Shown: positions 1 to 64,000 of the stretch, in pieces
Numbering within the stretch: position 1 is the first letter of the stretch
Layout of the letters: every line of letters starts with the position of its first letter
Assembly (NCBI RefSeq): GCF_000621865.1
Contig: NZ_JHXE01000015.1
Span: 1 to 64,000, forward strand
Length of the DNA stretch: 64,000 nucleotides
Source: Pseudobutyrivibrio sp. MD2005
Lineage (GTDB): Bacteria > Bacillota > Clostridia > Lachnospirales > Lachnospiraceae
Direction of reading: 5' to 3'
Notes under the pieces: generated by a model
Seen by the model: the letters and a program-made list of their open reading frames with translations, nothing else
Databases searched by the model: none
Told to the model about the DNA's origin: nothing
Translations under genes and position numbers: made by a program

Positions 1-6
1 CCTCAA

Positions 7-24
7 TTGTAATCCGAGATTCCA
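7..24 (+). repeat. left terminal inverted repeat of the IS30 element
   Basis: TTGTAATCCGAGATTCCA matches the reverse complement of 1633-1650 at about 16 of 18 positions. A second copy in the opposite (rightward) orientation lies at 81-100 (TATGGATTCTCTCTTACAAA). Confidence 0.55.
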
Positions 25-175
25 TACCTCTTACCCCGGATGATTCCCAAAACTATATATTTTGAGATGCAAGAGGGAGGTATGGATTCTCTCTTACAAA
101 TATTTGAGACTGACTGGAAGGTTGGTCTCTTTTTTGTTATTCTTTGATTTCTGGCGGCTAGAAAGGAGTCACCAT

Positions 176-1471
176 ATGTCAAAGTTTTTATCATATGAAG
201 ATCGTTTAATAATTGCTCAGATGCTTAAGGACAATGCATCTTTTGGGGCGATTGGTAAGCAATTAGGTAAAGACCGCACCACAATAGCAAAGGAAATAAA
301 AAAGTACTCCTATGACAAGAAAAGTGGCAGACCAGGATATCCATATAACCCTTGTAAGCATAGGTCTACTTGTAAAACCAAAGATTTATGTGGTAATGAT
401 TGTACTCATAAATCTGCATATAAATGTAGTTTATGCTCCGAATGCACACTACATTGCCCAGATTTTAAAGAAGATATTTGCTCCATTAAGAGTAAACCAC
501 CCTATGTGTGTAATGGATGCTCGGAACTGGATAAATGCACTTTGATGAAGCGATTATATGACCCAGCTGATGCGCATGAAAGAGCATATGCAATTATCTC
601 AGAATCTAGGACAGGTATCCTGTCTAATGAAGATGATATAGCTCGAATAAATGAAATAATTAGCCCGTTGGTTAAAAATGGCCAATCACTGCACCAAATC
701 TATCTAAATAATGTTGATGACTTGATGTGTAGTGAAAAAACTCTATACAACTATGTAGACGCACAGCTTTTTGATGTTAGAAACATTGATTTGCCAAGGA
801 AGGTAAAATATCGTCCCAGATATAAAAAAGCTGAATTTAAGGTTGATAGAGGTTGTAGGATAGGACGTAATTATCAGGATTATCTAAAATATATGTCTGA
901 ACACCCTGAGGCAACAACAGTACAATTAGATACTGTTATTGGAAGGGTTGGTGGCAAATGTTTATTAACACTTCATTTTGTAGAGAGCAGTTTAATGCTT
1001 GCATTTCTAAGAGATGCTAATACATCAGGTTCGGTGATAAGAATAATAAATGCCATTGATAAAGTGTTGGGAAAAGCTACATTTAATCAACTTTTTCCTG
1101 TCATACTCACAGACAATGGAAGCGAATTCTCTAATCCAAAGGAGATTGAATATAGAAAAAGTATCCCTTGTCTTAGAACTAGAGTGTTTTATTGTGACCC
1201 AAGTGCCCCTTACCAAAAAGGTTCATGTGAGGTTAATCATGAATTGATAAGAAGAATTCTACCAAAGGGTACAAGCTTTGATGAACTAACCCAGGAAGAT
1301 ATTTTTTTGATGATGAATCATATCAACTCTTATAAAAGAAAAAAGCTGAACGACCGTAGCCCATACGAAGTGTTCAGCTTTTATTATGGAGAAGATTTGC
1401 TAAAGAAACTAGGATGTTCACCGGTTGCCGCCGAGAACATAATCTTAAAGCCAAAACTTCTCAAAAAGTAA
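176..1471 (+). CDS. IS30-family transposase
   Basis: This 431-aa protein catalyses cut-and-paste or circle-forming transposition of its own element. The N-terminus carries the IS30-type helix-turn-helix (LSYEDRLIIAQMLKDNASF, then GKDRTTIAKEI). A cysteine-rich zinc-binding stretch follows (about residues 55-115, many CxxC-like pairs). The C-terminal DDE core shows VQLDTV, LTDNGSEF and a glutamate in QKGSCEVNHELIRR. I start at the ATG at 176, eight bases after GAAAGGAG. A longer in-frame extension to position 62 has no ribosome site and a composition unlike IS30 N-termini. The frame is intact, so the element may be active. Family call is firm; activity is inferred. Confidence 0.9.
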   Translation: MSKFLSYEDRLIIAQMLKDNASFGAIGKQLGKDRTTIAKEIKKYSYDKKSGRPGYPYNPCKHRSTCKTKDLCGNDCTHKSAYKCSLCSECTLHCPDFKEDICSIKSKPPYVCNGCSELDKCTLMKRLYDPADAHERAYAIISESRTGILSNEDDIARINEIISPLVKNGQSLHQIYLNNVDDLMCSEKTLYNYVDAQLFDVRNIDLPRKVKYRPRYKKAEFKVDRGCRIGRNYQDYLKYMSEHPEATTVQLDTVIGRVGGKCLLTLHFVESSLMLAFLRDANTSGSVIRIINAIDKVLGKATFNQLFPVILTDNGSEFSNPKEIEYRKSIPCLRTRVFYCDPSAPYQKGSCEVNHELIRRILPKGTSFDELTQEDIFLMMNHINSYKRKKLNDRSPYEVFSFYYGEDLLKKLGCSPVAAENIILKPKLLKK

Positions 1472-1630
1472 CAGTTTAATTTATGTACAGGCCGTCAGAA
1501 GTAAAACTAAATCTGCTGAACCAGGGATGGATTCTCCGAATACAAAAAGTTTCGAGCGAGAATTGATCTCTTGTTTTTGTACATAAAATCTGCTGAACGA
1601 ATTATAACATGGACAAATATAAAATAAAAA

Positions 1631-1731
1631 GCTGGAATCTCGTTTACAAAATGGGATTTTCATTTACAAAGTGGGAATCTCATTTACAAAACTAGATTTT
1701 CACTTACAAAACGGGAGTCTTGTATTACAAA
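1631..1731 (+). repeat. five tandem 20-bp copies of the IS end
   Basis: Five head-to-tail units of exactly 20 bp run here, with consensus RYGGGAWTYTCATTTACAAA. They begin at 1631, 1651, 1671, 1691 and 1711, and the last ends one base long. The first unit is the right terminal inverted repeat. Two further same-orientation units lie at 81-100 and about 1526-1546, so the motif brackets the transposase gene. Repeated subterminal units are known as transposase-binding sites in IS21 and Tn7-like elements; a similar role here is an inference. The rest of the gene-free stretch 1472-1925 is AT-rich and otherwise holds only the promoter at 1826-1854. Confidence 0.75.
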
Positions 1732-1825
1732 CGGGACTCTCGGACTACTATTAACCGAGATAAAATGTTACCATTATTAAAAATCATGATATAGTGAATT
1801 TTATAGACGAATTAGTTATTTTATA

Positions 1826-1854
1826 TTGAACAAACGATAAATTTGTAGTACACT
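1826..1854 (+). promoter_or_regulatory. promoter of the restriction-modification operon
   Basis: TTGAAC (1826-1831), a 17-bp spacer, then TACACT (1849-1854). The spacer holds an ACAAA...TTTGT dyad between the two elements, a plausible operator for the controller protein encoded just downstream. Confidence 0.55.
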
Positions 1855-1925
1855 TTCTATTGGGCGAGATGAAGAGACTCGACCACTACATATTGTATTG
1901 GGAGATAGCGCAAGGAAGGTGGATA

Positions 1926-2162
1926 ATGAAAGTAAACTACGATGGTTTATGGAAAAAACTAATCGATAATAAGATGAAAAAGAAAGATCTTGTTGAGAAT
2001 GTAGGAATAAGCTCCAATATCGTTGCGCGTATGGGTAAAGAAGAACCTGTATCGCTTGAAACAATTGCGAAGCTTTGCGATTATTTTTCGTGTAGTATTG
2101 ATGAATTGATTATTCTTGAGGGAGGAGAAGATAATAATGGAAGAATTGAACAAGAATATTAA
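1926..2162 (+). CDS. XRE-family controller protein of the R-M system
   Basis: A 78-aa one-domain regulator. The sequence holds a Cro/C1 helix-turn-helix: KKKDLVENVGISSNIVARMG followed by VSLETIAKLCDYFSCSIDELI, the usual ending of the HTH_26-type fold. Its size matches C (controller) proteins that time endonuclease expression after methyltransferase expression. It is first in a C-R-M operon and overlaps the next gene by 26 bases, which suggests translational coupling. I use the ATG at 1926 (upstream AAGGAAGG); the longer upstream frame has no ribosome site. The role as controller is inferred from position. Confidence 0.8.
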   Translation: MKVNYDGLWKKLIDNKMKKKDLVENVGISSNIVARMGKEEPVSLETIAKLCDYFSCSIDELIILEGGEDNNGRIEQEY

Positions 2163-3060
2163 AATTAATGAGGCAGATCCGATTCATGCACATACAAAAG
2201 CGTCAGAAGTATATGTAGAAGCTGAATTTGACTATCCAGAAGAAAAATGGGATGGGTGGTTGCCTATAGAGTATAGAAGAACAGGTGTAAGTATTGATTA
2301 TAAGGATAAGCCAGCTCTCTTTAGCTACATGAACAAAGTATATGACTTGATGAATCCTAATCATCTGGAAAAATGGAATAAGGATCAAGATGATTTTTGG
2401 AGCGGGAAAAATGCACAGGTCACACAGGATATTTTTGATTCACTTAGGGATGGAGAATGGAAGTGTGTAAATTGTGAGCTACCATCAAATCCAAATTTTG
2501 CAAGAAGAATACAAGATCTTAAAGAGTTTGGTTATACTATCTCGACAAACACAAAAATGTATTGCCCAAATTGCGGTAAAAATACGACTCATTTGATGTT
2601 ACTTCATATTCCAAGAGTTGAATTAGCTGGAAATGGATATGAAACATGGTCTCCTGCATTGCGAAAAAGAATTATAAGGGTTTTAGGCGGAATAGATGTC
2701 TATGAGAATGTTCAGAGTAGAAATGTTTTGCCTGATCACAAGTTTTCGGAAATTAGATGGGACGATGATACTAAATCAGAGAATCCTGACGAAATGTCAG
2801 ATGAAGAAATCAGAAGTAAGTTTCAGCTTTTAACAAATCAAAGAAATCAGCAAAAAAGAGAAGTGTGCCGCACTTGTTTTCAAACTGGTAAAAGAGGAAC
2901 AATTTTCGGGATCGATTATTTTTACAAAGGTGGTCCAGATTGGGATGAAAGCATTCCTAAAAAAGGTAAGGATGCGGAAAAAGGATGTGAAGGTTGTCCT
3001 TGGTATGATATTCAGGAATGGAGAAATCGCCTGAATGCTAAAACCGAAAATGACGAATAA
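2137..3060 (+). CDS. putative type II restriction endonuclease, zinc-finger type
   Basis: A 307-aa soluble protein immediately upstream of a cytosine methyltransferase. It has two zinc-type cysteine groups: CVNCELP with MYCPNCGKNTTH in the middle (about residues 108-146), and CRTC with GCEGCPWYD near the C-terminus. Between the latter lies GTIFGIDYFYKGGPDWDE, which resembles a beta-beta-alpha (HNH-like) metal finger nuclease although the canonical HNH residues are not clear. Position between controller and methylase makes the cognate restriction enzyme the best reading. The start is the ATG at 2137, nine bases after GGAGGAG. The specificity is unknown and I do not recognise the exact REBASE family. 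Confidence 0.6.
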   Translation: MEELNKNIKINEADPIHAHTKASEVYVEAEFDYPEEKWDGWLPIEYRRTGVSIDYKDKPALFSYMNKVYDLMNPNHLEKWNKDQDDFWSGKNAQVTQDIFDSLRDGEWKCVNCELPSNPNFARRIQDLKEFGYTISTNTKMYCPNCGKNTTHLMLLHIPRVELAGNGYETWSPALRKRIIRVLGGIDVYENVQSRNVLPDHKFSEIRWDDDTKSENPDEMSDEEIRSKFQLLTNQRNQQKREVCRTCFQTGKRGTIFGIDYFYKGGPDWDESIPKKGKDAEKGCEGCPWYDIQEWRNRLNAKTENDE

Positions 3061-3090
3061 TGCTATACGATAATAAGGAGTGATAAAGTG

Positions 3091-4449
3091 ATGATTAAAA
3101 CGATAGGAAGTGTATGTTCTGGAATAGAGGCAGCTTCTGTTGCATGGGAACCAATGGGATATAAATTTGAATGGTTTTCTGAAATTGCGGATTTTCCTTC
3201 ATATGTTTTAAAGGAAAAATATGAGGATATTCCTAACTTGGGTGATATGACAGACATCCCTGAAAAGATTTTAAACGGTGAAGTCTCTGCTCCTGATTTG
3301 ATATGCGGAGGAACTCCTTGTCAGGCTTTTTCTTTTGCTGGCTTTCAGAATGGCTTGAACGACGATAGAGGTAACTTGACACTAAAATATGTTGATATTA
3401 TAGATGCGAATGATAAAGTTCGCGAGAGTCAGGGGAAGAATCGTACGATTGTTTTTTGGGAAAATGTTGAAGGCGTTTTGTCTGATAAAACGAATGCTTT
3501 TGGATGTTTAATCTCGTATTTGGCAGGATTAGAAAATCCTATTGAAGAAAAGAAATGGCCAAGGGCAGGATTAGTACGTGGACCGAAAAGAAATGTTGCT
3601 TGGAGAGTAATAGATGCAAAATTCTTCGGACTTCCTCAGCAGAGAAAGAGATTATATGTTTTGGCTGGTGGTAAGGACTTTGCTCCAGAGAATGTCTTGT
3701 TTGAAAATCACAACTCTGAGTTTAAAGATGGAATTGATTATTTCCCAGAACAAGAATTGGTGTTTGAAAAGGATGGACACCATTATGAGGTGTTTAGGGC
3801 TTATACAGATTGTCTCTATGCTGCGTACGGAACAAAATGGAATGGTAATGCAGCTGCATTGAATGGTTCACTGTTTGTTGTCCAAGACAATAGAATTAGA
3901 AGGTTATCACCAGTTGAATGTGAGCGATTAATGGGATTTCCTGCTGATTATACAGATTTAGAAGGTGCTAAGAGAACGACTAGATATACTGCGATTGGAA
4001 ACTCTTGGGCTGTTCCGGTAGTAGAATGGTTGGGAGGCAGATTTGAAAAGGGATTTGATAATCCAAAGAATTTTGATGATGGTCAAATCAATCTTATTGA
4101 AAAAGATTATGACTATTACAATTTAGGTAAAGAGATTATTTCCACTAATGATGGTGTGATTAATTGTTCTGTACGTCCAGAAAACTGTCAATATGGAAGC
4201 ATGAAAGATATTGTTTCTGCTGATGCTCCTGAAGAAATATATATTTCTCCTGTAGCTTGCCAAGGAATCATTAGACGAGCTGAGTCAAGAAACAGTAAGA
4301 TAAATTTACGACTTAAAGAAGTTTTGCAATCTATATCATCTACTATGAGTATAGAGGAAATTGAGAAGCGATCATTAAGACAACCTCGTGGAGCTAATAG
4401 TGGTATGGCTAAATTAACGAGATTGAATAAAATGGCAGTAAATGAGTAA
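3091..4449 (+). CDS. DNA (cytosine-5-)-methyltransferase
   Basis: Transfers a methyl group from SAM to C5 of cytosine and protects host DNA from the neighbouring nuclease. All main m5C motifs appear in order: I (SVCSGIEAASVAWEPMG), IV with the catalytic Cys (GGTPCQAFSFAG), VI (WENVEG), VIII (GLPQQRKRLYVLAGG), IX (LSPVECERLMGFP) and X (YTAIGNSWAVPV). The target-recognition region between VIII and IX is short, as in phage-type enzymes. The protein continues about 125 residues beyond motif X, ending in a segment (ISPVACQGIIRRAESRNSK) that resembles tails of phage methylases. A GTG one codon upstream (3088) is closer to the AAGGAG and is an alternative start. Confidence 0.93.
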   Translation: MIKTIGSVCSGIEAASVAWEPMGYKFEWFSEIADFPSYVLKEKYEDIPNLGDMTDIPEKILNGEVSAPDLICGGTPCQAFSFAGFQNGLNDDRGNLTLKYVDIIDANDKVRESQGKNRTIVFWENVEGVLSDKTNAFGCLISYLAGLENPIEEKKWPRAGLVRGPKRNVAWRVIDAKFFGLPQQRKRLYVLAGGKDFAPENVLFENHNSEFKDGIDYFPEQELVFEKDGHHYEVFRAYTDCLYAAYGTKWNGNAAALNGSLFVVQDNRIRRLSPVECERLMGFPADYTDLEGAKRTTRYTAIGNSWAVPVVEWLGGRFEKGFDNPKNFDDGQINLIEKDYDYYNLGKEIISTNDGVINCSVRPENCQYGSMKDIVSADAPEEIYISPVACQGIIRRAESRNSKINLRLKEVLQSISSTMSIEEIEKRSLRQPRGANSGMAKLTRLNKMAVNE

Positions 4450-4451
4450 GT

Positions 4452-4486
4452 AATAAGCCAACGCATTCAATTGCGTTGGCTTATTT
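4452..4486 (+). terminator. terminator after the R-M operon
   Basis: A perfect 14-bp stem (AATAAGCCAACGCA with TGCGTTGGCTTATT) around a 6-base loop. The trailing T tract is poor, so some read-through is possible. Confidence 0.8.
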
Positions 4487-4508
4487 AAGAGATTAAGGAA
4501 GTGGAAGC

Positions 4509-4967
4509 ATGACTAGAACAACAGAAATTGAACTCACAAATATGTGTTTAATATATAAGGACGATAAAATTCTTGTGCAAGAAAAAAAGGGGACAAGACA
4601 CCCTGGTGGTTTAGTTTTTCCAGGGGGACATATAGAGGCTGATGAGTCTTTGACCGATTCTGTAATAAGAGAAATGAAAGAAGAAACTGGCTTGACAATC
4701 AAAAATCCAATTCCATGTGGGTTTAAGGATTGGATTCAAGAAGATGGTACTCGTTACATAGTTCTTTTGTATAAAACTAATGAGTTTGTTGGAAGTTTGA
4801 AAGATTCGGATGAAGGAAAAGTGTTTTGGTTAGATAGAAATGAAGTCAATGATGCTAATCTGATTTGGAATATGAGGGAATTACTTGAAATATTTGATGG
4901 TGACCAGTATAGTGAATTCTTTTTTAGGGTTGAGGAAGGTAAGTATTCAGGACAATTATTAGGTTAA
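4509..4967 (+). CDS. Nudix hydrolase (MutT-like)
   Basis: A 152-aa hydrolase of nucleoside diphosphates linked to another group. The Nudix box is complete: G at the start of GGHIEADESLTDSVIREMKEETGL, matching GX5EX7REUXEEXGU at about residues 38-61. The remainder (FPGG before the box; RYIVLLYKT and VFWLDRNEV after) is typical of Firmicute 8-oxo-dGTP diphosphatase-type members. It lies 22 bases after the R-M terminator and 51 bases before the CBASS cyclase, leaving almost no room for its own promoter. Whether it belongs functionally to CBASS or simply travels with the island cannot be told from sequence. Confidence 0.88.
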   Translation: MTRTTEIELTNMCLIYKDDKILVQEKKGTRHPGGLVFPGGHIEADESLTDSVIREMKEETGLTIKNPIPCGFKDWIQEDGTRYIVLLYKTNEFVGSLKDSDEGKVFWLDRNEVNDANLIWNMRELLEIFDGDQYSEFFFRVEEGKYSGQLLG

Positions 4968-5018
4968 GCAAAGACGAAATTGATTTATTAGAAATGTATT
5001 AGGAGGTTAAGTGAAAAA

Positions 5019-6041
5019 ATGAAATTGAAAAAAGAATTTTCTGATTTTCATAAAGAAATTCGTATAAGTAGTGAGGCGGATAATCTTAGAGAAAAGCGCG
5101 AAATATTAGAAGATGAAATAAAAACTAAGTTACCAGGCAAATTAAAGGATCATGGAATTACAGTAAATAAGAGCGATATTCGTATGTTTATTCAAGGTAG
5201 TTATAAGTACAATACTACTATTGTTTCAGACGTGGTAGATATGGATGTAGCTGTTATGATTCCATTGAATATTGATGAAAACCCTGATCCAAGAAAAATT
5301 AAGAGGTATTTAAAAGAGTCAATTGACATTTCAAAGAGATCGGTGGATATTAAAGAACCATGTGTAAGAGCTTCATATTATGAAAATGGTGAAGAGTGGA
5401 TGCACATAGATCTTCCATTATATGCAGATGATGATGGAGATATTTACTTGGCTCGAGGTAAGGATACAGGTATATACAAATGGGAAGAAGCAGATCCTGA
5501 TGGCTTAAATGAAAACTTATGTAACAAGATTAACGGTAATGACCAGTTAAGAAGAATAATCTGTTTTGTTAAAAAGTGGAGAAATGAAATATACAGTAAT
5601 TCTAAGTTGGATCATGAGGTTCCGCCAAGTATAGGATTAACATATTTGGTATGTGATAATTTTGTGGAATGTACATCTGATGATGGTGACGATGATTTAC
5701 TTGCGCTTAAGAAAACTATGGAATCAATTAAGAATTCCTTTACGAATGTATATTATGATGCATCAGGAGCAGTTATAAGTGCGGATATTTCGAAAAGATT
5801 GCCTGTTAAACCATATACAGATATTTTTTCGAAAATGAGAGAAAGTAGTAAAACGTATATGGTTACGTTTTATAAGAGATTATGTGTTGCAGTGGACAAT
5901 CTAACAAATGCAGTAAATGTAGAATCAGAACACGATGCTGCAAAATATGTTCAAAAAGTTCTAGGTGAACAGTTTGTAGTTCCGGAAAAGAAAGCTATGT
6001 CTGCATCTACAAATACAAAGAAGGAGCATAATTTTGGATGA
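5019..6041 (+). CDS. CBASS CD-NTase (cyclic oligonucleotide synthase)
   Basis: A 340-aa nucleotidyltransferase that, in CBASS, makes a cyclic di- or trinucleotide on phage infection. The polymerase-beta-type active site is visible: GS at residues 60-61 (QGSYKYNTTIVSDVVDMDV), the metal-binding pair D74-x-D76, and a third acid D131 in HIDLPLY. It is the first gene of a four-gene operon with overlapping frames. The last residue is glycine (KKEHNFG), which suits its known use in type II CBASS as a ubiquitin-like substrate joined by its C-terminus to targets by Cap2. Start ATG follows AGGAGG by 12 bases. The nucleotide product cannot be predicted here. Confidence 0.9.
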   Translation: MKLKKEFSDFHKEIRISSEADNLREKREILEDEIKTKLPGKLKDHGITVNKSDIRMFIQGSYKYNTTIVSDVVDMDVAVMIPLNIDENPDPRKIKRYLKESIDISKRSVDIKEPCVRASYYENGEEWMHIDLPLYADDDGDIYLARGKDTGIYKWEEADPDGLNENLCNKINGNDQLRRIICFVKKWRNEIYSNSKLDHEVPPSIGLTYLVCDNFVECTSDDGDDDLLALKKTMESIKNSFTNVYYDASGAVISADISKRLPVKPYTDIFSKMRESSKTYMVTFYKRLCVAVDNLTNAVNVESEHDAAKYVQKVLGEQFVVPEKKAMSASTNTKKEHNFG

Positions 6042-7719
6042 ATTATTAACTGCTATACATATATTAGAGGCGTATGATGAAATATCATGTATTCAACAAT
6101 CTGAAAACAAGCTTAAGTATATAACCTTTTCTATAAGAAAACATGATTTTTTAATGCTATGTCCGGAAGAAAGCGTTCCATCTTCACGAGTGACTATATT
6201 TGCAGTGAATGATACTTGTGATGCTTACCCACACATCATGACGGAAGGGTTTGACATAGGAAAGGATAAATCACTTCCGGAGGGAAATTATAAAGCGCTA
6301 TGTCTGTATGAGTCTGGAAGCGTGATAATGTCACTCTTTACGTTCGAAGAAAAAATAGTAGATGCAATTGAAAGATTGTTAGAGTTAGTTAATCTTTCAA
6401 AGCTGCAGATAGAAAAGGAACTACAGAAGGAGTTTCTATATTATTGGGACGATGTTGCTGAAGAGGGAAAAATAGATATTTATTTAGGTGATGATTCAAA
6501 GGCAAAAAAATTGAATGTCTATTTAGGTAAAGACGAAATGAGATGTGTAGCACATGGAATTAGTCTTAATGATAAAGAAAAGAAAGATGGAGATAACTGT
6601 TATTGGAAACATCGTGCTGATATTTGTGCCTATTACATACCTCTTATAGATAATAGAGGTATTATTCCTCCGACAAAGAAAACAGGATGGGGAAAAAATG
6701 ACATCTTGAATGTTTTATATGGTAAGCAAATTAGTCATATATCACGGGAATCATTTGAATTTATATCATCTGAGCAGATAAAAGCGCGTTCTATGATCTT
6801 ATCATTTGGAATGTTGATTAATGATGTTAGAAAAGTGTTTACAATGGTAGTGTCATTTAATAATGCTACTAAAAATAGTGTAATCGCTAAAATACAGAAT
6901 GATATTACTGAAGTAAGAATTATCAAGTCCAAGCGACAAGATTATTATGCGTTAAGTAAAGCTATTGGAAATAGAATTGATTTAATGGATAAAAAAGTTC
7001 TCATCGTTGGAGCAGGCTCATTAGGTAGTTATGCGGCAGCCGAAATGGTAAAAAATGGATTTCGCAACATTACGGTCTATGATGGAGATCAGCTTGAACC
7101 AGATAACGTGATGAGATGGGCTTATGGTGGATTTGGACAAGGATTAGAAAAACCTTATTCATTAAGAATATTCTTGGAGTATTTACATCCAGAAATACAT
7201 ATAAGGGCAATTGGAAAAGATTTAGATAGAGATGCTTTGCTTAGTGAGATAAAAAGCCAAGATATTATAATATTCACAATTGGTAGTAGTGATAAACAAT
7301 TGTATTTTAATAATCTGTTGAAGGATAATAATTGTTCAATTCCTGTAATTTATGCTTGGATTGAAGCTGGAGGTAATTATAGTCATCTTCTAAAAGTAGA
7401 ATACAATAAAAAAGGATGTTTTCAGTGCTTGTACACAGATGAAAAAGGAGCTCTTATAAATAATAAAGCAAATCGATTAGAAGAAGATGCACATAACAGA
7501 TTGATTATTAGAAATGGTTGTGGTGGAACTAGGGCTCCTTATGGGACTGCAGTGTTGCTGAGAACAGTCGCTGCGATGTTATATTGTGTTGAGAAGATAT
7601 TTGATGTAGATGATGAAGATAATTATCTACTGACTGTGACGAAAGAAGAAGGATACCAAAAAAATTATAAATTTTACGAAGGGATGTGTAACTGTTGTGG
7701 AAATCACTCAACAGAATAG
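6034..7719 (+). CDS. cap2: CBASS Cap2, E1-E2 ubiquitin-transfer-like enzyme
   Basis: A 561-aa fusion that activates the CD-NTase C-terminus and conjugates it to cellular targets, priming the cyclase. The N-terminal E2-like domain has its probable catalytic Cys at C90 (YKALCLYES). The E1/ThiF domain has the nucleotide loop GAGSLGSYAA (about residues 326-335) and a probable E1 catalytic Cys at C496 in NGCGGTRAPYG. A FQC...CNCC set at the end suggests a bound zinc. It starts with TTG at 6034, seven bases after AAGGAG; the nearby ATG at 6038 is out of frame and stops at once. It overlaps the cyclase stop by 8 bases, implying translational coupling. Confidence 0.92.
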   Translation: MDELLTAIHILEAYDEISCIQQSENKLKYITFSIRKHDFLMLCPEESVPSSRVTIFAVNDTCDAYPHIMTEGFDIGKDKSLPEGNYKALCLYESGSVIMSLFTFEEKIVDAIERLLELVNLSKLQIEKELQKEFLYYWDDVAEEGKIDIYLGDDSKAKKLNVYLGKDEMRCVAHGISLNDKEKKDGDNCYWKHRADICAYYIPLIDNRGIIPPTKKTGWGKNDILNVLYGKQISHISRESFEFISSEQIKARSMILSFGMLINDVRKVFTMVVSFNNATKNSVIAKIQNDITEVRIIKSKRQDYYALSKAIGNRIDLMDKKVLIVGAGSLGSYAAAEMVKNGFRNITVYDGDQLEPDNVMRWAYGGFGQGLEKPYSLRIFLEYLHPEIHIRAIGKDLDRDALLSEIKSQDIIIFTIGSSDKQLYFNNLLKDNNCSIPVIYAWIEAGGNYSHLLKVEYNKKGCFQCLYTDEKGALINNKANRLEEDAHNRLIIRNGCGGTRAPYGTAVLLRTVAAMLYCVEKIFDVDDEDNYLLTVTKEEGYQKNYKFYEGMCNCCGNHSTE

Positions 7720-8254
7720 TTGTGTAAAATACATATTGCCGGATGGTAGATTTTTGGATGTACTAACCGATGTTTTTGATGAAATGTATAAGTGGTTGCA
7801 GAATGAAGTGAATAGCCCAGAAAGTGGAGGTTATATAGTAGGATATCAGCATGATATTACAAAAAATGTCTCATTGGAGAAAATATCTCATCCATTCAGT
7901 GGGGATTATTGCAATAGAATTCATTTTACGATTAAAGATCCGCGGCATAATAGCTTTTTGCTGAAAGAAAAAGTGAAAAAGAGCTATTATATGGGAGTAT
8001 GGCATACCCATCCACAGGATGTACCTATACCATCTTCGATAGATTGGGAGGACTGGAGAAGTTCTATAGAAAACGAAACTAGTGGATGCGGTTATATACT
8101 ATTCATAATTGCTGGAAGAAAACAAGTTAGAATTTGGGCAGGAGATACGTGCACTAAGGTAATAACTGAATTGCATGAATGTCAAAAAGTCGATGGCATA
8201 TATGTAAAAGGGGGAACAACAGATGAAGCGATTACTAAAAATAATAGAGGATAA
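7697..8254 (+). CDS. cap3: CBASS Cap3, JAB/JAMM deconjugating protease
   Basis: A 185-aa metalloprotease that removes the CD-NTase from its conjugates. The JAMM zinc site is complete: E42 in SPESGGYIVG, H103 and H105 in WHTHPQDVP, S113 and D116 in SSIDWEDW (the H-x-H-x7-S-x2-D pattern). Translation starts at GTG 7697, with a weak GAAGGGA upstream, and overlaps the end of cap2 by 23 bases. The four genes thus form one tightly coupled unit. Family assignment is firm; function follows from characterised Cap3 proteins. Confidence 0.9.
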   Translation: MEITQQNSCVKYILPDGRFLDVLTDVFDEMYKWLQNEVNSPESGGYIVGYQHDITKNVSLEKISHPFSGDYCNRIHFTIKDPRHNSFLLKEKVKKSYYMGVWHTHPQDVPIPSSIDWEDWRSSIENETSGCGYILFIIAGRKQVRIWAGDTCTKVITELHECQKVDGIYVKGGTTDEAITKNNRG

Positions 8255-9050
8255 TGGTATACAGATTATTGAAATAATAATTTTGATATTTGTGCTAATA
8301 ATCCCTAATATTTGTAATATAAAAGGTATGTTCTCAGACTATCTAAAGGCAAATATAATAGAGCCAGATAACGTCTTTTATATTCTGCTTTTAAGTAGTA
8401 GTAATGTTGTAATAGGAATAGTTTTATGTGTTATTGTGCTTCGTATATTTAGAAAATATAATCATGATAGTGTGATGATGAACAGAGTAAATACATATCA
8501 TTCCTATCACTATTGGTGGTTCTGGTTTTCGGCTAAAGTGCTGAACATAAGAAAGTGTAATTTGAAAAAAGTTCCGCAGTATATGCAAATTAAAATAGTT
8601 GTTAATGAATTATTTGATGATTTTCCAATTGATGATAACGATTACCCTGAAGATAAAGCAGAAGTAAAAATAGAAAGAAAAAACTTCAAGAATGGAAATA
8701 TTCCTAAAGAGATAAATTTTGTAATCGAAGATACATATCCTATAGAATACCGCCAGCTTCCACGCCTGAAAGCTAGTTTGCCTACCATTAGGGTGTACAG
8801 AGAGCGGGGGAATGATTTGAGTAGGCATTACAGTCCAGAGTTAATACAAACGGTGTCATCAGAATTAAGGCAACTTCCAGAGGGTATAACGGTTAATATA
8901 TTTGCTACGTTGAATCCGAAGAATATGTTGTATATTGCAAGAAATGCATTAGCGATGGCAGAAAGAGGAAATGTAAAACATTTATATGTATTTCAACAAA
9001 AGAGTATTGATGGCCGCCACTTCAATGATAATGGAAAGAAGATTTACTAA
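8223..9050 (+). CDS. CBASS membrane effector, two TM segments plus sensor domain
   Basis: A 275-aa protein overlapping cap3 by 32 bases and closing the operon. It has two hydrophobic helices, about residues 13-32 and 51-75, then a soluble domain of about 195 residues. The distal part (ITVNIFATLNPKNMLYIARN, then GNVKHLYVF) has the alternating strand-helix character of the end of SAVED domains, which bind cyclic oligonucleotides; this would make it a Cap14-like TM-SAVED effector. That match is only by eye and a different sensor fold remains possible. By analogy the activated protein would oligomerise and damage the inner membrane, killing the infected cell. It is the least conserved-looking member of the operon. 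Confidence 0.72.
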   Translation: MKRLLKIIEDNGIQIIEIIILIFVLIIPNICNIKGMFSDYLKANIIEPDNVFYILLLSSSNVVIGIVLCVIVLRIFRKYNHDSVMMNRVNTYHSYHYWWFWFSAKVLNIRKCNLKKVPQYMQIKIVVNELFDDFPIDDNDYPEDKAEVKIERKNFKNGNIPKEINFVIEDTYPIEYRQLPRLKASLPTIRVYRERGNDLSRHYSPELIQTVSSELRQLPEGITVNIFATLNPKNMLYIARNALAMAERGNVKHLYVFQQKSIDGRHFNDNGKKIY

Positions 9051-9123
9051 TTTCAGCATCAAAGACTCCTCTAATTATATAATTTAGGATATTTACGAAT
9101 ATAAAGAATAAAACTGCGAATTT

Positions 9124-9153
9124 GCCTGTCCCTAAATTGGGACAGGCTTTTTG
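9124..9153 (+). terminator. terminator of the CBASS operon
   Basis: A perfect 9-bp GC-rich stem (GCCTGTCCC with GGGACAGGC), loop TAAATT, then five Ts. Confidence 0.9.
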
Positions 9154-9230
9154 TTACAATAGGTATCATAAAAGGGGGAGTGCACGATTTTCGCGGCTGT
9201 CAGAAATTTTCGATATTTTGTAGATTATTG

Positions 9231-9259
9231 TTGCAAACAAGTGTTTGTGGTGATATACT
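9231..9259 (+). promoter_or_regulatory. promoter with embedded operator of the LexA-like gene
   Basis: TTGCAA (9231-9236), a 17-bp spacer and TATACT (9254-9259) make a strong sigma-A promoter. Overlapping the -35 and spacer is the perfect dyad CAAACA-AG-TGTTTG (9234-9247). A repressor bound there would block polymerase, so autoregulation by the S24 repressor encoded downstream is likely. The spacing differs from the usual Firmicute GAAC-N4-GTTC SOS box. Confidence 0.7.
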
Positions 9260-9311
9260 TTCAAATAGGAAGTAACGAAAGCAGATTGCTTCCTTTAGAA
9301 AGGAGCGGCGT

Positions 9312-9914
9312 ATGAGACATAAATCTACAGAGCTTATGGGTACTATTAAGGCATTTGTAGAGGAATACTACAAGAATTATCGCCACTCACCGTCTACAAC
9401 AGAGATTGCCAATGCGGTCGGTATTGCCAGAGGAACTGCATATAAGTATCTGTTAGCCATGAGTGACAATGGCATGATCAGATATGATGGCCAGCATATT
9501 TCTACTGCGCAGACCGAGAAGGTTCAGACAGAGTTTACAAGCGTAGCACTTCTTGGTGCTGTTTCCTGCGGCGTTCCCACACTGGAGGAAGAGTACGCTG
9601 AAAGTTATGTGTCATTGCCTGTTTCTATGTTTGGCAACGGAACTTTTTTCCTACTTAGGGCGAAGGGCGAGTCCATGATTGATGCTGGAATCTCTCCCGG
9701 AGATCTGGTACTTGTCAGAAAGCAATCAGAAGCCAGGGATGGCGATATTGTTGTTGCACTTGTAGGGAATGAGAACACGCTGAAGCGCTATTTTGTAGAC
9801 AAAGAGAATCAGAAGATCAGACTTCATCCTGAGAATAAGACTATGAAGGACATCATTGTTTCAGACTGTGAGATTCAGGGTGTGGCTGTTAAGGTCATTA
9901 AAGACCTCGCGTAA
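9312..9914 (+). CDS. LexA/S24-family self-cleaving repressor
   Basis: A 200-aa LexA-like regulator. The N-terminal winged helix (SPSTTEIANAVGIARGTAYK, about residues 26-45) binds DNA. The C-terminal S24 peptidase has the catalytic pair S121 (GESMIDAGI) and K158 (TLKRYF). The probable self-cleavage site is C86-G87 in GAVSCGVP, a Cys-Gly bond as in UmuD rather than Ala-Gly. This would link the element it sits on to DNA damage. It is probably the mobile element's own switch rather than the host LexA, because it lies with a recombinase and phage-like regulators. Ribosome site AAAGGAG precedes the ATG. Confidence 0.88.
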   Translation: MRHKSTELMGTIKAFVEEYYKNYRHSPSTTEIANAVGIARGTAYKYLLAMSDNGMIRYDGQHISTAQTEKVQTEFTSVALLGAVSCGVPTLEEEYAESYVSLPVSMFGNGTFFLLRAKGESMIDAGISPGDLVLVRKQSEARDGDIVVALVGNENTLKRYFVDKENQKIRLHPENKTMKDIIVSDCEIQGVAVKVIKDLA

Positions 9915-10081
9915 TGTGTGCTAAACAGTTTTTACAGATCAGACCAGTCGTGCATTGATGATGGCAGTGTTGACTACACTACGGAAAGGCCATTATCGGG
10001 AGATTATAGTATGCTCATCATATCGGTTTCTTTCCCTTTTCCGAATGAGAGATATCAAGCTTGAAAGACAAAGGAGGCGTG

Positions 10082-10336
10082 ATGTTGATGAGTTCAGCGG
10101 AGGAAAAAATTGGGGAATGCGTGGTTTGCTGCCACAGATGTGGTGGATTTCTTATGGAGTCAGCTAGTACAACTTCGTATATGGTCTGCCCGGAATGCGG
10201 TGCTCGCCTTGTTGTGTGCGTGAAGAAAGGCAAGGTATCCGTATTCGATGATAATAGATCCGAGGAGGAGCTTGCTAAGAAGAGGCATGCTCGTTTAACC
10301 GGATACGCTGCGAAGCTTAACAAGTTAGGCAAGTAG
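10082..10336 (+). CDS. small zinc-ribbon protein, unknown function
   Basis: An 84-aa protein with two cysteine pairs forming a probable zinc ribbon (CHRCGGFLM and MVCPECGARL), followed by a charged helical tail (SEEELAKKRHARLTGYAAKL). AAAGGAGG lies upstream; ATG at 10082 is 4 bases from it and ATG at 10088 is 10 bases from it, so the protein may start two codons later. No specific function is recognisable. It lies between the LexA-like repressor and an XRE regulator and is probably part of the same mobile module. Confidence 0.65.
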   Translation: MLMSSAEEKIGECVVCCHRCGGFLMESASTTSYMVCPECGARLVVCVKKGKVSVFDDNRSEEELAKKRHARLTGYAAKLNKLGK

Positions 10337-10658
10337 CAATTAGATTTACAATTAAATATTTATGAGGATGCCAGGGAGATTGCTGGATTGGTCGTCAGTA
10401 TGGCGTTAAAGGACTTACAAATGAGTGACGTCTGGCATCCAAGAGTTTGTGAAGAGAGTCGTATTTACTACGGATAGATGCAGCCAGAGAGCATAAGACA
10501 TCTATTCAGATTAAAAAGGGCCTGCAAAACAGAAGCTTACTGGAAGATACGTATATGCGTATCAGCTGGTTTAAGTATTTGTTTTGCAGTGCTCTTTTAT
10601 TTTTGCGCTCTTTTTTCGGTTCGCTTCTGTTTTGGAAGGCACCGGAAAGGGTGTAGCT
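10337..10658 (+). other. gene-free stretch with two long dyads
   Basis: I see no convincing gene in these 322 bases. Two inverted repeats stand out. GGATGCCAG (10366-10374) pairs perfectly with CTGGCATCC (10432-10440). CTGCAAAACA (10522-10531) pairs perfectly with TGTTTTGCAG (10580-10589), enclosing a second pair GATACG/CGTATC (10546-10551, 10558-10563). These could be a structured leader RNA of the XRE gene or recombination or operator sites. Confidence 0.5.
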
Positions 10659-11018
10659 ATGAAGAAAGTAAACAGAAACAACGGAGTAATTGATGTAACT
10701 ACAGTTGGTGGAAGAATTAAAAAGTTACGTACAGATGCTGGATTTACCCAGGAGGAGCTTGCTATAGAACTTCATCTTGAGGGGAAGTCTGCTATTTCCA
10801 ATTATGAGAACAACAGCAGAGGTGTTTCAGCTGAGATGCTTACACAGCTGAGTCGCCTGTTTCATGTATCTGCTGATTACATATTAAACGGTGATTCACC
10901 GGATAATCTTGATCCTATTGTTAATGAAGCAATAGAGATTCTGAACAATCTGAAGACGGACAAGGCAAAGAAGTCTGCGCTTGAATTGCTAAGACAGATT
11001 CAGATTCTTGAGGGTTAA
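10659..11018 (+). CDS. XRE-family transcriptional regulator
   Basis: A 119-aa regulator with an N-terminal Cro/C1 helix-turn-helix: GGRIKKLRTDAGFTQEELA, then GKSAISNYENNSRGVSAEML and FHVSADYILNG (about residues 14-74). A helical C-terminal tail of about 40 residues may mediate dimerisation. I start at the ATG at 10659 (GGAAAGG eight bases before); the upstream in-frame extension reads as a hydrophobic shadow of the structured leader. It probably regulates the mobile module. Confidence 0.85.
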   Translation: MKKVNRNNGVIDVTTVGGRIKKLRTDAGFTQEELAIELHLEGKSAISNYENNSRGVSAEMLTQLSRLFHVSADYILNGDSPDNLDPIVNEAIEILNNLKTDKAKKSALELLRQIQILEG

Positions 11019-11156
11019 GGTTCACATTATGTGTACCTTATGTCCACATCCGCGCTAACGAATATAAGGCGCATTCCAATTAGACTTAAACATGTAAGAG
11101 TTACGAAGCGGCGCGCAGCCAAGTGACATAAACACAACTGAATATAGGAGGTGTAT

Positions 11157-11717
11157 ATGGCCACTATGGTTAATATCTATGAAAGCTACGGTGACAAATC
11201 AGCTAGGGAGAGGGCCGAACTGATTTATTCCAATTACTCTTCCTTCCAGGGAATCATCGAGGATTGCAAGATGAGACTGATCTACGAGATTAAGGCAGAG
11301 AAGGAAAGAAAGCGTAGCAATCACAAAGATGAACTTGGAGTCCGTATTCAGAATTTGGGTAACTATAGTAATCCTACAGCGGATGAAGCGGTTCTTGATG
11401 TAATGCTTGAGGGAGCTATCAAAGGACTGAATTCAGCAGAGGATGCTTTATCAGATCCGGCTCTGGTACAGGAATTCAAGAGAAGAGAGTATGTCATTGT
11501 AATGATGGCTGATGAATATGCTTCTTTCAAGAGACACCTGCATGCACTTAGTGTGAAGGAGCAGGAACTTATCATTCCGCTTCTTAAGCAGGAGAAGGAT
11601 TACTACACACTGGCAGAAGAAGCTGGTGTATCTGTTCCGGTTGTCAGAAGAAAGGCAAGCCGTATTCATTGTGAATTGATTTCCTACATGGAAAATTATT
11701 TCATTGAGAAGCTTTAG
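11157..11717 (+). CDS. sigma-70 region 4-like / ArpU-type activator
   Basis: A 186-aa helical protein. The C-terminus resembles sigma factor region 4 or phage late-gene activators: LSVKEQELIIPLLKQEKDYY, then TLAEEAGVSVPVVRRKASRI, a helix-turn-helix at about residues 135-170. There is no recognisable region 2, so it is more likely an activator than a full sigma factor. The ATG at 11157 lies five bases after AGGAGG. It is followed within 12 bases by a 52-codon gene and then the recombinase, a layout common in Firmicute integrative elements. Confidence 0.65.
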   Translation: MATMVNIYESYGDKSARERAELIYSNYSSFQGIIEDCKMRLIYEIKAEKERKRSNHKDELGVRIQNLGNYSNPTADEAVLDVMLEGAIKGLNSAEDALSDPALVQEFKRREYVIVMMADEYASFKRHLHALSVKEQELIIPLLKQEKDYYTLAEEAGVSVPVVRRKASRIHCELISYMENYFIEKL

Positions 11718-11728
11718 GAGGGATGGTC

Positions 11729-11887
11729 ATGAAGGAATTAAAAGAGCTTACATTTCCTCCAGAGGCTGAGGAAATGGCTATTAAGTATGCTGCTTTTGAC
11801 ATTATGAAGGAGCTTAACAAAGAAGGAAAGATAACAGACGAAGAACTGCGGTATATCGCGAAAAAGCGTGATTTACCAATTGAGTAA
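11729..11887 (+). CDS. small 52-aa protein of the recombinase module
   Basis: A short, charged, helical protein (MKELKELTFPPEAEEMAI...), ending KEGKITDEELRYIAKKRDL, reminiscent of the short SHOCT-like helical pair that often precedes recombinases. AGGAGG (11716-11721) overlaps the upstream stop and gives seven bases to the ATG at 11729; an in-frame ATG at 11723 is too close. Function unknown. The strong ribosome site and tight spacing support a real gene. Confidence 0.7.
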   Translation: MKELKELTFPPEAEEMAIKYAAFDIMKELNKEGKITDEELRYIAKKRDLPIE

Positions 11888-11905
11888 TTAGAGTAACCAT
11901 TATAT

Positions 11906-11947
11906 AATTAAGCTGTATGATGTACTCATAGTACTGACAGCTTAATT
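11906..11947 (+). promoter_or_regulatory. 42-bp dyad before the recombinase, att-site-like
   Basis: AATTAAGCTGT (11906-11916) is mirrored by ACAGCTTAATT (11937-11947), with an inner GTACT/AGTAC pair around CAT. Size and symmetry resemble attP sites of large serine recombinases, which often sit beside their recombinase gene. It could equally be an operator or a hairpin in the recombinase leader. No T tract follows. Confidence 0.4.
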
Positions 11948-11965
11948 GGGAATGCGAGGTGCAAT

Positions 11966-13660
11966 ATGGCGCGAAAAGCTGCTATCTACGCCCGTGTTTC
12001 TACAGAGCATGAGGCGCAGATTTCTGCACTGGAGAATCAGGTGCAGTACTATGATGAATTATTACAAAGGCATCCTGACTGGGAGCTGGTAGATAGATAT
12101 ATTGATGAGGGTATCACCGGTACGTCTATTCACAAGCGAGAATCTTTTATGAGAATGCTTCAGGATGCAAAAGAAAAGAAATTTGATCTAATTATTACCA
12201 GAGAGGTATCTAGGTTTGCGAGAAACACAGTTGATACACTGCAGCAGACCAGAATCCTCAAATCTTACGGCGTGGAGGTGTGGTTCACAGAAGACAATAT
12301 CTGGACAATGAATGATGAGGACGGAGAGCTTCGTCTATCAATCATGGCAACGCTGGCTCAGAACGAAAGTAAGAAGATTTCACAGAGAGTAAAAGCCGGT
12401 CAGATGATTTCATTTAAGAATGGAGTTCTGTATGGCAATGGTAATATCCTTGGCTACGATAGAGTAGGGGATAAGCTTGTTGTAAATAAAGAACAGGCTG
12501 AGACCGTGAAGAGAATCTTCGAGCTCTATTTATCCGGCAATGGTGTTCGTAAAATTCAGGACATCATGGAGCAGGAGGGCCGAAAGACTGCAACAGGACT
12601 TACCAGATGGCAGTCCGGTAACATTAACAGGGTGCTTAGAAATCCTTTTTATTGCGGACGAATCGTTTATCGTAAGCAATATGTTCCTGATTATCTGGTT
12701 CAAAAGAAAATCAATAATTTTGGAGCCGTTGAAAAGGTTTATGTGGAAGGCACTCATGAGAAACTTGTATCACCTGAAGATTTTGATCGGGCTCAGGAGT
12801 TAAGAGCAAAACATCGAATCGGAAAGCGTGATAAGAATGGCAGATCTGTTGGTCAGTCACCATGCAAGCATATCTGGGGTAACAAACTTGTTTGTACCTG
12901 TGGTCATGCTATGAACAGAAGAATCGCTCACAAGGCAAAAGATGGAAATCTTTCGTATATCTATCAGTGCTATGGACAGTTAAGAACAGGCACACCTGAA
13001 AGTAGAAGGAAGAAAGGCCTTGAGGTTGATGGAATCTGTGACAACTCATCGTTTATGGAATGGAAGTTGGAAGTTCAGGCTGATTTCATTTTTAAAAAGC
13101 TTTTAAACAATAAGGAAGCTATTTACCGTGAAGCAATGTCAATGTTAAGTGATGTGGCTGAGGTTAAGGCTCCTGAAAGAAATGATAAGGAAAAGCTTGA
13201 ACGAAACATGAAGCAATTGGATAAGCTGCATAAGCAAATGGCTAATCTTGTTGATATGTGTGCTGACGGAGATATTTCCAGAGAAGTCTTTCGAAGTAAG
13301 AAAAAGAAACTTGAAGATCAGATTTCGAACATTGAAAAGATTAATAGTGAGTGTAGACAGCAGATTTTAGAATTGGAAGATAATGAAGCAAAGGATAGAC
13401 GTATTGAAAGTCTTTCTGAGTTCATTAAGATGACTGCTTATGATTCCAGGGCTAAGATACCTGATACAGTGATTGATAACTTTGTTGATCGAGTGGTGTA
13501 TGATCACGGGGAATTCATTTGGTATCTAAATCCTGCCTTTGGAAATGAAGCATATAAGCAGACCACTTCCGATTGGAAAAAAAAACAACTGTCGACCGCT
13601 TCAAGTGATATAAAAGATACGTCATGTGCCTACACCAGCACAGGCAGCTATCGCAAATAA
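11966..13660 (+). CDS. large serine recombinase (site-specific integrase)
   Basis: A 564-aa enzyme that integrates and excises DNA between attachment sites. The resolvase-type catalytic domain begins AAIYARVST with the nucleophile Ser12, and has the arginine-rich SRFARN motif near residue 75. The recombinase domain (about 165-280) is followed by a zinc ribbon (CKHIWGNKLVCTCGHAMNRR) and a long coiled coil (about 400-480), the standard large-serine-recombinase layout. Full length and intact, so it may be functional. It is the likely mover of the accessory region upstream; the element's other end was not identified. Confidence 0.92.
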   Translation: MARKAAIYARVSTEHEAQISALENQVQYYDELLQRHPDWELVDRYIDEGITGTSIHKRESFMRMLQDAKEKKFDLIITREVSRFARNTVDTLQQTRILKSYGVEVWFTEDNIWTMNDEDGELRLSIMATLAQNESKKISQRVKAGQMISFKNGVLYGNGNILGYDRVGDKLVVNKEQAETVKRIFELYLSGNGVRKIQDIMEQEGRKTATGLTRWQSGNINRVLRNPFYCGRIVYRKQYVPDYLVQKKINNFGAVEKVYVEGTHEKLVSPEDFDRAQELRAKHRIGKRDKNGRSVGQSPCKHIWGNKLVCTCGHAMNRRIAHKAKDGNLSYIYQCYGQLRTGTPESRRKKGLEVDGICDNSSFMEWKLEVQADFIFKKLLNNKEAIYREAMSMLSDVAEVKAPERNDKEKLERNMKQLDKLHKQMANLVDMCADGDISREVFRSKKKKLEDQISNIEKINSECRQQILELEDNEAKDRRIESLSEFIKMTAYDSRAKIPDTVIDNFVDRVVYDHGEFIWYLNPAFGNEAYKQTTSDWKKKQLSTASSDIKDTSCAYTSTGSYRK

Positions 13661-13725
13661 GTAGGATGCTCACAGTGCCCTAGCTTAGATTGTGAGCTTT
13701 GTGTACAGTAATAATTGAATTGTTA

Positions 13726-13755
13726 GAGCCTGCCCTTGTGGCGGGCTCTTTTTGT
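13726..13755 (+). terminator. terminator preceding hairpin array 1
   Basis: GAGCCTGCC pairs with GGCGGGCTC around CCTTGT-type loop bases, followed by TTTTT. The same sequence, starting from ATAATTGAATTGTTAGAGCC, precedes array 2 at 33.5 kb, so the terminator is part of the repeated unit. Confidence 0.75.
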
Positions 13756-13756
13756 G

Positions 13757-14169
13757 AAGGTATAATCTTGGGCTGATATGGGAGGTAGTTATACCCTTTT
13801 ATAAATTATGAGGGACTAATATGAAGTCAAAAAGGTATAACTAGCTTAGGAATTTATGGAGGGTTATACCTTATTGTGGGTAATGAGACATTATACTGAA
13901 GTCAAAAAGGTATAACCAATGTGAGATTTTGCGGCAGGTTATACCTTATAGTGGGCAATGAGACATTGTATTGAAGTCAAAAAGGTATAACTAGCTTAGG
14001 AATTTATGGAGGGTTATACCTTATTGTGGGTAATGAGACATTATACTGAAGTCAAAAAGGTATAACCAATGTGAGATTTTGCGGCAGGTTATACCTTATA
14101 GTGGGCAATGAGACATTGTAATGAAGTCAAAGAGGTATAACTAAGAGCAATAATGATAGATGGTTATGA
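13757..14169 (+). repeat. multi-hairpin repeat array 1 (six hairpins)
   Basis: Six consecutive hairpins, about 75 bp apart, each with an AAGGTATAAC left arm and a GGTTATACCTT right arm (starts near 13757, 13832, 13907, 13982, 14057, 14131). The connectors (TGGGYAATGAGACATTRTA, then TGAAGTCAAA) are conserved too. Hairpins 2-3 and 4-5 are a 150-bp near-perfect duplication (13831-13980 and 13981-14130, one mismatch seen). The first and last hairpins match those of array 2. The final right arm is broken: it reads GGTTATGAC because the composite repeat begins there. The gene-free stretch 13661-14288 contains this array, its terminator, and the composite repeat that follows. Confidence 0.9.
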
Positions 14170-14292
14170 CTTCTTGCTGACAGAACAATGAAATTGTCAG
14201 CAAGAATCCTGCTTTGCAGGACATGAAAATAGATAACTCTATTTTCATGGTATTTACGATTCCTGAAAAACTGATGTTTTTCAAGAATCTAT
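14164..14292. repeat. composite hairpin repeat, copy A
   Basis: A run of four adjacent hairpins: CTTGCTGACA/TGTCAGCAAG, TCCTGC/GCAGGA, GAAAATAGAT/ATCTATTTTC, and GATTCCTGAAAAAC...TTCAAGAATC. A second copy at 18445-18575 is nearly identical through the third stem and differs in the fourth by paired changes. Both copies lie at the 3' ends of convergent or minus-strand genes, where they could act as two-way terminators. Copy A overlaps the last codons of the minus-strand gene ending at 14289. Confidence 0.75.
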
Positions 14293-15089
14293 ACCTTTTT
14301 GTCCAGCAGGTAAGCTTCAATGGTTCTTTTAATAATATCTTCGGTAAGTGGTGAATTAATAGTTTCAAAGGTACATATCAGATTATGGCCTGGAACATAG
14401 CCTTTATTGATATAAATATTAAGTTTGTTCAGTGCATTGAATCGATATTCAGGATTGTCCATCATTCCAAAGTGTTCCCAGATTAATTCAATGTCTTCAG
14501 AAGCTTTATATATTGTAAAATCAGGAAAATATATAGTTCCATTAATCTCGAGCCCACATTCATATCTAAATGGAATATTATAATCTGATAATCCACGAAC
14601 TATAAGCGTCTCTGATTTAGATCTTACGGTAATTCCAGCAGATGTTTTAAATCGAAGTGTTTCCTGGTGTTTGTCATTATGTATATAAGGTTGTGATAGC
14701 CATTTCTGTTGTTTTATGTAATTGGGATTTAGCAAGGGTTGAAGAAGATTACTATAGCCTGGAATGTTATAGAGTAGATCTGTTGAAGAGATTTTTGGAG
14801 TTCTATCTAATTTTAGTTTAATTGATGCTATCTCATTTTCAATTTCTTGTTTGCGAATCTTGTTATATCGCTTCTTGGCAAGGGCAGTTGCTAATGCAAT
14901 CTTTTCTTTTTTGATGTAGGTTCTTTTTACAGTTCCATGGTTCTTTTCTATTTGAAAATATTTGAAACCATTTGAAGTTTTCACCGCATTAAGTGACCCA
15001 TTAGGAGCTTTAGATAGTTCCTTGGTAATTTTAGCTAGCTCAGATTTTAAATCGTCAATTCTTTGCTCTTGTGATGAAGTTTTGTTCAT
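14289..15089 (-). CDS. PD-(D/E)XK-like orphan protein
   Basis: A 266-aa protein. The N-terminal third is a coiled coil rich in Lys and Glu (RIDDLKSELAKITKELSKA). The C-terminal half has features of the PD-(D/E)XK nuclease fold: SKSETLIVRGL with an early Glu, YFPDFTIY supplying the Asp, and IELIWEHFGMM, where E-x-H takes the place of the usual E-x-K. I recognise this arrangement from uncharacterised Lachnospiraceae proteins but no function is known. It is flanked by repeats and a broken gene and stands alone, suggesting a selfish or defence-related gene. The minus-strand ATG follows AAAGGA. Confidence 0.6.
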   Translation of the reverse strand: MNKTSSQEQRIDDLKSELAKITKELSKAPNGSLNAVKTSNGFKYFQIEKNHGTVKRTYIKKEKIALATALAKKRYNKIRKQEIENEIASIKLKLDRTPKISSTDLLYNIPGYSNLLQPLLNPNYIKQQKWLSQPYIHNDKHQETLRFKTSAGITVRSKSETLIVRGLSDYNIPFRYECGLEINGTIYFPDFTIYKASEDIELIWEHFGMMDNPEYRFNALNKLNIYINKGYVPGHNLICTFETINSPLTEDIIKRTIEAYLLDKKV

Positions 15090-15311
15090 TAATATCCTTT
15101 CTAAATTAATAGTAAAATCAGGGAGTTATCGCTCGAATGAGCATTTGAAAAACAACAAAAAATATATAACAAGATTTATGCTTAATCAAGAACCAAATTA
15201 TGATATATGTGGATTATTTTAATATGGTTTAGGTCATTTATACGAAGATGAAAAAGGACATCAAATTGAAGATAATAGAGGTGGAGAAGAATAGAATATT
15301 TATATCAAGAA

Positions 15312-15333
15312 CAGGAGGTACTTTGGTGCCTCC
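15312..15333. terminator. possible terminator near the TipAS fragment
   Basis: AGGAGGTAC pairs with GTGCCTCCT (one G-T) around TTTG, just beyond the 3' end of the minus-strand fragment. The U tract is weak. The rest of 15090-15340 shows only a possible 20-codon reading-frame remnant on the plus strand (ending near 15294). Confidence 0.4.
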
Positions 15334-15340
15334 TGCCTGG

Positions 15341-15669
15341 CTACTTTACATATTCAGCAATTGCGCGGCTGACAAATTCAGCAGTACCATTTCCACCGGC
15401 TTTATCGATGTTTGACTTGAATTCGCCTTCTGCAGCGTACATCTTACCAAGACCTGCAAGAATTTCATTGGTGCATTCATAGAAGTTTTTTGTGATGTAG
15501 TTTTTGATGTCCTTTACCATAGCTTGAGCTTCGGCAGATTTATAATCAGAATCCTTAAGCTTGCCACAATTCTCAAATAACTTCATGAAATCGCTCCAAA
15601 GCTTTTTCTCATCATCCTTAGAGCGGGAAGCTGACTTCTGCTCATATTCAGAAAACGCTTTGATTAGGC
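15341..15669 (-). pseudogene. truncated TipAS antibiotic-recognition domain
   Basis: The open frame encodes the C-terminal part of a TipAS domain: NFYECTNEILAGLGKMYAAE and NIDKAGGNGTAEFVSRAIAEY are very close to the conserved end of TipA-type MerR regulators. Coding similarity extends upstream of the first ATG (15586) to about 15669 (AFSEYEQKSASRSKDDEKKL), where a stop interrupts it. The MerR helix-turn-helix and most of the linker are missing. It therefore looks like a 5'-truncated relic of a MerR-TipAS regulator; an 81-aa product from the internal ATG is possible but has no clear ribosome site. Confidence 0.75.
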
Positions 15670-15817
15670 AGACAAATCATCTAGAATAAAGATATTGATA
15701 AATCTTGCAGTTTATTGGGAATGGTAATGTTACAATTAAAGCGTTCAGATGATTATTCAGTTATTAAAATCTGTTTTCTGAGTATTCCAAAATAAAATGA
15801 GCGGAGGAAGACTTGTT

Positions 15818-16072
15818 ATGAATTGTCCTAATTGTGGTAAAGAAATGAGACCGGGAATTGTCAAGGCAAAGACTCTACGAGATACTAAAGTTTTTTGGTA
15901 TCCTGAGAATTATAAAGATAAATCGATTATTAATGAGAAACCAGTATCTCTTGATGTACAAGCGGAAGGTTACTATTGTGATGAGTGTATGACTGCGTTT
16001 GCAAGTTTTAAAAAAAGAGAATACGGATTTTTTGACCGTTTATTTTACAAGATATTTGATGAGGAGTATTAG
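15818..16072 (+). CDS. small zinc-finger protein, unknown function
   Basis: An 84-aa protein opening MNCPNCGKEMRPGIV and closing YYCDECMTAFASFKKREYG: two CxxC pairs split by about 45 residues, the pattern of a short family of Firmicute zinc proteins (DUF6487-like by eye). The ATG at 15818 follows GGAGGAAG. A longer frame from 15797 has no ribosome site. It is followed 21 bases later by another small gene. Confidence 0.7.
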   Translation: MNCPNCGKEMRPGIVKAKTLRDTKVFWYPENYKDKSIINEKPVSLDVQAEGYYCDECMTAFASFKKREYGFFDRLFYKIFDEEY

Positions 16073-16093
16073 GGTTAACAATCGGAGGGTGAG

Positions 16094-16360
16094 ATGAAAG
16101 ATTTGAAAGCAGGAGAATTAAAAATGTCAGTATCTGCTGTTTGCAGGAGCGAGCAGGGGGATAAATATGCCTTTGTTACCTTTCAGGATGGAGTTAGATC
16201 AGCGGAAGGAAAAATCCCTGAATGCAAAATTATGAAAAATGATGGATTTGCAGAAATCGAAGTGCAGCAGTTGGAACTATATCTAAAAGAGAATCTTGCT
16301 GATCTAAAAAAGATGGCTGCTTCTATTGATATATTTTCTGCTTTTAAAGGAGATCATTGA
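16094..16360 (+). CDS. hypothetical 88-aa protein
   Basis: Not recognised. The N-terminal two-thirds reads as beta strands (SVSAVCRSEQGDKYAFVTFQ, AEGKIPECKI), ending in a helix (VQQLELYLKENLADLKKMAA). A good ribosome site (GGAGGG) precedes the ATG. It follows the zinc-finger gene and probably forms a two-gene operon with it. Confidence 0.6.
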   Translation: MKDLKAGELKMSVSAVCRSEQGDKYAFVTFQDGVRSAEGKIPECKIMKNDGFAEIEVQQLELYLKENLADLKKMAASIDIFSAFKGDH

Positions 16361-16423
16361 AACAGTGACGAATGAGGAACTGTTTCTAGTGATAACTAAT
16401 ATATAATGCTAAGAATGTAAAGG

Positions 16424-16459
16424 TTTTTGTGGGCTTTTTCCTTAAGTAGCCCACAAAAA
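16424..16459. terminator. hairpin terminator
   Basis: TTTTTGTGGGCT pairs with AGCCCACAAAAA (12 bp). The A-rich left side and T-rich arms suit a two-way terminator, although no clean T run follows. A second small dyad (AAGTCAAAGTATATTGACTT) follows at once. Confidence 0.6.
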
Positions 16460-16537
16460 GTCAAAGTATATTGACTTTCTTAATGGCGCAAAATTTGATA
16501 TTATTAGTGCAAAATTCGATTTTATAGGAGGATAACC

Positions 16538-17515
16538 ATGATAAAGGTAGGTATTTTAGGATATGGAAACTTGGGAAAAGGAGCAGAAGCTGCCGTTTCT
16601 CTTAGCGAGGATATGGAGCTTGTTGCAATCTATACTAGAAGAGACCCTAAGTCAGTTTCAGTAAAAACAAATACACCAGTTAGATCTACAGCAGACTTGG
16701 ATACTGGTAAGGAAGATATAGATGTTCTTATTATTTGCGGAGGTAGCGCTACAGATTTACCAGAGATGACACCAAAGTACGCAGCTCTTTACAACGTAAT
16801 TGATTCATTTGATACACATGCTAGAATTCCAGAGCATTTTGCAAATGTTGAAAAGGCAGCAAAGTCAGCTGGTAAGCTTGGCCTTATTTCTTGTGGCTGG
16901 GATCCAGGAATGTTCTCTCTTAACAGACTTTATGCAACATCTATCTTACCAAAGGGAGAGGCTTACACATTCTGGGGCAAGGGCGTTAGCCAGGGACACT
17001 CAGATGCTATTAGACGCATTGATGGTGTAGTTGATGCTAGACAATACACTATTCCAGTTCCAGAGGCACTTGAGAGAGTTAGAAGTGGAGAGAATCCTAC
17101 TCTTACAACTCGCGAGAAGCATACAAGAGAGTGCTTTGTTGTAGTAGAAGATGGAGCAGATAAGGCCCGTATCGAAAAAGAGATTAAAGAAATGCCAAAC
17201 TATTTTTCTGATTACGATACAACAGTTAACTTTATTTCTGCAGAAGAGCTTAAGAAGAATCATAGCGGCTTGCCACATGGAGGAAGTGTTATTTACACAG
17301 GCGAAACAGGCTTCGATGGCAACAAGCACGTTATCGAGTACAGCTTGAATCTTGATTCTAATCCTGAATTTACAGGAGCTGTTTTAACAGCATATGCTAG
17401 AGCAATTTATCGTCTTAATGCAGAAGGTGCTACAGGAGCAAAGACAGTATTTGATATTGCACCAGCTTACCTTTCGCCAATCTCAGCTGATGAATTACGT
17501 GCACACTTTTTATAA
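16538..17515 (+). CDS. ddh: meso-diaminopimelate D-dehydrogenase
   Basis: A 325-aa NADPH-dependent enzyme that reductively aminates L-tetrahydrodipicolinate to meso-DAP in one step, for lysine and peptidoglycan. The Rossmann start is VGILGYGNLGKGAEAAV; CGGSATDLP, the substrate loop SCGWDPGMFSLNR and GKGVSQGHSDAIRRIDGV are diagnostic of Ddh. Length equals the family norm (about 320-330). It stands as a single gene with AGGAGG upstream and a hairpin before it. Confidence 0.95.
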   Translation: MIKVGILGYGNLGKGAEAAVSLSEDMELVAIYTRRDPKSVSVKTNTPVRSTADLDTGKEDIDVLIICGGSATDLPEMTPKYAALYNVIDSFDTHARIPEHFANVEKAAKSAGKLGLISCGWDPGMFSLNRLYATSILPKGEAYTFWGKGVSQGHSDAIRRIDGVVDARQYTIPVPEALERVRSGENPTLTTREKHTRECFVVVEDGADKARIEKEIKEMPNYFSDYDTTVNFISAEELKKNHSGLPHGGSVIYTGETGFDGNKHVIEYSLNLDSNPEFTGAVLTAYARAIYRLNAEGATGAKTVFDIAPAYLSPISADELRAHFL

Positions 17516-17560
17516 AATTTCTGTTATAATGACAGGGATTTTGTTTAAAGGAGTATAAAA

Positions 17561-18409
17561 ATGAGAATAGCAGTTACATATGATAATGGTCAGGTGTTCC
17601 AGCATTTTGGACATACTGAGCAGTTTAAGATTTATGAAGTAGAGGATGGCAAGGTAGTTTCTTCTGAGGTTATTGGTTCAGATGGACAGGGCCACGGTGC
17701 TTTAGCAGGTCTTCTTAGCAACAAGTCAATCGATGTACTTATCTGTGGTGGCATCGGAGGCGGCGCACAGGCAGCTCTTAGCCAGAACGGAATTGAGCTT
17801 TGTGCTGGCGCATCAGGCGATGTTGATGCTGCAGTTGACGCATACCTTAAGGGTGAGCTTGTTAACTCTGGTGTAAATTGTAATCATCATGGTGAAGGTC
17901 ATACATGTGGAGATCACGAGGAAGGCCATAGCTGTGGCGAGCACTCTGGGTGTGGCGGATGCCACTCTGAGCCTGAATTTGAAGGCAAGAATGTAGGTAA
18001 GACATGTCGCACACACTACAGAGGCACATTCAATGATGGAACACAGTTTGACTCATCATATGACAGAGGCGAGCCACTTGAGTTTGTTTGCGGCGCAGGC
18101 ATGATGATTAAGGGTTTTGATAAAGCTGTTGCAAATATGGAAGTGGGTGATAAGGTAGATATTCACCTTATGCCAGAGGAAGCTTATGGTCAGCGTGATG
18201 AGGATGCAGTCTTTACAATAGAGATTGCACAGCTTCCAGGTTCAGAGGAGCTTGTTGTAGACCAGCAGGTATACTTGCAGGATCCATACGGCAGACCATT
18301 CCCAGTGAAGGTTGTAGCTAAGGATGATACAAATATCACTCTTGATGCAAATCACGAGATGGCCGGAAAAGAACTTAATTTTACAATTGAACTTGTAGAA
18401 GTTAAATAA
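17561..18409 (+). CDS. NifX-like / FKBP-type prolyl isomerase fusion
   Basis: A 282-aa two-domain protein. Residues 1-105 match the dinitrogenase iron-molybdenum cofactor family (RIAVTYDNGQVFQHFGHTEQ; LICGGIGGGAQAAL). Residues about 150-282 are a SlyD-like FKBP isomerase (RGTFNDGTQFDSSYDRGEPL, GFDKAVANMEVGDKV, PEEAYGQR) with an inserted chaperone flap. The two are joined by a His/Cys-rich linker (about 108-140: HHGEGHTCGDHEEGHSCGEH), a probable metal-binding strand like the SlyD tail but placed internally. A metallochaperone or metal-cofactor folding factor is a reasonable inference. It is preceded by AAAGGAG and followed by a terminator. Confidence 0.85.
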   Translation: MRIAVTYDNGQVFQHFGHTEQFKIYEVEDGKVVSSEVIGSDGQGHGALAGLLSNKSIDVLICGGIGGGAQAALSQNGIELCAGASGDVDAAVDAYLKGELVNSGVNCNHHGEGHTCGDHEEGHSCGEHSGCGGCHSEPEFEGKNVGKTCRTHYRGTFNDGTQFDSSYDRGEPLEFVCGAGMMIKGFDKAVANMEVGDKVDIHLMPEEAYGQRDEDAVFTIEIAQLPGSEELVVDQQVYLQDPYGRPFPVKVVAKDDTNITLDANHEMAGKELNFTIELVEVK

Positions 18410-18418
18410 TAGAAATAA

Positions 18419-18446
18419 TGGGAGGCCAAATGGCCTCCCAATTTTT
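18419..18446 (+). terminator. terminator after the NifX-FKBP gene
   Basis: A perfect palindrome TGGGAGGCCA-AA-TGGCCTCCCA followed by ATTTTT. Confidence 0.92.
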
Positions 18447-18575
18447 ATGACTTCTTGCTGACAAAACAATGAAATTGTCAGCAAGAATCCTGCTTTGCAG
18501 GACAAGAAAATAGAAGAATCTATTTTCTTGGTATTTACGATTCCTGTTTTTCTGAGGAAAAACAGGAATCTATGA
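18445..18575. repeat. composite hairpin repeat, copy B
   Basis: Second copy of the element at 14164-14292. It has the same first three stems (CTTGCTGACA/TGTCAGCAAG; TCCTGC/GCAGGA; GAAAATAGA/TCTATTTTC) and a fourth stem GATTCCTGTTTTTC/GAAAAACAGGAATC, where both arms differ from copy A yet still pair. It lies between convergent genes, directly after the terminator at 18419-18446 and before the iron ADH 3' end. Confidence 0.8.
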
Positions 18576-18581
18576 CATAAT

Positions 18582-19799
18582 TTAGAAATCAACCTCAGTG
18601 TCGTAGTAGCAGCACTTAAGAAGCTTTTCCATTTCTTCTTGACTTGGCTGTCTAGGATTAGAACCTGTACAAGCATCAAGGATAGCATTAGCAGCTATAT
18701 CATGAAGTCTCTCAAGGAAAACATCCTCAGGAACAAAGCCCTGCTCGGCAGGAAGTCCATCAGGACCGTAGTGGTTGATGCTATGTGGAATATTAAGATC
18801 ATCATTCATCTTGCGCAAATAATCGATGAGGAGCTTAACCTTTTCATCGTCATTTGAGCCGCCAAGATGCATGTAATCAGCGATGACGCCATAACGCTGT
18901 TTAGCTACAGGATCCTTAGCGTTGAATGCGATGACCTTTGGAAGATACATAGCATTAGCAGCACCGTGGATGATGTGTGCTCCTAAATCAGCAAAAGCAG
19001 CACCTGTTTTGTGTGCCATAGAATGAACGATACCAAGAAGGGCATTAGAAAATGCCATTCCAGCTAAGCACTGTGCATCGTGCATTGCATCTCTTGCTTC
19101 CATATCCTCGTTGTATGATTTAACAAGAGTATTCATAATCATTTCAATTGCGTGGATTGCAAGTGGATCTGTGTATGCGCAATTTGCTGTAGAAACGTAA
19201 GCTTCGATAGCATGTGTCATAGCATCCATACCTGTGTGAGCTACAAGTTTCTTTGGCATTGTATGAGCGAGCTCAGGGTCAACAATTGCCACATCAGGTG
19301 TAATCTCAAAATCAGCGATTGGATATTTGATACCCTTTTGATAATCAGTGATGATTGAAAATGCAGTAACTTCTGTAGCAGTTCCTGAAGTAGAAGATAT
19401 AGCACAGAATTTTGCCTTTGTACGAAGCTTAGGAAGTCCGAAAACTTTGCACATATCTTCGAATGTTGTATCTGGATACTCGTACTTAATCCACATAGCC
19501 TTGGCAGCATCGATAGGTGAACCACCACCGATTGCAACAATCCAGTCAGGCTGGAATTTCTGCATTACCTCGGCACCTTTCATAACTGTCTCTACAGATG
19601 GATCAGGCTCGATACCTTCGAAAAGCTCGATTTCCATACCAGCTTCTTTTAAATAATCCTCAACCTTCTGTAAAAAACCACCCCTTTTCATGGATCCGCC
19701 GCCAGTACAGATGATAGCGCGCTTGCCTTCGAATGATTTTAAAGCCTCAAGTGCGCCCTTTCCATGATAAATGTCTCTGGGCAAAGTAAATCTTGCCAT
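18582..19799 (-). CDS. iron-containing alcohol dehydrogenase
   Basis: A 405-aa group III alcohol dehydrogenase that interconverts alcohols and aldehydes with NAD(P)H. Visible are the nucleotide-binding GGGSPIDAAKAMW, the metal region GMDAMTHAIEAYVS, and the iron-binding histidines in GIVHSMAHKTGAAF and AHIIHGAANAMY. It is slightly longer than the usual 380-390 residues because of an insert (SNDDEKVKLLIDYLRK). In a fermentative anaerobe it would regenerate NAD+; the substrate (butanol, ethanol or propanediol type) cannot be told. GGAGG lies before the minus-strand ATG. No Rex operator was seen in the 260 bases upstream. Confidence 0.92.
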   Translation of the reverse strand: MARFTLPRDIYHGKGALEALKSFEGKRAIICTGGGSMKRGGFLQKVEDYLKEAGMEIELFEGIEPDPSVETVMKGAEVMQKFQPDWIVAIGGGSPIDAAKAMWIKYEYPDTTFEDMCKVFGLPKLRTKAKFCAISSTSGTATEVTAFSIITDYQKGIKYPIADFEITPDVAIVDPELAHTMPKKLVAHTGMDAMTHAIEAYVSTANCAYTDPLAIHAIEMIMNTLVKSYNEDMEARDAMHDAQCLAGMAFSNALLGIVHSMAHKTGAAFADLGAHIIHGAANAMYLPKVIAFNAKDPVAKQRYGVIADYMHLGGSNDDEKVKLLIDYLRKMNDDLNIPHSINHYGPDGLPAEQGFVPEDVFLERLHDIAANAILDACTGSNPRQPSQEEMEKLLKCCYYDTEVDF

Positions 19800-20061
19800 A
19801 GTAAAATACCTCCCTTTTATTTTATGAAGATATTATACCTGATATTGGTTGTAAGTACCATGATTTATAACACTTTATAAAAATACGATTCTTATGATTT
19901 TTTCCAGAAGCAGTTTGTAGAAGGAATTGCTACCTCTGGTGGTAAGTTGTAAGGTTAATCATTTTTGTAGGCGTTTCCCCAGTCCTCCATGGATTTCATA
20001 CAGATTGCAAAAGCACTAGGCTATGCTATACTTATAAAAAATCGATACAAAGGGGTATAGC

Positions 20062-20412
20062 ATGAGAGTATTCATATATAATCTTACTTTCAATAAAATG
20101 GCAGCACTTACAAGAGCCTGTCGTGCTATTGGAGCTGATATTGTAAATATTTCTAGTGATGACATTCATAAGTCTATAGAGCATCTAATTGATAATAGCA
20201 AATCTGCAAAAGCAGGTATGGATTGCGATGAAAATATATCGGAGCTTTTGATTTTTGATGGGTTTAATAGCGAAAATTTAGATGATTTTTTAGATGTCTA
20301 CAAAGGAACCCAGGCACCATCGATAGTTTTCAAGGCTATGGTAACGCCAGTTAATCTAAAGTGGTCTCCAGCATACTTATATTCTCATTTAAAAAGTGAG
20401 ATTAGAAATTGA
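20062..20412 (+). CDS. DUF3783 protein
   Basis: A 116-aa protein of the DUF3783 family, known mainly from Clostridia and of unknown function. The characteristic pattern is a ferredoxin-like fold that ends FDGFNSENLDDFLDVY and FKAMVTPVNLKWSPAYLYSHL. It is preceded by AAAGGGG and lies 33 bases before a HAD phosphatase, probably in one transcript. Confidence 0.8.
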   Translation: MRVFIYNLTFNKMAALTRACRAIGADIVNISSDDIHKSIEHLIDNSKSAKAGMDCDENISELLIFDGFNSENLDDFLDVYKGTQAPSIVFKAMVTPVNLKWSPAYLYSHLKSEIRN

Positions 20413-20445
20413 CGTATCTATGCGCAGTTTGATAATATATGCCCT

Positions 20446-21255
20446 ATGAAATACAAAGCAATAGCATTAGATTTAGATGGAACTCTTTTAAATAGTAAAA
20501 AAGAGGTTAGTAGTAAAAACAAAGAGATAATAAAGAAAGCTGCGAAGGCAGGCGTAAAGATTATTCTTGCATCGGGGCGTCCGGTTCCTGGAATTGTCAA
20601 GATAGCGAAGCAGCTTCATTTGGAAGAGGTGGGCGGATACATCCTTTCATATAATGGTGGCATGATTATCGACTGCAAGACAAAAGAAGTGGTCCGCAGG
20701 GAGACTCTCCCAATAGAATACTTTGCAGATATTGTGCGTTGCGCTAATAAATTTGGTGTTGCATCTCTAACATACGATTCAGAGGGGATTATCACCAACG
20801 ATGAGAACGATAAGTATGTGCAAATCGAATCCAGAATCAATAACATTCCTGTAAGACAGGTGTTCCATTTGGATGAAGAGGCACAGTTAGACCCACCTGT
20901 TAAATTCTTATGTACTGGAGAGCACAAGGTGCTTAAGCAGGTGCAGGACAAGCTTAATGAAAAGCTGAACGGAGCTGTAACTATATTTTTCTCAGAGCCA
21001 TATTTCCTTGAGATAATGCCACAGGGGATTGAAAAGGCGTCATCTCTAGAAATATTGTTAAACAAGCTTGGAATAGACAAAAAGTATTTGATAGCCTGCG
21101 GTGATGGATACAATGATATTCCAATGATGCAATACGCAGGACTTTCGGTGGCCATGGCTAATGCTCAGGAAGAGACAAAAGAGTGGGCAGATTATATTGC
21201 GCCATCTAATGATGAAGACGGTGTAGCAGCCGCAATAGAAAAGTTTATATTTTAG
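20446..21255 (+). CDS. Cof-type HAD-IIB phosphatase
   Basis: A 269-aa sugar- or nucleotide-phosphate phosphatase. HAD motifs: I DLDGTLLNSKKEVS with the nucleophile Asp, II LASGRPVPG, III the Lys in the middle region, and IV CGDGYNDIPMMQYAG. The type IIB cap lies between II and III (about residues 80-195). This family acts on many phosphorylated sugars and on flavin or pyridoxal phosphates; the substrate is not predictable. It lacks a strong ribosome site and may be translated after the DUF3783 gene. Confidence 0.92.
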   Translation: MKYKAIALDLDGTLLNSKKEVSSKNKEIIKKAAKAGVKIILASGRPVPGIVKIAKQLHLEEVGGYILSYNGGMIIDCKTKEVVRRETLPIEYFADIVRCANKFGVASLTYDSEGIITNDENDKYVQIESRINNIPVRQVFHLDEEAQLDPPVKFLCTGEHKVLKQVQDKLNEKLNGAVTIFFSEPYFLEIMPQGIEKASSLEILLNKLGIDKKYLIACGDGYNDIPMMQYAGLSVAMANAQEETKEWADYIAPSNDEDGVAAAIEKFIF

Positions 21256-21261
21256 GTAATT

Positions 21262-21297
21262 AAAGCCTCATCTGTGGAAAAACAGATGAGGCTTTTT
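21262..21297 (+). terminator. terminator after the HAD gene
   Basis: AAAGCCTCATCTGT pairs with ACAGATGAGGCTTT around GGAAAA, followed by a T run. Confidence 0.95.
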
Positions 21298-21420
21298 TAC
21301 ACTAGCCACACTGCCTACATTAAATCTTCGCAATTTTGTTGTATTATTTTTAAAGTAGGGGTACAAAGCTGAGTATTTGGGGTAATGAAGACCTTTACCA
21401 AATAATAGGAGGAGAAGACT

Positions 21421-21969
21421 ATGGGATCTTTTTTTGATAATAATAGTGTGCTTAATAGAGATAAAATCTACGATGTACCTGCGGGGATAGTGGTTCTACA
21501 AGAAGGTGAAAAGAATCTTGATATGTATAAAATTATTTCAGGCCATGTGGAGATGTATACAGGATATGGCACTGAAAATGAAGTTTTGATAGGTTTGCTT
21601 GGGCCAGAAGCTTGCTTTGGAGAGTTTGGTATTCTTACAGGTGCGCCTGCTATTTATACAATTGTTACGTATTCTGAAACTAAGCTGCTTCGAGTAACAG
21701 AGGAGACTATGAACGATTTCATAGAAAAGTATCAGGATGACGTTTTAAAGATAATGAAAAATATGGCTAATAATATGATGAAAATGCAATACCAGTTGAC
21801 TCAATTTAGCCAGGAACTCATGGAAATGCAGTCAGAGGATTCATCTAAAGCAAAAGAGAAAGTGTTTTTAACTACCGAGGAAGTGAAGAAGGAAGTTATA
21901 AAGGGGTATGCTACAGGCTATGGTAATGTAGGATTTAATAAGGCTAAGATGAGATTTAGAAAACGATGA
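21421..21969 (+). CDS. cyclic-nucleotide-binding-domain protein without HTH
   Basis: A 182-aa protein. Residues 15-100 form a Crp-type cNMP-binding beta roll (VVLQEGEKNLDMYKIISGHV, CFGEFGILTGAPAIYTIVT) including the phosphate-binding-cassette position. The rest is helical (MANNMMKMQYQLTQFSQELM) with a basic tail, and the Crp helix-turn-helix is absent. It may be a ligand sensor that works through protein contacts. It sits just before a chemoreceptor gene. Ribosome site AGGAGGAG is strong. Confidence 0.82.
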   Translation: MGSFFDNNSVLNRDKIYDVPAGIVVLQEGEKNLDMYKIISGHVEMYTGYGTENEVLIGLLGPEACFGEFGILTGAPAIYTIVTYSETKLLRVTEETMNDFIEKYQDDVLKIMKNMANNMMKMQYQLTQFSQELMEMQSEDSSKAKEKVFLTTEEVKKEVIKGYATGYGNVGFNKAKMRFRKR

Positions 21970-22075
21970 ATTATCTGTGAAATTATAAAAATATCTGACA
22001 ACATGTGATAAATTAAAGTCAGTAATTAAAACGTGGGGTTTTATATAATACAACTTTGTAGGAGGAGATTTACTT

Positions 22076-23878
22076 ATGGAGGGTAAAAAAAGAGGTAGTT
22101 TGAAGACTGTATTGATTGCCGTTATTGTTGGCGCTGTAATTATTACTGCCGGAGTAATATCACTTTTTACAATCATAAATACGGTTTCTACTAATAATTC
22201 TCAGACAGCTGCCTATAAGGAACGTCTGCTTGATGACGTTAAAGCTCAGCTTAAGTATGAGACTGAAGAAGCTATGAGTATTTGCGAATTTATGAACGCA
22301 AAATATAAGGCTGGCGAAATGTCTCTTGCTGAGGCACAGAAACAGTCTGCAGATATCATCAGAGAATTAAGATACAATGATGGCAATGGTTACTTCTGGG
22401 TTGATACATCAGAGGGTGTTAATGTTGTTCTTTTAGGACGTGACACAGAAGGTCAGTCTAGATGGGATTTAACAGATTCCTCTGGTAATAAGTTCATTCA
22501 GCAGATGATTGAAAATGGTATGCAGGATGGCGGTGGATATACACAGCTTATGTTTGCAAAGCCAAATGAAACTGAAGAACTTCCAAAGATTAACTATACT
22601 GCATACTACGAGCCATTTGATTGGGTAATGGGTACAGGTGTATGGATTGATGATTTGGATGCCCTTGAAGCTGAATATCGTGCAACCGCTCAAGCTTCCT
22701 TAATGAAGAGTATTGTTGCAACTGTAATCATCCTTGTTGTACTTATTATTGTAGGATTTATCATCGCCTTCTACTTTGGAAATAAGATTACTGCTCCAAT
22801 CGTACTTTCTGCTAAACAGATGATTCGCATGTCTAATAGTGATTTTACAGAAAATCCGGAAATGGAAGATGTGCGTAAACTTAAGAAGCACAATAACGAA
22901 ATTGGTTCTATTTCAGAAGCCCTTGATGCTATGCATGAAAATATTAGAAGCCTTATGATTCAGATTTCAGATACAACATCATCTGTAGCATCTGCATCAG
23001 AAGAGTTATCAGCATCAGCTTCACAGTCTGCTGAGGCTAGTGAGATGGTAGCAACATCTTGTACAAATGTAGCTCAGTCTTCATCTGGACAGATTAACGC
23101 TGTATCAGCAGCTACAAATGAAACTGATGCGTTTGTTACAAATATGCAGGAATTCAAAGAAGCTATTAGTCGTTCATCAGAAATGATTAAAGCTACAAAT
23201 GAAGCAGCTATCAACGGAGCTGCAGATATGACTAATGCAACTGAGATGATGAATACAATCAGAGAATCAGTTGAGAACACAGCAAATGTTGTAGAGGACT
23301 TAGGAGAGAGCCTAAAGAGTATCGATCAATTTGTTGTAACTGTTGCAGAAATCGCAAGTCAGACCAATTTGCTTTCACTTAATGCTTCGATTGAGGCTGC
23401 GCGTGCCGGTGAAATGGGTAAAGGATTCGCAGTTGTTGCCAGTGAGATTTCAAAGCTTGCTGACGAATCAAATCAGGCTGCACAGAAGATTAACGAGCTT
23501 ATTGCTGGTATCATGAAGAATTCTCAGGAAGCAGTTGCTGCTATGAGACAGGGTGCAGATGAGGTTGTTAATGGTTCTGAGCTTGTAAATGAGGCTGGTG
23601 GAACATTCAATAACATTGTGACAATGGTTAACTCTATTTCAGAGGAATCAAATACAATGAGTTCTATCGTAGAGCAGTTATCAGGCGGAACCGATACAAT
23701 TGCTAAGAATATCCATGATATTGAAGAGATGAGTATTGCGGTTGCCGATGAAACCTCAAATGTTTCAGCTGCTTCACAGGAGCAGACAGCATCATCTTAT
23801 GAGGTTGCACAGGCATCTGATAGACTTGCAGGAAATGCACAGGAGCTTCAGGATTTTGTATCTCGCTTTGCATTATAG
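22076..23878 (+). CDS. methyl-accepting chemotaxis protein with Cache sensor
   Basis: A 600-aa membrane chemoreceptor. TM1 is about residues 11-34. An extracellular single Cache domain (about 45-205) contains the conserved [13 protein letters not shown] and [16 protein letters not shown]2 (about 213-237) leads into a short HAMP. The cytoplasmic signalling hairpin tip reads [20 protein letters not shown]. No CheR-docking pentapeptide is present at the C-terminus (ends FVSRFAL). Ligands of this Cache type are often small carboxylates. AGGAGG precedes the ATG. Confidence 0.95.
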
Positions 23879-23894
23879 TTATGAATTATTTAAA

Positions 23895-23930
23895 GGGCTC
23901 GCCTCATAAAAAGGCGGGTCCTTGTCTTAC
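23895..23930 (+). terminator. probable terminator after the chemoreceptor
   Basis: GGGCTCGCC pairs with GGCGGGTCC using two G-T pairs; the T tract (CTTGTCTT) is broken. Confidence 0.65.
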
Positions 23931-24044
23931 TAGATTTAGTATATTATTCTATATAACTATACAAAACATAGTAAAACGTGGTAAAATTGACTTGTAATTA
24001 TAATTATGTAATTAGACTAGAATATATTCACAGGAGGCTGTTAT

Positions 24045-24473
24045 ATGCAGGGGGAATATAAAGGTAATCTAATTTTTCGTGAAAGATATGTAGCGTTAAA
24101 TGAAGAAGCTATCAAAGATGAAATTAATCGCCTTCAAAAAGAACTCTATGGCATGCAAGAAATCCTTGAATTTGTCAGCAAGGATAACAACACGCTTAAG
24201 CATCAGGTGATAGACGGACAGGAGAATAATGAGCGTTTGATGAAGGAGCTTAGTAATAAGGTCCAAAAATTGCAGGACTCCCTTGACTACAGCACCCCAT
24301 TAAAGGCACAGGTGGCTGACGCAACTGCTGACTTCAAAACAAAAATGGAGGAGGTATACATCTCTACCTCTAAAAAGAGCGGTCGCTCAACCAAAGTCCT
24401 TATTATTATATCGATAGTAAACACCTTATTATTGCTTGGCTTGATTGGATTAATAGGATACTCAATTCTTTAA
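24045..24473 (+). CDS. coiled-coil membrane-anchored hypothetical protein
   Basis: A 142-aa protein of unknown function. The body (about 18-100) is coiled coil (IKDEINRLQKELYGMQEILE; NERLMKELSNKVQKLQDSLD). A single TM helix closes the protein (VLIIISIVNTLLLLGLIGLI), so it is tail-anchored with the coil in the cytoplasm. It is followed by another membrane-linked unknown, suggesting a two-gene unit. AGGAGG precedes the ATG. Confidence 0.75.
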   Translation: MQGEYKGNLIFRERYVALNEEAIKDEINRLQKELYGMQEILEFVSKDNNTLKHQVIDGQENNERLMKELSNKVQKLQDSLDYSTPLKAQVADATADFKTKMEEVYISTSKKSGRSTKVLIIISIVNTLLLLGLIGLIGYSIL

Positions 24474-24494
24474 AGATAGTTTGAGGTGATATGG

Positions 24495-25223
24495 ATGGAC
24501 TGGATTATTATTAACTTGTTTGTCATTTTTATGGGAATATCTCTTTTGGTAGGTCTTCCTATGTATTTTCGCAGGAAAAATGCATTGGATGCTTATAAAA
24601 AAGAGTTTGAAGAATATCTTAAAAACATGGTTAAGCTTGATAAGCAATATGCAGCTTATATTCCTCAGCTTAACAAGAATCTCAATATTATTAATCACTG
24701 GTTAAAAACCGGAAAAGATCCAACTGAATCAGAAGAAGAATCCGAAAAAGTAGAAAAAGAAGATAGATTTTTTGCAGGCTTGATGAGTCCTCTTGAAGCA
24801 AAAAAGTGGAAAGAAGCTTTGAAAAATGCCACAGCAGAAGAAATAGAAGATATGGATATCAAGGCTCTTCGAGTAAATGAATTTGCGGTAGAGGGCATGG
24901 ATCCATCTGATGTGGAACAGACTGAAATGAACTTCTATTATTCGGAAGACTTTGGTGAGAGCATTTACTACTGTGTAACACCGCAGGCAATGACAAAACA
25001 CCTATATAAAAACATTATATTTTTTACTACGGCACGTCCTACCAACATACCACTTGTATATCCATATAAGTATGAAGGGGCACAGATGCTGTCTCTTTAC
25101 AAGCATCCAGCTCAGACAGTTTGGTTTCTTCAGAACTGGAAACTGATAAGAGAAGGCTTGGAATCAGCTTATGTTGAGGTGCCTGAGTTAGACGAATGTG
25201 TTACGGACGATTTTGACTTGTAG
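24495..25223 (+). CDS. hypothetical protein with N-terminal TM segment
   Basis: A 242-aa protein, not recognised. One TM helix opens it (about residues 3-24, IIINLFVIFMGISLLVGLPM), then a charged helical region (EESEKVEKEDRFFAGLMS) and a mixed C-terminal domain. I start at ATG 24495 just after GAGGTG; a GTG at 24486 would add three residues. It lies 21 bases after the coiled-coil gene and is likely co-transcribed. Confidence 0.7.
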   Translation: MDWIIINLFVIFMGISLLVGLPMYFRRKNALDAYKKEFEEYLKNMVKLDKQYAAYIPQLNKNLNIINHWLKTGKDPTESEEESEKVEKEDRFFAGLMSPLEAKKWKEALKNATAEEIEDMDIKALRVNEFAVEGMDPSDVEQTEMNFYYSEDFGESIYYCVTPQAMTKHLYKNIIFFTTARPTNIPLVYPYKYEGAQMLSLYKHPAQTVWFLQNWKLIREGLESAYVEVPELDECVTDDFDL

Positions 25224-25335
25224 CATGGCATGATGCTTTAGTTCGCTAACGTATTACCGTGCTGTGCTGACAAATGTCCGTAATAGATGTACAATCTTAC
25301 CTGTTGCGAAATTTTTAGAAATAGCAGGTGAGAAT

Positions 25336-26187
25336 ATGAAAAAGATATTAAAGACCGCATTAATTGTTATTTTAGGAAACTTTATTTACGCATTTGCGGT
25401 AGCATTCTTTTTGGAGCCTTCAAAGCTCATTACTGGTGGCGGAACAGGTATAGCGCTTTTCGTCCACCATATGTTTGGAATAAAAACTTCCTTAGTTGTT
25501 TTGGCAATCAATACCTCATTGTTTTTGGTTGGGCTAAAAATAATGGGCCGTAGGTTTGCTGCAAATACACTTCTTTCAACATTCTGTATGCCGGTAGAGC
25601 TACATATCTGTGAGTTCCTGGCATCTAAAATCACACCTGTTGATGATATTTTTCTATGCACTGTTTTCGGAGGCCTTCTCATAGGCGTTAGCCTTGGAGT
25701 TGTAATCAGAACAGGTGCTTCTACTGGTGGCATGGATATACCACCTATTGTTATCAATAAATACACAGGAATTCCAATTTCAACCCTGATGTGGGGATTT
25801 GATGTAGTAATTTTATGTATTCAGGCAATTTTTACAAATAAAAATCTAGTATTGTATGGAATTATACTCGTTATTCTGTATACTATTACATTAGACAGAA
25901 CTCTTATCCTTGGAAAGGCTAGAACTCAGATAAAGGTTGTAAGCAAAAAGAGTGACGAAATCAGACAATCAATCCTTAGAGATATCGATAGAGGCGTAAC
26001 GGTGATGTATGGTCGAACAGGATATCTTGGGAAAGAAACTGAGATAACTCTTTCAATTGTTACACTTAGAGAGCTGGCAAGGGCTGAGAAGATGGTGCAC
26101 GAAATAGATCCAGAGGCATTTATTATCGTTAGCCGAGTTTCCGAAGTTAGAGGGCGAGGATTTACACAGCAGAAGAAGTATTTGTAA
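25336..26187 (+). CDS. YitT-family membrane protein
   Basis: A 283-aa protein with five or six TM helices followed by a cytosolic DUF2179 domain (TEITLSIVTLRELARAEKMV, DPEAFIIVSRVSEVRGRGF). Glycine-rich FLEPSKLITGGGTGIAL and RTGASTGGMDIPP are family signatures. The transported substrate is unknown. I use the ATG at 25336 (MKKILKTALI); an upstream in-frame start at 25264 would add 24 unlikely residues. Confidence 0.9.
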   Translation: MKKILKTALIVILGNFIYAFAVAFFLEPSKLITGGGTGIALFVHHMFGIKTSLVVLAINTSLFLVGLKIMGRRFAANTLLSTFCMPVELHICEFLASKITPVDDIFLCTVFGGLLIGVSLGVVIRTGASTGGMDIPPIVINKYTGIPISTLMWGFDVVILCIQAIFTNKNLVLYGIILVILYTITLDRTLILGKARTQIKVVSKKSDEIRQSILRDIDRGVTVMYGRTGYLGKETEITLSIVTLRELARAEKMVHEIDPEAFIIVSRVSEVRGRGFTQQKKYL

Positions 26188-26209
26188 TAATTTGATAAAG
26201 GAGAGTGTT

Positions 26210-27688
26210 ATGCCAGTATTTGATTTTGCACAGGACGAAAAGGAAAAGGGTGAGGCAATTAAGACTTACACTACATTTCAGTCCGATGAACCAGAAGCCA
26301 CTGTAGAGAAGCCTATTTTAGTGCTTGAAGATGTAGATGGTAAGCTTGAACATCACATCAACGGTGTATTTACTAATCCACTTTCAAGGACCAGCTTTGA
26401 GGCTGAGCTTTTTGATGGTGTACATTCTTCAGATATTATAAAAGTAGATTCAAGATTTGTAAGCTTGCTTGGCTGGTTGGGAGAGAATCGTATCCCTGTA
26501 AGACTTTCAGGCCATGTCACAGACGAGGGTTATGCAGTTTGCAAGATTAGAGAGACTGGAATCGGCAACGGAAAGCTTTCTTCAGAAGATGGATTTTTGC
26601 AGTTTATGTTAGAGCGCTTATTTGCATCAAATGCTCCATCGGAAGAGGAGCTTGATGATGATGAGGCAGAAGATGGCGATGATATGAAGCTTACCAGCAT
26701 TCAGTCCATTACCGATTTTATCACATGTGCCGGAAGAACATTTCCAGACAACATTCGTCTGTGGGCAAGAAGAAATCTTGCTGTTGCAAAATCTTCTGAA
26801 GTTACAATAGAAGAGAGACGTCATGCGCAAAGAGCTCTTTCTATAATGACAAGCATTCAGTGGAAGAGTGATTATTTTGAGGCAATTGATCCTGTAGAGG
26901 CCAGAAGAATCCTTGATGAGGAGCTGTATGGTCTTGAATCTGTAAAGCAAAGAATCATGGAGACAGTAATACAGGTCAACAGAACACATACACTTCCAAG
27001 CTATGGTTTGCTTCTTTGCGGGCCTGCTGGTGTTGGTAAATCCCAAATCGCATATGCGGTAGCTAGAATTCTCAAGCTTCCATGGACTACACTTGATATG
27101 AGCTCAATCAACGATCCAGAACAGCTTACAGGTAGCTCAAGAATCTACTCAAATGCTAAGCCTGGTATTATTATGGAAGCATTTGCAAACTCAGGCACCA
27201 GCAATCTTGTATTTATTATTAATGAGCTTGATAAGGCTAACTCAGGTAAGGGCAATGGAAATCCAGCTGATGTACTGCTTACACTTTTAGATAACCTTGG
27301 ATTTACAGATAATTATATGGAATGTATGATTCCTACAATGGGTGTTTATCCTATCGCTACAGCAAATGTTAAGGCAGATATTTCTGCACCACTTATGTCA
27401 CGTTTTGCGGTTATTGATATTCCTGATTACACAGTAGAGGAGAAGAAGGAAATCTTCCGTAGATTCTCTCTACCTAAGGTGTTAAAGAGAATGGGAATGA
27501 GCAGTGAGGAGTGTCAAATCACTGAAGATGGCCTTGATGCTTTAATGGAGAAGTTCGTTATTTCAACTGGCATAAGAAACGTGGAGCAGGCTGCAGAGCA
27601 CTTGGCAGCAAACGCTCTCTATCAAATTGAGGTTGATGGAGTTGAATCTGTTACCTTCGATAGAAAAATGGTTGATAAACTTTCGTAA
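26210..27688 (+). CDS. AAA+ ATPase, Lon/MoxR-like module
   Basis: A 492-aa protein. The N-terminal 220 residues are not recognised and include an acidic linker (EEELDDDEAEDGDD). The AAA+ core has Walker A GPAGVGKSQIA (about residue 270), Walker B LVFIINELDKAN, sensor 1 IATAN and an arginine finger in SRFAVIDIP. The lid domain (about 405-490) resembles Lon, but no protease domain follows. A remodelling ATPase of unknown target is the safest call. AAAGGAG is five bases before the ATG at 26210. Confidence 0.8.
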   Translation: MPVFDFAQDEKEKGEAIKTYTTFQSDEPEATVEKPILVLEDVDGKLEHHINGVFTNPLSRTSFEAELFDGVHSSDIIKVDSRFVSLLGWLGENRIPVRLSGHVTDEGYAVCKIRETGIGNGKLSSEDGFLQFMLERLFASNAPSEEELDDDEAEDGDDMKLTSIQSITDFITCAGRTFPDNIRLWARRNLAVAKSSEVTIEERRHAQRALSIMTSIQWKSDYFEAIDPVEARRILDEELYGLESVKQRIMETVIQVNRTHTLPSYGLLLCGPAGVGKSQIAYAVARILKLPWTTLDMSSINDPEQLTGSSRIYSNAKPGIIMEAFANSGTSNLVFIINELDKANSGKGNGNPADVLLTLLDNLGFTDNYMECMIPTMGVYPIATANVKADISAPLMSRFAVIDIPDYTVEEKKEIFRRFSLPKVLKRMGMSSEECQITEDGLDALMEKFVISTGIRNVEQAAEHLAANALYQIEVDGVESVTFDRKMVDKLS

Positions 27689-27778
27689 ATGGGGTTTACA
27701 AAAAGTTGTTTTTTATGTTATGTTTTTTATGTACAATTCAAACAATTAAATTCTAAATTAAATGAAAGGAGAACAGCT

Positions 27779-27862
27779 ATGGACAAATCAGACAGTCATG
27801 GGCGATTATGTAGCGACGAGACATTTTTTATATACGTGGATAGCTGTTCTTTTATGATATAG
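27779..27862 (+). CDS. 27-aa leader peptide upstream of mgtE
   Basis: A short frame with a strong ribosome site (AAAGGAG) encodes MDKSDSHGRLCSDETFFIYV and seven more residues. Its start and end lie in complementary arms (GAACAGCTAT 27771-27780 and ATAGCTGTTC 27840-27849), so ribosome passage would open a 10-bp stem. A U-tailed terminator follows 30 bases later, before mgtE. This is the layout of an attenuator. Acidic leader peptides that stall or destabilise ribosomes at low Mg2+ are known for mgtA/mgtC in enterobacteria; a similar role here is an inference. Confidence 0.6.
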   Translation: MDKSDSHGRLCSDETFFIYVDSCSFMI

Positions 27863-27890
27863 TCGAAAGAGCTTTATTTTCATGTTGATT

Positions 27891-27933
27891 AAGAATGTCA
27901 TCGTCTCTTGGAGCAATATGACATTCTTTTTTT
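27891..27933 (+). terminator. terminator/attenuator in the mgtE leader
   Basis: AAGAATGTCAT pairs with ATGACATTCTT, followed by seven Ts, ending 16 bases before the mgtE start. Being upstream of, not after, the gene, it must be read through for expression. No magnesium M-box sequence is evident in 27689-27949. Confidence 0.85.
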
Positions 27934-27949
27934 GTTAGCGGAGAACAAC

Positions 27950-29338
27950 ATGGAAACAAAAGAGATATTAGAAGACAACAAGATCAAAGAAATCATTGAT
28001 TTACTTCGTTCACACCTTGACGCAGAAGAATTGATGGAGGCTTTGGACGATTATCATGAGAATGATATCGCTGAAGCGTACGAGTCACTGGATACAGAAG
28101 ACCGACAGAGACTCTTTGGAATCTTAGGTGCTGAGCGTCTATCAGAAATCTTTCCTTACATTGAAGACGTAGGAGAATATTTAGCAGAAATTACTCCAGA
28201 GCAGGCTGCCGATGTCCTTGAAAACATGGATGCCGATGATGCGGTTGATGCTCTTGAGGATATCGAAGATGAGGAGCAGAGAGAGCAGCTCATCGCCCTC
28301 ATGGATAAGGATGCATCTGCCGATGTACGACTTATCAATTCCTACGATGAAGATGAAGTAGGTAGCATGATGACTACTAACTTCATAGTTATCAAGCAGA
28401 ATTTTTCGGTTAAGCAGGCAATGCGTTCTTTGATTTCTCAATCTAAGGACAATGATAACATCAACACAATTTACGTAGAAGATGATAATAACAAATACTG
28501 TGGAGCCATCGAGCTTAGAGATTTGATTCTTGCTAGGGATTACACACCACTTGATGACATCATCAGTCACAGCTATCCAAGTGTTAAGGCGGAGGCCCAC
28601 ATTTCGGATACTATCGAAGATTTAAAGGATTATGCGGAGGATTCAATTCCAGTTCTTAATCCAAACGATGAGATTATCGGTGTCATCACATCTCAGGATA
28701 TCATCGAGGCCGTAGATGATGAGATGGGTGAAGACTACGCTAGGTTGGCCGGTTTGACTGCAGAGGAAGATCTCAACGAAACCTTGCCAGAGAGTATCAA
28801 AAAGCGTATTCCATGGCTTTTACTTTTGCTTGGACTTGGCCTTGTTACAAGCTCAGTTATCGGTATTTTCGACAAGGTTGTAGCTTCGGTTGCAATCGTT
28901 GTAGTGTTCCAATCACTGATTCTTGATATGGCAGGAAATGTTGGTACACAGTCACTGGCCGTTACCATTCGTGTGCTTATGGATGAAGAAATTTCAGGTC
29001 TTGAAAAGGCTAAATTCGTTCTTAAGGAAATGCGCGTTGGTGGTACAAATGGATTGATTTTAGGTGTACTTGCTTTATTCTTTGTGGCACTATACCTTCA
29101 TAGCTTAAAGGGATACATTTGGTTTGCAGCATTTAAGGTATCTTCGATTGTAGGATTCTCACTATTTATTGCGATGATTGTATCAAGCTTTATTGGCACA
29201 ATCATTCCAATCTTTTTCCACAAGATTAAGGTTGACCCTGCTGTAGCATCTGGTCCACTTATCACTACCGTAAATGATTTAGTTGCTGTTGTTACATATT
29301 ATGGATTGGCAGGCTTGCTTTTGGTAGGTCATATTTAA
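27950..29338 (+). CDS. mgtE: MgtE magnesium transporter
   Basis: A 462-aa Mg2+ channel. An acidic MgtE N domain (about 15-125) and two CBS domains (about 130-255) form the cytosolic Mg2+ sensor. The pore domain has five TM helices (about 290-460) with the conserved NVGTQSLAV and the pore aspartate in VDPAVASGPLITTVND. High cytosolic Mg2+ closes such channels. I start at ATG 27950 after GCGGAG; a longer frame would run into the terminator hairpin. Expression is probably controlled by the leader peptide/terminator just upstream. Confidence 0.95.
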   Translation: METKEILEDNKIKEIIDLLRSHLDAEELMEALDDYHENDIAEAYESLDTEDRQRLFGILGAERLSEIFPYIEDVGEYLAEITPEQAADVLENMDADDAVDALEDIEDEEQREQLIALMDKDASADVRLINSYDEDEVGSMMTTNFIVIKQNFSVKQAMRSLISQSKDNDNINTIYVEDDNNKYCGAIELRDLILARDYTPLDDIISHSYPSVKAEAHISDTIEDLKDYAEDSIPVLNPNDEIIGVITSQDIIEAVDDEMGEDYARLAGLTAEEDLNETLPESIKKRIPWLLLLLGLGLVTSSVIGIFDKVVASVAIVVVFQSLILDMAGNVGTQSLAVTIRVLMDEEISGLEKAKFVLKEMRVGGTNGLILGVLALFFVALYLHSLKGYIWFAAFKVSSIVGFSLFIAMIVSSFIGTIIPIFFHKIKVDPAVASGPLITTVNDLVAVVTYYGLAGLLLVGHI

Positions 29339-29356
29339 TAGAAGATAGACGTTTTT

Positions 29357-29405
29357 ACCTGTAGGATATAGGCTTTTAAAGTGCTTATTCCTACAGGTTT
29401 TTTGT
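29357..29405 (+). terminator. terminator after mgtE
   Basis: ACCTGTAGGA pairs with TCCTACAGGT (perfect 10 bp), then six Ts. Confidence 0.92.
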
Positions 29406-29594
29406 TTCCTATATTTTGTGTGTGAATTCACAAACTCTACATACTTTAACACAAAATATTGTAGAAAGAATGGGGCGATTGGTATAAAATATAGTTAAGA
29501 AAAACCTTTCGGTAACATCTATAAAAGGTTCCCTGATATGCGAGGAAAAAGAAGCTTATCAGGGCTGAAATTTAATAAAAGGAGCGTGACCCCT

Positions 29595-30878
29595 ATGAAG
29601 AAGAATTACGTTTTAGACACGAACATTTTGATTCACTGCCCTACAGCAATTTTCGGTTTTGACGACAATAATGTCATCATCACTACAACCACGCTACAAG
29701 AGCTTGACTCAAAAAAGACAGCTTATGCAGAGGTCGGATATGGCGCCAGAGAAAGCATTCGAAACATCGAATCAATCGAGGGTGACTATGCAAACGGGGT
29801 TACGATGCCAAATGGTGGCACTTTTAAAATTGCCAAAGAATCTGAGTTTGAGAAGCTGGTTCCAGCTGAGTATTCACTTGATCGTCCTGATAACAGAATA
29901 ATAAATGGTGTGCTTGGCATCGCCAAACAATCAGACTTGGAAACTATTCTTGTTACAAATGATATTTCAATGCGAATAAACGCTACAATGTGTGGCTGTG
30001 TTGTTCAAGGCTATCACAACGAAATGATTCTCGATAACGAGAATTACACAGGTCGTAGAGATATCCTTCCAGAAGATATCGAAAGTCCATTTAATAAAGG
30101 CTTTATTGAGAATGAATTTGGTATTTGCCGGGAAGGCAGCAATTCGGCTCTATACACATTCAAGACAGACGGATGGCACATCCTTAAGGACCGTGATTAT
30201 TACACACCTTACTGCCAGCCACGAAATGTGGGTCAGAGATTTGCACTATATGCACTTCTTGCTAATCCGGAAGAATTGCCACTTGTTATTTTAAAAGGTA
30301 GTGCTGGTACAGCTAAAACTTTCTTAGCTCTTGCAGCTGGATTACAGGGCTATTACCACAACGGATTCGATAGAATTATGATTACCAGAAGTAACACTTT
30401 ATCAGATAATGATTTAGGATTTTTACCTGGTGATTTGGAAGAGAAGATGACACCGCTCATCGCTCCATTTATGGATAATCTTCAGGTTCTATTGAAGGGG
30501 CAAAATGAAGAAAAAGAACAGATAAAGATGCAGATTGAGGACATGTTTGATACTGGTATCATCGAGATTTGTTCTTTGGCATACATGCGCGGACGTTCAT
30601 TAGTTAATTCATTCATTATCGTTGATGAAGCACAAAACTGTACCATCGGTCAGATTTTGGAAATCATCACACGTGCAGGCAAAGGCTCAAAGGTTGTGCT
30701 TCTTGGAGATCCAGATCAGATTGATTCTCCAAAGCTTGATAGAAAGAATAATGGACTTACTTTTGCGGCAGAACGTATGAAGGGCTCAAAGCTTTGTGCA
30801 CAGATTACATTTGAAGAGAGTGAGACTGTTAGAAGTCCACTTGCGGCAGAAGGTGCAAAGCGCCTGGTTATTAAATAA
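29595..30878 (+). CDS. PIN-PhoH ATPase (YlaK-like)
   Basis: A 427-aa protein. The N-terminal PIN nuclease domain (about 1-140) has the acidic residues in YVLDTNILIH, LQELDSKK and VTNDISMR. The C-terminal PhoH domain is a P-loop ATPase: Walker A KGSAGTAKTF and Walker B FIIVDEAQNC. Such fusions are thought to unwind and cut RNA. The ATG at 29595 follows AAAGGAG; the upstream frame to 29538 lacks a site. Single gene followed by a terminator. Confidence 0.92.
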   Translation: MKKNYVLDTNILIHCPTAIFGFDDNNVIITTTTLQELDSKKTAYAEVGYGARESIRNIESIEGDYANGVTMPNGGTFKIAKESEFEKLVPAEYSLDRPDNRIINGVLGIAKQSDLETILVTNDISMRINATMCGCVVQGYHNEMILDNENYTGRRDILPEDIESPFNKGFIENEFGICREGSNSALYTFKTDGWHILKDRDYYTPYCQPRNVGQRFALYALLANPEELPLVILKGSAGTAKTFLALAAGLQGYYHNGFDRIMITRSNTLSDNDLGFLPGDLEEKMTPLIAPFMDNLQVLLKGQNEEKEQIKMQIEDMFDTGIIEICSLAYMRGRSLVNSFIIVDEAQNCTIGQILEIITRAGKGSKVVLLGDPDQIDSPKLDRKNNGLTFAAERMKGSKLCAQITFEESETVRSPLAAEGAKRLVIK

Positions 30879-30915
30879 GCTACTATTTCTTTTGTTATAA
30901 TATATCCTCCTTTTC

Positions 30916-30950
30916 GGGATTCCCTTAGTTTTCTAGGGGAATCCCATTTT
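30916..30950 (+). terminator. terminator after the PhoH gene
   Basis: GGGATTCCC pairs with GGGAATCCC, followed by ATTTTTG. Confidence 0.9.
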
Positions 30951-31008
30951 TGTGTCTGGCTAAATTCTTAAATAATTGTAAAGAATTCTAAAATTTCAAC
31001 TGTACTAC

Positions 31009-31036
31009 TTGAAATAATACGGTAAATATGTATACT
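31009..31036 (+). promoter_or_regulatory. promoter of the DUF3298 lipoprotein gene
   Basis: TTGAAA (31009-31014), a 16-bp spacer and TATACT (31031-31036), about 40 bases before the start codon. Confidence 0.6.
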
Positions 31037-31076
31037 GATGAAAAAGAGGAATAGTTTTAATTAATGGAGGTATGTA

Positions 31077-32381
31077 ATGAAAAGGAGATTAGCCTTAATT
31101 TTAGCTTGCCTTTGTGCATCCACAGCAATCGTGGCTTGTAGTAATCAGTCAGATGCAGAATCTAAAAAAGAAAGTACTAAAGAATCTACAACGGTAGAGA
31201 ATAAGGATAAAGAAGAAAATGAGGAGGATGTAGAAAAGGTAGCTACAGCGCCTAAATATGCAATTACATCAGTCGCAGCAGAGGATTATCAGTATTTCAC
31301 TGGTGGAATTGAGTGTATCCAGATTACTGATGATGATCATCCGGAGCTCCAAGCTGCTTTAGATGATATGTTTTCAGGTATGGTAAAGACCTTCAATCAA
31401 ACTGCAGATACTATGAATAGTGATGCTACTGAAGAAAACAAATCAAACAAAGAGTACGCTGATGAGAATCCTGATATTGATTACTATGAGACCACTTACT
31501 CAAATGATGTGTCTGTGGAGGTAATTAGAGCGGATGCTAAAATATTTAGTTTTGTAGTTTATGATTATTTATATCAAGGCGGAGTCCACGGCATGACTGG
31601 AGAGTCAGGCTACACCTTTGATGTTGCTACTGGAAAGCAGCTTTCTCTTAGTGATTTTGGTGATGAAGCTACTATTGAAGATACAGCTATGAATTACATC
31701 ATCAAAACAATAGATGAGTCAACTCAGGAATCGAAAGATATGTTATTCCAGGATGACGGAATAATTTCTGGATATGAAGATGGTATAAAGACTTCTTTTG
31801 ACGGAGAGGCATGTCCTGAGTGGTATCTTGATAATAGAGGGATAGTATTTTTATTCCAGCAATATGAAATTGCACCATATGCAGCAGGCATTATTAGCTT
31901 TACAGTGCCATACTCTGAGATAGAAGGCTTTAATGAGGCATATATTCCTGATGATGAATTCTACAGTACTCAGCTTTCGGAGTTAGGTTTCAATGAGTAT
32001 ATTGATGTTGATAATGATGGAACGATGGACACTTTCTATGCCCTGACTTCTGCGGAAGATGATGGAAGCTATACTCATAAAATCTTTATCAATGATAAGT
32101 CTAGTGATGAGGCTTGTGATGAGTATTCTTATGTAACTGATTACTTTATCCATACTAAGGATGCAAATTATATTTTAAGTTCATGTGAAGGTGAATTTAT
32201 TACACTGTACCTTGTTTCAGATGGATATATTAAATCGCTAGGTTCGATTAAGCAAGATGTAGGAGCTGTAAAGGAGATTAAGGACGGCTCGATAGTCATT
32301 GCAGATAGAGCATATGATGAAAACGGCGTATCTTGGGGCGAAGAGAAGGTTGTTAAATATTCTAAAAAAGGTTTAGAATAA
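31077..32381 (+). CDS. DUF3298/RsiV-like lipoprotein
   Basis: A 434-aa exported lipoprotein. The signal peptide ends in a lipobox (IVACSNQ, Cys at about residue 21) and a long charged linker follows (about 25-60). The middle (about 140-285: YQGGVHGMTGESGYTFDVAT, GKQLSLSDF, IISFTVPYSEI) matches DUF4163/DUF3298, the extracytoplasmic part of the lysozyme-sensing anti-sigma factor RsiV. There is no cytoplasmic anti-sigma segment, so it is not an RsiV itself. The C-terminal 150 residues contain a calcium-like DVDNDGTMD stretch. A lysozyme-binding or envelope role is possible. Confidence 0.82.
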   Translation: MKRRLALILACLCASTAIVACSNQSDAESKKESTKESTTVENKDKEENEEDVEKVATAPKYAITSVAAEDYQYFTGGIECIQITDDDHPELQAALDDMFSGMVKTFNQTADTMNSDATEENKSNKEYADENPDIDYYETTYSNDVSVEVIRADAKIFSFVVYDYLYQGGVHGMTGESGYTFDVATGKQLSLSDFGDEATIEDTAMNYIIKTIDESTQESKDMLFQDDGIISGYEDGIKTSFDGEACPEWYLDNRGIVFLFQQYEIAPYAAGIISFTVPYSEIEGFNEAYIPDDEFYSTQLSELGFNEYIDVDNDGTMDTFYALTSAEDDGSYTHKIFINDKSSDEACDEYSYVTDYFIHTKDANYILSSCEGEFITLYLVSDGYIKSLGSIKQDVGAVKEIKDGSIVIADRAYDENGVSWGEEKVVKYSKKGLE

Positions 32382-32416
32382 AAACAGACAACTTAATCAG
32401 TTGAAAGGGGGCTTTT

Positions 32417-33403
32417 ATGAAGAAGAGATTATTAGCATTAATTATTGCGGGAATAATGCTATTTGCCGTAGGATGCGGCAGTGCAGACAGCAGTGATAGC
32501 GGTACTTATGAAGCTGCTTCAACAAGCAATGCATATTATTCTAAGAATGCCGCTGGCTTTGAGGAAGCTGCTGAAGTAGCGGATGTAGCTGATGTTGAAT
32601 ACGAAGGTGATGATGTAGGCAGCACTGATTTTGATGCAGACAGCACAGGTTCTGAATCAGATATTGATTTAGATGGCTACGATACTAGCAGAAAGCTTGT
32701 GTACACTTCATATATCACCCTTGAATCAAAAAAATTTGATGAAGATGTTGCTACAATCAAAGAAATTGTCACCAAAAATGGTGGATACTTTGAATCAACC
32801 TCTGTAAGTGGTAATAAGGAATACGGCAATCGAGGTGCGGGTTTCGTGGCACGCATCCCATCTGATAAATATGAAGCATTCATGGGAAGCGTTGGTGATG
32901 TTGGCTCACTAACCTACAAGAGTGAATCTGTGGACGATATCACATCAAGCTATGTGGACGTACAGGCCAGATTAAAGAGCCTTAATACCAAACTAGAGCG
33001 TCTGCAGGAGCTTGAGAGCAATGCCGAAAATGTTACAGAGCTTCTTGAAATCGAGGACAGAATCAACGAAGTTCAGTATCAAATTGAAAGCTACACAGCC
33101 CAGATGAAGACATTCGATGACCAGGTGGATTACAGCACTGTAAGCATCGATATCACTGAGGTTGCCACATACTCTGAAGTAAAAGCTGACAGCGCATGGA
33201 ACCGCTTCGTAGAAGCATTCGGCGCCTCCTTCGTAGGCTTTGTAGAAACTGTCCAAGAAATCGTAATTGCGATAATTTATTTGCTACCATATATTTTAAT
33301 TATTGCAGTAGTAATAGTAGTTATTGTTGTTGTAAGAAGGAGAAAAAAGAAAGCTCGCGAAGTTAAAGCCATTCAGGCAGATGAATCATCTAAAACTGAA
33401 TAG
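32417..33403 (+). CDS. DUF4349 lipoprotein with C-terminal TM helix
   Basis: A 328-aa envelope protein. A lipobox (FAVGCGS) is followed by an acidic, low-complexity linker. The DUF4349 domain (about 95-270) contains YTSYITLESKKFDEDVATIK, an ARIPSDKYEAFM segment and a coiled coil (RLKSLNTKLERLQELESNAE). One TM helix near the end (about 288-310) is followed by a basic tail (RRRKKKAREVK). It lies 35 bases after the previous lipoprotein gene and is probably in the same operon. Confidence 0.88.
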   Translation: MKKRLLALIIAGIMLFAVGCGSADSSDSGTYEAASTSNAYYSKNAAGFEEAAEVADVADVEYEGDDVGSTDFDADSTGSESDIDLDGYDTSRKLVYTSYITLESKKFDEDVATIKEIVTKNGGYFESTSVSGNKEYGNRGAGFVARIPSDKYEAFMGSVGDVGSLTYKSESVDDITSSYVDVQARLKSLNTKLERLQELESNAENVTELLEIEDRINEVQYQIESYTAQMKTFDDQVDYSTVSIDITEVATYSEVKADSAWNRFVEAFGASFVGFVETVQEIVIAIIYLLPYILIIAVVIVVIVVVRRRKKKAREVKAIQADESSKTE

Positions 33404-33524
33404 ATTTTATAGTTGGTGAAATCAACTAGAATAAATACATTGATAAATTCCAGTTTGTTGGGCATTTTAAAGAAAAAAGAACTCGAGAACCTCCAGTTTG
33501 AAGAATTAAATAATTGAATTGTTA

Positions 33525-33551
33525 GAGCCTGCCCTTGTGGCGGGCTCCTTT
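33525..33551 (+). terminator. terminator preceding hairpin array 2
   Basis: GAGCCTGCC/GGCGGGCTC stem, the same sequence as at 13726-13755, followed by CTTTTAG. Confidence 0.65.
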
Positions 33552-33556
33552 TAGTG

Positions 33557-33895
33557 AAGGTATAATCTTGGGCTGATATGGGAGGTGGTTATACCTTTTA
33601 TAATTTATGAGGGATTAATATGAAGTCAAAAAGGTATAACTGGCTTGGGAATTTATGGCGGGTTATACCTTTTGGTAGTCAATGAAACATTATATTGAAG
33701 TCAAAAAGGTATAACCAGAGTGGGAATTTATGGCAGGTTATACCTTTTGGTGGGCGATGAGACACTATATTGAAGTCAAAAAGGTATAACTAGCGAGGGA
33801 TATTATGGCAGGTTATACCTTTTAGTGAGCTATGGAACATTATATTGAATCTAAAAAGGTATAACTAAGAGCAATAATTATAGATGGTTATACCT
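33557..33895 (+). repeat. multi-hairpin repeat array 2 (five hairpins)
   Basis: A second copy of the 13.7-kb array with five hairpins about 75 bp apart (near 33557, 33631, 33705, 33780 and 33855). The first hairpin (AATCTTGGGCTGATATGGGA interior) and last (AACTAAGAGCAATAAT interior) match array 1 almost exactly, while the three inner ones differ from array 1's four. Arms are again AAGGTATAAC and GGTTATACCTT. Here the last right arm is intact (GGTTATACC). A segment before it (33418-33462, CTAGAATAAA...GATAAAT...CAGTTT) also matches 15679-15713. This fills the gene-free stretch 33404-34033. Confidence 0.9.
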
Positions 33896-34033
33896 ATTTA
33901 TTCAGCAAGTAGAGCCTGTGAATTTTTTTTGTTACCAATTTTTAAATTGTGTGTTCATTGATGGATGAGGATTCTGTATAATTGAAGACAGTTAAATTAA
34001 CAAATCGGCAGTTTGTAGGGAGATAAGGTTATA

Positions 34034-34732
34034 ATGAAGATTTTTAATCGCAAGAAACTTAACAATGATACGGATTTTAATGATATTGGCAATTTAAATT
34101 TGTTAGTTTCTGAACCTACTGTTAAGGCTAAATATAAGCCGAATCCATCTCATAGAAGAATAGATTTTTACTATGAGGAGGACAAAGTTTTTATAGAAGG
34201 ATTGGCTGATAATAACTACACATTTTGGTTGTCAAAGACAGATATTGCAGATACTTCAATAAACGCTCAAATATGCAAACATGTTTTATACGATTCATTT
34301 GATGTGTATTTTTCTACAAGCAAATATTATCATGAATTACATAGTCTATTTAAGAAATCTATCATTCAGGCCAGTGATTGTGTAGATGTAAAATGGAAGA
34401 CGCCATTTGGATCTTATATTGGTGATAATGATAATACAGGATTATTAATAGCTAAATCTTTAGTTGAATTTAAAACAGAAATAGAAAAACTGTGTGAAGC
34501 AAGAGAAGCTGGTGGCAATTATTTAAGTATCATGCAAGGTATTTTAGAACATTTATCCCAGAGGACGGATGATCCAATATGGGATTATTATACTGCAACT
34601 CCATGGATTAAGATTATGAGGGATGAAGACTACTTACTGTGCTCTAAGAATGAGCAATTTAAAGGCTTATACTTGCAGTTATTAAAACAGCACTCAGATC
34701 TTTATAGTAGGTATATGACAGCAGTACGTTAG
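34034..34732 (+). CDS. hypothetical 232-aa protein
   Basis: Not recognised. It is a soluble protein without signal peptide, with mixed alpha/beta character; the N-terminal half includes DFYYEEDKVFIEGLADNNYT and the C-terminal half is helical. It stands alone between hairpin array 2 and a structured-RNA region, so it may belong to accessory DNA. The ribosome site (GTAGGGAGATAAGG) is moderate. Confidence 0.6.
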   Translation: MKIFNRKKLNNDTDFNDIGNLNLLVSEPTVKAKYKPNPSHRRIDFYYEEDKVFIEGLADNNYTFWLSKTDIADTSINAQICKHVLYDSFDVYFSTSKYYHELHSLFKKSIIQASDCVDVKWKTPFGSYIGDNDNTGLLIAKSLVEFKTEIEKLCEAREAGGNYLSIMQGILEHLSQRTDDPIWDYYTATPWIKIMRDEDYLLCSKNEQFKGLYLQLLKQHSDLYSRYMTAVR

Positions 34733-34739
34733 ATAACAA

Positions 34740-34786
34740 AATCCAATTTAACGGTGAGTAGTAACGAAAGTTAAGCTTAATTGGAT
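34740..34786 (+). ncRNA. structured leader segment
   Basis: AATCCAATTTAAC pairs with GTTAAGCTTAATTGGAT (with a small bulge) around GGTGAGTAGTAACGAAA. It directly precedes the RBS-masking hairpin at 34805-34866 and may be part of one larger regulatory RNA. Confidence 0.4.
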
Positions 34787-34804
34787 GCAAGGGAATAAAT
34801 ATGG

Positions 34805-34871
34805 ACACCTCCGTGGTTTATCCTATAGACAGTTAATAAAGAACTGTCGGGATGCTACGGAGGTGTTTTTT
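34805..34871 (+). promoter_or_regulatory. hairpin masking a ribosome site, with U tract
   Basis: ACACCTCCGT (34805-34814) pairs perfectly with ACGGAGGTGT (34857-34866); an inner stem GACAGTT/AACTGTC (34828-34834, 34842-34848) sits inside. The right arm contains GGAGGTG, the ribosome site for the ATG at 34872, and is followed by six Ts. The same fold could therefore block translation and stop transcription. Confidence 0.55.
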
Positions 34872-34973
34872 ATGAAAGGATATGTTATTGATGCAGGTTA
34901 CATGGGATATGTAGACGGAGAATACGAATTATTTGCAACAGAGGACGAGTACTACGAGTATATGGCAGCATAA
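34872..34973 (+). CDS. 33-aa acidic/aromatic small protein
   Basis: Encodes MKGYVIDAGYMGYVDGEYEL followed by FATEDEYYEYMAA. Glycine-tyrosine rich and acidic, it looks like a conserved small clostridial protein, not a chance frame, but I cannot name it. The ribosome site GGAGGTG is inside the hairpin at 34805-34866, so synthesis is probably regulated. An in-frame extension to 34785 would read through the hairpin and is unlikely. Confidence 0.55.
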   Translation: MKGYVIDAGYMGYVDGEYELFATEDEYYEYMAA

Positions 34974-34989
34974 TGGTGAGGCATTGGGC

Positions 34990-35152
34990 GCATTGCATAA
35001 ATTAGGGCCATAAGTAAAACAGCAATATTCGCAAAATCACGCCCCTATGTAAAGCCAGCTGCAGCACATGGAGGGACTTCCCTATTTATATAGGCTGCGA
35101 ATAGTAACCCACAGGGGTAAAGGGGACTATTAAAAGTCCTCTTTATTTGGTA
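34990..35152 (+). ncRNA. candidate structured RNA ahead of ispF
   Basis: Nested complementary segments suggest a folded RNA: ATTCGCA (35018-35024) with TGCGAAT (35096-35102), CCTAT/ATAGG inside it, and AGGGACTTCCCT as an inner hairpin. It ends in AGGGGACTATTAAAAGTCCT followed by CTTTATTT, a terminator-like hairpin, before a TATAAT box at 35151. I could not match it to SRP, 6S, tmRNA or a known riboswitch. Confidence 0.4.
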
Positions 35153-35220
35153 TAATACTGTAGTTTAGTAGGTGATATTCTGCGTGATACGCGGATTCGA
35201 TTATAATATTAGGAGGCAAC

Positions 35221-35766
35221 ATGAGAATAGGTACAGGCTATGATGTACATAAGCTTGTGGAGGGCCGTGATTTGATTATAGGTGGTGTTAAGATAGAACA
35301 CACACTGGGACTCTTAGGCCATTCAGATGCAGATGTACTTTTGCATGCAATAGCAGATGCTGTGCTTGGCGCAGCAGGATTAAAGGATATAGGAGCTCAT
35401 TTCCCTGATACTGATCCAAAGTATAAGGGTGCGGATTCTATGAAGCTTTTAGAGCAGGTTAGAGAGCTCGTTATGGATGAAGGTTATGTGGTGGGCAATG
35501 TTGATGCTACTGTCATCGCCCAAAAGCCAAAGCTTCGCCCATATATTGAGCAGATGGAAGAAAACGTAGCACGATGTTTGGGGATTGATGTATCTCAGGT
35601 TAATATCAAGGCTACCACGGAAGAACATTTAGGCTTCACAGGTCGTGAGGAGGGCATCAGCTCTCAGGCAGTGTGCTTGCTTTATGAGTTTTACGATGGC
35701 AGCAACGCGGTTTACGACAGTGGCCGCAGCTGCGAAGGCTGCGCTGGCTGTGCCCGTAATAAATAA
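35221..35766 (+). CDS. ispF: 2-C-methyl-D-erythritol 2,4-cyclodiphosphate synthase
   Basis: A 181-aa enzyme of the non-mevalonate isoprenoid pathway that cyclises CDP-ME-2-phosphate and releases CMP. It has GTGYDVHKL with the zinc Asp and His, the [14 protein letters not shown] core, [11 protein letters not shown] and [13 protein letters not shown]. The family is usually about 156-162 residues; this one carries an extra tail of about 20 residues ending [12 protein letters not shown], which could bind a metal. AGGAGG lies before the ATG. Confidence 0.95.
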
Positions 35767-35861
35767 AAAGATATTAGGATATAAATTATAAATAGCATTT
35801 GTAGGTAACAAGCTATTATATTTATAAATTAGCCCATAAAATAAGGAATATAGATGAGCAA

Positions 35862-35941
35862 CTGTATCAGACAAGCTCTAATATTTATTTGCGAGACATT
35901 CTAGTCGAGCAAGTAAATGATTAGGCTTGTATGTGTAACAG
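35862..35941 (+). ncRNA. recurrent leader RNA motif, copy A (before cysS)
   Basis: Outer stem CTGT/ACAG, then ACAAGC/GCTTGT, a variable stem (CTAAT, TTTA, TTGC with GCAA, TAAA, ATTAG), and the apical loop GCGAGACATTCTAGTCGAGC. The 3' strand after GCTTGT reads ATGTGTAAC. Same architecture before pgk, tpiA and purB. It ends 16 bases before the cysS ribosome site, so it lies in the mRNA leader. Confidence 0.75.
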
Positions 35942-35968
35942 ATGCGGACTAAGACTAGGAGAATTAAT

Positions 35969-37387
35969 ATGTTTACTTTTTATAATACTTTGAATAGGCA
36001 GGTGGAGGAGTTCCACTCAAAAGAAGAGGGAAAGGTTAGCATGTACACATGCGGCCCTACTGTATATCATTTTGCACATATTGGAAATATTCGTACATAT
36101 ATTATGCAGGATGCTCTTATCAAGTCATTGGAGTACGCAGGCTATGATGTTAAGCGTGTAATGAACATTACAGATGTTGGTCATCTTTCAAGCGATGCCG
36201 ATACTGGTGAGGATAAGATGGTTGCAGGTGCAAAACGTGAGCACAAGACAGTAATGGAAATCGCAAAGTTCTACACAGATGCATTCTTTAAGGATTTTGA
36301 TGCAGTTGGAAATAAGCGTCCAGATGTTATTGAGCCTGCTACAAATTGCATTCCAGAGTTTATTCACATGGTAGAGGTTCTTCTTGAAAAGGGCTATGCT
36401 TATGTGGCTGGAGGCAATGTTTACTTTGATACAAGTAAGCTTCAGGATTACTATGTATTCTCTTCAGCAGTTGAAAAAGAGCAGCTTGCAGTAGGTGTTC
36501 GTGATGATGTAGAAGAGGATGTTAATAAAAAGAACAAGACAGATTTTGTTCTTTGGTTTACAAAGTCTAAGTTTGAGGACCAGGCTCTTAAGTGGGATAG
36601 CCCATGGGGCGTTGGTTACCCAGGATGGCATATTGAGTGCTCATGCATTTCTATGAAGCATCTGGGTGAGTATATTGATATTCACTGCGGTGGTGTTGAT
36701 AACATTTTCCCACATCACACCAATGAGATTGCTCAGTCCGAAGCATACTTAGGACATAAGTGGTGCAATTACTGGTTCCACAGCAATCACCTTAATGATC
36801 AGTCTGGTAAGATGTCTAAATCAAAGGGCGCAATTCTTACAGTATCGCTTCTTCAGGAAAAGGGATATGATCCACTTGTATACAGATTCTTCTGCTTGCA
36901 GTCACACTATCGTAAGCCTTTAGTATTCTCTTGGGAGAATTTGGATAACACAGTTCAGGCCTATAATAAGCTTGTTAAGCGTGTAAGTGAGCTTAAGGAG
37001 GAAGGTGCTGTTGATGAGGCTGTAAAGGCTGAATTCGAGGCTAAATTCTTAGAGGCAGTTTCTAACGACCTTAACACTTCAATGGCTATTACAGTGCTTT
37101 ATGACGCTTTAAAGGCAGATACAAACGATGCAACTAAGCTCGCACTTGTAGAAAGCTTTGATAGAGTGCTTTCTCTTGATTTAATTGGTCATGCTAAGGC
37201 ACTTGCAGATGCTGGTTCATCTGTTGATGCTGAACTTGAGGCATTCATTAATGATGCAATTGCTCGCCGCGCAGAGGCTAAGAAGGCAAAGGATTTTGCA
37301 ACAGCAGATGCAATTCGTGATGAGCTTTTAGCAAAGGGTGTAGAGATTAAGGATACTCGCGAGGGAGTAGTATGGCAGTTGATTTAA
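35969..37387 (+). CDS. cysS: cysteinyl-tRNA synthetase
   Basis: A 472-aa class I synthetase that charges tRNA-Cys. The HIGH-type motif is FAHIGNIRTY (after TCGPTVYH, with the first zinc Cys) and the KMSKS motif is GKMSKSKG. The zinc site continues with WHIECSCIS and HTNE. I start at ATG 35969, six bases after AGGAG; the upstream in-frame ATG (35942) falls at the end of the leader RNA. It overlaps mrnC by 16 bases, the order also found in Bacillus subtilis. Confidence 0.96.
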   Translation: MFTFYNTLNRQVEEFHSKEEGKVSMYTCGPTVYHFAHIGNIRTYIMQDALIKSLEYAGYDVKRVMNITDVGHLSSDADTGEDKMVAGAKREHKTVMEIAKFYTDAFFKDFDAVGNKRPDVIEPATNCIPEFIHMVEVLLEKGYAYVAGGNVYFDTSKLQDYYVFSSAVEKEQLAVGVRDDVEEDVNKKNKTDFVLWFTKSKFEDQALKWDSPWGVGYPGWHIECSCISMKHLGEYIDIHCGGVDNIFPHHTNEIAQSEAYLGHKWCNYWFHSNHLNDQSGKMSKSKGAILTVSLLQEKGYDPLVYRFFCLQSHYRKPLVFSWENLDNTVQAYNKLVKRVSELKEEGAVDEAVKAEFEAKFLEAVSNDLNTSMAITVLYDALKADTNDATKLALVESFDRVLSLDLIGHAKALADAGSSVDAELEAFINDAIARRAEAKKAKDFATADAIRDELLAKGVEIKDTREGVVWQLI

Positions 37388-37806
37388 ACAGCTATTTTAA
37401 TGAAAAGTTCAATATAGAGCCAAAAGACATCAGAACATATTCGCCACTTACTCTAGCATACATAGGCGATTCTATATACGATTTGGTGATTCGTTCTATA
37501 TTGGTAAATAAAGGGAATACCCCAGTTAATAAGTTGCACCAAAGGGCTAGCCAGATTGTAAAGGCACCTACACAGGCTGCCATGATTTTAGCTCTTATGG
37601 ATGAGCTTACAGAGGAAGAGGCTGATTGGTATAGGCGTGGACGCAATTCCAAGCCACATACCAAGGCAAAGAACGCCAGCACAATTGATTATCTTGACGC
37701 TACAGGTTTTGAGGCAGTGCTTGGCTATCTCTACCTTACAGGCGATATGGATCGCATTTGTGAGCTCGTCACCCGAGGTCTGGAACTGGCAGCGGTCGAG
37801 GTATAG
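37372..37806 (+). CDS. mrnC: Mini-ribonuclease III
   Basis: A 144-aa RNase III-like dimer without a double-stranded-RNA-binding domain, which matures 23S rRNA ends. The catalytic helix SPLTLAYIGDSIYDLVIR has the key Asp, and ATGFEAVLGYLYLTGD supplies the second acidic cluster. Its start overlaps the cysS end. Length and position match the family. Confidence 0.93.
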   Translation: MAVDLNSYFNEKFNIEPKDIRTYSPLTLAYIGDSIYDLVIRSILVNKGNTPVNKLHQRASQIVKAPTQAAMILALMDELTEEEADWYRRGRNSKPHTKAKNASTIDYLDATGFEAVLGYLYLTGDMDRICELVTRGLELAAVEV

Positions 37807-37862
37807 TTATAGAAAGAGTAAGCTAGTAGTCGTAACTAGCGTAGTTTATAGAAAGAGTAAGG
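37805..37862 (+). repeat. reduced leader-motif scar with direct repeats
   Basis: TTATAGAAAGAGTAAG occurs twice (about 37807 and 37848). Between them AAGCTAGTAGTCGTAACTAGCG looks like the outer helix of the tpiA leader copy (CTAGT...GTAACTAGCG) with the inner stems removed. Confidence 0.45.
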
Positions 37863-37952
37863 TTTATAGTTGACAATTACATAGGCTCTTTTTTGAGAGT
37901 ATAGTGAAAACGATGAAAAAAAGATTCTATGTAATTGTTGATGTAACAAACC
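37861..37952 (+). ncRNA. diverged relative of the leader motif (before rlmB)
   Basis: Outer stem GGTTT/AAACC, a perfect inner stem CAATTACATAG/CTATGTAATTG, an upper stem CTTTTTT/AAAAAAAG, and a 3' strand TTGATGTAAC. The layout follows the cysS, pgk, tpiA and purB leaders, but the apical GAGACAT..GTCGA consensus is not kept. It may be a distant variant or an independent structure. Confidence 0.4.
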
Positions 37953-37967
37953 GTAGGTTTTAGCATT

Positions 37968-38717
37968 ATGGAAGAAAGTAGAATTGTAGAAGGCCGCAAC
38001 GCAGTGTTGGAGGCATTCAGAAGTGGAAAGACTATTGATAAGCTTTTTGTTTTAGAAGGCTGCAAGGATGGCCCGGTTCAGACTATTCTTAGAGAAGCAA
38101 AAAAGAGCAAGGATACTGTAATCAGTTTTGTTAAGAAAGAGCGTCTTGACCAGCTTTCGGAGACTGGTAAGCATCAGGGCGTGTTGGCGTATGCAGCAAG
38201 CTATGATTATGTTGAGCTTGATGATATTATGGCGGCAGCTCGTGATAAGGGTGAAGCGCCATTTCTTATTATCCTTGATAATATAGAGGATCCACACAAT
38301 CTTGGTGCTATTATTCGTACAGCAAACCAGGTTGGAGCACATGGTGTGGTTATTCCAAAGCATAGGGCAGTAGGACTTACAGCTACAGTTGCTAAGGCCT
38401 CTGCAGGTGCTATCAACTATACTCCAGTTGCCAAGGTAACAAACATCAGCAAGACAATGGAGGAACTTAAGGACCAGGGAATGTGGTTTGTATGCGCTGA
38501 TATGGGCGGTACTACAATGTATGACCTTAATCTTACTGGTTCAATTGGCCTTGTAATTGGAAATGAAGGACATGGTGTTTCTGACTTAGTTAAAAAGAAT
38601 TGCGATATGGTCGCATCTATTCCAATGTATGGTGATATCGATTCACTTAATGCATCTGTTGCTTGTGGTGTACTTGCATACGAGGTTGTTAGACAGAGAA
38701 TTAATCAATCTAAATAA
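37968..38717 (+). CDS. rlmB: 23S rRNA 2'-O-methyltransferase RlmB (SpoU family)
   Basis: A 249-aa enzyme methylating a guanosine ribose in the 23S rRNA peptidyl-transferase region. A small L30-like substrate domain (about 1-75) precedes the knotted SPOUT domain with DNIEDPHNLGAIIRTANQVG, GLVIGNEGHGVS and DSLNASVACGVLAYE, the three SpoU motifs that bind SAM. It follows mrnC in the conserved cysS-mrnC-rlmB order. Confidence 0.94.
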   Translation: MEESRIVEGRNAVLEAFRSGKTIDKLFVLEGCKDGPVQTILREAKKSKDTVISFVKKERLDQLSETGKHQGVLAYAASYDYVELDDIMAAARDKGEAPFLIILDNIEDPHNLGAIIRTANQVGAHGVVIPKHRAVGLTATVAKASAGAINYTPVAKVTNISKTMEELKDQGMWFVCADMGGTTMYDLNLTGSIGLVIGNEGHGVSDLVKKNCDMVASIPMYGDIDSLNASVACGVLAYEVVRQRINQSK

Positions 38718-38737
38718 TAGATTCTAAGGAGCTATTT

Positions 38738-39325
38738 ATGGATCAGCGTGAGGAGTACGTTGAGTTAACTGATGAACAGCTTGTTGCGAGATATCAAAGC
38801 GGTGATCAGGCTGTTTTGAATTACATATGTGAGAAGTATAAGCCTTTAGTTTTGAAAACATCCAAGAAATACTTTCTTGTAGGTGGAGAGAACGATGATT
38901 TGATTCAGGAGGGCATGATAGGTCTGTTTGGAGCTATTGGAGATTATGATACATCTTCTGAAGTTACATTTTTTCATTTTGCTCAGCTCTGCATTGATAG
39001 ACAAATGATAAAGGCTATTGAGGCTGGAAATCGTAAGAAGCATTCGCCATTAAATGCCTACGTTTCTTTGTATAATGATGAGGTCGGGGATTTTGATGAG
39101 CCTGCATTTACTTCAGATGATCCAGCAGAATTGATAATCGAAGCGGAAGAGAATATGGATTTAATAGAGCGTTTAAAATCTGCTTTGTCATCAATGGAAA
39201 AGAAGGTTTTTGAGCTTTATATGCAGGATTTAGATTATAAGGAGATTGCTCAAAGACTAAATAAATCAGAAAAATCTATAGATAATACTCTTACGAGAAT
39301 TAAGCAAAAGGCTAAGAATATTTAA
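38738..39325 (+). CDS. sigma-70 family factor, SigH-like
   Basis: A 195-aa sigma factor. Region 2 is clear (NYICEKYKPLVLKTSKKYFL, DDLIQEGMIGLFGAIGDYD, FFHFAQLCIDRQMIKAIEAG) and region 4 has the helix-turn-helix (LDYKEIAQRLNKSEKSIDNT). Position after rlmB matches sigH of Bacillus, where it drives stationary-phase and sporulation genes; the intervening yacP gene is missing here. Whether this host sporulates cannot be judged. Confidence 0.9.
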   Translation: MDQREEYVELTDEQLVARYQSGDQAVLNYICEKYKPLVLKTSKKYFLVGGENDDLIQEGMIGLFGAIGDYDTSSEVTFFHFAQLCIDRQMIKAIEAGNRKKHSPLNAYVSLYNDEVGDFDEPAFTSDDPAELIIEAEENMDLIERLKSALSSMEKKVFELYMQDLDYKEIAQRLNKSEKSIDNTLTRIKQKAKNI

Positions 39326-39330
39326 AGATA

Positions 39331-39364
39331 AAAAGCGATAACTCAAAAATGAGCTATCGCTTTT
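39331..39364. terminator. two-way terminator between sigH and the TRAP operon
   Basis: AAAAGCGATAACTCA pairs with TGAGCTATCGCTTTT (one G-T), with A and T tracts on either side serving both strands. Confidence 0.93.
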
Positions 39365-39366
39365 CT

Positions 39367-40386
39367 CTATTCTATAATTCCATCGGTGTAAATCTGATAT
39401 AGTTCTGGATCAACATTAGCTTTAATTGACTCGTAAACAGGAGTTGCATTACTTCTGATTTCTTCACGTATTTCATCGGAAAGAGGAATGATTTCAGTGC
39501 CGCTTTCTTCGATTGTAGCTATACGAGAAGCAATTCTGTTATCAGACTGAGTTCTTGCATATTCTGTGGCTGTACGGGCTGCCTCAGAGATTATTTCCTG
39601 TTGCTTAGGAGTAAGACCATCCATAAATTCATCACTTGCAACTAAAGATATTAGATGAGGAAGGTGATTAGTCTCTACAACGTAATCCTGCTGCTCATAT
39701 AATCTGTTTGATACGATAACCTCGTAAGGATTCTCCTGAGCATCAATTGTGCCTTGCTGAAGGCCGATATACACCTCTGAGAAAGTCATAGGTGTTGGGG
39801 AAGCAGATAAGCTCTTCCAAAACGCCAGGTGATAAGAGTTTTCCATGGTTCTAATCTTTTGTCCCTTGAAATCTTTAATGGAATAAACAGGGGTGTTTGT
39901 AGTCATTACACGGAAGCCCTGATCGGCATATCCTAGTAGCTGATATCCACCGTTTTCATAAACATCGGATATCTTATCCATAAATTCTGGATTATCTACT
40001 TTGGCTCGCACATCTTCGATTGTGCTGAACAAACATGGCATATCAAATATTGCAACATCAGGAAGGAAGGTTACCTGAGGAGCTGTGTTTTGAACTATAA
40101 AAGGAATATCACCATCTTTGCAGGATTCAAGCAGTTCTCTGTCTCCGCCCAGCACACTGTTAGGATATACTTGAATAACCATTTGCCCGTCGCTAAGTCT
40201 GTATACTTCCTCTGCAAATTTTTCAGCATATATTTGAGTGACGGTATCTTCTGGGCTGGATGTACCAAGAGGCCATGCATAAGTCTGAGTGTCAGATACA
40301 GCAGAGCTGGTAGTGCAGGCAGTAAAGCTAAGGCTAATTAATAATGCAGTTGATAAAGCAAGTATCTTATTTCGTCTAAGTTTCAT
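39367..40386 (-). CDS. TRAP transporter solute-binding lipoprotein (DctP)
   Basis: A 339-aa extracellular binding protein for organic acids. A lipobox (SFTACTT, Cys about residue 24) anchors it. The DctP fold is shown by AEKFAEEVYRLSDGQMVIQV, the conserved carboxylate-binding Arg region GQKIRTMENSYHLAFWKSL and the QQGTIDAQENPYEVI segment. It is last of three TRAP genes (DctQ, DctM, DctP). Proximity to quinate/shikimate enzymes suggests a cyclic hydroxy acid as cargo. Confidence 0.93.
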   Translation of the reverse strand: MKLRRNKILALSTALLISLSFTACTTSSAVSDTQTYAWPLGTSSPEDTVTQIYAEKFAEEVYRLSDGQMVIQVYPNSVLGGDRELLESCKDGDIPFIVQNTAPQVTFLPDVAIFDMPCLFSTIEDVRAKVDNPEFMDKISDVYENGGYQLLGYADQGFRVMTTNTPVYSIKDFKGQKIRTMENSYHLAFWKSLSASPTPMTFSEVYIGLQQGTIDAQENPYEVIVSNRLYEQQDYVVETNHLPHLISLVASDEFMDGLTPKQQEIISEAARTATEYARTQSDNRIASRIATIEESGTEIIPLSDEIREEIRSNATPVYESIKANVDPELYQIYTDGIIE

Positions 40387-40406
40387 AAAGATTCTCCAAT
40401 TACTAA

Positions 40407-41696
40407 TTATATAAGTACTAAACTGATTGCTGGAATAAACGTAATGAGAAGCAGTGCAACTAAAAACATTATTATCATTGGCATTGCTTTCTTGGCGATG
40501 TCCATAACAGGTACATCTGTAAGTGAGCTTGCAACGAAAAGGTTGACACCGATTGGAGGTGTAACAAATCCGATTGCAAGGTTTACAACCATCATAATAC
40601 CAAAGTGGATTCCGTCCATGCCTACCGCCTTGACGATTGGAAGTAGGATAGGAGAAAGAATAAGTATAGCTGGTGTTGTATCCATAACCATTCCAACAAC
40701 AAGAAGGAACAGGTTGATAACAAGTAATAGAATAATTTTGTTTGTGAAGTTGTTTAAAATATATGCGCTGACTATCTGTGGTACCTGCATAAGTGTAAGC
40801 ACACGAGAGAATGCAGTAGATGCCGCAAGTATAAATAGAATTGGCGCATAGGTTTTCATGGCTTCAACAAATATATTCCAAATATCGGAAATACGAATTG
40901 TCTTGTAGATGAAGAGGCTGATAATAAGGGCATAAAATACTGAAATTACAGCCGCCTCTGTAGGTGATGCAATACCAAGATAAATGCATCCAAGTACAAT
41001 TACGGGACTGAGAATTGCGAAAAAGCTATCTTTAAATATTTTGCCCAAACCTTTAGCATGTAGTGCTTCAATTTCGCGATTAATCTTTTCTTTGTTTTCA
41101 CCCACAATCTTGCAATGAATGTAAGCATAAAGCATTAATAAAAAGCTTATTAATAGACCAGGGATAATTCCTGCAATAAAAAGATTTCCAACGGATTCTC
41201 CAGATGCCATTGCGTACATAATAAATGGAATACTTGGAGGAATGATAACACCAAGACCACCGGCAACGGCTACAATTGCTGTGGAGAATTTTTTGTCGTA
41301 TCCCATCTCAAGAAGAAGAGGAATAGTCATTGAACCTACAGCTGCAACAGTGGCAGGGGCAGAACCTGAAATTGCACCGTAAAACAGGCATGTAATGATT
41401 ACGGCACATGGTACACCTGCAGTTTTCTTTCCAATGAAATAAGAGAAAACATCAAAGAGCTTTTTTGATATCTGACCGTGTGCCATGATGATTCCGGAAA
41501 GTACGAACATTGGAACGGCAAGAAGTGGAAAACTATCGATTCCACCAACCATAGAGCGGATAACATAGCTTGCACTGGCAGTGAATGAAGGATCAAAAGC
41601 TCCAGGAAGAACTGCAACAATTCCAAGAGAGATGGAAACTGGAATGGCTATAATTAAGCAAATTATAAATAAGAATAAAACTGTGAAAGCACTCAT
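40407..41696 (-). CDS. TRAP transporter large permease (DctM)
   Basis: A 429-aa membrane protein with about 11-12 TM helices. It drives sodium-coupled uptake together with DctQ. Typical DctM stretches include FYGAISGSAPATVAAVGSM, GLGVIIPPSIPFI and GFVTPPIGVNLFVA, which form the re-entrant hairpins of the ion and substrate sites. The stop of dctQ is 2 bases upstream, so the two are translationally linked. Confidence 0.95.
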   Translation of the reverse strand: MSAFTVLFLFIICLIIAIPVSISLGIVAVLPGAFDPSFTASASYVIRSMVGGIDSFPLLAVPMFVLSGIIMAHGQISKKLFDVFSYFIGKKTAGVPCAVIITCLFYGAISGSAPATVAAVGSMTIPLLLEMGYDKKFSTAIVAVAGGLGVIIPPSIPFIMYAMASGESVGNLFIAGIIPGLLISFLLMLYAYIHCKIVGENKEKINREIEALHAKGLGKIFKDSFFAILSPVIVLGCIYLGIASPTEAAVISVFYALIISLFIYKTIRISDIWNIFVEAMKTYAPILFILAASTAFSRVLTLMQVPQIVSAYILNNFTNKIILLLVINLFLLVVGMVMDTTPAILILSPILLPIVKAVGMDGIHFGIMMVVNLAIGFVTPPIGVNLFVASSLTDVPVMDIAKKAMPMIIMFLVALLLITFIPAISLVLI

Positions 41697-41698
41697 GC

Positions 41699-42343
41699 TT
41701 AATTACCTCCTTCCTGATTTTGGGATGCTTTTTCCTCTGGCTCAAGAACTTCTTTATTGAAGTTTTCATGAGAGAGGAGATTGCTCATAGGCCTTTTTAA
41801 ATTAGCACGGCGTTCAAGCTCTGCTAAATGTGATGGCCAATCCTTTAACTCTTCCTCGTGGATTACATTATGCCATTCGAGGAACCAACGCTCTAAAATG
41901 CGGATGGCACAAAGTGTGAAGCAAACTAGTGGAGCAGATTGTACATAGTACATTGGGATGCCACAAGCAGGTGAAACCTGACCGCTTTCGATTGTAGATA
42001 ATAAATATCTATATGCGTAAGGAACTAAATATACGAAAAACACAAACTCAACAGTAAGGTTAAGAACCTTCATTAATCCTTTTTTTCTAGGCTTGAGATT
42101 GCGGATGAATTGGTCGATTTTTATTGAGATACATTTTTTAGTGCAAAGACTAACAGAAAAAAATGCAGACCATATAAATAGATATCTTGTGATTTCTTCA
42201 GACCAGGAGAGAGAAGCTCCCAGAATATATCGACAGAAAATTTGAATGCCCATAATGACACTCATAGCTATAAGCAGAACAACCATAATGAATTCTTCAA
42301 GATACTCATCAATGAAGAAAAAAATACGTTTAATTCCAGTCAT
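41699..42343 (-). CDS. TRAP transporter small permease (DctQ)
   Basis: A 214-aa four-TM protein that scaffolds DctM. Family features: FIMVVLLIAMSVIMGIQIFC, then SWSEEITRYLFIWSAFFSVS with the conserved E-E-x-x-R, and CIPMYY-type loop near the end of the third helix. The C-terminal cytoplasmic tail (about 50 residues, rich in Glu and Lys) is longer than usual. I use the ATG at 42343 with GGGGA upstream; an in-frame ATG at 42388 has no ribosome site. Confidence 0.9.
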   Translation of the reverse strand: MTGIKRIFFFIDEYLEEFIMVVLLIAMSVIMGIQIFCRYILGASLSWSEEITRYLFIWSAFFSVSLCTKKCISIKIDQFIRNLKPRKKGLMKVLNLTVEFVFFVYLVPYAYRYLLSTIESGQVSPACGIPMYYVQSAPLVCFTLCAIRILERWFLEWHNVIHEEELKDWPSHLAELERRANLKRPMSNLLSHENFNKEVLEPEEKASQNQEGGN

Positions 42344-42441
42344 GCGTGAAATTCCCCTTTTCTTTTTATTATAAATGTTCCATATCACTTTAGCAAAGTA
42401 AAGTTAAAGCAATATGGAATATTCATAATATAGTATTCAAT

Positions 42442-42478
42442 AAAAAAAGGGCAATTTGTACATTGCACAAATCACCCC
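42442..42478 (-). terminator. terminator of the aroD operon
   Basis: On the minus strand GGGGTGATTTGT pairs with ACAAATTGCCC across GCAATGT, followed by TTTTTT. It separates the aroE-MFS-aroD genes from the TRAP genes. Confidence 0.88.
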
Positions 42479-42493
42479 GAGAATGCTTATATT

Positions 42494-43255
42494 TTACATA
42501 GCTTCATGAATTAGATTAAGAATTGTGCTAAGGTCTGAAGCATTCATTTGTCCTGGAGCAGAAGCCTTTCCAACTGCACCAAATGTTAAGCTTGAACCGA
42601 AAGCCTCACCACATAATCTGCTGACAAGACCTGTGCCTGCCATAGACATTGTGATAATTGGACGGTCAGCATAGTTAGTTGCCATTTCCTCTGTTGCAGC
42701 AAGAAGAGTAACAACATCCTTCTTGCAAGTAGGCATAACAGCAATCTTTGGAATATCAGCACCAAGCTCCTGCATCTTACGAAGACGAGATACGATATCG
42801 TCCTTTTCAGGAGTCTTATCGAAATCGTGGTTAGATGCAACAACCTTAACGTTGTTTTCGTGAGCAGCAGCTACGATATCTTTAACGATGTCATCGCCTG
42901 TGAAAACTTCAACATCAACTAAATCAACAAGACCTGTTGCTGCAGCGTCTTTGTTAAGCTTAGCGTAAGCATCTTTTTCGATTGACTTTTCGCCACCTTC
43001 GTTTGATGTACGGAAAGTGAAGAGAAGAGGAGTATCGCCAAGAGCAACACGAAGATCCTTTAATACATCTTCAACCTTATCGAATTCGAATACGCCATCA
43101 AACCAATCAACACGCCACTCGACTACGTCGTGTGCAACACCCTTGAAAGACTCAGCAGCTTTAAGAATGTCTTCTTTTGTCTTACCAACGATTGGTACAC
43201 AAATCTTTGGTACACCTTCGCCGATAACTACATTTCTTACTTTAACAGTATTCAT
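42494..43255 (-). CDS. aroD: 3-dehydroquinate dehydratase, type I
   Basis: A 253-aa Schiff-base enzyme interconverting 3-dehydroquinate and 3-dehydroshikimate. Active-site residues are visible: the His in VVASNHDFDKTP, the lysine in IPKIAVMPTCKKD, the EWRVDWFD entrance and the GTGLVSRL loop. Type I enzymes serve either biosynthesis or quinate breakdown. With an MFS carrier and a YdiB-like dehydrogenase in the same operon, catabolic or salvage use is likely. Confidence 0.95.
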   Translation of the reverse strand: MNTVKVRNVVIGEGVPKICVPIVGKTKEDILKAAESFKGVAHDVVEWRVDWFDGVFEFDKVEDVLKDLRVALGDTPLLFTFRTSNEGGEKSIEKDAYAKLNKDAAATGLVDLVDVEVFTGDDIVKDIVAAAHENNVKVVASNHDFDKTPEKDDIVSRLRKMQELGADIPKIAVMPTCKKDVVTLLAATEEMATNYADRPIITMSMAGTGLVSRLCGEAFGSSLTFGAVGKASAPGQMNASDLSTILNLIHEAM

Positions 43256-43274
43256 ATTTAAATCCTCTCGATTA

Positions 43275-44480
43275 TTAAGAATTAGCTTCTAACATCTTAG
43301 TATATCTAAGATTTACAAATAAACCAAGTACAACACCGATAGTTGTAAGAACGATGTTCATAACCATAACACCTGATGGAGTCATCTGAGATGCAGCTGT
43401 AAGGATTGTGTAGTTGCAAAGTGATGAAGCAATCATAACAAGTGCAGTTACTGTACCCTTAATCTTAGGGAAGAGCATGTTGCAAACTGATGTTGCGATC
43501 TGAAGAAGTCCGCCTGCACCAGCCCAACCAATAGCGAAAGCTGCAACCTTGCAAACACCCTGGCTTGGGAACATAAGAACGCAAACCAATGTAGCAAGAC
43601 AGATGATTGGATATACAACGATGAATCTAACATCTTTAATCTTACGTGTAAGAATTGCTGTAACAACAAGAGCGATGAGAGTACCCATTGAGTAATATGT
43701 CTGCATGATTGATGGATCTTCCCAACCAACATTTGTCTTAGCAAAGTTCTGTGCACAGTTAAGCCATAACTGGAATGTACCTGTACATGTGAAACCGATA
43801 AGGATCATAGCAATTGACTCAAATGAGAAATGAGTATGCTTTAAGCTATCAATAAGTCCTTCCTTCTTTTCAGCTGCAGCTGCATCTGAATCTGGAAGTG
43901 GAAGGATGAAAATAAGTACAACTAAGATGATGTAAGCAATACCGCAGATGTAGAATAATCTGTTGTAGCTTACAAGTCCAGCTGCGTTTGTTGCTACAGT
44001 AGCACCAAGGAAGAATGGAAGTAACATCTGTGAAATAGCGATGAAGAACTTGATTCCCATTGTTGCAATACCTGGAGCTTCGCTGATAATCTCAGAAACA
44101 GCTGGGTAAATTCCTGTATCAAGGAATGAGTTTGCAATACCACCAACGATAGCGCAAACATAAGCAATCTGGTAACCGCCGTTTGCACCAGCATTAAATG
44201 CAAGAGCAAGACCGATAACATAGATGGCATATGAAAGACCACCGATAACAACTGAAATACGTCTACCAAGCTTATCTGATAAAGGACCTGCAAATGGAAG
44301 AGCGATAAGTCTTCCAAGACCAAGTGCAGCAGAAATAGCTGTGATTGACATTACCTCAACGCCCCAGCTTGTAGCAAGAGCCTCTTTAATTACTGACTGA
44401 CCTAAGATAGAGCAGCCAACACCGTGAATAAAATAGTTCAAGTAAAGAATTAGAGCCGCAGGATAATACTTTTTGTTCAT
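43275..44480 (-). CDS. MFS transporter, probably of quinate or shikimate
   Basis: A 401-aa major-facilitator carrier with 12 predicted TM helices. The loop 2-3 motif is PFAGPLSDKLGRRISVVIGG (about residues 58-77). The central loop (about 195-215) is short. It lies between aroD and the YdiB-like dehydrogenase in one minus-strand operon with 19-23 base gaps, so an aromatic-pathway hydroxy acid is the natural substrate guess. Specificity is not proven by sequence. Confidence 0.88.
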   Translation of the reverse strand: MNKKYYPAALILYLNYFIHGVGCSILGQSVIKEALATSWGVEVMSITAISAALGLGRLIALPFAGPLSDKLGRRISVVIGGLSYAIYVIGLALAFNAGANGGYQIAYVCAIVGGIANSFLDTGIYPAVSEIISEAPGIATMGIKFFIAISQMLLPFFLGATVATNAAGLVSYNRLFYICGIAYIILVVLIFILPLPDSDAAAAEKKEGLIDSLKHTHFSFESIAMILIGFTCTGTFQLWLNCAQNFAKTNVGWEDPSIMQTYYSMGTLIALVVTAILTRKIKDVRFIVVYPIICLATLVCVLMFPSQGVCKVAAFAIGWAGAGGLLQIATSVCNMLFPKIKGTVTALVMIASSLCNYTILTAASQMTPSGVMVMNIVLTTIGVVLGLFVNLRYTKMLEANS

Positions 44481-44503
44481 TTCAAACTCCTTTAAATTTA
44501 AAT

Positions 44504-45379
44504 TTACTCGTACTTAATTCCGAGTACTTCTTTCATGTGTTCGATTGGCATTTCTTTTCCTGTCCAAAGCTTGAATGCAGCTGCACCCTGGAATAACATC
44601 ATACCGTAACCGTTCATTCTCTTACATCCAACTTCCTCAGCCATCTCAAGGAACTTAGTCTTTGCAGGAGCGTAAACAGTATCTGTTACGATAAGGTCTG
44701 GACGGAGATAAGATGTATCTGGAAGCCATGTCTGACCTTCGAGTGGCTTCATACCCATACCTGTTGCATTAGCAAGTAAGTAGCTGTCTGCAATTTCTCT
44801 TCTAAGAGCATCAAGATCAGCAAGGTCGTAAAGTGTAGCCTTACAATTTGTCTGCTCGTTAATCTTTCTAACTGTATCTTCAGCGTTGCTCCAGAAAGCG
44901 TCCTTTACGTTGAAGATTGACATCTCTTTAACACCATCAAGAGCTGCCTGAATCTGGATAGCAGTACCAGCACCGCCACAACCAACGATTGTCATCTTCT
45001 TGCCGATAACATCGATGTCGTAATCCTTAAGTGACTGCATGTAACCGATACCATCTGTGATGTGTCCAGTTAAAACACCGTTCTCATTTGTGATTGTATT
45101 AACAGCTCCGCAGAGTTCTGCAGCAGGAGATAACTTATCAAGATATTTTCCTACAACTGTTTTATTAGGCATTGATACGTTAGAACCTACAAGCTTTAAT
45201 GCTCTAAGACCTTTAACAGCATCTTCCAATGTGCTATTATCTACCTCAAATGCAAGATATGCATAGTCAAGCCCAAGGTAAGCAAATGCCTCGTTATGCA
45301 TAGCTGGTGAGCTAGAGTGTCTGATTGGGTAAGCCATAAGTCCGATAAGCTCGGTATGTCCTGTAATTCTTTCTGCCAT
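44504..45379 (-). CDS. quinate/shikimate dehydrogenase (YdiB-like)
   Basis: A 291-aa NAD(P)-dependent dehydrogenase. Substrate residues lie in YPIRHSSSPAMHNEAF, SNVSMPNKTVV (with the catalytic Lys) and GHITDGIGYMQSL; the Rossmann loop is VGCGGAGTAIQIQAAL. The stretch after it (SIFNVKDAFWSNAEDTV) resembles YdiB, which uses quinate as well as shikimate and prefers NAD, more than classical AroE. First gene of the operon, with GGAGG upstream. It is divergent from the LysR gene, its likely regulator. Confidence 0.9.
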   Translation of the reverse strand: MAERITGHTELIGLMAYPIRHSSSPAMHNEAFAYLGLDYAYLAFEVDNSTLEDAVKGLRALKLVGSNVSMPNKTVVGKYLDKLSPAAELCGAVNTITNENGVLTGHITDGIGYMQSLKDYDIDVIGKKMTIVGCGGAGTAIQIQAALDGVKEMSIFNVKDAFWSNAEDTVRKINEQTNCKATLYDLADLDALRREIADSYLLANATGMGMKPLEGQTWLPDTSYLRPDLIVTDTVYAPAKTKFLEMAEEVGCKRMNGYGMMLFQGAAAFKLWTGKEMPIEHMKEVLGIKYE

Positions 45380-45409
45380 TTTAAATTTCCTCCTTTAATT
45401 CTTGCCCTT

Positions 45410-45505
45410 TGTTAAAATCTTAACAGTCTTTATACATATATTTTATATTGTTAGTATTAATAATTCCAATACTTCTATTGAACAGAATTAATAGCTTTAT
45501 GCTAT
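45410..45505. promoter_or_regulatory. divergent control region with LysR-type boxes
   Basis: Two dyads lie between the divergent genes: TGTTAA-AATC-TTAACA (45410-45425) and ATAGC-TTTAT-GCTAT (45491-45505). The second fits the LysR T-N11-A rule (T45492, A45504). Both are plausible binding sites for the LysR protein encoded at 45580. Confidence 0.55.
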
Positions 45506-45579
45506 CAATTGTGGTAATATTGTTTATAGTGAATAATATTTACTAATATAAACTTGTGCAAAATGCGGAAAGGAAGACC

Positions 45580-46464
45580 ATGACATTAAATCAAATCATG
45601 TATTTCTATGAGGCTGCAAGGCTGCAGCATTTTAACCAAGCAGCAGAAAAACTACATATTTCAGAGCCATCTTTGAGCCGTTCCATTAACTCGTTAGAGC
45701 AGGAGCTAGGGGTAGTATTGTTTGAAAGGACTGGAAGAAATGTTGTTCTCACTAAGACCGGAGATATTTTCTTTGAGCATGCTGATCGCATATTAAATGA
45801 AATAAATGTTGCTGATAGAAAAATGCATCAGCTGGCAGGAACTGGCGGGCATATTGATTTGGCTTATGTAGCACCACTTGCTGGTTCTTTTATCCCTAAT
45901 ATATGTAGAGCTTTCTTATTAGAAGAGTGCAATAAGGATGTTACATTTAATTTTCACCAGGAGATTACATCCAAGAGCTTAGAAGGATTGAAGGCTGGAA
46001 ATTATGATATTATCTTTGGTTCTTTTGTAAAGGATGAGCCTAGTATCAAATTTATACCTATTATGCAACAGGAACTAGTGGTAATTGTTCCAAAGGGGCA
46101 TCCACTTGAAGATGTTGAAGAAGTAACTGCAGATGTATTTGCAAAGTATCCTGTTCTTGGCTATACCAGAAAGTCAGGTCTTGGCAGAGCTACAAGAGAT
46201 TTCTTTTTGCAGAATAATATAGAGCCTAATTATATCTGTGAATCACCTGATGAGAATGGTATTGCAGCCTTGGTTGCGGCGGATTTTGGTATCGCTCTTG
46301 TGGCGGATGTTGATTCTATCTACAGAAAAGACGTTATAATAAAGAAGCTTTCGGCTGAACATAGTGTTTCACATACGGTTTATATGGCATATATGAAGGG
46401 CAGATATCAGATGCCAGCGGTTAAAAGAATGATAGATTTCATATTGGTACATTCAATGCATTAA
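45580..46464 (+). CDS. LysR-family regulator of the shikimate cluster
   Basis: A 294-aa regulator. The N-terminal winged helix-turn-helix is clear (LNQIMYFYEAARLQHFNQAA, LHISEPSLSRSINSLEQEL), followed by the periplasmic-binding-like effector domain (about 90-290). It is divergent from the YdiB-MFS-aroD operon and upstream of the OYE reductase, so it may control both using quinate, shikimate or a related acid as effector. Start ATG 45580 follows AAAGGAAG; an ATG 24 bases earlier lacks a site. Confidence 0.93.
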   Translation: MTLNQIMYFYEAARLQHFNQAAEKLHISEPSLSRSINSLEQELGVVLFERTGRNVVLTKTGDIFFEHADRILNEINVADRKMHQLAGTGGHIDLAYVAPLAGSFIPNICRAFLLEECNKDVTFNFHQEITSKSLEGLKAGNYDIIFGSFVKDEPSIKFIPIMQQELVVIVPKGHPLEDVEEVTADVFAKYPVLGYTRKSGLGRATRDFFLQNNIEPNYICESPDENGIAALVAADFGIALVADVDSIYRKDVIIKKLSAEHSVSHTVYMAYMKGRYQMPAVKRMIDFILVHSMH

Positions 46465-46497
46465 TTAAAAACAAAAAATGTATTGGATTTTGTAATT

Positions 46498-46545
46498 AAA
46501 GCGGGATTATACTTTTCTTAACATAGAAAAGCTTGCCCGCTTTTT
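46498..46545 (+). terminator. terminator after the LysR gene
   Basis: AAAGCGGG with CCCGCTTT and an upper stem CTTTTCT/AGAAAAG, ending in TTTTTC. Confidence 0.9.
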
Positions 46546-46592
46546 CTTAACAGCTCTAAACGTCTTTATTATGTAAATAGGAGCAGTCTAAT

Positions 46593-48593
46593 ATGAAAAA
46601 CAATTATCCACATATTTTTGAACCACTCACAATTCGACGCATGACTATGAAGAATCGTATCATGATGACACCAATGGGAACAAACTATGGTGATCAGAAT
46701 GGTGAGATGACATTCGTTCATATCGATTACTATGAGCAGCGTGCAAAGGGTGGTACAGGTCTTTTAATGGTAGAAAATGCCAGTGTATTTTCTCCACAGG
46801 GTTCTAACGGTACAACTCAGCTTAGAATTGATCATGATAACTTTATCCCACGTTTATGGTATTTCTGCGAGAGAATGCATAAGCATGGCGCATGTGTAGG
46901 TATTCAGATTAACCACGCTGGTGCATCTGCTGTTTCAGCACGTACAGGTGAGCAGCCAGTTTCTGCATCAGATATTCCTTCAAAGGCAGGCGGGGAGATT
47001 CCACGTCCACTTGAGAAGGAAGAAATTTACAATATCGTTAAGAAGTATGGTGAGGCTGCAAAGCGTGCGCAGACAGCCGGTTTTGACTGCGTAGAGATTC
47101 ATGCAGGTCATTCATATCTTTTAAGCCAGTTCCTTTCACCTACAACAAATAAGCGTACAGATGAGTTTGGCGGTAGCCCAGAAAACCGTGCACGTTTCAC
47201 AAAGCTTGTTGTAGAAGAGGTAAGAAAGCAGGTAGGTCCATTCTTCCCAATTTTCGTACGTATCAGTGCGGATGAGTTCGTAGAGGGAGGAAATACACTT
47301 GAGGATGCTATTGATTACTTACAGTATTTCCAGGAAGAGGTAGATGTATTTGATGTCTCTGCTGGTCTCAATAGTTCTATTCAGTTCCAGATTGATGCTA
47401 ACTATCTTCCAGATGGATGGCGTTCATACATGGCAAAGGCTGTTAAGGAAAAATATGGTAAGCCATGTGTAACAATGGGTAACATTCGTGATCCTAAGGT
47501 CGCTGAGGATATTCTTGCTAGAGGTGATGCTGATATTATCGGTATGGGCCGTGGTCTTATTGCTGATCCAGCATGGGTAAACAAGGTTGAATACAATAGA
47601 GAAGATGAGCTTCGTAAGTGTATCTCTTGTAACGTTGGTTGTGCTGGCCACAGAATTGGTCTCAATATTCCTATCCGTTGTACAGTTAACCCAGCAGTTA
47701 ATGCAAATGATGAATATTATAAGAGAAAAATTAATAAGCCTTGCAACGTTGTTGTAGTAGGTGGTGGTACAGCTGGTCTTGAAGCTGCTTGTACAGCTGC
47801 AGAGGTAGGATGTACTACATTCTTACTTGAAAAGGAAGCAGAGCTTGGCGGATTATCTGTTCAGATTTCAAAGATTCCAGATAAGAAGCGTCTTGCTGAT
47901 TTCCCTAAGTATATGATTAATCGTGCAAGCAAGCTTAGAAATCTTTTCATATTTAAGAATAACGACACTACAATTGATCAGCTTAAGAGCTTGAACCCAG
48001 ATATCATTGTTAATGCTACTGGTTCAAACCCTACACTTCCTCCAATCAAAGGTTTAATGGACCTTGTAGATAAGGAAGGTACAAATGTAGCTACAGTTAT
48101 TAAGATGATTGAAAGACTTGATACATACCCAGCAGATATGAAGGGTAAGAAGGTTGCAGTAGTAGGTGGTGGTGCTGTAGGTCTTGATGTAATGGAATTC
48201 TTTACAGAGAGAGGTGCAGATGTTACTATCATCGAGATGCTTCCTATTATTGGTAATGGTCTTGATCCTGTTACAAAGTGTGATACAGCTACAAAGATGG
48301 CTAAGTACAACGTACGTCAGATGACAAACACAGCTCTTCAGGAAGTTTGCAACGATATGTTTATCGTTAAGAATCCAGAAGGTGAAATCGAGAACATTGA
48401 TTTCGATTTAGGATTCATCTGCCTTGGTATGAGAGCTAACACACCACTTATGGATGCTATTAACGAGGAGTTTGGTGATTCTGATGTTGAAATCTACAAC
48501 ATTGGTGATTCTAAGAGAGCTCGTCGTATTATCGAAGGTACAGAAGAAGGCCGTAACATTATTAAGGTTCTTGAAAAGAGAGAGTATCTCTAA
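46593..48593 (+). CDS. Fe-S flavin NADH-dependent enoate reductase (FadH/BaiH type)
   Basis: A 666-aa old-yellow-enzyme fusion. The N-terminal FMN TIM barrel (about 1-340) includes VEIHAGHSYLLSQFLSP and IGMGRGLIADP. A [4Fe-4S] site follows (C343, C346, C350, C362 in CISCNVGC...RC). The C-terminal NAD(P)/FAD module has VVVGGGTAGLEAACTAAEVG and VAVVGGGAVGLDVMEFF. Relatives reduce 2,4-dienoyl-CoA, bile-acid intermediates, cinnamates and other enoates. Its place beside quinate/shikimate genes suggests an aromatic or cyclic enoate, but the substrate is open. Confidence 0.93.
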   Translation: MKNNYPHIFEPLTIRRMTMKNRIMMTPMGTNYGDQNGEMTFVHIDYYEQRAKGGTGLLMVENASVFSPQGSNGTTQLRIDHDNFIPRLWYFCERMHKHGACVGIQINHAGASAVSARTGEQPVSASDIPSKAGGEIPRPLEKEEIYNIVKKYGEAAKRAQTAGFDCVEIHAGHSYLLSQFLSPTTNKRTDEFGGSPENRARFTKLVVEEVRKQVGPFFPIFVRISADEFVEGGNTLEDAIDYLQYFQEEVDVFDVSAGLNSSIQFQIDANYLPDGWRSYMAKAVKEKYGKPCVTMGNIRDPKVAEDILARGDADIIGMGRGLIADPAWVNKVEYNREDELRKCISCNVGCAGHRIGLNIPIRCTVNPAVNANDEYYKRKINKPCNVVVVGGGTAGLEAACTAAEVGCTTFLLEKEAELGGLSVQISKIPDKKRLADFPKYMINRASKLRNLFIFKNNDTTIDQLKSLNPDIIVNATGSNPTLPPIKGLMDLVDKEGTNVATVIKMIERLDTYPADMKGKKVAVVGGGAVGLDVMEFFTERGADVTIIEMLPIIGNGLDPVTKCDTATKMAKYNVRQMTNTALQEVCNDMFIVKNPEGEIENIDFDLGFICLGMRANTPLMDAINEEFGDSDVEIYNIGDSKRARRIIEGTEEGRNIIKVLEKREYL

Positions 48594-48620
48594 AATTAAT
48601 TTAATCTAAAAATAATTTTT

Positions 48621-48661
48621 CAGACAGATTGAAATTTTTGTTTCAATCTGTCTGTTTTTTT
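48621..48661 (+). terminator. terminator after the OYE reductase
   Basis: CAGACAGATTGAAA pairs with TTTCAATCTGTCTG (14 bp), followed by seven Ts. Confidence 0.97.
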
Positions 48662-48702
48662 GTTACTATAGTTCGTAAAATGATGAACTAAGGGGTAATG
48701 CT

Positions 48703-49491
48703 ATGAATACACTTAAAACACTAAGAGAGCATCTTGCTCAAAGCGATGAAATTATTTTAAATGCACTTCTTATGAGAAATTCCATTGTGGAAGAAATCAT
48801 GGCTTATAAGGAGAAACATGGCCTTCAGATTCTTCAGCCAGAGCAGGATGAAAAAAGAGATGCATGGCTTGATAGAAGTTTACAGGATAAGCGCCATGGT
48901 AAAGAAGTAAAGGATATTTATAAGCATATAGTAAAAAATGCCAAGAGAATCCAGGCTAGACAATTGTTTGGATATAATATCGTTCTTATTGGCTTTATGG
49001 GGGCAGGCAAGTCTACAATTTCAGATTTTCTCAGCACATGTTTTGCTATGGATGTAGTTGAGATGGATCAGGAGATTGTTGAGCGAGAAGGAATGCCTAT
49101 TTCAGATATATTTGAAGTTTATGGAGAAGAGTATTTTAGAAATGCAGAAACTAATCTCTTGAAAGAAATGCAGGCAAAGAAAAATGTAGTTATCTCATGC
49201 GGCGGTGGTACTCCTCTTAGAGATGTGAATGTTCAGGAAATGAAGAGGAATGGAAGGGTTGTTCTTTTGACAGCTAAGCCGGAAACTATTCTTGAAAGAG
49301 TGAAGGACAGCCACGAACGTCCATTGCTTGAGAACAACAAGAGTGTAGAATTCATCGAAGAGTTAATGATGAAGCGAAGAGAAAAGTATGTTGCAGCTGC
49401 AGATATTATTATAGAAACAGATAATAAAACTGAGCTAGAGATATGTGAGGAATTAGTCAATTCCTTGTTAAAACTTGATAGCGAGAACTAA
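48703..49491 (+). CDS. chorismate mutase-like / shikimate kinase fusion
   Basis: A 262-aa fusion. Residues 1-90 are an all-helical AroQ chorismate mutase-like domain (LREHLAQSDEIILNALLMRN, MAYKEKHGLQILQPEQDEKR). Residues about 95-262 are a shikimate kinase: Walker A IGFMGAGKST, the shikimate-binding DVVEMDQEIVEREG, EEYFRNAETNLL, SCGGGTPLR and the lid HERPLL. The kinase phosphorylates shikimate to shikimate-3-phosphate; whether the first domain is catalytic is unclear. It has its own terminator upstream, but fits the aromatic-acid neighbourhood. Confidence 0.9.
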   Translation: MNTLKTLREHLAQSDEIILNALLMRNSIVEEIMAYKEKHGLQILQPEQDEKRDAWLDRSLQDKRHGKEVKDIYKHIVKNAKRIQARQLFGYNIVLIGFMGAGKSTISDFLSTCFAMDVVEMDQEIVEREGMPISDIFEVYGEEYFRNAETNLLKEMQAKKNVVISCGGGTPLRDVNVQEMKRNGRVVLLTAKPETILERVKDSHERPLLENNKSVEFIEELMMKRREKYVAAADIIIETDNKTELEICEELVNSLLKLDSEN

Positions 49492-49496
49492 TAATA

Positions 49497-49550
49497 AAAT
49501 GACTTTTTGTGGGGTATTGCCTTAAATAGCTTACAAGAAGTCATTTATTT
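49497..49550. terminator. terminator after the shikimate kinase fusion
   Basis: AAATGACTTTTTGT pairs with ACAAGAAGTCATTT (one mismatch) around a 20-base loop. Confidence 0.7.
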
Positions 49551-49630
49551 GTAGAAAATAATTCACATAATTTCCAAATAGCTGTGCTAAAGTATAATGT
49601 ATAATCGAAAAAGTATGAGGGCATGGCTGG

Positions 49631-51076
49631 ATGATTAAAAAATATGCTTTTGCTATAGTTAATTCAATAATTATCATATTTATTATTGGTGCATATTTCT
49701 TTGTTCAGGTTGGTGAATTGTCGTTTTATAAAGAGATGGCTTACAATCAAGCACGGAACGATGCAAAACTGACGGCTGGAGAAATTAATGGACAGCTGTC
49801 GTCCTTTGCTTCTGAACAGATTTTGGTTGCTAATATGATTTCTAATGATCTATTTATTAGAGATTGGTGTCATGAAGAAGATGGTGAGATTACTGGTGAA
49901 CATGCATATAAGCTTTATTCATACTTAATGGAGTATAGATTGACCTATGGGTATGATTGTATCTCTTTTGTTTCAGCATCCTCGTTGAAATACTATTATG
50001 ACAAAGGGTATTTTAAAACACTCAGTCCTGATGATGAAATAGATGCATGGTATTATTCATTTTTGGAGTGCCTAAAGTCGCAAGATGTACAAGTAGATAC
50101 TGATATGCTTAATGCTGATAAAATAAGCTTGTTTGTAAACTGTCTTGTTCAAGATAAGGGTTTTAAGACTCTTGGTGTTGTTAGTGTTTCAAGAAGTATA
50201 GAGGGTTTTCAAAAAAAGATAACGGACCTTGAGAATGAATATGATGTTACTATTTGTGCTGTTAATTTAGGTGTGAATTATAGTTTGTTTAAAGATTCCT
50301 TTGGATTCTACATGAAGCCTGAAGAGGCGGCAAAATACATGGGAATAACAGAGAATCAGGTTACACAAAAAGTAAGAGCAGGAGAATCGTATACCTGGTT
50401 TGATGGCGACACATGTTATAATGTTATCTATAACGCAGAATTAGGTTGGAATATCATCGTTAAAAAGGATATTTCAGGCACAATAGATGCGATTATGGCT
50501 AGAGTTAACCAACGAACAGGTGTTATGTTTGTTCTTGTTGGAATATACACATTGATGAGCTTTGTTTTGCTCGCCCGACTAAATAGTTTTAGCCGAAAAG
50601 CTGAAAACGTAGATGATTTGACAGGGCTCTATAACAATAAGATTTTTAAAGAAATCTTTGAAAAGTCTCGGCGAAGGAAGTTTGTAGGTAAAGAAGTATC
50701 CTTAATGATGGTTGATGTGGATGACTTTAAGACCTTTAACGATACATATGGACATCTATATGGAAATTCCATTCTAAAACTTGTTGCAGAGGTGCTTAGT
50801 GACTGCGTTGGAAAAGAAGGAATAGTAGCCAGATGGGGCGGTGATGAATTCATAGGAATTGTTTATGCCTCACCGATGGAGACGAAGCTTCTTACTCAAT
50901 ATATTTTAAGCGAGTTGAAAAAAGCTGAAACCCACAAGACTGTAACTTGCAGTTGCGGAATAGTAAAGGTTGATAATCATATTAATCTGGAAAATAATAT
51001 GCATAAAGCTGATGAGGCCCTATATGAATCCAAAACAAATGGAAAGGGACGCAGCACAATATATGAAGAAAAATAA
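49631..51076 (+). CDS. membrane diguanylate cyclase (GGDEF)
   Basis: A 481-aa c-di-GMP synthase. Two TM helices (about 4-26 and 295-317) bracket an extracellular sensor, probably a Cache-like domain, and the GGDEF domain follows (about 325-481). The active loop is RWGGDEFIGI with intact metal and substrate residues (MVDVDDFKTFNDTYGH). No RxxD inhibitory I-site is evident before it. The enzyme would link an outside signal to motility or surface behaviour. Confidence 0.93.
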   Translation: MIKKYAFAIVNSIIIIFIIGAYFFVQVGELSFYKEMAYNQARNDAKLTAGEINGQLSSFASEQILVANMISNDLFIRDWCHEEDGEITGEHAYKLYSYLMEYRLTYGYDCISFVSASSLKYYYDKGYFKTLSPDDEIDAWYYSFLECLKSQDVQVDTDMLNADKISLFVNCLVQDKGFKTLGVVSVSRSIEGFQKKITDLENEYDVTICAVNLGVNYSLFKDSFGFYMKPEEAAKYMGITENQVTQKVRAGESYTWFDGDTCYNVIYNAELGWNIIVKKDISGTIDAIMARVNQRTGVMFVLVGIYTLMSFVLLARLNSFSRKAENVDDLTGLYNNKIFKEIFEKSRRRKFVGKEVSLMMVDVDDFKTFNDTYGHLYGNSILKLVAEVLSDCVGKEGIVARWGGDEFIGIVYASPMETKLLTQYILSELKKAETHKTVTCSCGIVKVDNHINLENNMHKADEALYESKTNGKGRSTIYEEK

Positions 51077-51121
51077 AGCCAATGCTTTATCCGAGAGGAT
51101 AGAGCATTGGTTTTCTTTTTT
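51076..51121. terminator. two-way terminator shared with the end of the PHP gene
   Basis: GCCAATGCT and TATCC pair with GGATA and AGCATTGG around GAGA, followed by TTTTCTTTTTT. The stem contains the last codons and stop of the minus-strand PHP gene, so the convergent genes share it. Confidence 0.85.
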
Positions 51122-51896
51122 GGTATACAGCAAATTCTTTAAAACCACAGTTGTTTAGTATTTCAGGTAAACGATCGAAATCGGCTGCAACATCTTCTGG
51201 AGTATGAGCATCTGCTCCGAGCGTTATCAGTTTTCCTCCTAATTCGCGATATCTTTTGATAATAGAGGTCGCAGGGTTTGGGCCTTTCATGCCTTTTCTG
51301 AGAGCAGCAGTATTTACTTCAAGAGCTTTGTCTAGCTTTATAATGCGTTCAAGAATGGCATCAATAATATCAGCATAAGGCTTGTGAGTGTTATTTTTTA
51401 CAGCTTCTGATTTTGCATACCTAAATGCATAATCCAAATGGCCCACTGAGTCAAAGTTCGTAAATACGGTAATGTTTTCCAAAATGCATTCATAGTATCT
51501 TTTTAGTAGATTTTCCTCTGAATCTCTCTCCCAAAAGCTGTCAAAATATGGATCCCATTTATCGACTAAATGAGTGCTGCCAATAATAAAATCATATGGA
51601 TAGCCGTTTATTGCCTTGTTACACTCATCTTTTATATGAGGCTGAATTCCAATCTCAAGCCCAGTAAGAATAGTGAAATTCGAAGATGAGTTTTCCATGG
51701 CAAGCTTGTGCTGAGAAGGATAGTAGTGCTCTAAATCCAAATCAAAGAAACCATATTCCTTTGGATAATCTATATCCAGATGATCTGTAAAGGTGATTCC
51801 TGAAAGATGCTTTTCTTTTGAAGCATTAATCATATCTATAGGATTTGCATCGGAATCGCCGGAAAAGTTGCAGTGCATGTGATTGTCCCAAAGCAT
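51087..51896 (-). CDS. PHP-domain histidinol-phosphatase (HisJ-like)
   Basis: A 269-aa metal phosphatase of the PHP superfamily. Metal ligands are seen in DNHMHCNFSGDS, GITFTDHLDI, LEIGIQP, GSTHLVDKWDPY and TLGADAHTPEDV. Length and order match HisJ/HisK phosphatases that dephosphorylate histidinol phosphate. No other his gene is nearby, so a different phosphoester is possible. The ribosome site (GGAGG) precedes the minus-strand ATG. Confidence 0.9.
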   Translation of the reverse strand: MLWDNHMHCNFSGDSDANPIDMINASKEKHLSGITFTDHLDIDYPKEYGFFDLDLEHYYPSQHKLAMENSSSNFTILTGLEIGIQPHIKDECNKAINGYPYDFIIGSTHLVDKWDPYFDSFWERDSEENLLKRYYECILENITVFTNFDSVGHLDYAFRYAKSEAVKNNTHKPYADIIDAILERIIKLDKALEVNTAALRKGMKGPNPATSIIKRYRELGGKLITLGADAHTPEDVAADFDRLPEILNNCGFKEFAVYQKRKPMLYPLG

Positions 51897-52023
51897 TGTT
51901 ACACCTCCATAAGAACCATTGTTTAATCAGGAAAATTCTACCATAAGTTTGGTTAGGTGAACTAGTAAAAATACTTATAAATGAATAACTTTGAGAAAAA
52001 TTTAACAATATTTCAATTTGGGG

Positions 52024-52052
52024 TTGAATTATATTTGCAGATTGTTTAAAAT
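52024..52052 (+). promoter_or_regulatory. promoter of gapA
   Basis: TTGAAT (52024-52029), a 17-bp spacer and TAAAAT (52047-52052), 70 bases before the start codon. Confidence 0.6.
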
Positions 52053-52121
52053 GAAGTGCATACGGGGCTAAATTTTACAGTCCCAAGAAAATTTTAAAAG
52101 AATCTTTAGGAGGATTTAAAA

Positions 52122-53138
52122 ATGGCAGTAAGAGTAGCAATCAACGGTTTTGGCCGTATCGGACGTCTTGCATTCCGTCAGATGTTCGGCGCAGAAGGTT
52201 ACGAAGTAGTAGCAATCAACGACTTAACTAGCCCAAAGATGTTAGCACATCTTTTAAAGTATGATTCATCACAGGGAAAGTATGAGCATGCTGATGAGGT
52301 TTCTTCAACAGATGATTCAATCATCGTTTGTGGTAAGGAAATCAAGATTTACGCATTCCCAGATGCAAACAATTGCCCATGGGGAGACCTTAAGGTAGAC
52401 GTAGTACTTGAGTGCTCAGGTTTCTACACATCAAAGGAAAAGGCACAGGCTCATATCAATGCAGGTGCTAGAAAGGTTGTTATCTCTGCTCCAGCAGGAA
52501 ACGATCTTCCTACAATCGTTTACAATACAAACCATGAGACACTTAAGGCTTCTGATACAATCATTTCAGCAGCTTCATGTACAACAAACTGCTTAGCACC
52601 AATGGCTGACGCACTTAACAAGTACGCTCCAATCCAGTCTGGTATCATGGTAACAATCCACGCTTACACAGGTGATCAGATGACACTTGATGGCCCACAG
52701 AGAAAGGGTGATCTTCGTCGTTCACGTGCAGCAGCAGTTAACATCGTTCCTAACTCAACAGGTGCAGCAAAGGCTATCGGTCTTGTTATCCCTGAGCTTA
52801 ACGGAAAGCTTATCGGATCTGCTCAGCGTGTTCCTACACCAACAGGTTCTACAACAATCCTTACAGCAGTTGTAAACAAGGCTGATGTAACAGTTGAAGG
52901 AATCAACGCAGCTATGAAGGCAGCAGCTAACGAGTCATTCGGTTACAACGAGGATGAAATCGTTTCTTCAGATATCGTAGGTATGAGATTTGGTTCTCTC
53001 TTCGATGCTACACAGACAATGGTTTCTAAGGTTTCTGATGATCAGTACGAAGTACAGGTTGTTTCTTGGTATGATAACGAGAACAGCTACACATCACAGA
53101 TGGTACGTACAATCAAGTACTTCTCAGAGTTAGCATAA
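52122..53138 (+). CDS. gapA: glyceraldehyde-3-phosphate dehydrogenase
   Basis: A 338-aa NAD-dependent glycolytic enzyme. NAD fold [13 protein letters not shown], catalytic Cys in [14 protein letters not shown], and the C-terminal [16 protein letters not shown] are all present. First of the gapA-pgk-tpiA cluster. Codon use is strongly biased towards a few codons (GTT, GCT, ACA, CTT), as expected for a highly expressed gene. AGGAGG precedes the ATG. Confidence 0.98.
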
Positions 53139-53248
53139 AAAAATTGTCTATTTGCCCATCTGCTTCGTTATGTTTCGCTCGCAGTACATAGTACAGCGTC
53201 GCTTACATTCCTTGCATATGGCCAAATATCCTAATTTTTGGATTTCTA

Positions 53249-53286
53249 AGGGTCCGGTCCTATTGGACCGCGGCCCTTTTTTTATG
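53249..53286 (+). terminator. terminator after gapA
   Basis: GGGTCCGGTCC pairs with GGACCGCGGCCC (small bulge) and is followed by seven Ts. It separates gapA from the pgk leader RNA. Between 53145 and 53233 a loose nested palindrome (ATTTGCCCAT...ATGGCCAAAT) precedes it. Confidence 0.93.
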
Positions 53287-53298
53287 GCATTTAAGTGA

Positions 53299-53384
53299 GC
53301 CTGTAGCTATCAAGCTCTCGGTGTTGCGCAGCGAGACATTTTAGTCGAGCAGGGCAATATCCGAGGCTTGAGAGTGTAACAGGC
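53299..53384 (+). ncRNA. recurrent leader RNA motif, copy B (before pgk)
   Basis: Outer stem GCCTGT/ACAGGC, then TCAAGC/GCTTGA, a variable stem (CTCGG...TTGC with GCAA...CCGAG), the apical GCGAGACATTTTAGTCGAGC, and the 3' strand GAGTGTAAC. Stem bases differ from copies A, C and D while pairing is kept. It ends 14 bases before the pgk ribosome site. Confidence 0.8.
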
Positions 53385-53412
53385 GGGCTTGGAGAATAAG
53401 GAGGAATTTAAA

Positions 53413-54636
53413 ATGGCATTAAACAAAAAGACAGTTGATGATATCAACGTTAAGGGCCGTCGCGTACTTGTTCGTTGCGATTTCAACGTACCTCTTAAGG
53501 CTGGTGAAATCACAGATGATACACGTATCAAGGCAGCTCTTCCAACAATCAATAAGCTTATCGCTGATGGTGGAAAGGTTATCCTTTGCTCACATCTTGG
53601 TAAGGTAAAGAATGGTCCTAACGAGGGCGAGAGCCTTGCACCAGTTGCTAAGCGTCTTTCAGAGAAGCTTGGTAAGGAAGTTACATTTGTTCCTGATTAC
53701 AATGTAACAGGTGAGGCAGCTACAAAGGCTGTTGAGGCTATGAAGGAAGGAGATGTAGTTCTTCTTCAGAATACTCGTTTCCGTGGCGAGGAAGAGACAA
53801 AGAACGGCGAAGCTTTCTCTAAGGAGCTTGCTGATCTTGCTGATGATTATGTATGCGATGCTTTCGGTTCATCACACAGAGCACACGCTTCTGTAGCTGG
53901 TGTTACAAAGTTCATCACAGCTAAGGGTGGTTCTAACGTAGTTGGATACCTTATGCAGAAGGAAATCGACTTCCTTGGAAACGCTGTTGAGACTCCAGTA
54001 CGTCCATTTGTAGCAATCCTTGGTGGTGCTAAGGTAGCTGATAAGCTTAACGTTATCAACAACCTTCTTGAAAAGTGTGACACACTTATCATCGGTGGTG
54101 GTATGTCTTACACATTCCAGAAGGCACTTGGTTATGAAATCGGTACATCACTTTGTGATGATACAAAGCTTGACTACTGCAAGGAAATGCTTGAGAAGGC
54201 AAAGAGCATGGGTAAGGAGATTCTTCTTCCTACAGATGCTGTTACAATTGCAGAGTTCCCAGATCCAATCGATGCTCCAGTTGAGACTGTAGTATATGAT
54301 TCAGACAAGATGCCTGCTGACAGAATGGGTTGCGATATCGGACCTAAGACAGTAGAGCTTTTCTCTAACAAGGTTAAGACAGCTAAGACAGTTCTTTGGA
54401 ACGGACCAATGGGTCTTTTCGAGAACCCAGCACTTGCTGTAGGTACAGAGTCAGTTGCTAAGGCTCTTGCTGAGACAGACGCTACAACAATCATCGGTGG
54501 TGGTGATTCAGCAGCAGCTGTTAACCAGATGGGATTCGCTGACAAGATGAGCCACATCTCTACAGGTGGTGGTGCATCACTTGAGTTCCTTGAGGGTAAG
54601 GAGTTACCAGGCGTTTACGCAGCAGACGACAAATAA
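53413..54636 (+). CDS. pgk: phosphoglycerate kinase
   Basis: A 407-aa glycolytic kinase making ATP from 1,3-bisphosphoglycerate. Substrate site [20 protein letters not shown] and [20 protein letters not shown]; nucleotide-domain glycines in [13 protein letters not shown] and [14 protein letters not shown]. The ATG at 53413 follows AAGGAGG by 8 bases; an upstream ATG at 53389 lies just behind the leader RNA and lacks a site. Preceded by leader motif copy B. Confidence 0.98.
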
Positions 54637-54673
54637 ATCGTAAAGGTAAATAAATCTTATTTATGTAGATTAA

Positions 54674-54785
54674 GAGAATTGAACAAGCTAGTAGACAACA
54701 AGCTCTTAGATCTTTTGCGCGAGACATTCTAGTCGAGCGAAAAGATACTAAGGCTTGTAGGCGTAACTAGCGAAGTTCTATTCTC
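54674..54785 (+). ncRNA. recurrent leader RNA motif, copy C (before tpiA)
   Basis: The best-developed copy. Stems from outside in: GAGAATTGAAC/GTTCTATTCTC (one mismatch), GCTAGT/ACTAGC, ACAAGC/GCTTGT, CTTAG..TCTTTTGC/GCGAAAAGA..CTAAG, and the apical GAGACATTCTAGTCGA. The 3' strand reads AGGCGTAAC. It ends 7-8 bases before AAAGGAGAG, the tpiA ribosome site, so folding could affect translation. No terminator separates pgk from it. Confidence 0.85.
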
Positions 54786-54801
54786 GTAAAGGAGAGAAAA
54801 A

Positions 54802-55548
54802 ATGGCAAGAAGAAGAATTATTGCCGGCAACTGGAAGATGAATATGACACCTTCTGAGGCTGTAAAGCTTGTTGCTGAGCTTAAGGATTTAGTAGTAAAT
54901 GATGATGTTGATGTTGTATATTGCGTACCTGCAATCGACATCGTTCCTGTAGTAGAGGCAGTTAAGGGTACAAACGTAAACGTTGGTGCTGAGAACTTCT
55001 ACATCGAGGACAAGGGTGCTTTCACTGGCGAAATTTCAGCTCCTATGCTTGTAGATGCTGGTGTTAAGTATGTTATCATGGGTCACTCTGAGAGAAGAGA
55101 CATCTTTGGTGAGAATGATATTCTTATCAATGCAAAGGTTAAGAAGGCATTCGCTGCTGGTCTTACACCAATCCTTTGCTGTGGCGAGTCACTTGCACTT
55201 CGCAAGGCTGGCACATACAAGGAGTGGATCGAGCGTCAGATTACATGGGATCTTTCAGGCGTTACAGCTGATCAGGTAAAGAACCTTGTTATCGCTTACG
55301 AGCCAATCTGGGCTATCGGTACAGGTGAGACAGCTACAGCTGATCAGGCTGAAGAAGTTTGTGCATTCATCCGTGAGCTTATTGCTAAGCTTTATGATGG
55401 TGCAACAGCAGAGGCTGTTCGTATTCAGTACGGCGGATCTATGAATGCTTCAAATGCAGCAGAGCTTCTTAGCAAGCCAAACATCGATGGTGGTCTTATC
55501 GGTGGTGCTTCACTTAAGCCAGATTTTGGAAAGATTGTTAATGCTTAA
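54802..55548 (+). CDS. tpiA: triosephosphate isomerase
   Basis: A 248-aa TIM-barrel enzyme interconverting dihydroxyacetone phosphate and glyceraldehyde-3-phosphate. Catalytic residues: Lys in GNWKMN, His in [12 protein letters not shown] and Glu in [13 protein letters not shown]; phosphate loop [10 protein letters not shown]. Follows pgk by 165 bases containing leader motif copy C. Heavily biased codon use. Confidence 0.98.
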
Positions 55549-55600
55549 TTATCAATTTTGATATTGCACAATCAATATAATAAAACTTCCTAAAGTTTTT

Positions 55601-55633
55601 AAAAATGCATCAGATTTTCTGATGCATTTTTTT
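55601..55633 (+). terminator. terminator after tpiA
   Basis: AAAATGCATCAGA pairs with TCTGATGCATTTT around TTT, followed by a T run. Confidence 0.95.
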
Positions 55634-55701
55634 ATTTAAAAGCCTTGTAAATTATGATATAATTTGCGCTGATGGACTTATTATGTCCTTGGAGGAATTC
55701 T

Positions 55702-56928
55702 ATGAAACGTCATATTCGTTTATTAGTTCTACTAGCTATGTGTTCTTTTACATGTATAGCATGTGGAAAAAAAGACGATGAAGAGGTTGTAGACACTGGA
55801 GATACCACAGAACAGGTCGCATTTGACGACGTTGAGGTAGAGGACTACACCGTTCTTAAATACAATGAGCTTGAGGTCTTAGCTTACGAAGACGACACAG
55901 AAGCTCAGGTAATGCTTGGCCGTATGCTTGAATACGGCACAGAAGAAGTAAAGCAGGATTTTACGGAAGCTATTTCCTGGTATCAGATGGCATCTGATTC
56001 TGGTAATGCAGATGGTACTTGTGCCCTTGGCTATTTTTACCTTACAGGCACAGGAATCGATCAGGATTTAGATAAAGCAATGGAGTTATTTGATACTGCT
56101 ATCGAAGGTGGTTCGGTTAATGCTTATGTTGGTAAAGCAAGAGTATTGCTTGCTAAGCAGGATTTAGTCGACGAGGACGTGGAAGACGACTTAGAGACAA
56201 AAGAAAAATCAGAAAGCAAATCGGAATCTACTGAGGATGAAGAAACTGCTTCACCAGAGGAAGAAATCTTTGATTTATTCTACAAGGCGCAGATTTCTGG
56301 AGATTTAGATGGCGCGTATTATTTAGCTTATTCTTATGAAAATGGTATAGGTACTGAGGTAGATTTTAAAAAGGCTTTTGATTACTATTCAAGGGTTACA
56401 AAATCAGACAGCACAGATTTAGCTGATCAGTACGCTAAGAATCTGGCAAATACTGCAATAGGTCTTTTATATATGAAGGGCTATGGAGTAGAAGCGGACA
56501 GTGAGCAGGCTATTGCTTATTTCACTACTGCGTCAGAAAACGGTTACGCTAAGGCGAGCTATTATCTTGGTCAGATTTATGAAAATGGCTTAGGTGTAGA
56601 TAGAGATTATGAGCAGGCTATGGAGTATTATCTACTTGCAGCGGATTTAGATTATGCACCTGCACTTAATCAATTAGGCTATATGTATTACAATGGCTTT
56701 GGAGTAGATGTGGATTTCGCATCTGCGGTATATTATCAAAAACTTGCAGCATTGCAGGGTTATGCAATTGCTCAGGTTAATTTAGGTTTTCTTTACGAAA
56801 ACGGATACGGGGTTGAGAGGAATTTGGAAACGGCTTTATCGTATTACGAAATGGCTGCTGATTCAGGATATGAGGGGGCTATGGAGGCTGTTGTCCGAGT
56901 TAAGGCACAGATAAATGAGGAAATGTAG
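55702..56928 (+). CDS. Sel1-repeat lipoprotein
   Basis: A 408-aa exported lipoprotein (lipobox CIACGKK) with an acidic linker and Sel1-type helical repeats along most of its length, such as AQVMLGRMLEYGTEEVKQDF, ASYYLGQIYENGLGVDRDYE, and ALNQLGYMYYNGFGVDVDFA. An acidic linker (about 155-190, rich in Glu and Ser) splits two repeat blocks. Sel1 proteins act as scaffolds. It overlaps the next gene by 14 bases and probably works with it at the cell surface. I start at ATG 55702 after GGAGG. Confidence 0.9.
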   Translation: MKRHIRLLVLLAMCSFTCIACGKKDDEEVVDTGDTTEQVAFDDVEVEDYTVLKYNELEVLAYEDDTEAQVMLGRMLEYGTEEVKQDFTEAISWYQMASDSGNADGTCALGYFYLTGTGIDQDLDKAMELFDTAIEGGSVNAYVGKARVLLAKQDLVDEDVEDDLETKEKSESKSESTEDEETASPEEEIFDLFYKAQISGDLDGAYYLAYSYENGIGTEVDFKKAFDYYSRVTKSDSTDLADQYAKNLANTAIGLLYMKGYGVEADSEQAIAYFTTASENGYAKASYYLGQIYENGLGVDRDYEQAMEYYLLAADLDYAPALNQLGYMYYNGFGVDVDFASAVYYQKLAALQGYAIAQVNLGFLYENGYGVERNLETALSYYEMAADSGYEGAMEAVVRVKAQINEEM

Positions 56929-58294
56929 ATTCTATATTGCTGGAGTTTGCGTATGTCTCTTGTTGCTAGAAGGATGCGGTAAAATAACAACAGAGGTAGA
57001 TAATGTAAATCTAGAGGCAAGTACACCACAACGAATTGAAATCGTAGATTTGGATGACGCGTGGGACACAATATTAAATAATAGTACACACGAATTTATT
57101 GGAGGGCATCCAATCGATGAATCCTTCCTTTCCATGGTTACATCAACTTATGGAGATGAAGTTATCGAACAGATTGCAAGTTATGCAAATTTTACCTCTC
57201 CAGAAATTTGGTACCAGCTCACAGGAAAGAGTATTCATGTTCTGTGGTATGATTATTGTTCTATCACAGGAATACAGAGCTATGCCTACGACAAGACTTA
57301 TGTTATTGATAAAGATATAGACGGAGACATCGTTTTAGATTTTACTGGAGATGTTTCCTTTGCTGAGGGTATTGCCACTACGGCTTATATGGATCAGCAA
57401 ATGAATGGCGTATATGATTGTTTTTCAGAAGATCTTATCTCTGAAATGCAGTCTGCAGATATATTGATGATAAATAATGAGTTCGCCTACACAGATAGAG
57501 GTGAGCCACTTGCTGGAAAAGCATACACATTTAGAGCTAACCCAAGCAGAGTATCACTGATGCAAGACTTGGGGGCAGATGTAGTTGGAATCGCCAATAA
57601 TCATGTATATGATTACAATGAGATTGGTTTTTTGGATACACTAAACACTCTTAATGCGGCGCAGATGCCATATGTAGGAGCGGGTGTCAATCTTTCTGAG
57701 GCTAGAAAGCCACTGTATTTTATTATCGGTGGCAGAAAGATAGCTATTGTATCAGCTACTCAGATTGAACGCACACTTAATTACACTAAAGAAGCTACTG
57801 AGATTTCACCTGGTGTTATGAAATGTCTTCACCCGGAAGAATTCTGCAAGACAATTGCTGAAGCAAAAGAAAATGCTGATTTTGTAATAGCATTTGTACA
57901 CTGGGGTACTGAGGGCAACGCCAATTACGGTGCAGACCAGACAGCTTTAGCCAGGTCATTTGTAGAGGCAGGAGCAGATGCAATCATAGGAGGGCATACT
58001 CACTGCTTACAGACAGTTGAATATATGGATGATGTGCCTATTTACTACAGCCTTGGCAATTATTGGTTTTCAACCACAGGCAATATGCCAATTGGATATG
58101 ACACAGGCTTAGCACAGCTTCATATTACACCTGAAGGAAAGATAGAGTCATATTTCATCCCTTGTCATTTTGATGCTGGAGTTACCAGCGAGCTTAGCTC
58201 AGGGGATTCAAAATATACAAGCATTATTGATAGTCTAAATCTTATGTCGCAGACAGCGACAATAGATAAGGATGGACATATTAGTAAAAAATAA
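56915..58294 (+). CDS. CapA-family lipoprotein
   Basis: A 459-aa lipoprotein (lipobox LLEGCGK). The C-terminal CapA/PGA-synthesis domain (about 125-440) is a calcineurin-like metallophosphoesterase relative: DFTGDVSFAEG, VVGIANNHVYDYNEIGFLDT, FVHWGTEGNANY and IIGGHTHCLQTVEY. Such proteins act in poly-gamma-glutamate or other surface-polymer metabolism. The N-terminal 120 residues are not recognised. The ATG lies inside the end of the Sel1 gene, giving translational coupling. Confidence 0.9.
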   Translation: MRKCRFYIAGVCVCLLLLEGCGKITTEVDNVNLEASTPQRIEIVDLDDAWDTILNNSTHEFIGGHPIDESFLSMVTSTYGDEVIEQIASYANFTSPEIWYQLTGKSIHVLWYDYCSITGIQSYAYDKTYVIDKDIDGDIVLDFTGDVSFAEGIATTAYMDQQMNGVYDCFSEDLISEMQSADILMINNEFAYTDRGEPLAGKAYTFRANPSRVSLMQDLGADVVGIANNHVYDYNEIGFLDTLNTLNAAQMPYVGAGVNLSEARKPLYFIIGGRKIAIVSATQIERTLNYTKEATEISPGVMKCLHPEEFCKTIAEAKENADFVIAFVHWGTEGNANYGADQTALARSFVEAGADAIIGGHTHCLQTVEYMDDVPIYYSLGNYWFSTTGNMPIGYDTGLAQLHITPEGKIESYFIPCHFDAGVTSELSSGDSKYTSIIDSLNLMSQTATIDKDGHISKK

Positions 58295-58332
58295 ATATTT
58301 TCTAGCGCAGCTAGAATCAAGGAGGATTAACT

Positions 58333-59877
58333 ATGAGTAAGAAACCTGTTGTACTTATGGTTCTTGATGGATATGGTCTTAATGACAATCCAAAGGGAAA
58401 TGCCATCGCTATGGCAAACACACCTGTTATGGACAAGCTAATGGCTGAGTGCCCTTATGTGGCTGGTCAGGCATCTGGAATGTTTGTTGGACTTCCTGAT
58501 GGTCAGATGGGAAATTCTGAGGTAGGCCATATGAATATCGGCGCAGGCCGTATTATTTACCAGGATTTAACACGTATCACTAAGGCAATCAGTGATGGTG
58601 AGTTCTTTGAAAATAAGGTTTTACTTGAAGCAATTGAGAATGCTAAGAAGAATAACGGAGATATTCATCTTTGGGGTCTTCTTTCTGATGGTGGTGTTCA
58701 CAGCCACATCGAGCACCTTTACGGCATGCTTGAAATGTGCAAGAAGAATGGTCTTACAAATGTATTTGTTCACGCATTCCTTGATGGACGTGACACTCCA
58801 CCAGCTTCTGGTAAGGATTTCTTAGCACAGCTTCAGTCTAAGATGGATGAAATCGGAGTTGGTGCTATTGCATCTCTTTCTGGTCGTTATTACGCAATGG
58901 ATCGTGATAACAACTGGGACCGTGTAGAGAAGGCTTATAATTCGCTTGTAAAGGGCGAGGGCGTTCTTGCAACTTCAGTTCCTGATGCTATGCAGGCATC
59001 TTATGATGATGGTGTTACAGATGAGTTCGTACTTCCAACAGTTATTACAGATGCTGATGGAAAGCCTCTTTCAGTTGTTAAGAATGGCGATTCAGTTGTA
59101 TTCTTTAACTTCCGTCCAGACCGTGCTCGTGAAATTACTAGAGCATTCTGCGATGATAAGTTTACTGGATTCGACAGAGAGTTCCTTAATCTTTACTATG
59201 CATGCTTCAAGGATTATGATGAGACAATTCCTAACAAGCACATTGCATTTGAAAAGGAATCTATTACAAATACATTCGGTGAGTTCTTAGCTAACAATGG
59301 TAAGAAGCAGCTTAGACTTGCTGAGACAGAAAAATACGCACACGTTACATTCTTCTTCAACGGTGGTGTTGAAGAGCCTAATAAGGACGAAGAAAGAATC
59401 CTTGTTAATTCACCAAAGGATGTAGCTACATATGACCTTAAGCCTGAAATGTCAGCACCTGAGGTTGGAGCAAAGCTTGTAGAGGCTATTAAGTCTGACA
59501 AGTACGATGTTATCGTAATCAACTTTGCTAACCCTGACATGGTTGGTCATACTGGCGTCATAGATGCAGCTGTTAAGGCTGTAGAGCGTGTTGACTCACT
59601 TGTAGGAGAAGCCGTAGAAGCAATCAAAGAAAAGGATGGAGCATTATTCATCTGTGCTGATCATGGTAATGCTGAGAAGATGATTGATTATGAGACAGGA
59701 GAGCCACACACAGCTCACACAACAAATCCTGTTCCATTTATCTTAGTTAACTACGATAGTGATTATACACTTCGCGAGGGCGGAGCTCTTTGCGATATCG
59801 CTCCTACACTTATCGAGATCATGGGTCTTGAGCAGCCAAAGGAGATGACTGGAAAGTCACTACTAATTAAGAAATAA
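58333..59877 (+). CDS. gpmI: cofactor-independent phosphoglycerate mutase
   Basis: A 514-aa Mn-dependent mutase converting 3- to 2-phosphoglycerate. The alkaline-phosphatase-like metal site is seen in VLDGYGLNDNPKGNAI, the catalytic Ser in GNSEVGHMNIGAGR, and NFANPDMVGHTGV with CADHGNAEKM. It continues the glycolytic neighbourhood after two surface genes. AAGGAGG lies before the ATG, and a small CTAGC/GCTAG hairpin precedes it. Confidence 0.97.
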   Translation: MSKKPVVLMVLDGYGLNDNPKGNAIAMANTPVMDKLMAECPYVAGQASGMFVGLPDGQMGNSEVGHMNIGAGRIIYQDLTRITKAISDGEFFENKVLLEAIENAKKNNGDIHLWGLLSDGGVHSHIEHLYGMLEMCKKNGLTNVFVHAFLDGRDTPPASGKDFLAQLQSKMDEIGVGAIASLSGRYYAMDRDNNWDRVEKAYNSLVKGEGVLATSVPDAMQASYDDGVTDEFVLPTVITDADGKPLSVVKNGDSVVFFNFRPDRAREITRAFCDDKFTGFDREFLNLYYACFKDYDETIPNKHIAFEKESITNTFGEFLANNGKKQLRLAETEKYAHVTFFFNGGVEEPNKDEERILVNSPKDVATYDLKPEMSAPEVGAKLVEAIKSDKYDVIVINFANPDMVGHTGVIDAAVKAVERVDSLVGEAVEAIKEKDGALFICADHGNAEKMIDYETGEPHTAHTTNPVPFILVNYDSDYTLREGGALCDIAPTLIEIMGLEQPKEMTGKSLLIKK

Positions 59878-59930
59878 ACAGCATAGCTGTTTATAATAAA
59901 CTAAATAAATATAGAGAGAGGATTTGATTT

Positions 59931-60797
59931 ATGAAACCAATTAAAGAAGGAAAAGTAAGAGAAGTATACGATAATGGGGATAGCATTATCATGGTAGCCA
60001 CAGATCGTATATCTGCATTCGATGTAATTCTTAAAAACAAGATTGTGAATAAGGGTGCAGTGCTTACCCAGATGTCTAAGTTCTGGTTTGAACTTACTTC
60101 TGACATCGTTCCAAATCACATGCTTTCAACTGATGTAAAAGATATGCCTGAGTTCTTCCAGAACGAAGAGTACAAGGGCAAGTCAATGATGTGCAAGAAG
60201 CTTACAATGCTTCCAATCGAGTGCATCGTTAGAGGTTACATCACAGGTTCTGGTTGGGCTAGCTACAAGGAGAACGGAACTGTTTGTGGCATTAAGCTTC
60301 CAGAGGGCTTGAAGGAATCCGACAAATTACCTGAACCTATTTACACTCCTTCAACAAAAGCAGAAATTGGTGATCATGATGAAAATATCTCTTTTGAACG
60401 TTCCATAGAGGTTCTTGAAAAAGAATTTCCAGGTCACGGCGAAGGGTACGCTAAGGCTCTTCGTGATAACACAATCGCACTTTATAAGAAGTGTGCAGAT
60501 TATGCTCTTACAAAGGGTATCATTATTGCAGATACTAAGTTTGAGTTCGGCTTAGATGAGGATGGCAATATTGTTCTTGCTGACGAGATGCTCACTCCAG
60601 ACAGCTCACGCTTCTGGCCACTTGAGGGTTATGAGCCAGGACATGGTCAGCCATCATTTGATAAGCAGTATGTTCGTGACTGGTTAAAAGCTAATCCAGA
60701 ATCAGATTATTTACTTCCACAGGATGTAATCGATAAGACTATCGATAAGTATCTTGAAGCATATAAGTTACTAACAGGAAAGTCTCTTGAAGTGTAA
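59931..60797 (+). CDS. purC: SAICAR synthase
   Basis: A 288-aa ATP-dependent ligase of de novo purine synthesis that joins aspartate to CAIR. Motifs include EGKVREVY, ATDRISAFDV, LPIECIVRGYITGSGW, IIADTKFEFG and DEMLTPDSSRFWP. It is longer than the 235-240 aa typical of Bacillus and fits the longer clade also found in yeast and some Clostridia. First of the purC-purF-purB cluster. Confidence 0.96.
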   Translation: MKPIKEGKVREVYDNGDSIIMVATDRISAFDVILKNKIVNKGAVLTQMSKFWFELTSDIVPNHMLSTDVKDMPEFFQNEEYKGKSMMCKKLTMLPIECIVRGYITGSGWASYKENGTVCGIKLPEGLKESDKLPEPIYTPSTKAEIGDHDENISFERSIEVLEKEFPGHGEGYAKALRDNTIALYKKCADYALTKGIIIADTKFEFGLDEDGNIVLADEMLTPDSSRFWPLEGYEPGHGQPSFDKQYVRDWLKANPESDYLLPQDVIDKTIDKYLEAYKLLTGKSLEV

Positions 60798-60834
60798 TTG
60801 TTTAATCAGGGAAGTTATTAAATGAATGGGAGGC

Positions 60835-60879
60835 ATACTAAATAAGAATTTTGAGATGAAAATTCTTATTTTAGTATGA
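60835..60879 (+). promoter_or_regulatory. long hairpin between purC and purF
   Basis: CATACTAAATAAGAATTTT pairs with AAAATTCTTATTTTAGTATG over about 19 bp (one bulge) around GAGATG. It lies 17 bases before the purF ribosome site. With no T run it may be an RNA processing, stability or regulatory element. Confidence 0.6.
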
Positions 60880-60904
60880 CGACCCGTATGTATTAGGAGA
60901 TTTT

Positions 60905-62350
60905 ATGACAGATTTGAATTTAAAGGACATGCCATGGGGCGGATTGCATGAGGAGTGCGGCGTCTTTGCCATGTATGATTTTGACGGTGGAGATGTTGCC
61001 TCCTCAATTTATTATGGCCTTTTTGCTTTGCAGCACAGAGGACAGGAGAGCTGTGGTATCGCCGTATCTGATACTAACGGGCCTAAGCGCAATTATTGTT
61101 TACATAAAGATATGGGCCTTGTTAACGAGGTTTTTGATCAGGAAATCTTGGAGAATATGCATGGTGATATTGGTGTAGGACATACCAGATACTCCACTGC
61201 AGGTTCATCTACTCGAGAAAATGCACAGCCACTTGTTTTGTCTTATGTTAAGGGAATACTTGGTATGGCCCACAATGGTAATCTCATCAATGCGGAAGAA
61301 CTTCGTGATGAGCTTTCTATGACAGGTGCTATTTTTCAAACCACAATTGATTCTGAGACAATTGCATATATTATCGCAAGAGAGCGTTTAAAGAGTGCAA
61401 CAGTAGAAGAAGCTGTGGCAAGGACTTGCGATAAGATTAAGGGGGCTTATTCACTTGTAGTAATGTCACCTCGTAAGCTTATTGCAGCTCGTGACCCACA
61501 GGGCTTCAGACCTCTTTGCATTGGAAAGCGTGATAATGCTTATGTTATTGCATCTGAGTCATGTGCCCTTGATACAATCGGTGCAGAATTCATTCGAGAT
61601 GTTGAGCCAGGTGAGATTGTTACTATCTCTCCAGATTTTGGAATCAAATCCGATAAGAGTCGTTGCATTGATAAATCAAAGCATGCTCGTTGTATATTTG
61701 AATATATTTATTTTGCAAGACCTGATAGTAATTTTGATGGTGAATCTGTTTATGATGCACGTATCAAAGCTGGCCGTTTCTTAGCTCAGGATTCTCCTGT
61801 AGAGGCTGATCTTGTTGTTGGTGTTCCTGAATCAGGTAACGCTGCAGCTCAAGGTTATGCACTTGAATCAGGCATTCCTTATGGAACTGCATTCATTAAG
61901 AACAGTTACGTTGGCCGTACATTTATTAAGCCTAAGCAGAAGAGCAGAGAGTCTTCTGTGCAGGTTAAGCTAAATGCTCTTCGTGAGGTGGTTAAAGGCA
62001 AGCGTATCATCATGATAGATGATTCTATCGTACGAGGCACCACATCAGATCGCATTGTGAAGATGCTTCGTGATGCTGGCGCCACAGAGGTGCATGTGCG
62101 TATATCATCGCCACCATTCTTGTGGCCATGTTATTTCGGCACTGATGTACCATGCCGTGAACAGCTGATTGCTTACAATCATTCAGTAGAAGAAATTCGA
62201 GACATCATTGGAGCCGATTCATTGGCATACTTAGACTTCAATCGTCTACCTCAGATGGTTGGCGGCCTCGAGATTTGTCATGGCTGCTTCGATGGTAACT
62301 ACCCAATGGAGCCACCAACCACCGATATACGTGGTGAGTACGAGAGATAA
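60905..62350 (+). CDS. purF: amidophosphoribosyltransferase
   Basis: A 481-aa enzyme that commits PRPP to purine synthesis. A 17-residue propeptide precedes the nucleophile Cys18 (HEECGVFAMY), as in Bacillus-type precursors. Glutaminase residues GHTRYSTAGSS and MAHNGNL, and the PRPP loop IIMIDDSIVRGTTS, are present. The Fe-S cysteines of this class appear in HARCIFEY, DVPCREQ and EICHGCFD. Autoprocessing and the oxygen-sensitive cluster fit an anaerobe. Confidence 0.97.
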   Translation: MTDLNLKDMPWGGLHEECGVFAMYDFDGGDVASSIYYGLFALQHRGQESCGIAVSDTNGPKRNYCLHKDMGLVNEVFDQEILENMHGDIGVGHTRYSTAGSSTRENAQPLVLSYVKGILGMAHNGNLINAEELRDELSMTGAIFQTTIDSETIAYIIARERLKSATVEEAVARTCDKIKGAYSLVVMSPRKLIAARDPQGFRPLCIGKRDNAYVIASESCALDTIGAEFIRDVEPGEIVTISPDFGIKSDKSRCIDKSKHARCIFEYIYFARPDSNFDGESVYDARIKAGRFLAQDSPVEADLVVGVPESGNAAAQGYALESGIPYGTAFIKNSYVGRTFIKPKQKSRESSVQVKLNALREVVKGKRIIMIDDSIVRGTTSDRIVKMLRDAGATEVHVRISSPPFLWPCYFGTDVPCREQLIAYNHSVEEIRDIIGADSLAYLDFNRLPQMVGGLEICHGCFDGNYPMEPPTTDIRGEYER

Positions 62351-62362
62351 AATCCGCTAATT

Positions 62363-62501
62363 TGTTACGCCATCGTAGTTTGTTATGCTCCCGTAGGGCA
62401 CCTTCCATACCTTCGCCCGGGTCCTCCCGCCGGCGTAGGCCCTCCCGGGCTCGGCATGGTGCCTCCCTACTCGCGCTTGCCTAGTTTATGTTGGCGTAAC
62501 A
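62363..62501. repeat. GC-rich nested palindrome between purF and purB
   Basis: A 139-bp element with perfect 10-bp terminal inverted repeats (TGTTACGCCA, TGGCGTAACA), an inner pair GGGCACC/GGTGCC and a central GCCCGGG/CCCGGGC (62415-62421, 62444-62450). It is far more GC-rich than its surroundings. It resembles a REP- or MITE-like palindromic repeat and sits directly before leader motif copy D. Confidence 0.65.
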
Positions 62502-62508
62502 TGAATTA

Positions 62509-62598
62509 GCCATACGTAGCAATCAAGCTCTGAAAAGTACTCAAGCGAGACATGTTGTCGAGCGGAGTATTTTCAGGCTTGTAAGCGTAACGTATGGC
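62509..62598 (+). ncRNA. recurrent leader RNA motif, copy D (before purB)
   Basis: Outer stem GCCATACGT/ACGTATGGC (9 bp), then TCAAGC/GCTTGT, a variable stem CTGAAAAGTACTC/GAGTATTTTCAG, the apical GCGAGACATGTTGTCGAGC, and the 3' strand AAGCGTAAC. It ends about 18 bases before the purB ribosome site. Confidence 0.85.
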
Positions 62599-62627
62599 GT
62601 TGAGAATACGTATAATAAGGAGAGAAA

Positions 62628-64000
62628 ATGAGTACAGATAGATATACAAGCCCACTTTCAGAGAGATACGCTAGCAAGGAGATGCAGTACATTTTTTCAC
62701 AGGACAAGAAGTTTTCGACATGGAGACGACTTTGGATTGCCCTTGCTGAGACAGAAATGGAACTTGGCCTTTCACAGGACGGAAAGCCAGTTATCACTCA
62801 GGATATGATTGATGAGATGAAGCAGCACATCGAGGATATCAATTATGATGTTGCTAAGGCTCGTGAAAAGGAAGTAAGACATGATGTAATGAGCCATGTT
62901 TATGCTTATGGTAAGCAGTGTCCAAAGGCAGCAGGTATTATTCACCTTGGAGCAACTAGCTGCTATGTAGGCGATAATACAGATATTATTATCATGAGAG
63001 ATGCCCTTCTTTTAGTTAGAAAGAAGCTTGTAAATGTTATTGCAGAGCTTGCGGCATTTGCTGAGAAGTATAAAGCTCAACCTACACTTGCATTTACACA
63101 TTTCCAGCCAGCACAGCCTACTACAGTAGGTAAGCGTGCAACACTTTGGCTTAATGAGTTTGTAATGGATCTTGAAGATCTTGATTATGTTCTTTCTACT
63201 CTTAAGCTTCTTGGTTCAAAGGGTACAACAGGTACACAGGCTAGCTTCTTGGAGCTTTTCAATGGGGATAACGAAACAATCGATAAGATTGATCCTATGA
63301 TTGCAGAAAAGATGGGATTCAAGGCTTGCTATCCAGTATCTGGTCAGACATATTCACGTAAGGTAGACACAAGAGTTTGCAACATCCTTGCCGGTATTGC
63401 AGCAAGTGCTCACAAGATGTCAAATGATATCAGACTTCTTCAGCATCTTAAGGAAGTAGAAGAGCCATTTGAGAAGAGTCAGATTGGTTCATCAGCGATG
63501 GCTTATAAGCGCAATCCTATGAGAAGTGAGCGTATCGCATCTCTTTCAAGATACGTAATGATTGATGCTTTAAACCCAGCTATTACATCAGCTACACAGT
63601 GGTTTGAGCGTACACTTGATGATTCAGCTAACAAGCGTCTTTCTATTGCAGAAGGATTCCTTGCAACAGATGGTGTCCTTGATCTTTGCTTAAATGTTGT
63701 AGATGGTCTTGTTGTTTACGATAAGGTTATTGCAAAGCGTCTTATGTCAGAGCTTCCATTTATGGCAACAGAAAATATCATGATGGATGCAGTTAAGCTT
63801 GGCGGCAATCGTCAGGAGCTTCATGAGAAGATTCGTACACTTTCTATGGAAGCAGGAAAGAATGTAAAGGTAGAGGGTAAGGATAACAACCTTCTTGAAC
63901 TTATCGCTGCAGATGATGAGTTCCCAATGGGACTTGAGGAGCTTGAGGCTACAATGGAGCCAGCTCGTTATGTAGGCCGTAGCCCACGTCAGGTTGAAGT
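62628..64000 (+). CDS. purB: adenylosuccinate lyase (partial, runs off the window)
   Basis: 457 codons are visible and the frame is still open at the window end. The enzyme splits SAICAR and adenylosuccinate in purine synthesis. It begins MSTDRYTSPLSERYASKEMQ; the fumarase-superfamily signature GSSAMAYKRNPMRSERI and HLGATSCYVGDNTD with the active-site His region THFQPAQPTT are present. AAGGAGAG precedes the ATG at 62628. Leader motif copy D precedes it, so purB may be controlled apart from purC and purF. Confidence 0.96.
   Translation, partial: MSTDRYTSPLSERYASKEMQYIFSQDKKFSTWRRLWIALAETEMELGLSQDGKPVITQDMIDEMKQHIEDINYDVAKAREKEVRHDVMSHVYAYGKQCPKAAGIIHLGATSCYVGDNTDIIIMRDALLLVRKKLVNVIAELAAFAEKYKAQPTLAFTHFQPAQPTTVGKRATLWLNEFVMDLEDLDYVLSTLKLLGSKGTTGTQASFLELFNGDNETIDKIDPMIAEKMGFKACYPVSGQTYSRKVDTRVCNILAGIAASAHKMSNDIRLLQHLKEVEEPFEKSQIGSSAMAYKRNPMRSERIASLSRYVMIDALNPAITSATQWFERTLDDSANKRLSIAEGFLATDGVLDLCLNVVDGLVVYDKVIAKRLMSELPFMATENIMMDAVKLGGNRQELHEKIRTLSMEAGKNVKVEGKDNNLLELIAADDEFPMGLEELEATMEPARYVGRSPRQVE

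Follow-up and report, generated by a model that had tools for sequence, protein, structure and literature searches.

The four look-alike hairpins that precede cysS, pgk, tpiA and purB in the window (the whole 64,000-nucleotide stretch of Pseudobutyrivibrio sp. MD2005 DNA analysed here) are most probably copies of a mobile hairpin repeat that is non-autonomous and specific to the genus, and that behaves much like REP/BIME or MITE repeats. A dispersed mobile repeat is preferred over a ligand-sensing regulon because of the copy number, the mixed downstream genes, the antisense copies, the variable presence at orthologous gaps, the nesting of copies and the relocation of their cores.

Hairpins of the window

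The copies were collected with a covariance model built from five of them, called R1. The relevant features of the window are the following.

35860-35943, + strand: copy in the cysS leader or intercistronic gap; R1 89.7 bits, Pfam tRNA-synt_1e downstream, fold z −5.5
53299-53384, + strand: copy in the pgk leader; R1 86.8 bits, Pfam PGK downstream, fold z −7.0
54687-54771, + strand: copy in the pgk-tpiA gap, the originally flagged locus; R1 100.8 bits, Pfam TIM downstream, fold z −5.7
62512-62595, + strand: copy in the purB leader; R1 79.5 bits, Pfam Lyase_1 downstream, fold z −8.5
37862-37951, + strand: diverged copy in the rlmB leader; R1 24.6 bits, E 1.7e-4
37822-37840, + strand: near-empty outer stem GCTAGT..ACTAGC with the core gone, by direct reading; R1 12.8 bits, E 0.59 (weak)
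35793-35835, + strand: probable 5'-half remnant upstream of the cysS copy, with the 5'-half motif at 35801-35814, by direct reading
62360-62501, − strand: second, antisense place in the purB gap, by direct sequence reading

The four leaders singled out in the preliminary description are all recovered, on the + strand and with slightly shifted borders, as hairpins of 84-86 nt. The GT/AC pair closing the outer stem, given there for three of the four, is real and holds for every one of them. Only five places in the MD2005 genome have the exact apex GCGAGACAT..GTCGAGC, and other copies vary it. The fifth of these same-apex copies lies on another contig, ahead of an acyl-CoA dehydrogenase gene; the gene upstream of it encodes a 3-hydroxyacyl-CoA dehydrogenase and itself has its own copy.

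The earlier view that the hairpins belong to no known RNA class also holds, with no Rfam match at gathering thresholds in the window. The same search, run on 9 of the 20 syntenic stretches from relatives, gave no match in any of the 9. At E ≤ 10 the five loci gave 11 matches, none covering a copy; an IS009 match that overlaps the last 18 nt of the tpiA copy (18.8 bits vs a gathering threshold of 117, E 0.85) is taken as chance.

The diverged copy at 37862-37951 has retained its outer stem, with the tip swapped for another hairpin (GAGAGTATAGTGAAAACGATG), and the gene that follows is RlmB according to a TIGR00186 match above cut-off. The short element at 37822-37840 is probably an internally deleted copy. 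At 62360-62501, the outer stem resembles that of the relatives' copies and encloses, in our reading, a different GC-rich hairpin module.

Structure and covariation

Read from the outside in, the hairpin has first P1, in which GT/AC closes four variable base pairs. An A/GUA internal loop comes next, then a variable stem of 3 bp, often with a mismatch after it, and then CAAGC/GCUUG and one bulged U. A further variable stem (ca 10-12 bp) leads to a GC pair step and a tandem G.A/A.G step, and the tip is a 3-bp stem whose loop varies. The non-helical features, that is, the apical tandem G.A step, the A/GUA loop and the U bulge, are conserved. GTA(G/A) sits at the foot of the inner hairpin, and the GT of columns 5 and 6 pairs as G-C and U-A in 52 of 54 copies, with C-G pairs in the other two.

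The copies before cysS, pgk, tpiA, purB and the acyl-CoA dehydrogenase gene were found to be more stable than their shuffles, with z from −5.5 to −8.5 and none of 200 shuffles as stable in any case. RNAalifold on these five gives 33 pairs, 17 of which have a compensatory change in at least one copy. The calculation was extended to 54 of the 55 copies of the MD2005 genome, the internally deleted L088 being omitted. In this structure-free MAFFT alignment 90.7% of cells pair, compared to 70.0% for shuffled and 28-40% for slid versions, although collection by a covariance model biases the set toward paired copies. Changes on both sides occur at 29 of the 33 pairs, and the covariation score is 0.524 (0.159 shuffled, with 0/500 shuffles reaching it; at most 0.099 slid). 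One pair, of columns 34 and 57, fails in 44 of the 54 copies and is to be dropped from the structure.

The pairing of P1 was counted in those 131 of 162 copies that have both sequence anchors. With sequence as the only anchor, each of the four outer pairs is seen in 97-99% of the copies (41-64% shuffled), and 43 different arm triplets are found in the outer stem. These results confirm the covariation of the variable stems claimed earlier, which holds with more copies in both the 54-copy and the 131-copy tests. The stem pairing may be kept by selection, or the stems may in part be rewritten by template switching (see below).

Copy number and distribution

The MD2005 genome contains at least 55 R1 copies (150 of 365 candidates scored). 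Beyond these, there is one more copy adjoining another copy, as well as the much diverged one at 37862-37951 of the window. In a 99-genome sample, R1 matches 27 of the 29 Pseudobutyrivibrio genomes, MD2005 included, and none of the 70 from outside the genus. The two genomes of the genus without a match are G007 and G021, and G004 gave 5 matches; these assemblies are 82-86% complete. A wider draw from the Lachnospiraceae, in which the 11 best candidates per genome were scored, gave matches in 2 of 397 genomes, both Pseudobutyrivibrio, and none in the 395 from outside the genus.

We have also considered the apex as a sequence pattern, which matched at least 112 stretches of named genomes. Among the matches listed, R1 confirms all 68 that come from Pseudobutyrivibrio or Butyrivibrio fibrisolvens 16/4 and none of the 44 from other organisms, recurring Rokubacteria and Olsenella among them, so that these 44 are chance matches of a short pattern. 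R1 likewise matches none of three viral contigs with the apex pattern. The tpiA copy had no match in a phage collection and the pgk copy none in a plasmid collection. The set of 162 copies was obtained by merging 168 R1 matches and stands apart from 32 later ones in named genomes. Among the papers listed by our literature searches, none dealt with such repeats in Pseudobutyrivibrio, and the text of a paper on the genus (PMC8627218) does not contain repeat, intergenic, non-coding, transpos or palindrom.

Position and orientation relative to genes

Of the 55 own-genome copies, 39 are sense, 14 antisense and 2 ambiguous, in a division made by hand in which L050, L053 and L055 (sense frames lacking a Shine-Dalgarno sequence) are counted as antisense. 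From the end of a sense copy to the start codon there are 10-84 nt (median 28; at most 40 nt in 28 of 39), and in 37 cases a Shine-Dalgarno sequence lies between stem and start codon. The antisense ones lie 3-27 nt past the stop codon of an opposite-strand gene, with one at 82. Both groups have a short gap on their 3' side (median 28 nt sense, 18.5 nt antisense) and a longer one on their 5' side (75 and 145.5 nt). The polarity of the repeat is thus fixed, its 3' end facing the nearby coding sequence. Head-to-head pairs agree with this: the 55 copies include three (−,+) pairs, at distances of 25, 63 and 266 bp, and within 1000 bp there is no (+,−) pair. A fourth (−,+) pair in the MD2005 genome is 24 bp apart, and more were found in other species.

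Gaps between same-direction genes hold 39 sense vs 4 antisense copies (6 by a cruder count), and for all but one of the sense copies the upstream gene is called in the same direction. Antisense copies more often have a stem extension of at least 3 bp (7/14 vs 7/39), an A-run of at least 4 before the stem, which is a T-run on the other strand (8/14 vs 2/39), and a T-run of at least 4 after it (4/14 vs 1/39). At the RNA level, the sense copies would form a stable leader or intercistronic hairpin with the Shine-Dalgarno sequence downstream of the stem. The antisense copies would place its complement just past a stop codon, and several appear to be built into terminator-like stems. The hairpin may in this way affect mRNA stability or termination.

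All 39 proteins encoded after sense copies were scanned with Pfam, 36 of them as the first 300 residues at most, and 6 have no match at 1e-8. CysS, Pgk and TpiA are among those identified. The others, for which the finer names are our own assignment, are presumably a sugar kinase, a 2-hydroxyacid dehydrogenase, an ABC ATPase, glutamine synthetase III, a Gfo/Idh/MocA oxidoreductase, ScpA, TusA, OMP decarboxylase, PolC, a thiamine-diphosphate enzyme, a BadF-type ATPase and Obg. We further take to be present an aldolase-type protein, an HMGL-like protein, an NAD-dependent epimerase, a Der-type GTPase, PurE, a translational GTPase, a CbiA-type protein, a SpoU methylase and a cyclophilin. To these we would add a glycosyltransferase, a LeuD-type protein, AddB, TatD, a PurN-type protein, a class I tRNA synthetase, a PurB-type lyase, and 3-hydroxyacyl-CoA and acyl-CoA dehydrogenases. 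The genes are functionally mixed, with no uniting pathway. Those right after the 39 sense copies look ordinary as regards transposases, integrases, nucleases and helicases.

The suggestion that the hairpins form a leader class of growth genes responding to a growth-linked ligand is not supported by these data, with at least 55 copies, mixed genes and 14/55 antisense; variable presence at orthologs, nesting and relocation (see below) speak against it too. Linked genes behind consistently sense copies, as in a riboswitch or leader regulon, are not what the Pfam list and the orientations give. The copies do lie mainly in 5' leaders, as had been assumed, with 39 of 55 preceding start codons, yet 14 are antisense after stops.

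Orthologous gaps, nesting and core exchange

The copy in the pgk-tpiA gap is missing at most orthologous gaps. TpiA is 96-100% identical in 25 of the 26 genomes with a tpiA match (75% in G021), and R1 is found upstream of tpiA at 2 of these 26 loci, MD2005 and G012; two of the loci, L113 and L114, end early at contig ends. The tpiA-upstream gaps printed in readable orientation are in some cases bare and in others occupied by other hairpins. Among 10 syntenic relatives, a sense copy is present at the orthologous gap of cysS in 2, of pgk in 4, of tpiA in 1 and of purB in 1.

The rlmB gap is empty in 4 of the 10 relatives (stop codon, AT, start codon) and holds an R1-matched hairpin in the other 6, mostly with the same flanks and with differing P1 and core. 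A hairpin of the repeat kind is held at this place in 7 of 11 genomes despite its changing sequence, which counts against a purely mobile repeat.

Seven of the 162 copies are nested within another copy, three of these in the MD2005 genome. At L059 (MD2005), an outer stem and an outer CAAGC/GCTTG enclose a complete inner copy, flanks of its own included, and L052 (MD2005) has, in our reading, three concentric layers. In G003, the tips of two different outer copies each hold a further unit (L138, L139); these two units share their P1, and their cores are 98.6% identical. At pgk, the outer stem and flanks are common to G025 and G003, and the tip in G003 is a whole second copy.

Cores are also found to change place. 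L177 and L220, from two Pseudobutyrivibrio assemblies, each have two copies that face each other. Compared crosswise, the cores are 97% and 94.5% identical; the outer flanks stay with the place, and at one of the places so does P1. In the purB gap, the core of the MD2005 leader is 98.6% identical to a core in L199 that lies at the other, antisense place and has another P1. Gene conversion between copies explains both cases, and insertion into the tip would do so too.

Even where the cores of two copies are 93-99% identical, their outer stems show differences of whole compensated pairs. For elements of 75-92 nt with cores at least 0.93 identical, P1 differs at 1.33 of 8 bases in 12 same-place pairs and at 3.00 of 8 in 14 different-place pairs, with labels that are partly wrong: 'same place' here means flank similarity, which wrongly takes in own_L045/L199, L177/L220 (twice) and own_L058/own_L063 and is doubtful for L156/L189. 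Stems can also travel with the unit, since they are identical in 3 of the 14 different-place pairs. The numeric case for stems staying with the place is weak.

At the DNA level, the repeat would be one that has spread to gene borders with a fixed polarity, and its copies nest inside other copies. Its inner part would have been swapped between places, probably via recombination between copies or insertion into hairpin tips.

Mobilising machinery

We now turn to the question of what moves the repeat, which we infer to spread by a transposase-like process. The Y1 transposase (PF01797), integron integrases and reverse transcriptases have no match in the MD2005 genome, and these three were rejected as resident mobilisers. 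Within the genus, PF01797 is found in 10 of 29 genomes, being absent from MD2005 and 18 others, and a reverse transcriptase in 14 of 29. The integron integrase TIGR02249 is above cut-off in none of the 29 and below it in two, neither of them MD2005. That no mobilising enzyme of these three kinds was found in MD2005 counts against the mobile-repeat reading. A by-eye comparison of empty and filled sites gave no clean target-site duplication.

Another option considered was an autonomous parent with separated halves. The 3'-half pattern occurs at 52 places in the MD2005 genome (one for the reversed control), 45 of them within listed copies. Of the other seven, C2:50943, C5:87298, C5:87337 and C5:170421 directly follow a listed copy and are parts of outer layers, and at C11:5722 there is a copy whose tip has been replaced. 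The last two are C14:46240, which adjoins the end of the hbd gene, and C2:87519. With 50 of the 52 motifs in or beside copies and no distant split copy seen, this candidate was discarded.

One can speculate about a hairpin-borne system, in which hairpins or their tips enter the tips of other hairpins to give palindromes of two to three layers, and in which many places keep their outer stems while inner cores from several unrelated families replace one another. The driver would be a machinery that recognises folded single strands, distinct from RAYT, integron integrase and reverse transcriptase. We regard this picture as speculative and rather doubtful.

Comparison with known repeats and alternative explanations

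MITEs and small mobile repeats of the RU/ERIC type are non-autonomous, intergenic, palindromic and able to enter mRNAs. The present repeat is like them in all these respects and differs in that no partner transposon or target duplication was identified for it. Integron attC sites are folded, with variable sequence and unpaired bases, and in this they resemble the repeat; however, the 29 genomes have no integron integrase above cut-off. The attC core boxes, as we take them to be, do not match the repeat.

The resemblance to REP, BIME and REPIN elements extends to dispersed intergenic hairpins in tens of copies or more, head-to-head pairs, and a GTAG-like tetranucleotide at the foot. It is therefore natural to ask whether this is a true GTAG-tagged REP family, spread by a RAYT transposase that MD2005 has since lost. 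The GTA(G/A) at the foot of the inner hairpin, the head-to-head pairs and the intergenic location next to unrelated genes speak for it. However, in the part of PMC3733652 drawn on here, REPs are repeats of 20-40 bp located downstream of coding regions, with stems of 5-13 bp and a tag not involved in pairing. The present repeat is 85 nt long, lies mostly upstream of start codons and has ca 33 pairs, and its GT is paired with AC in 52/54 copies and otherwise in two. Y1_Tnp is absent from MD2005 and 18 others of the 29 genomes (10/29 have one), and the same part of PMC3733652 lists GTAG repeats for Proteobacteria, Cyanobacteria, Chloroflexi and the PVC group, whereas the present host belongs to the Lachnospiraceae of the Bacillota. 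A true REP family is thus very improbable, and the repeat is not filed as REP because it lacks the unpaired tag, the short stem and the resident RAYT; its behaviour, head-to-head dimers included, is REP-like. The MRSC elements of a 50-genome ncRNA survey (for example MRSC-65-2) are similar by their description in the section of PMC11109978 used here, namely a single long covarying stem, dozens of copies and inconsistent orientation, as in the 55 copies here (39 sense to 14 antisense). According to the same section they are often near transposase, integrase, nuclease or helicase genes, whereas no transposase neighbour was seen here among the genes after the 39 sense copies, the repeat is confined to one genus in our samples, and it has a strong start-codon bias.

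The sense bias and the nearness to start codons exceed what neutral scattering would give and would also fit a selected leader function. A cis-regulatory RNA class expanded in one genus, that is, a riboswitch or protein-binding leader by which a shared ligand or protein sets many genes, would account for both, as well as for the covariation at 29/33 pairs, the conserved tandem G.A step, A/GUA loop and U bulge, and the hairpin retained at rlmB. We nevertheless consider it improbable, with 14/55 copies antisense after stop codons, genes of no common pathway, presence that differs between close species, nesting, and a T-run of at least 4 after the stem in just 1 of 39 leaders. Covariation, for its part, could be mostly mutational, replication template switching (quasi-palindrome correction) rewriting the stems so that pairing says little about RNA function. 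Such switching can create and maintain hairpins, according to the part of PMC8794818 relied on here, and the whole compensated pair differences in outer stems between copies with 93-99% identical cores are in line with it. However, the unpaired core features are conserved too, which template switching alone would not keep, and we therefore see this as a possible but unlikely main cause.

For the mobile repeat favoured here, mobility alone does not explain the sense bias. Insertion may be targeted to ribosome-binding regions, or copies located in these regions may be retained as useful. The latter seems more likely to us, the copies before a ribosome-binding site being kept, for example, for shielding an intercistronic mRNA end.

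The results call for caution in RNA-motif discovery, as multi-copy covariation ahead of housekeeping genes can stem from a mobile hairpin family. The genus offers natural empty sites, nested copies and apparent core exchange for testing the RAYT-free spread of palindromes, and also allows a direct test of the use of palindromic repeats as leaders and terminators.

Other modules in the same gaps

Several other elements were observed. A GC-rich module of the GGCGGGAGGACC type is found inside outer stems of the repeat at ca 62395-62480 of the window (− strand), at 1695-1960 of L055 and in L111, and also in the pgk-tpiA gap of G004. A palindromic module, GCAGTAC..TAGTACAGC, occupies intergenic gaps at ca 53160-53235 of the window, in L104 and in L114, as well as the pgk or tpiA gaps of G020, G013, G002, G003, G005 and G022; it occurs as well in G021, a genome that R1 does not match. 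Yet another repeat, of the type CATCCCTACTTAGATGG..GAGCG(C/A)AAGCGTGTC, lies in the pgk-tpiA gaps of G002, G003, G006, G008, G011, G013, G014 and G022.

Arrays of 3' ends (NNGTAACNNGCGGACTT, with a spacing of ca 22 nt) follow a copy at 1870-1960 of L055, in own_L038 and in L035, and look like several outer layers minus their 5' halves. Finally, two copies in L207 (235-378 and 3372-3516) have their tips replaced by one and the same unrelated longer hairpin, and a tip related to this replacement (GAGAGTATAGTGAAAACGATG) is found at 37895 of the window.
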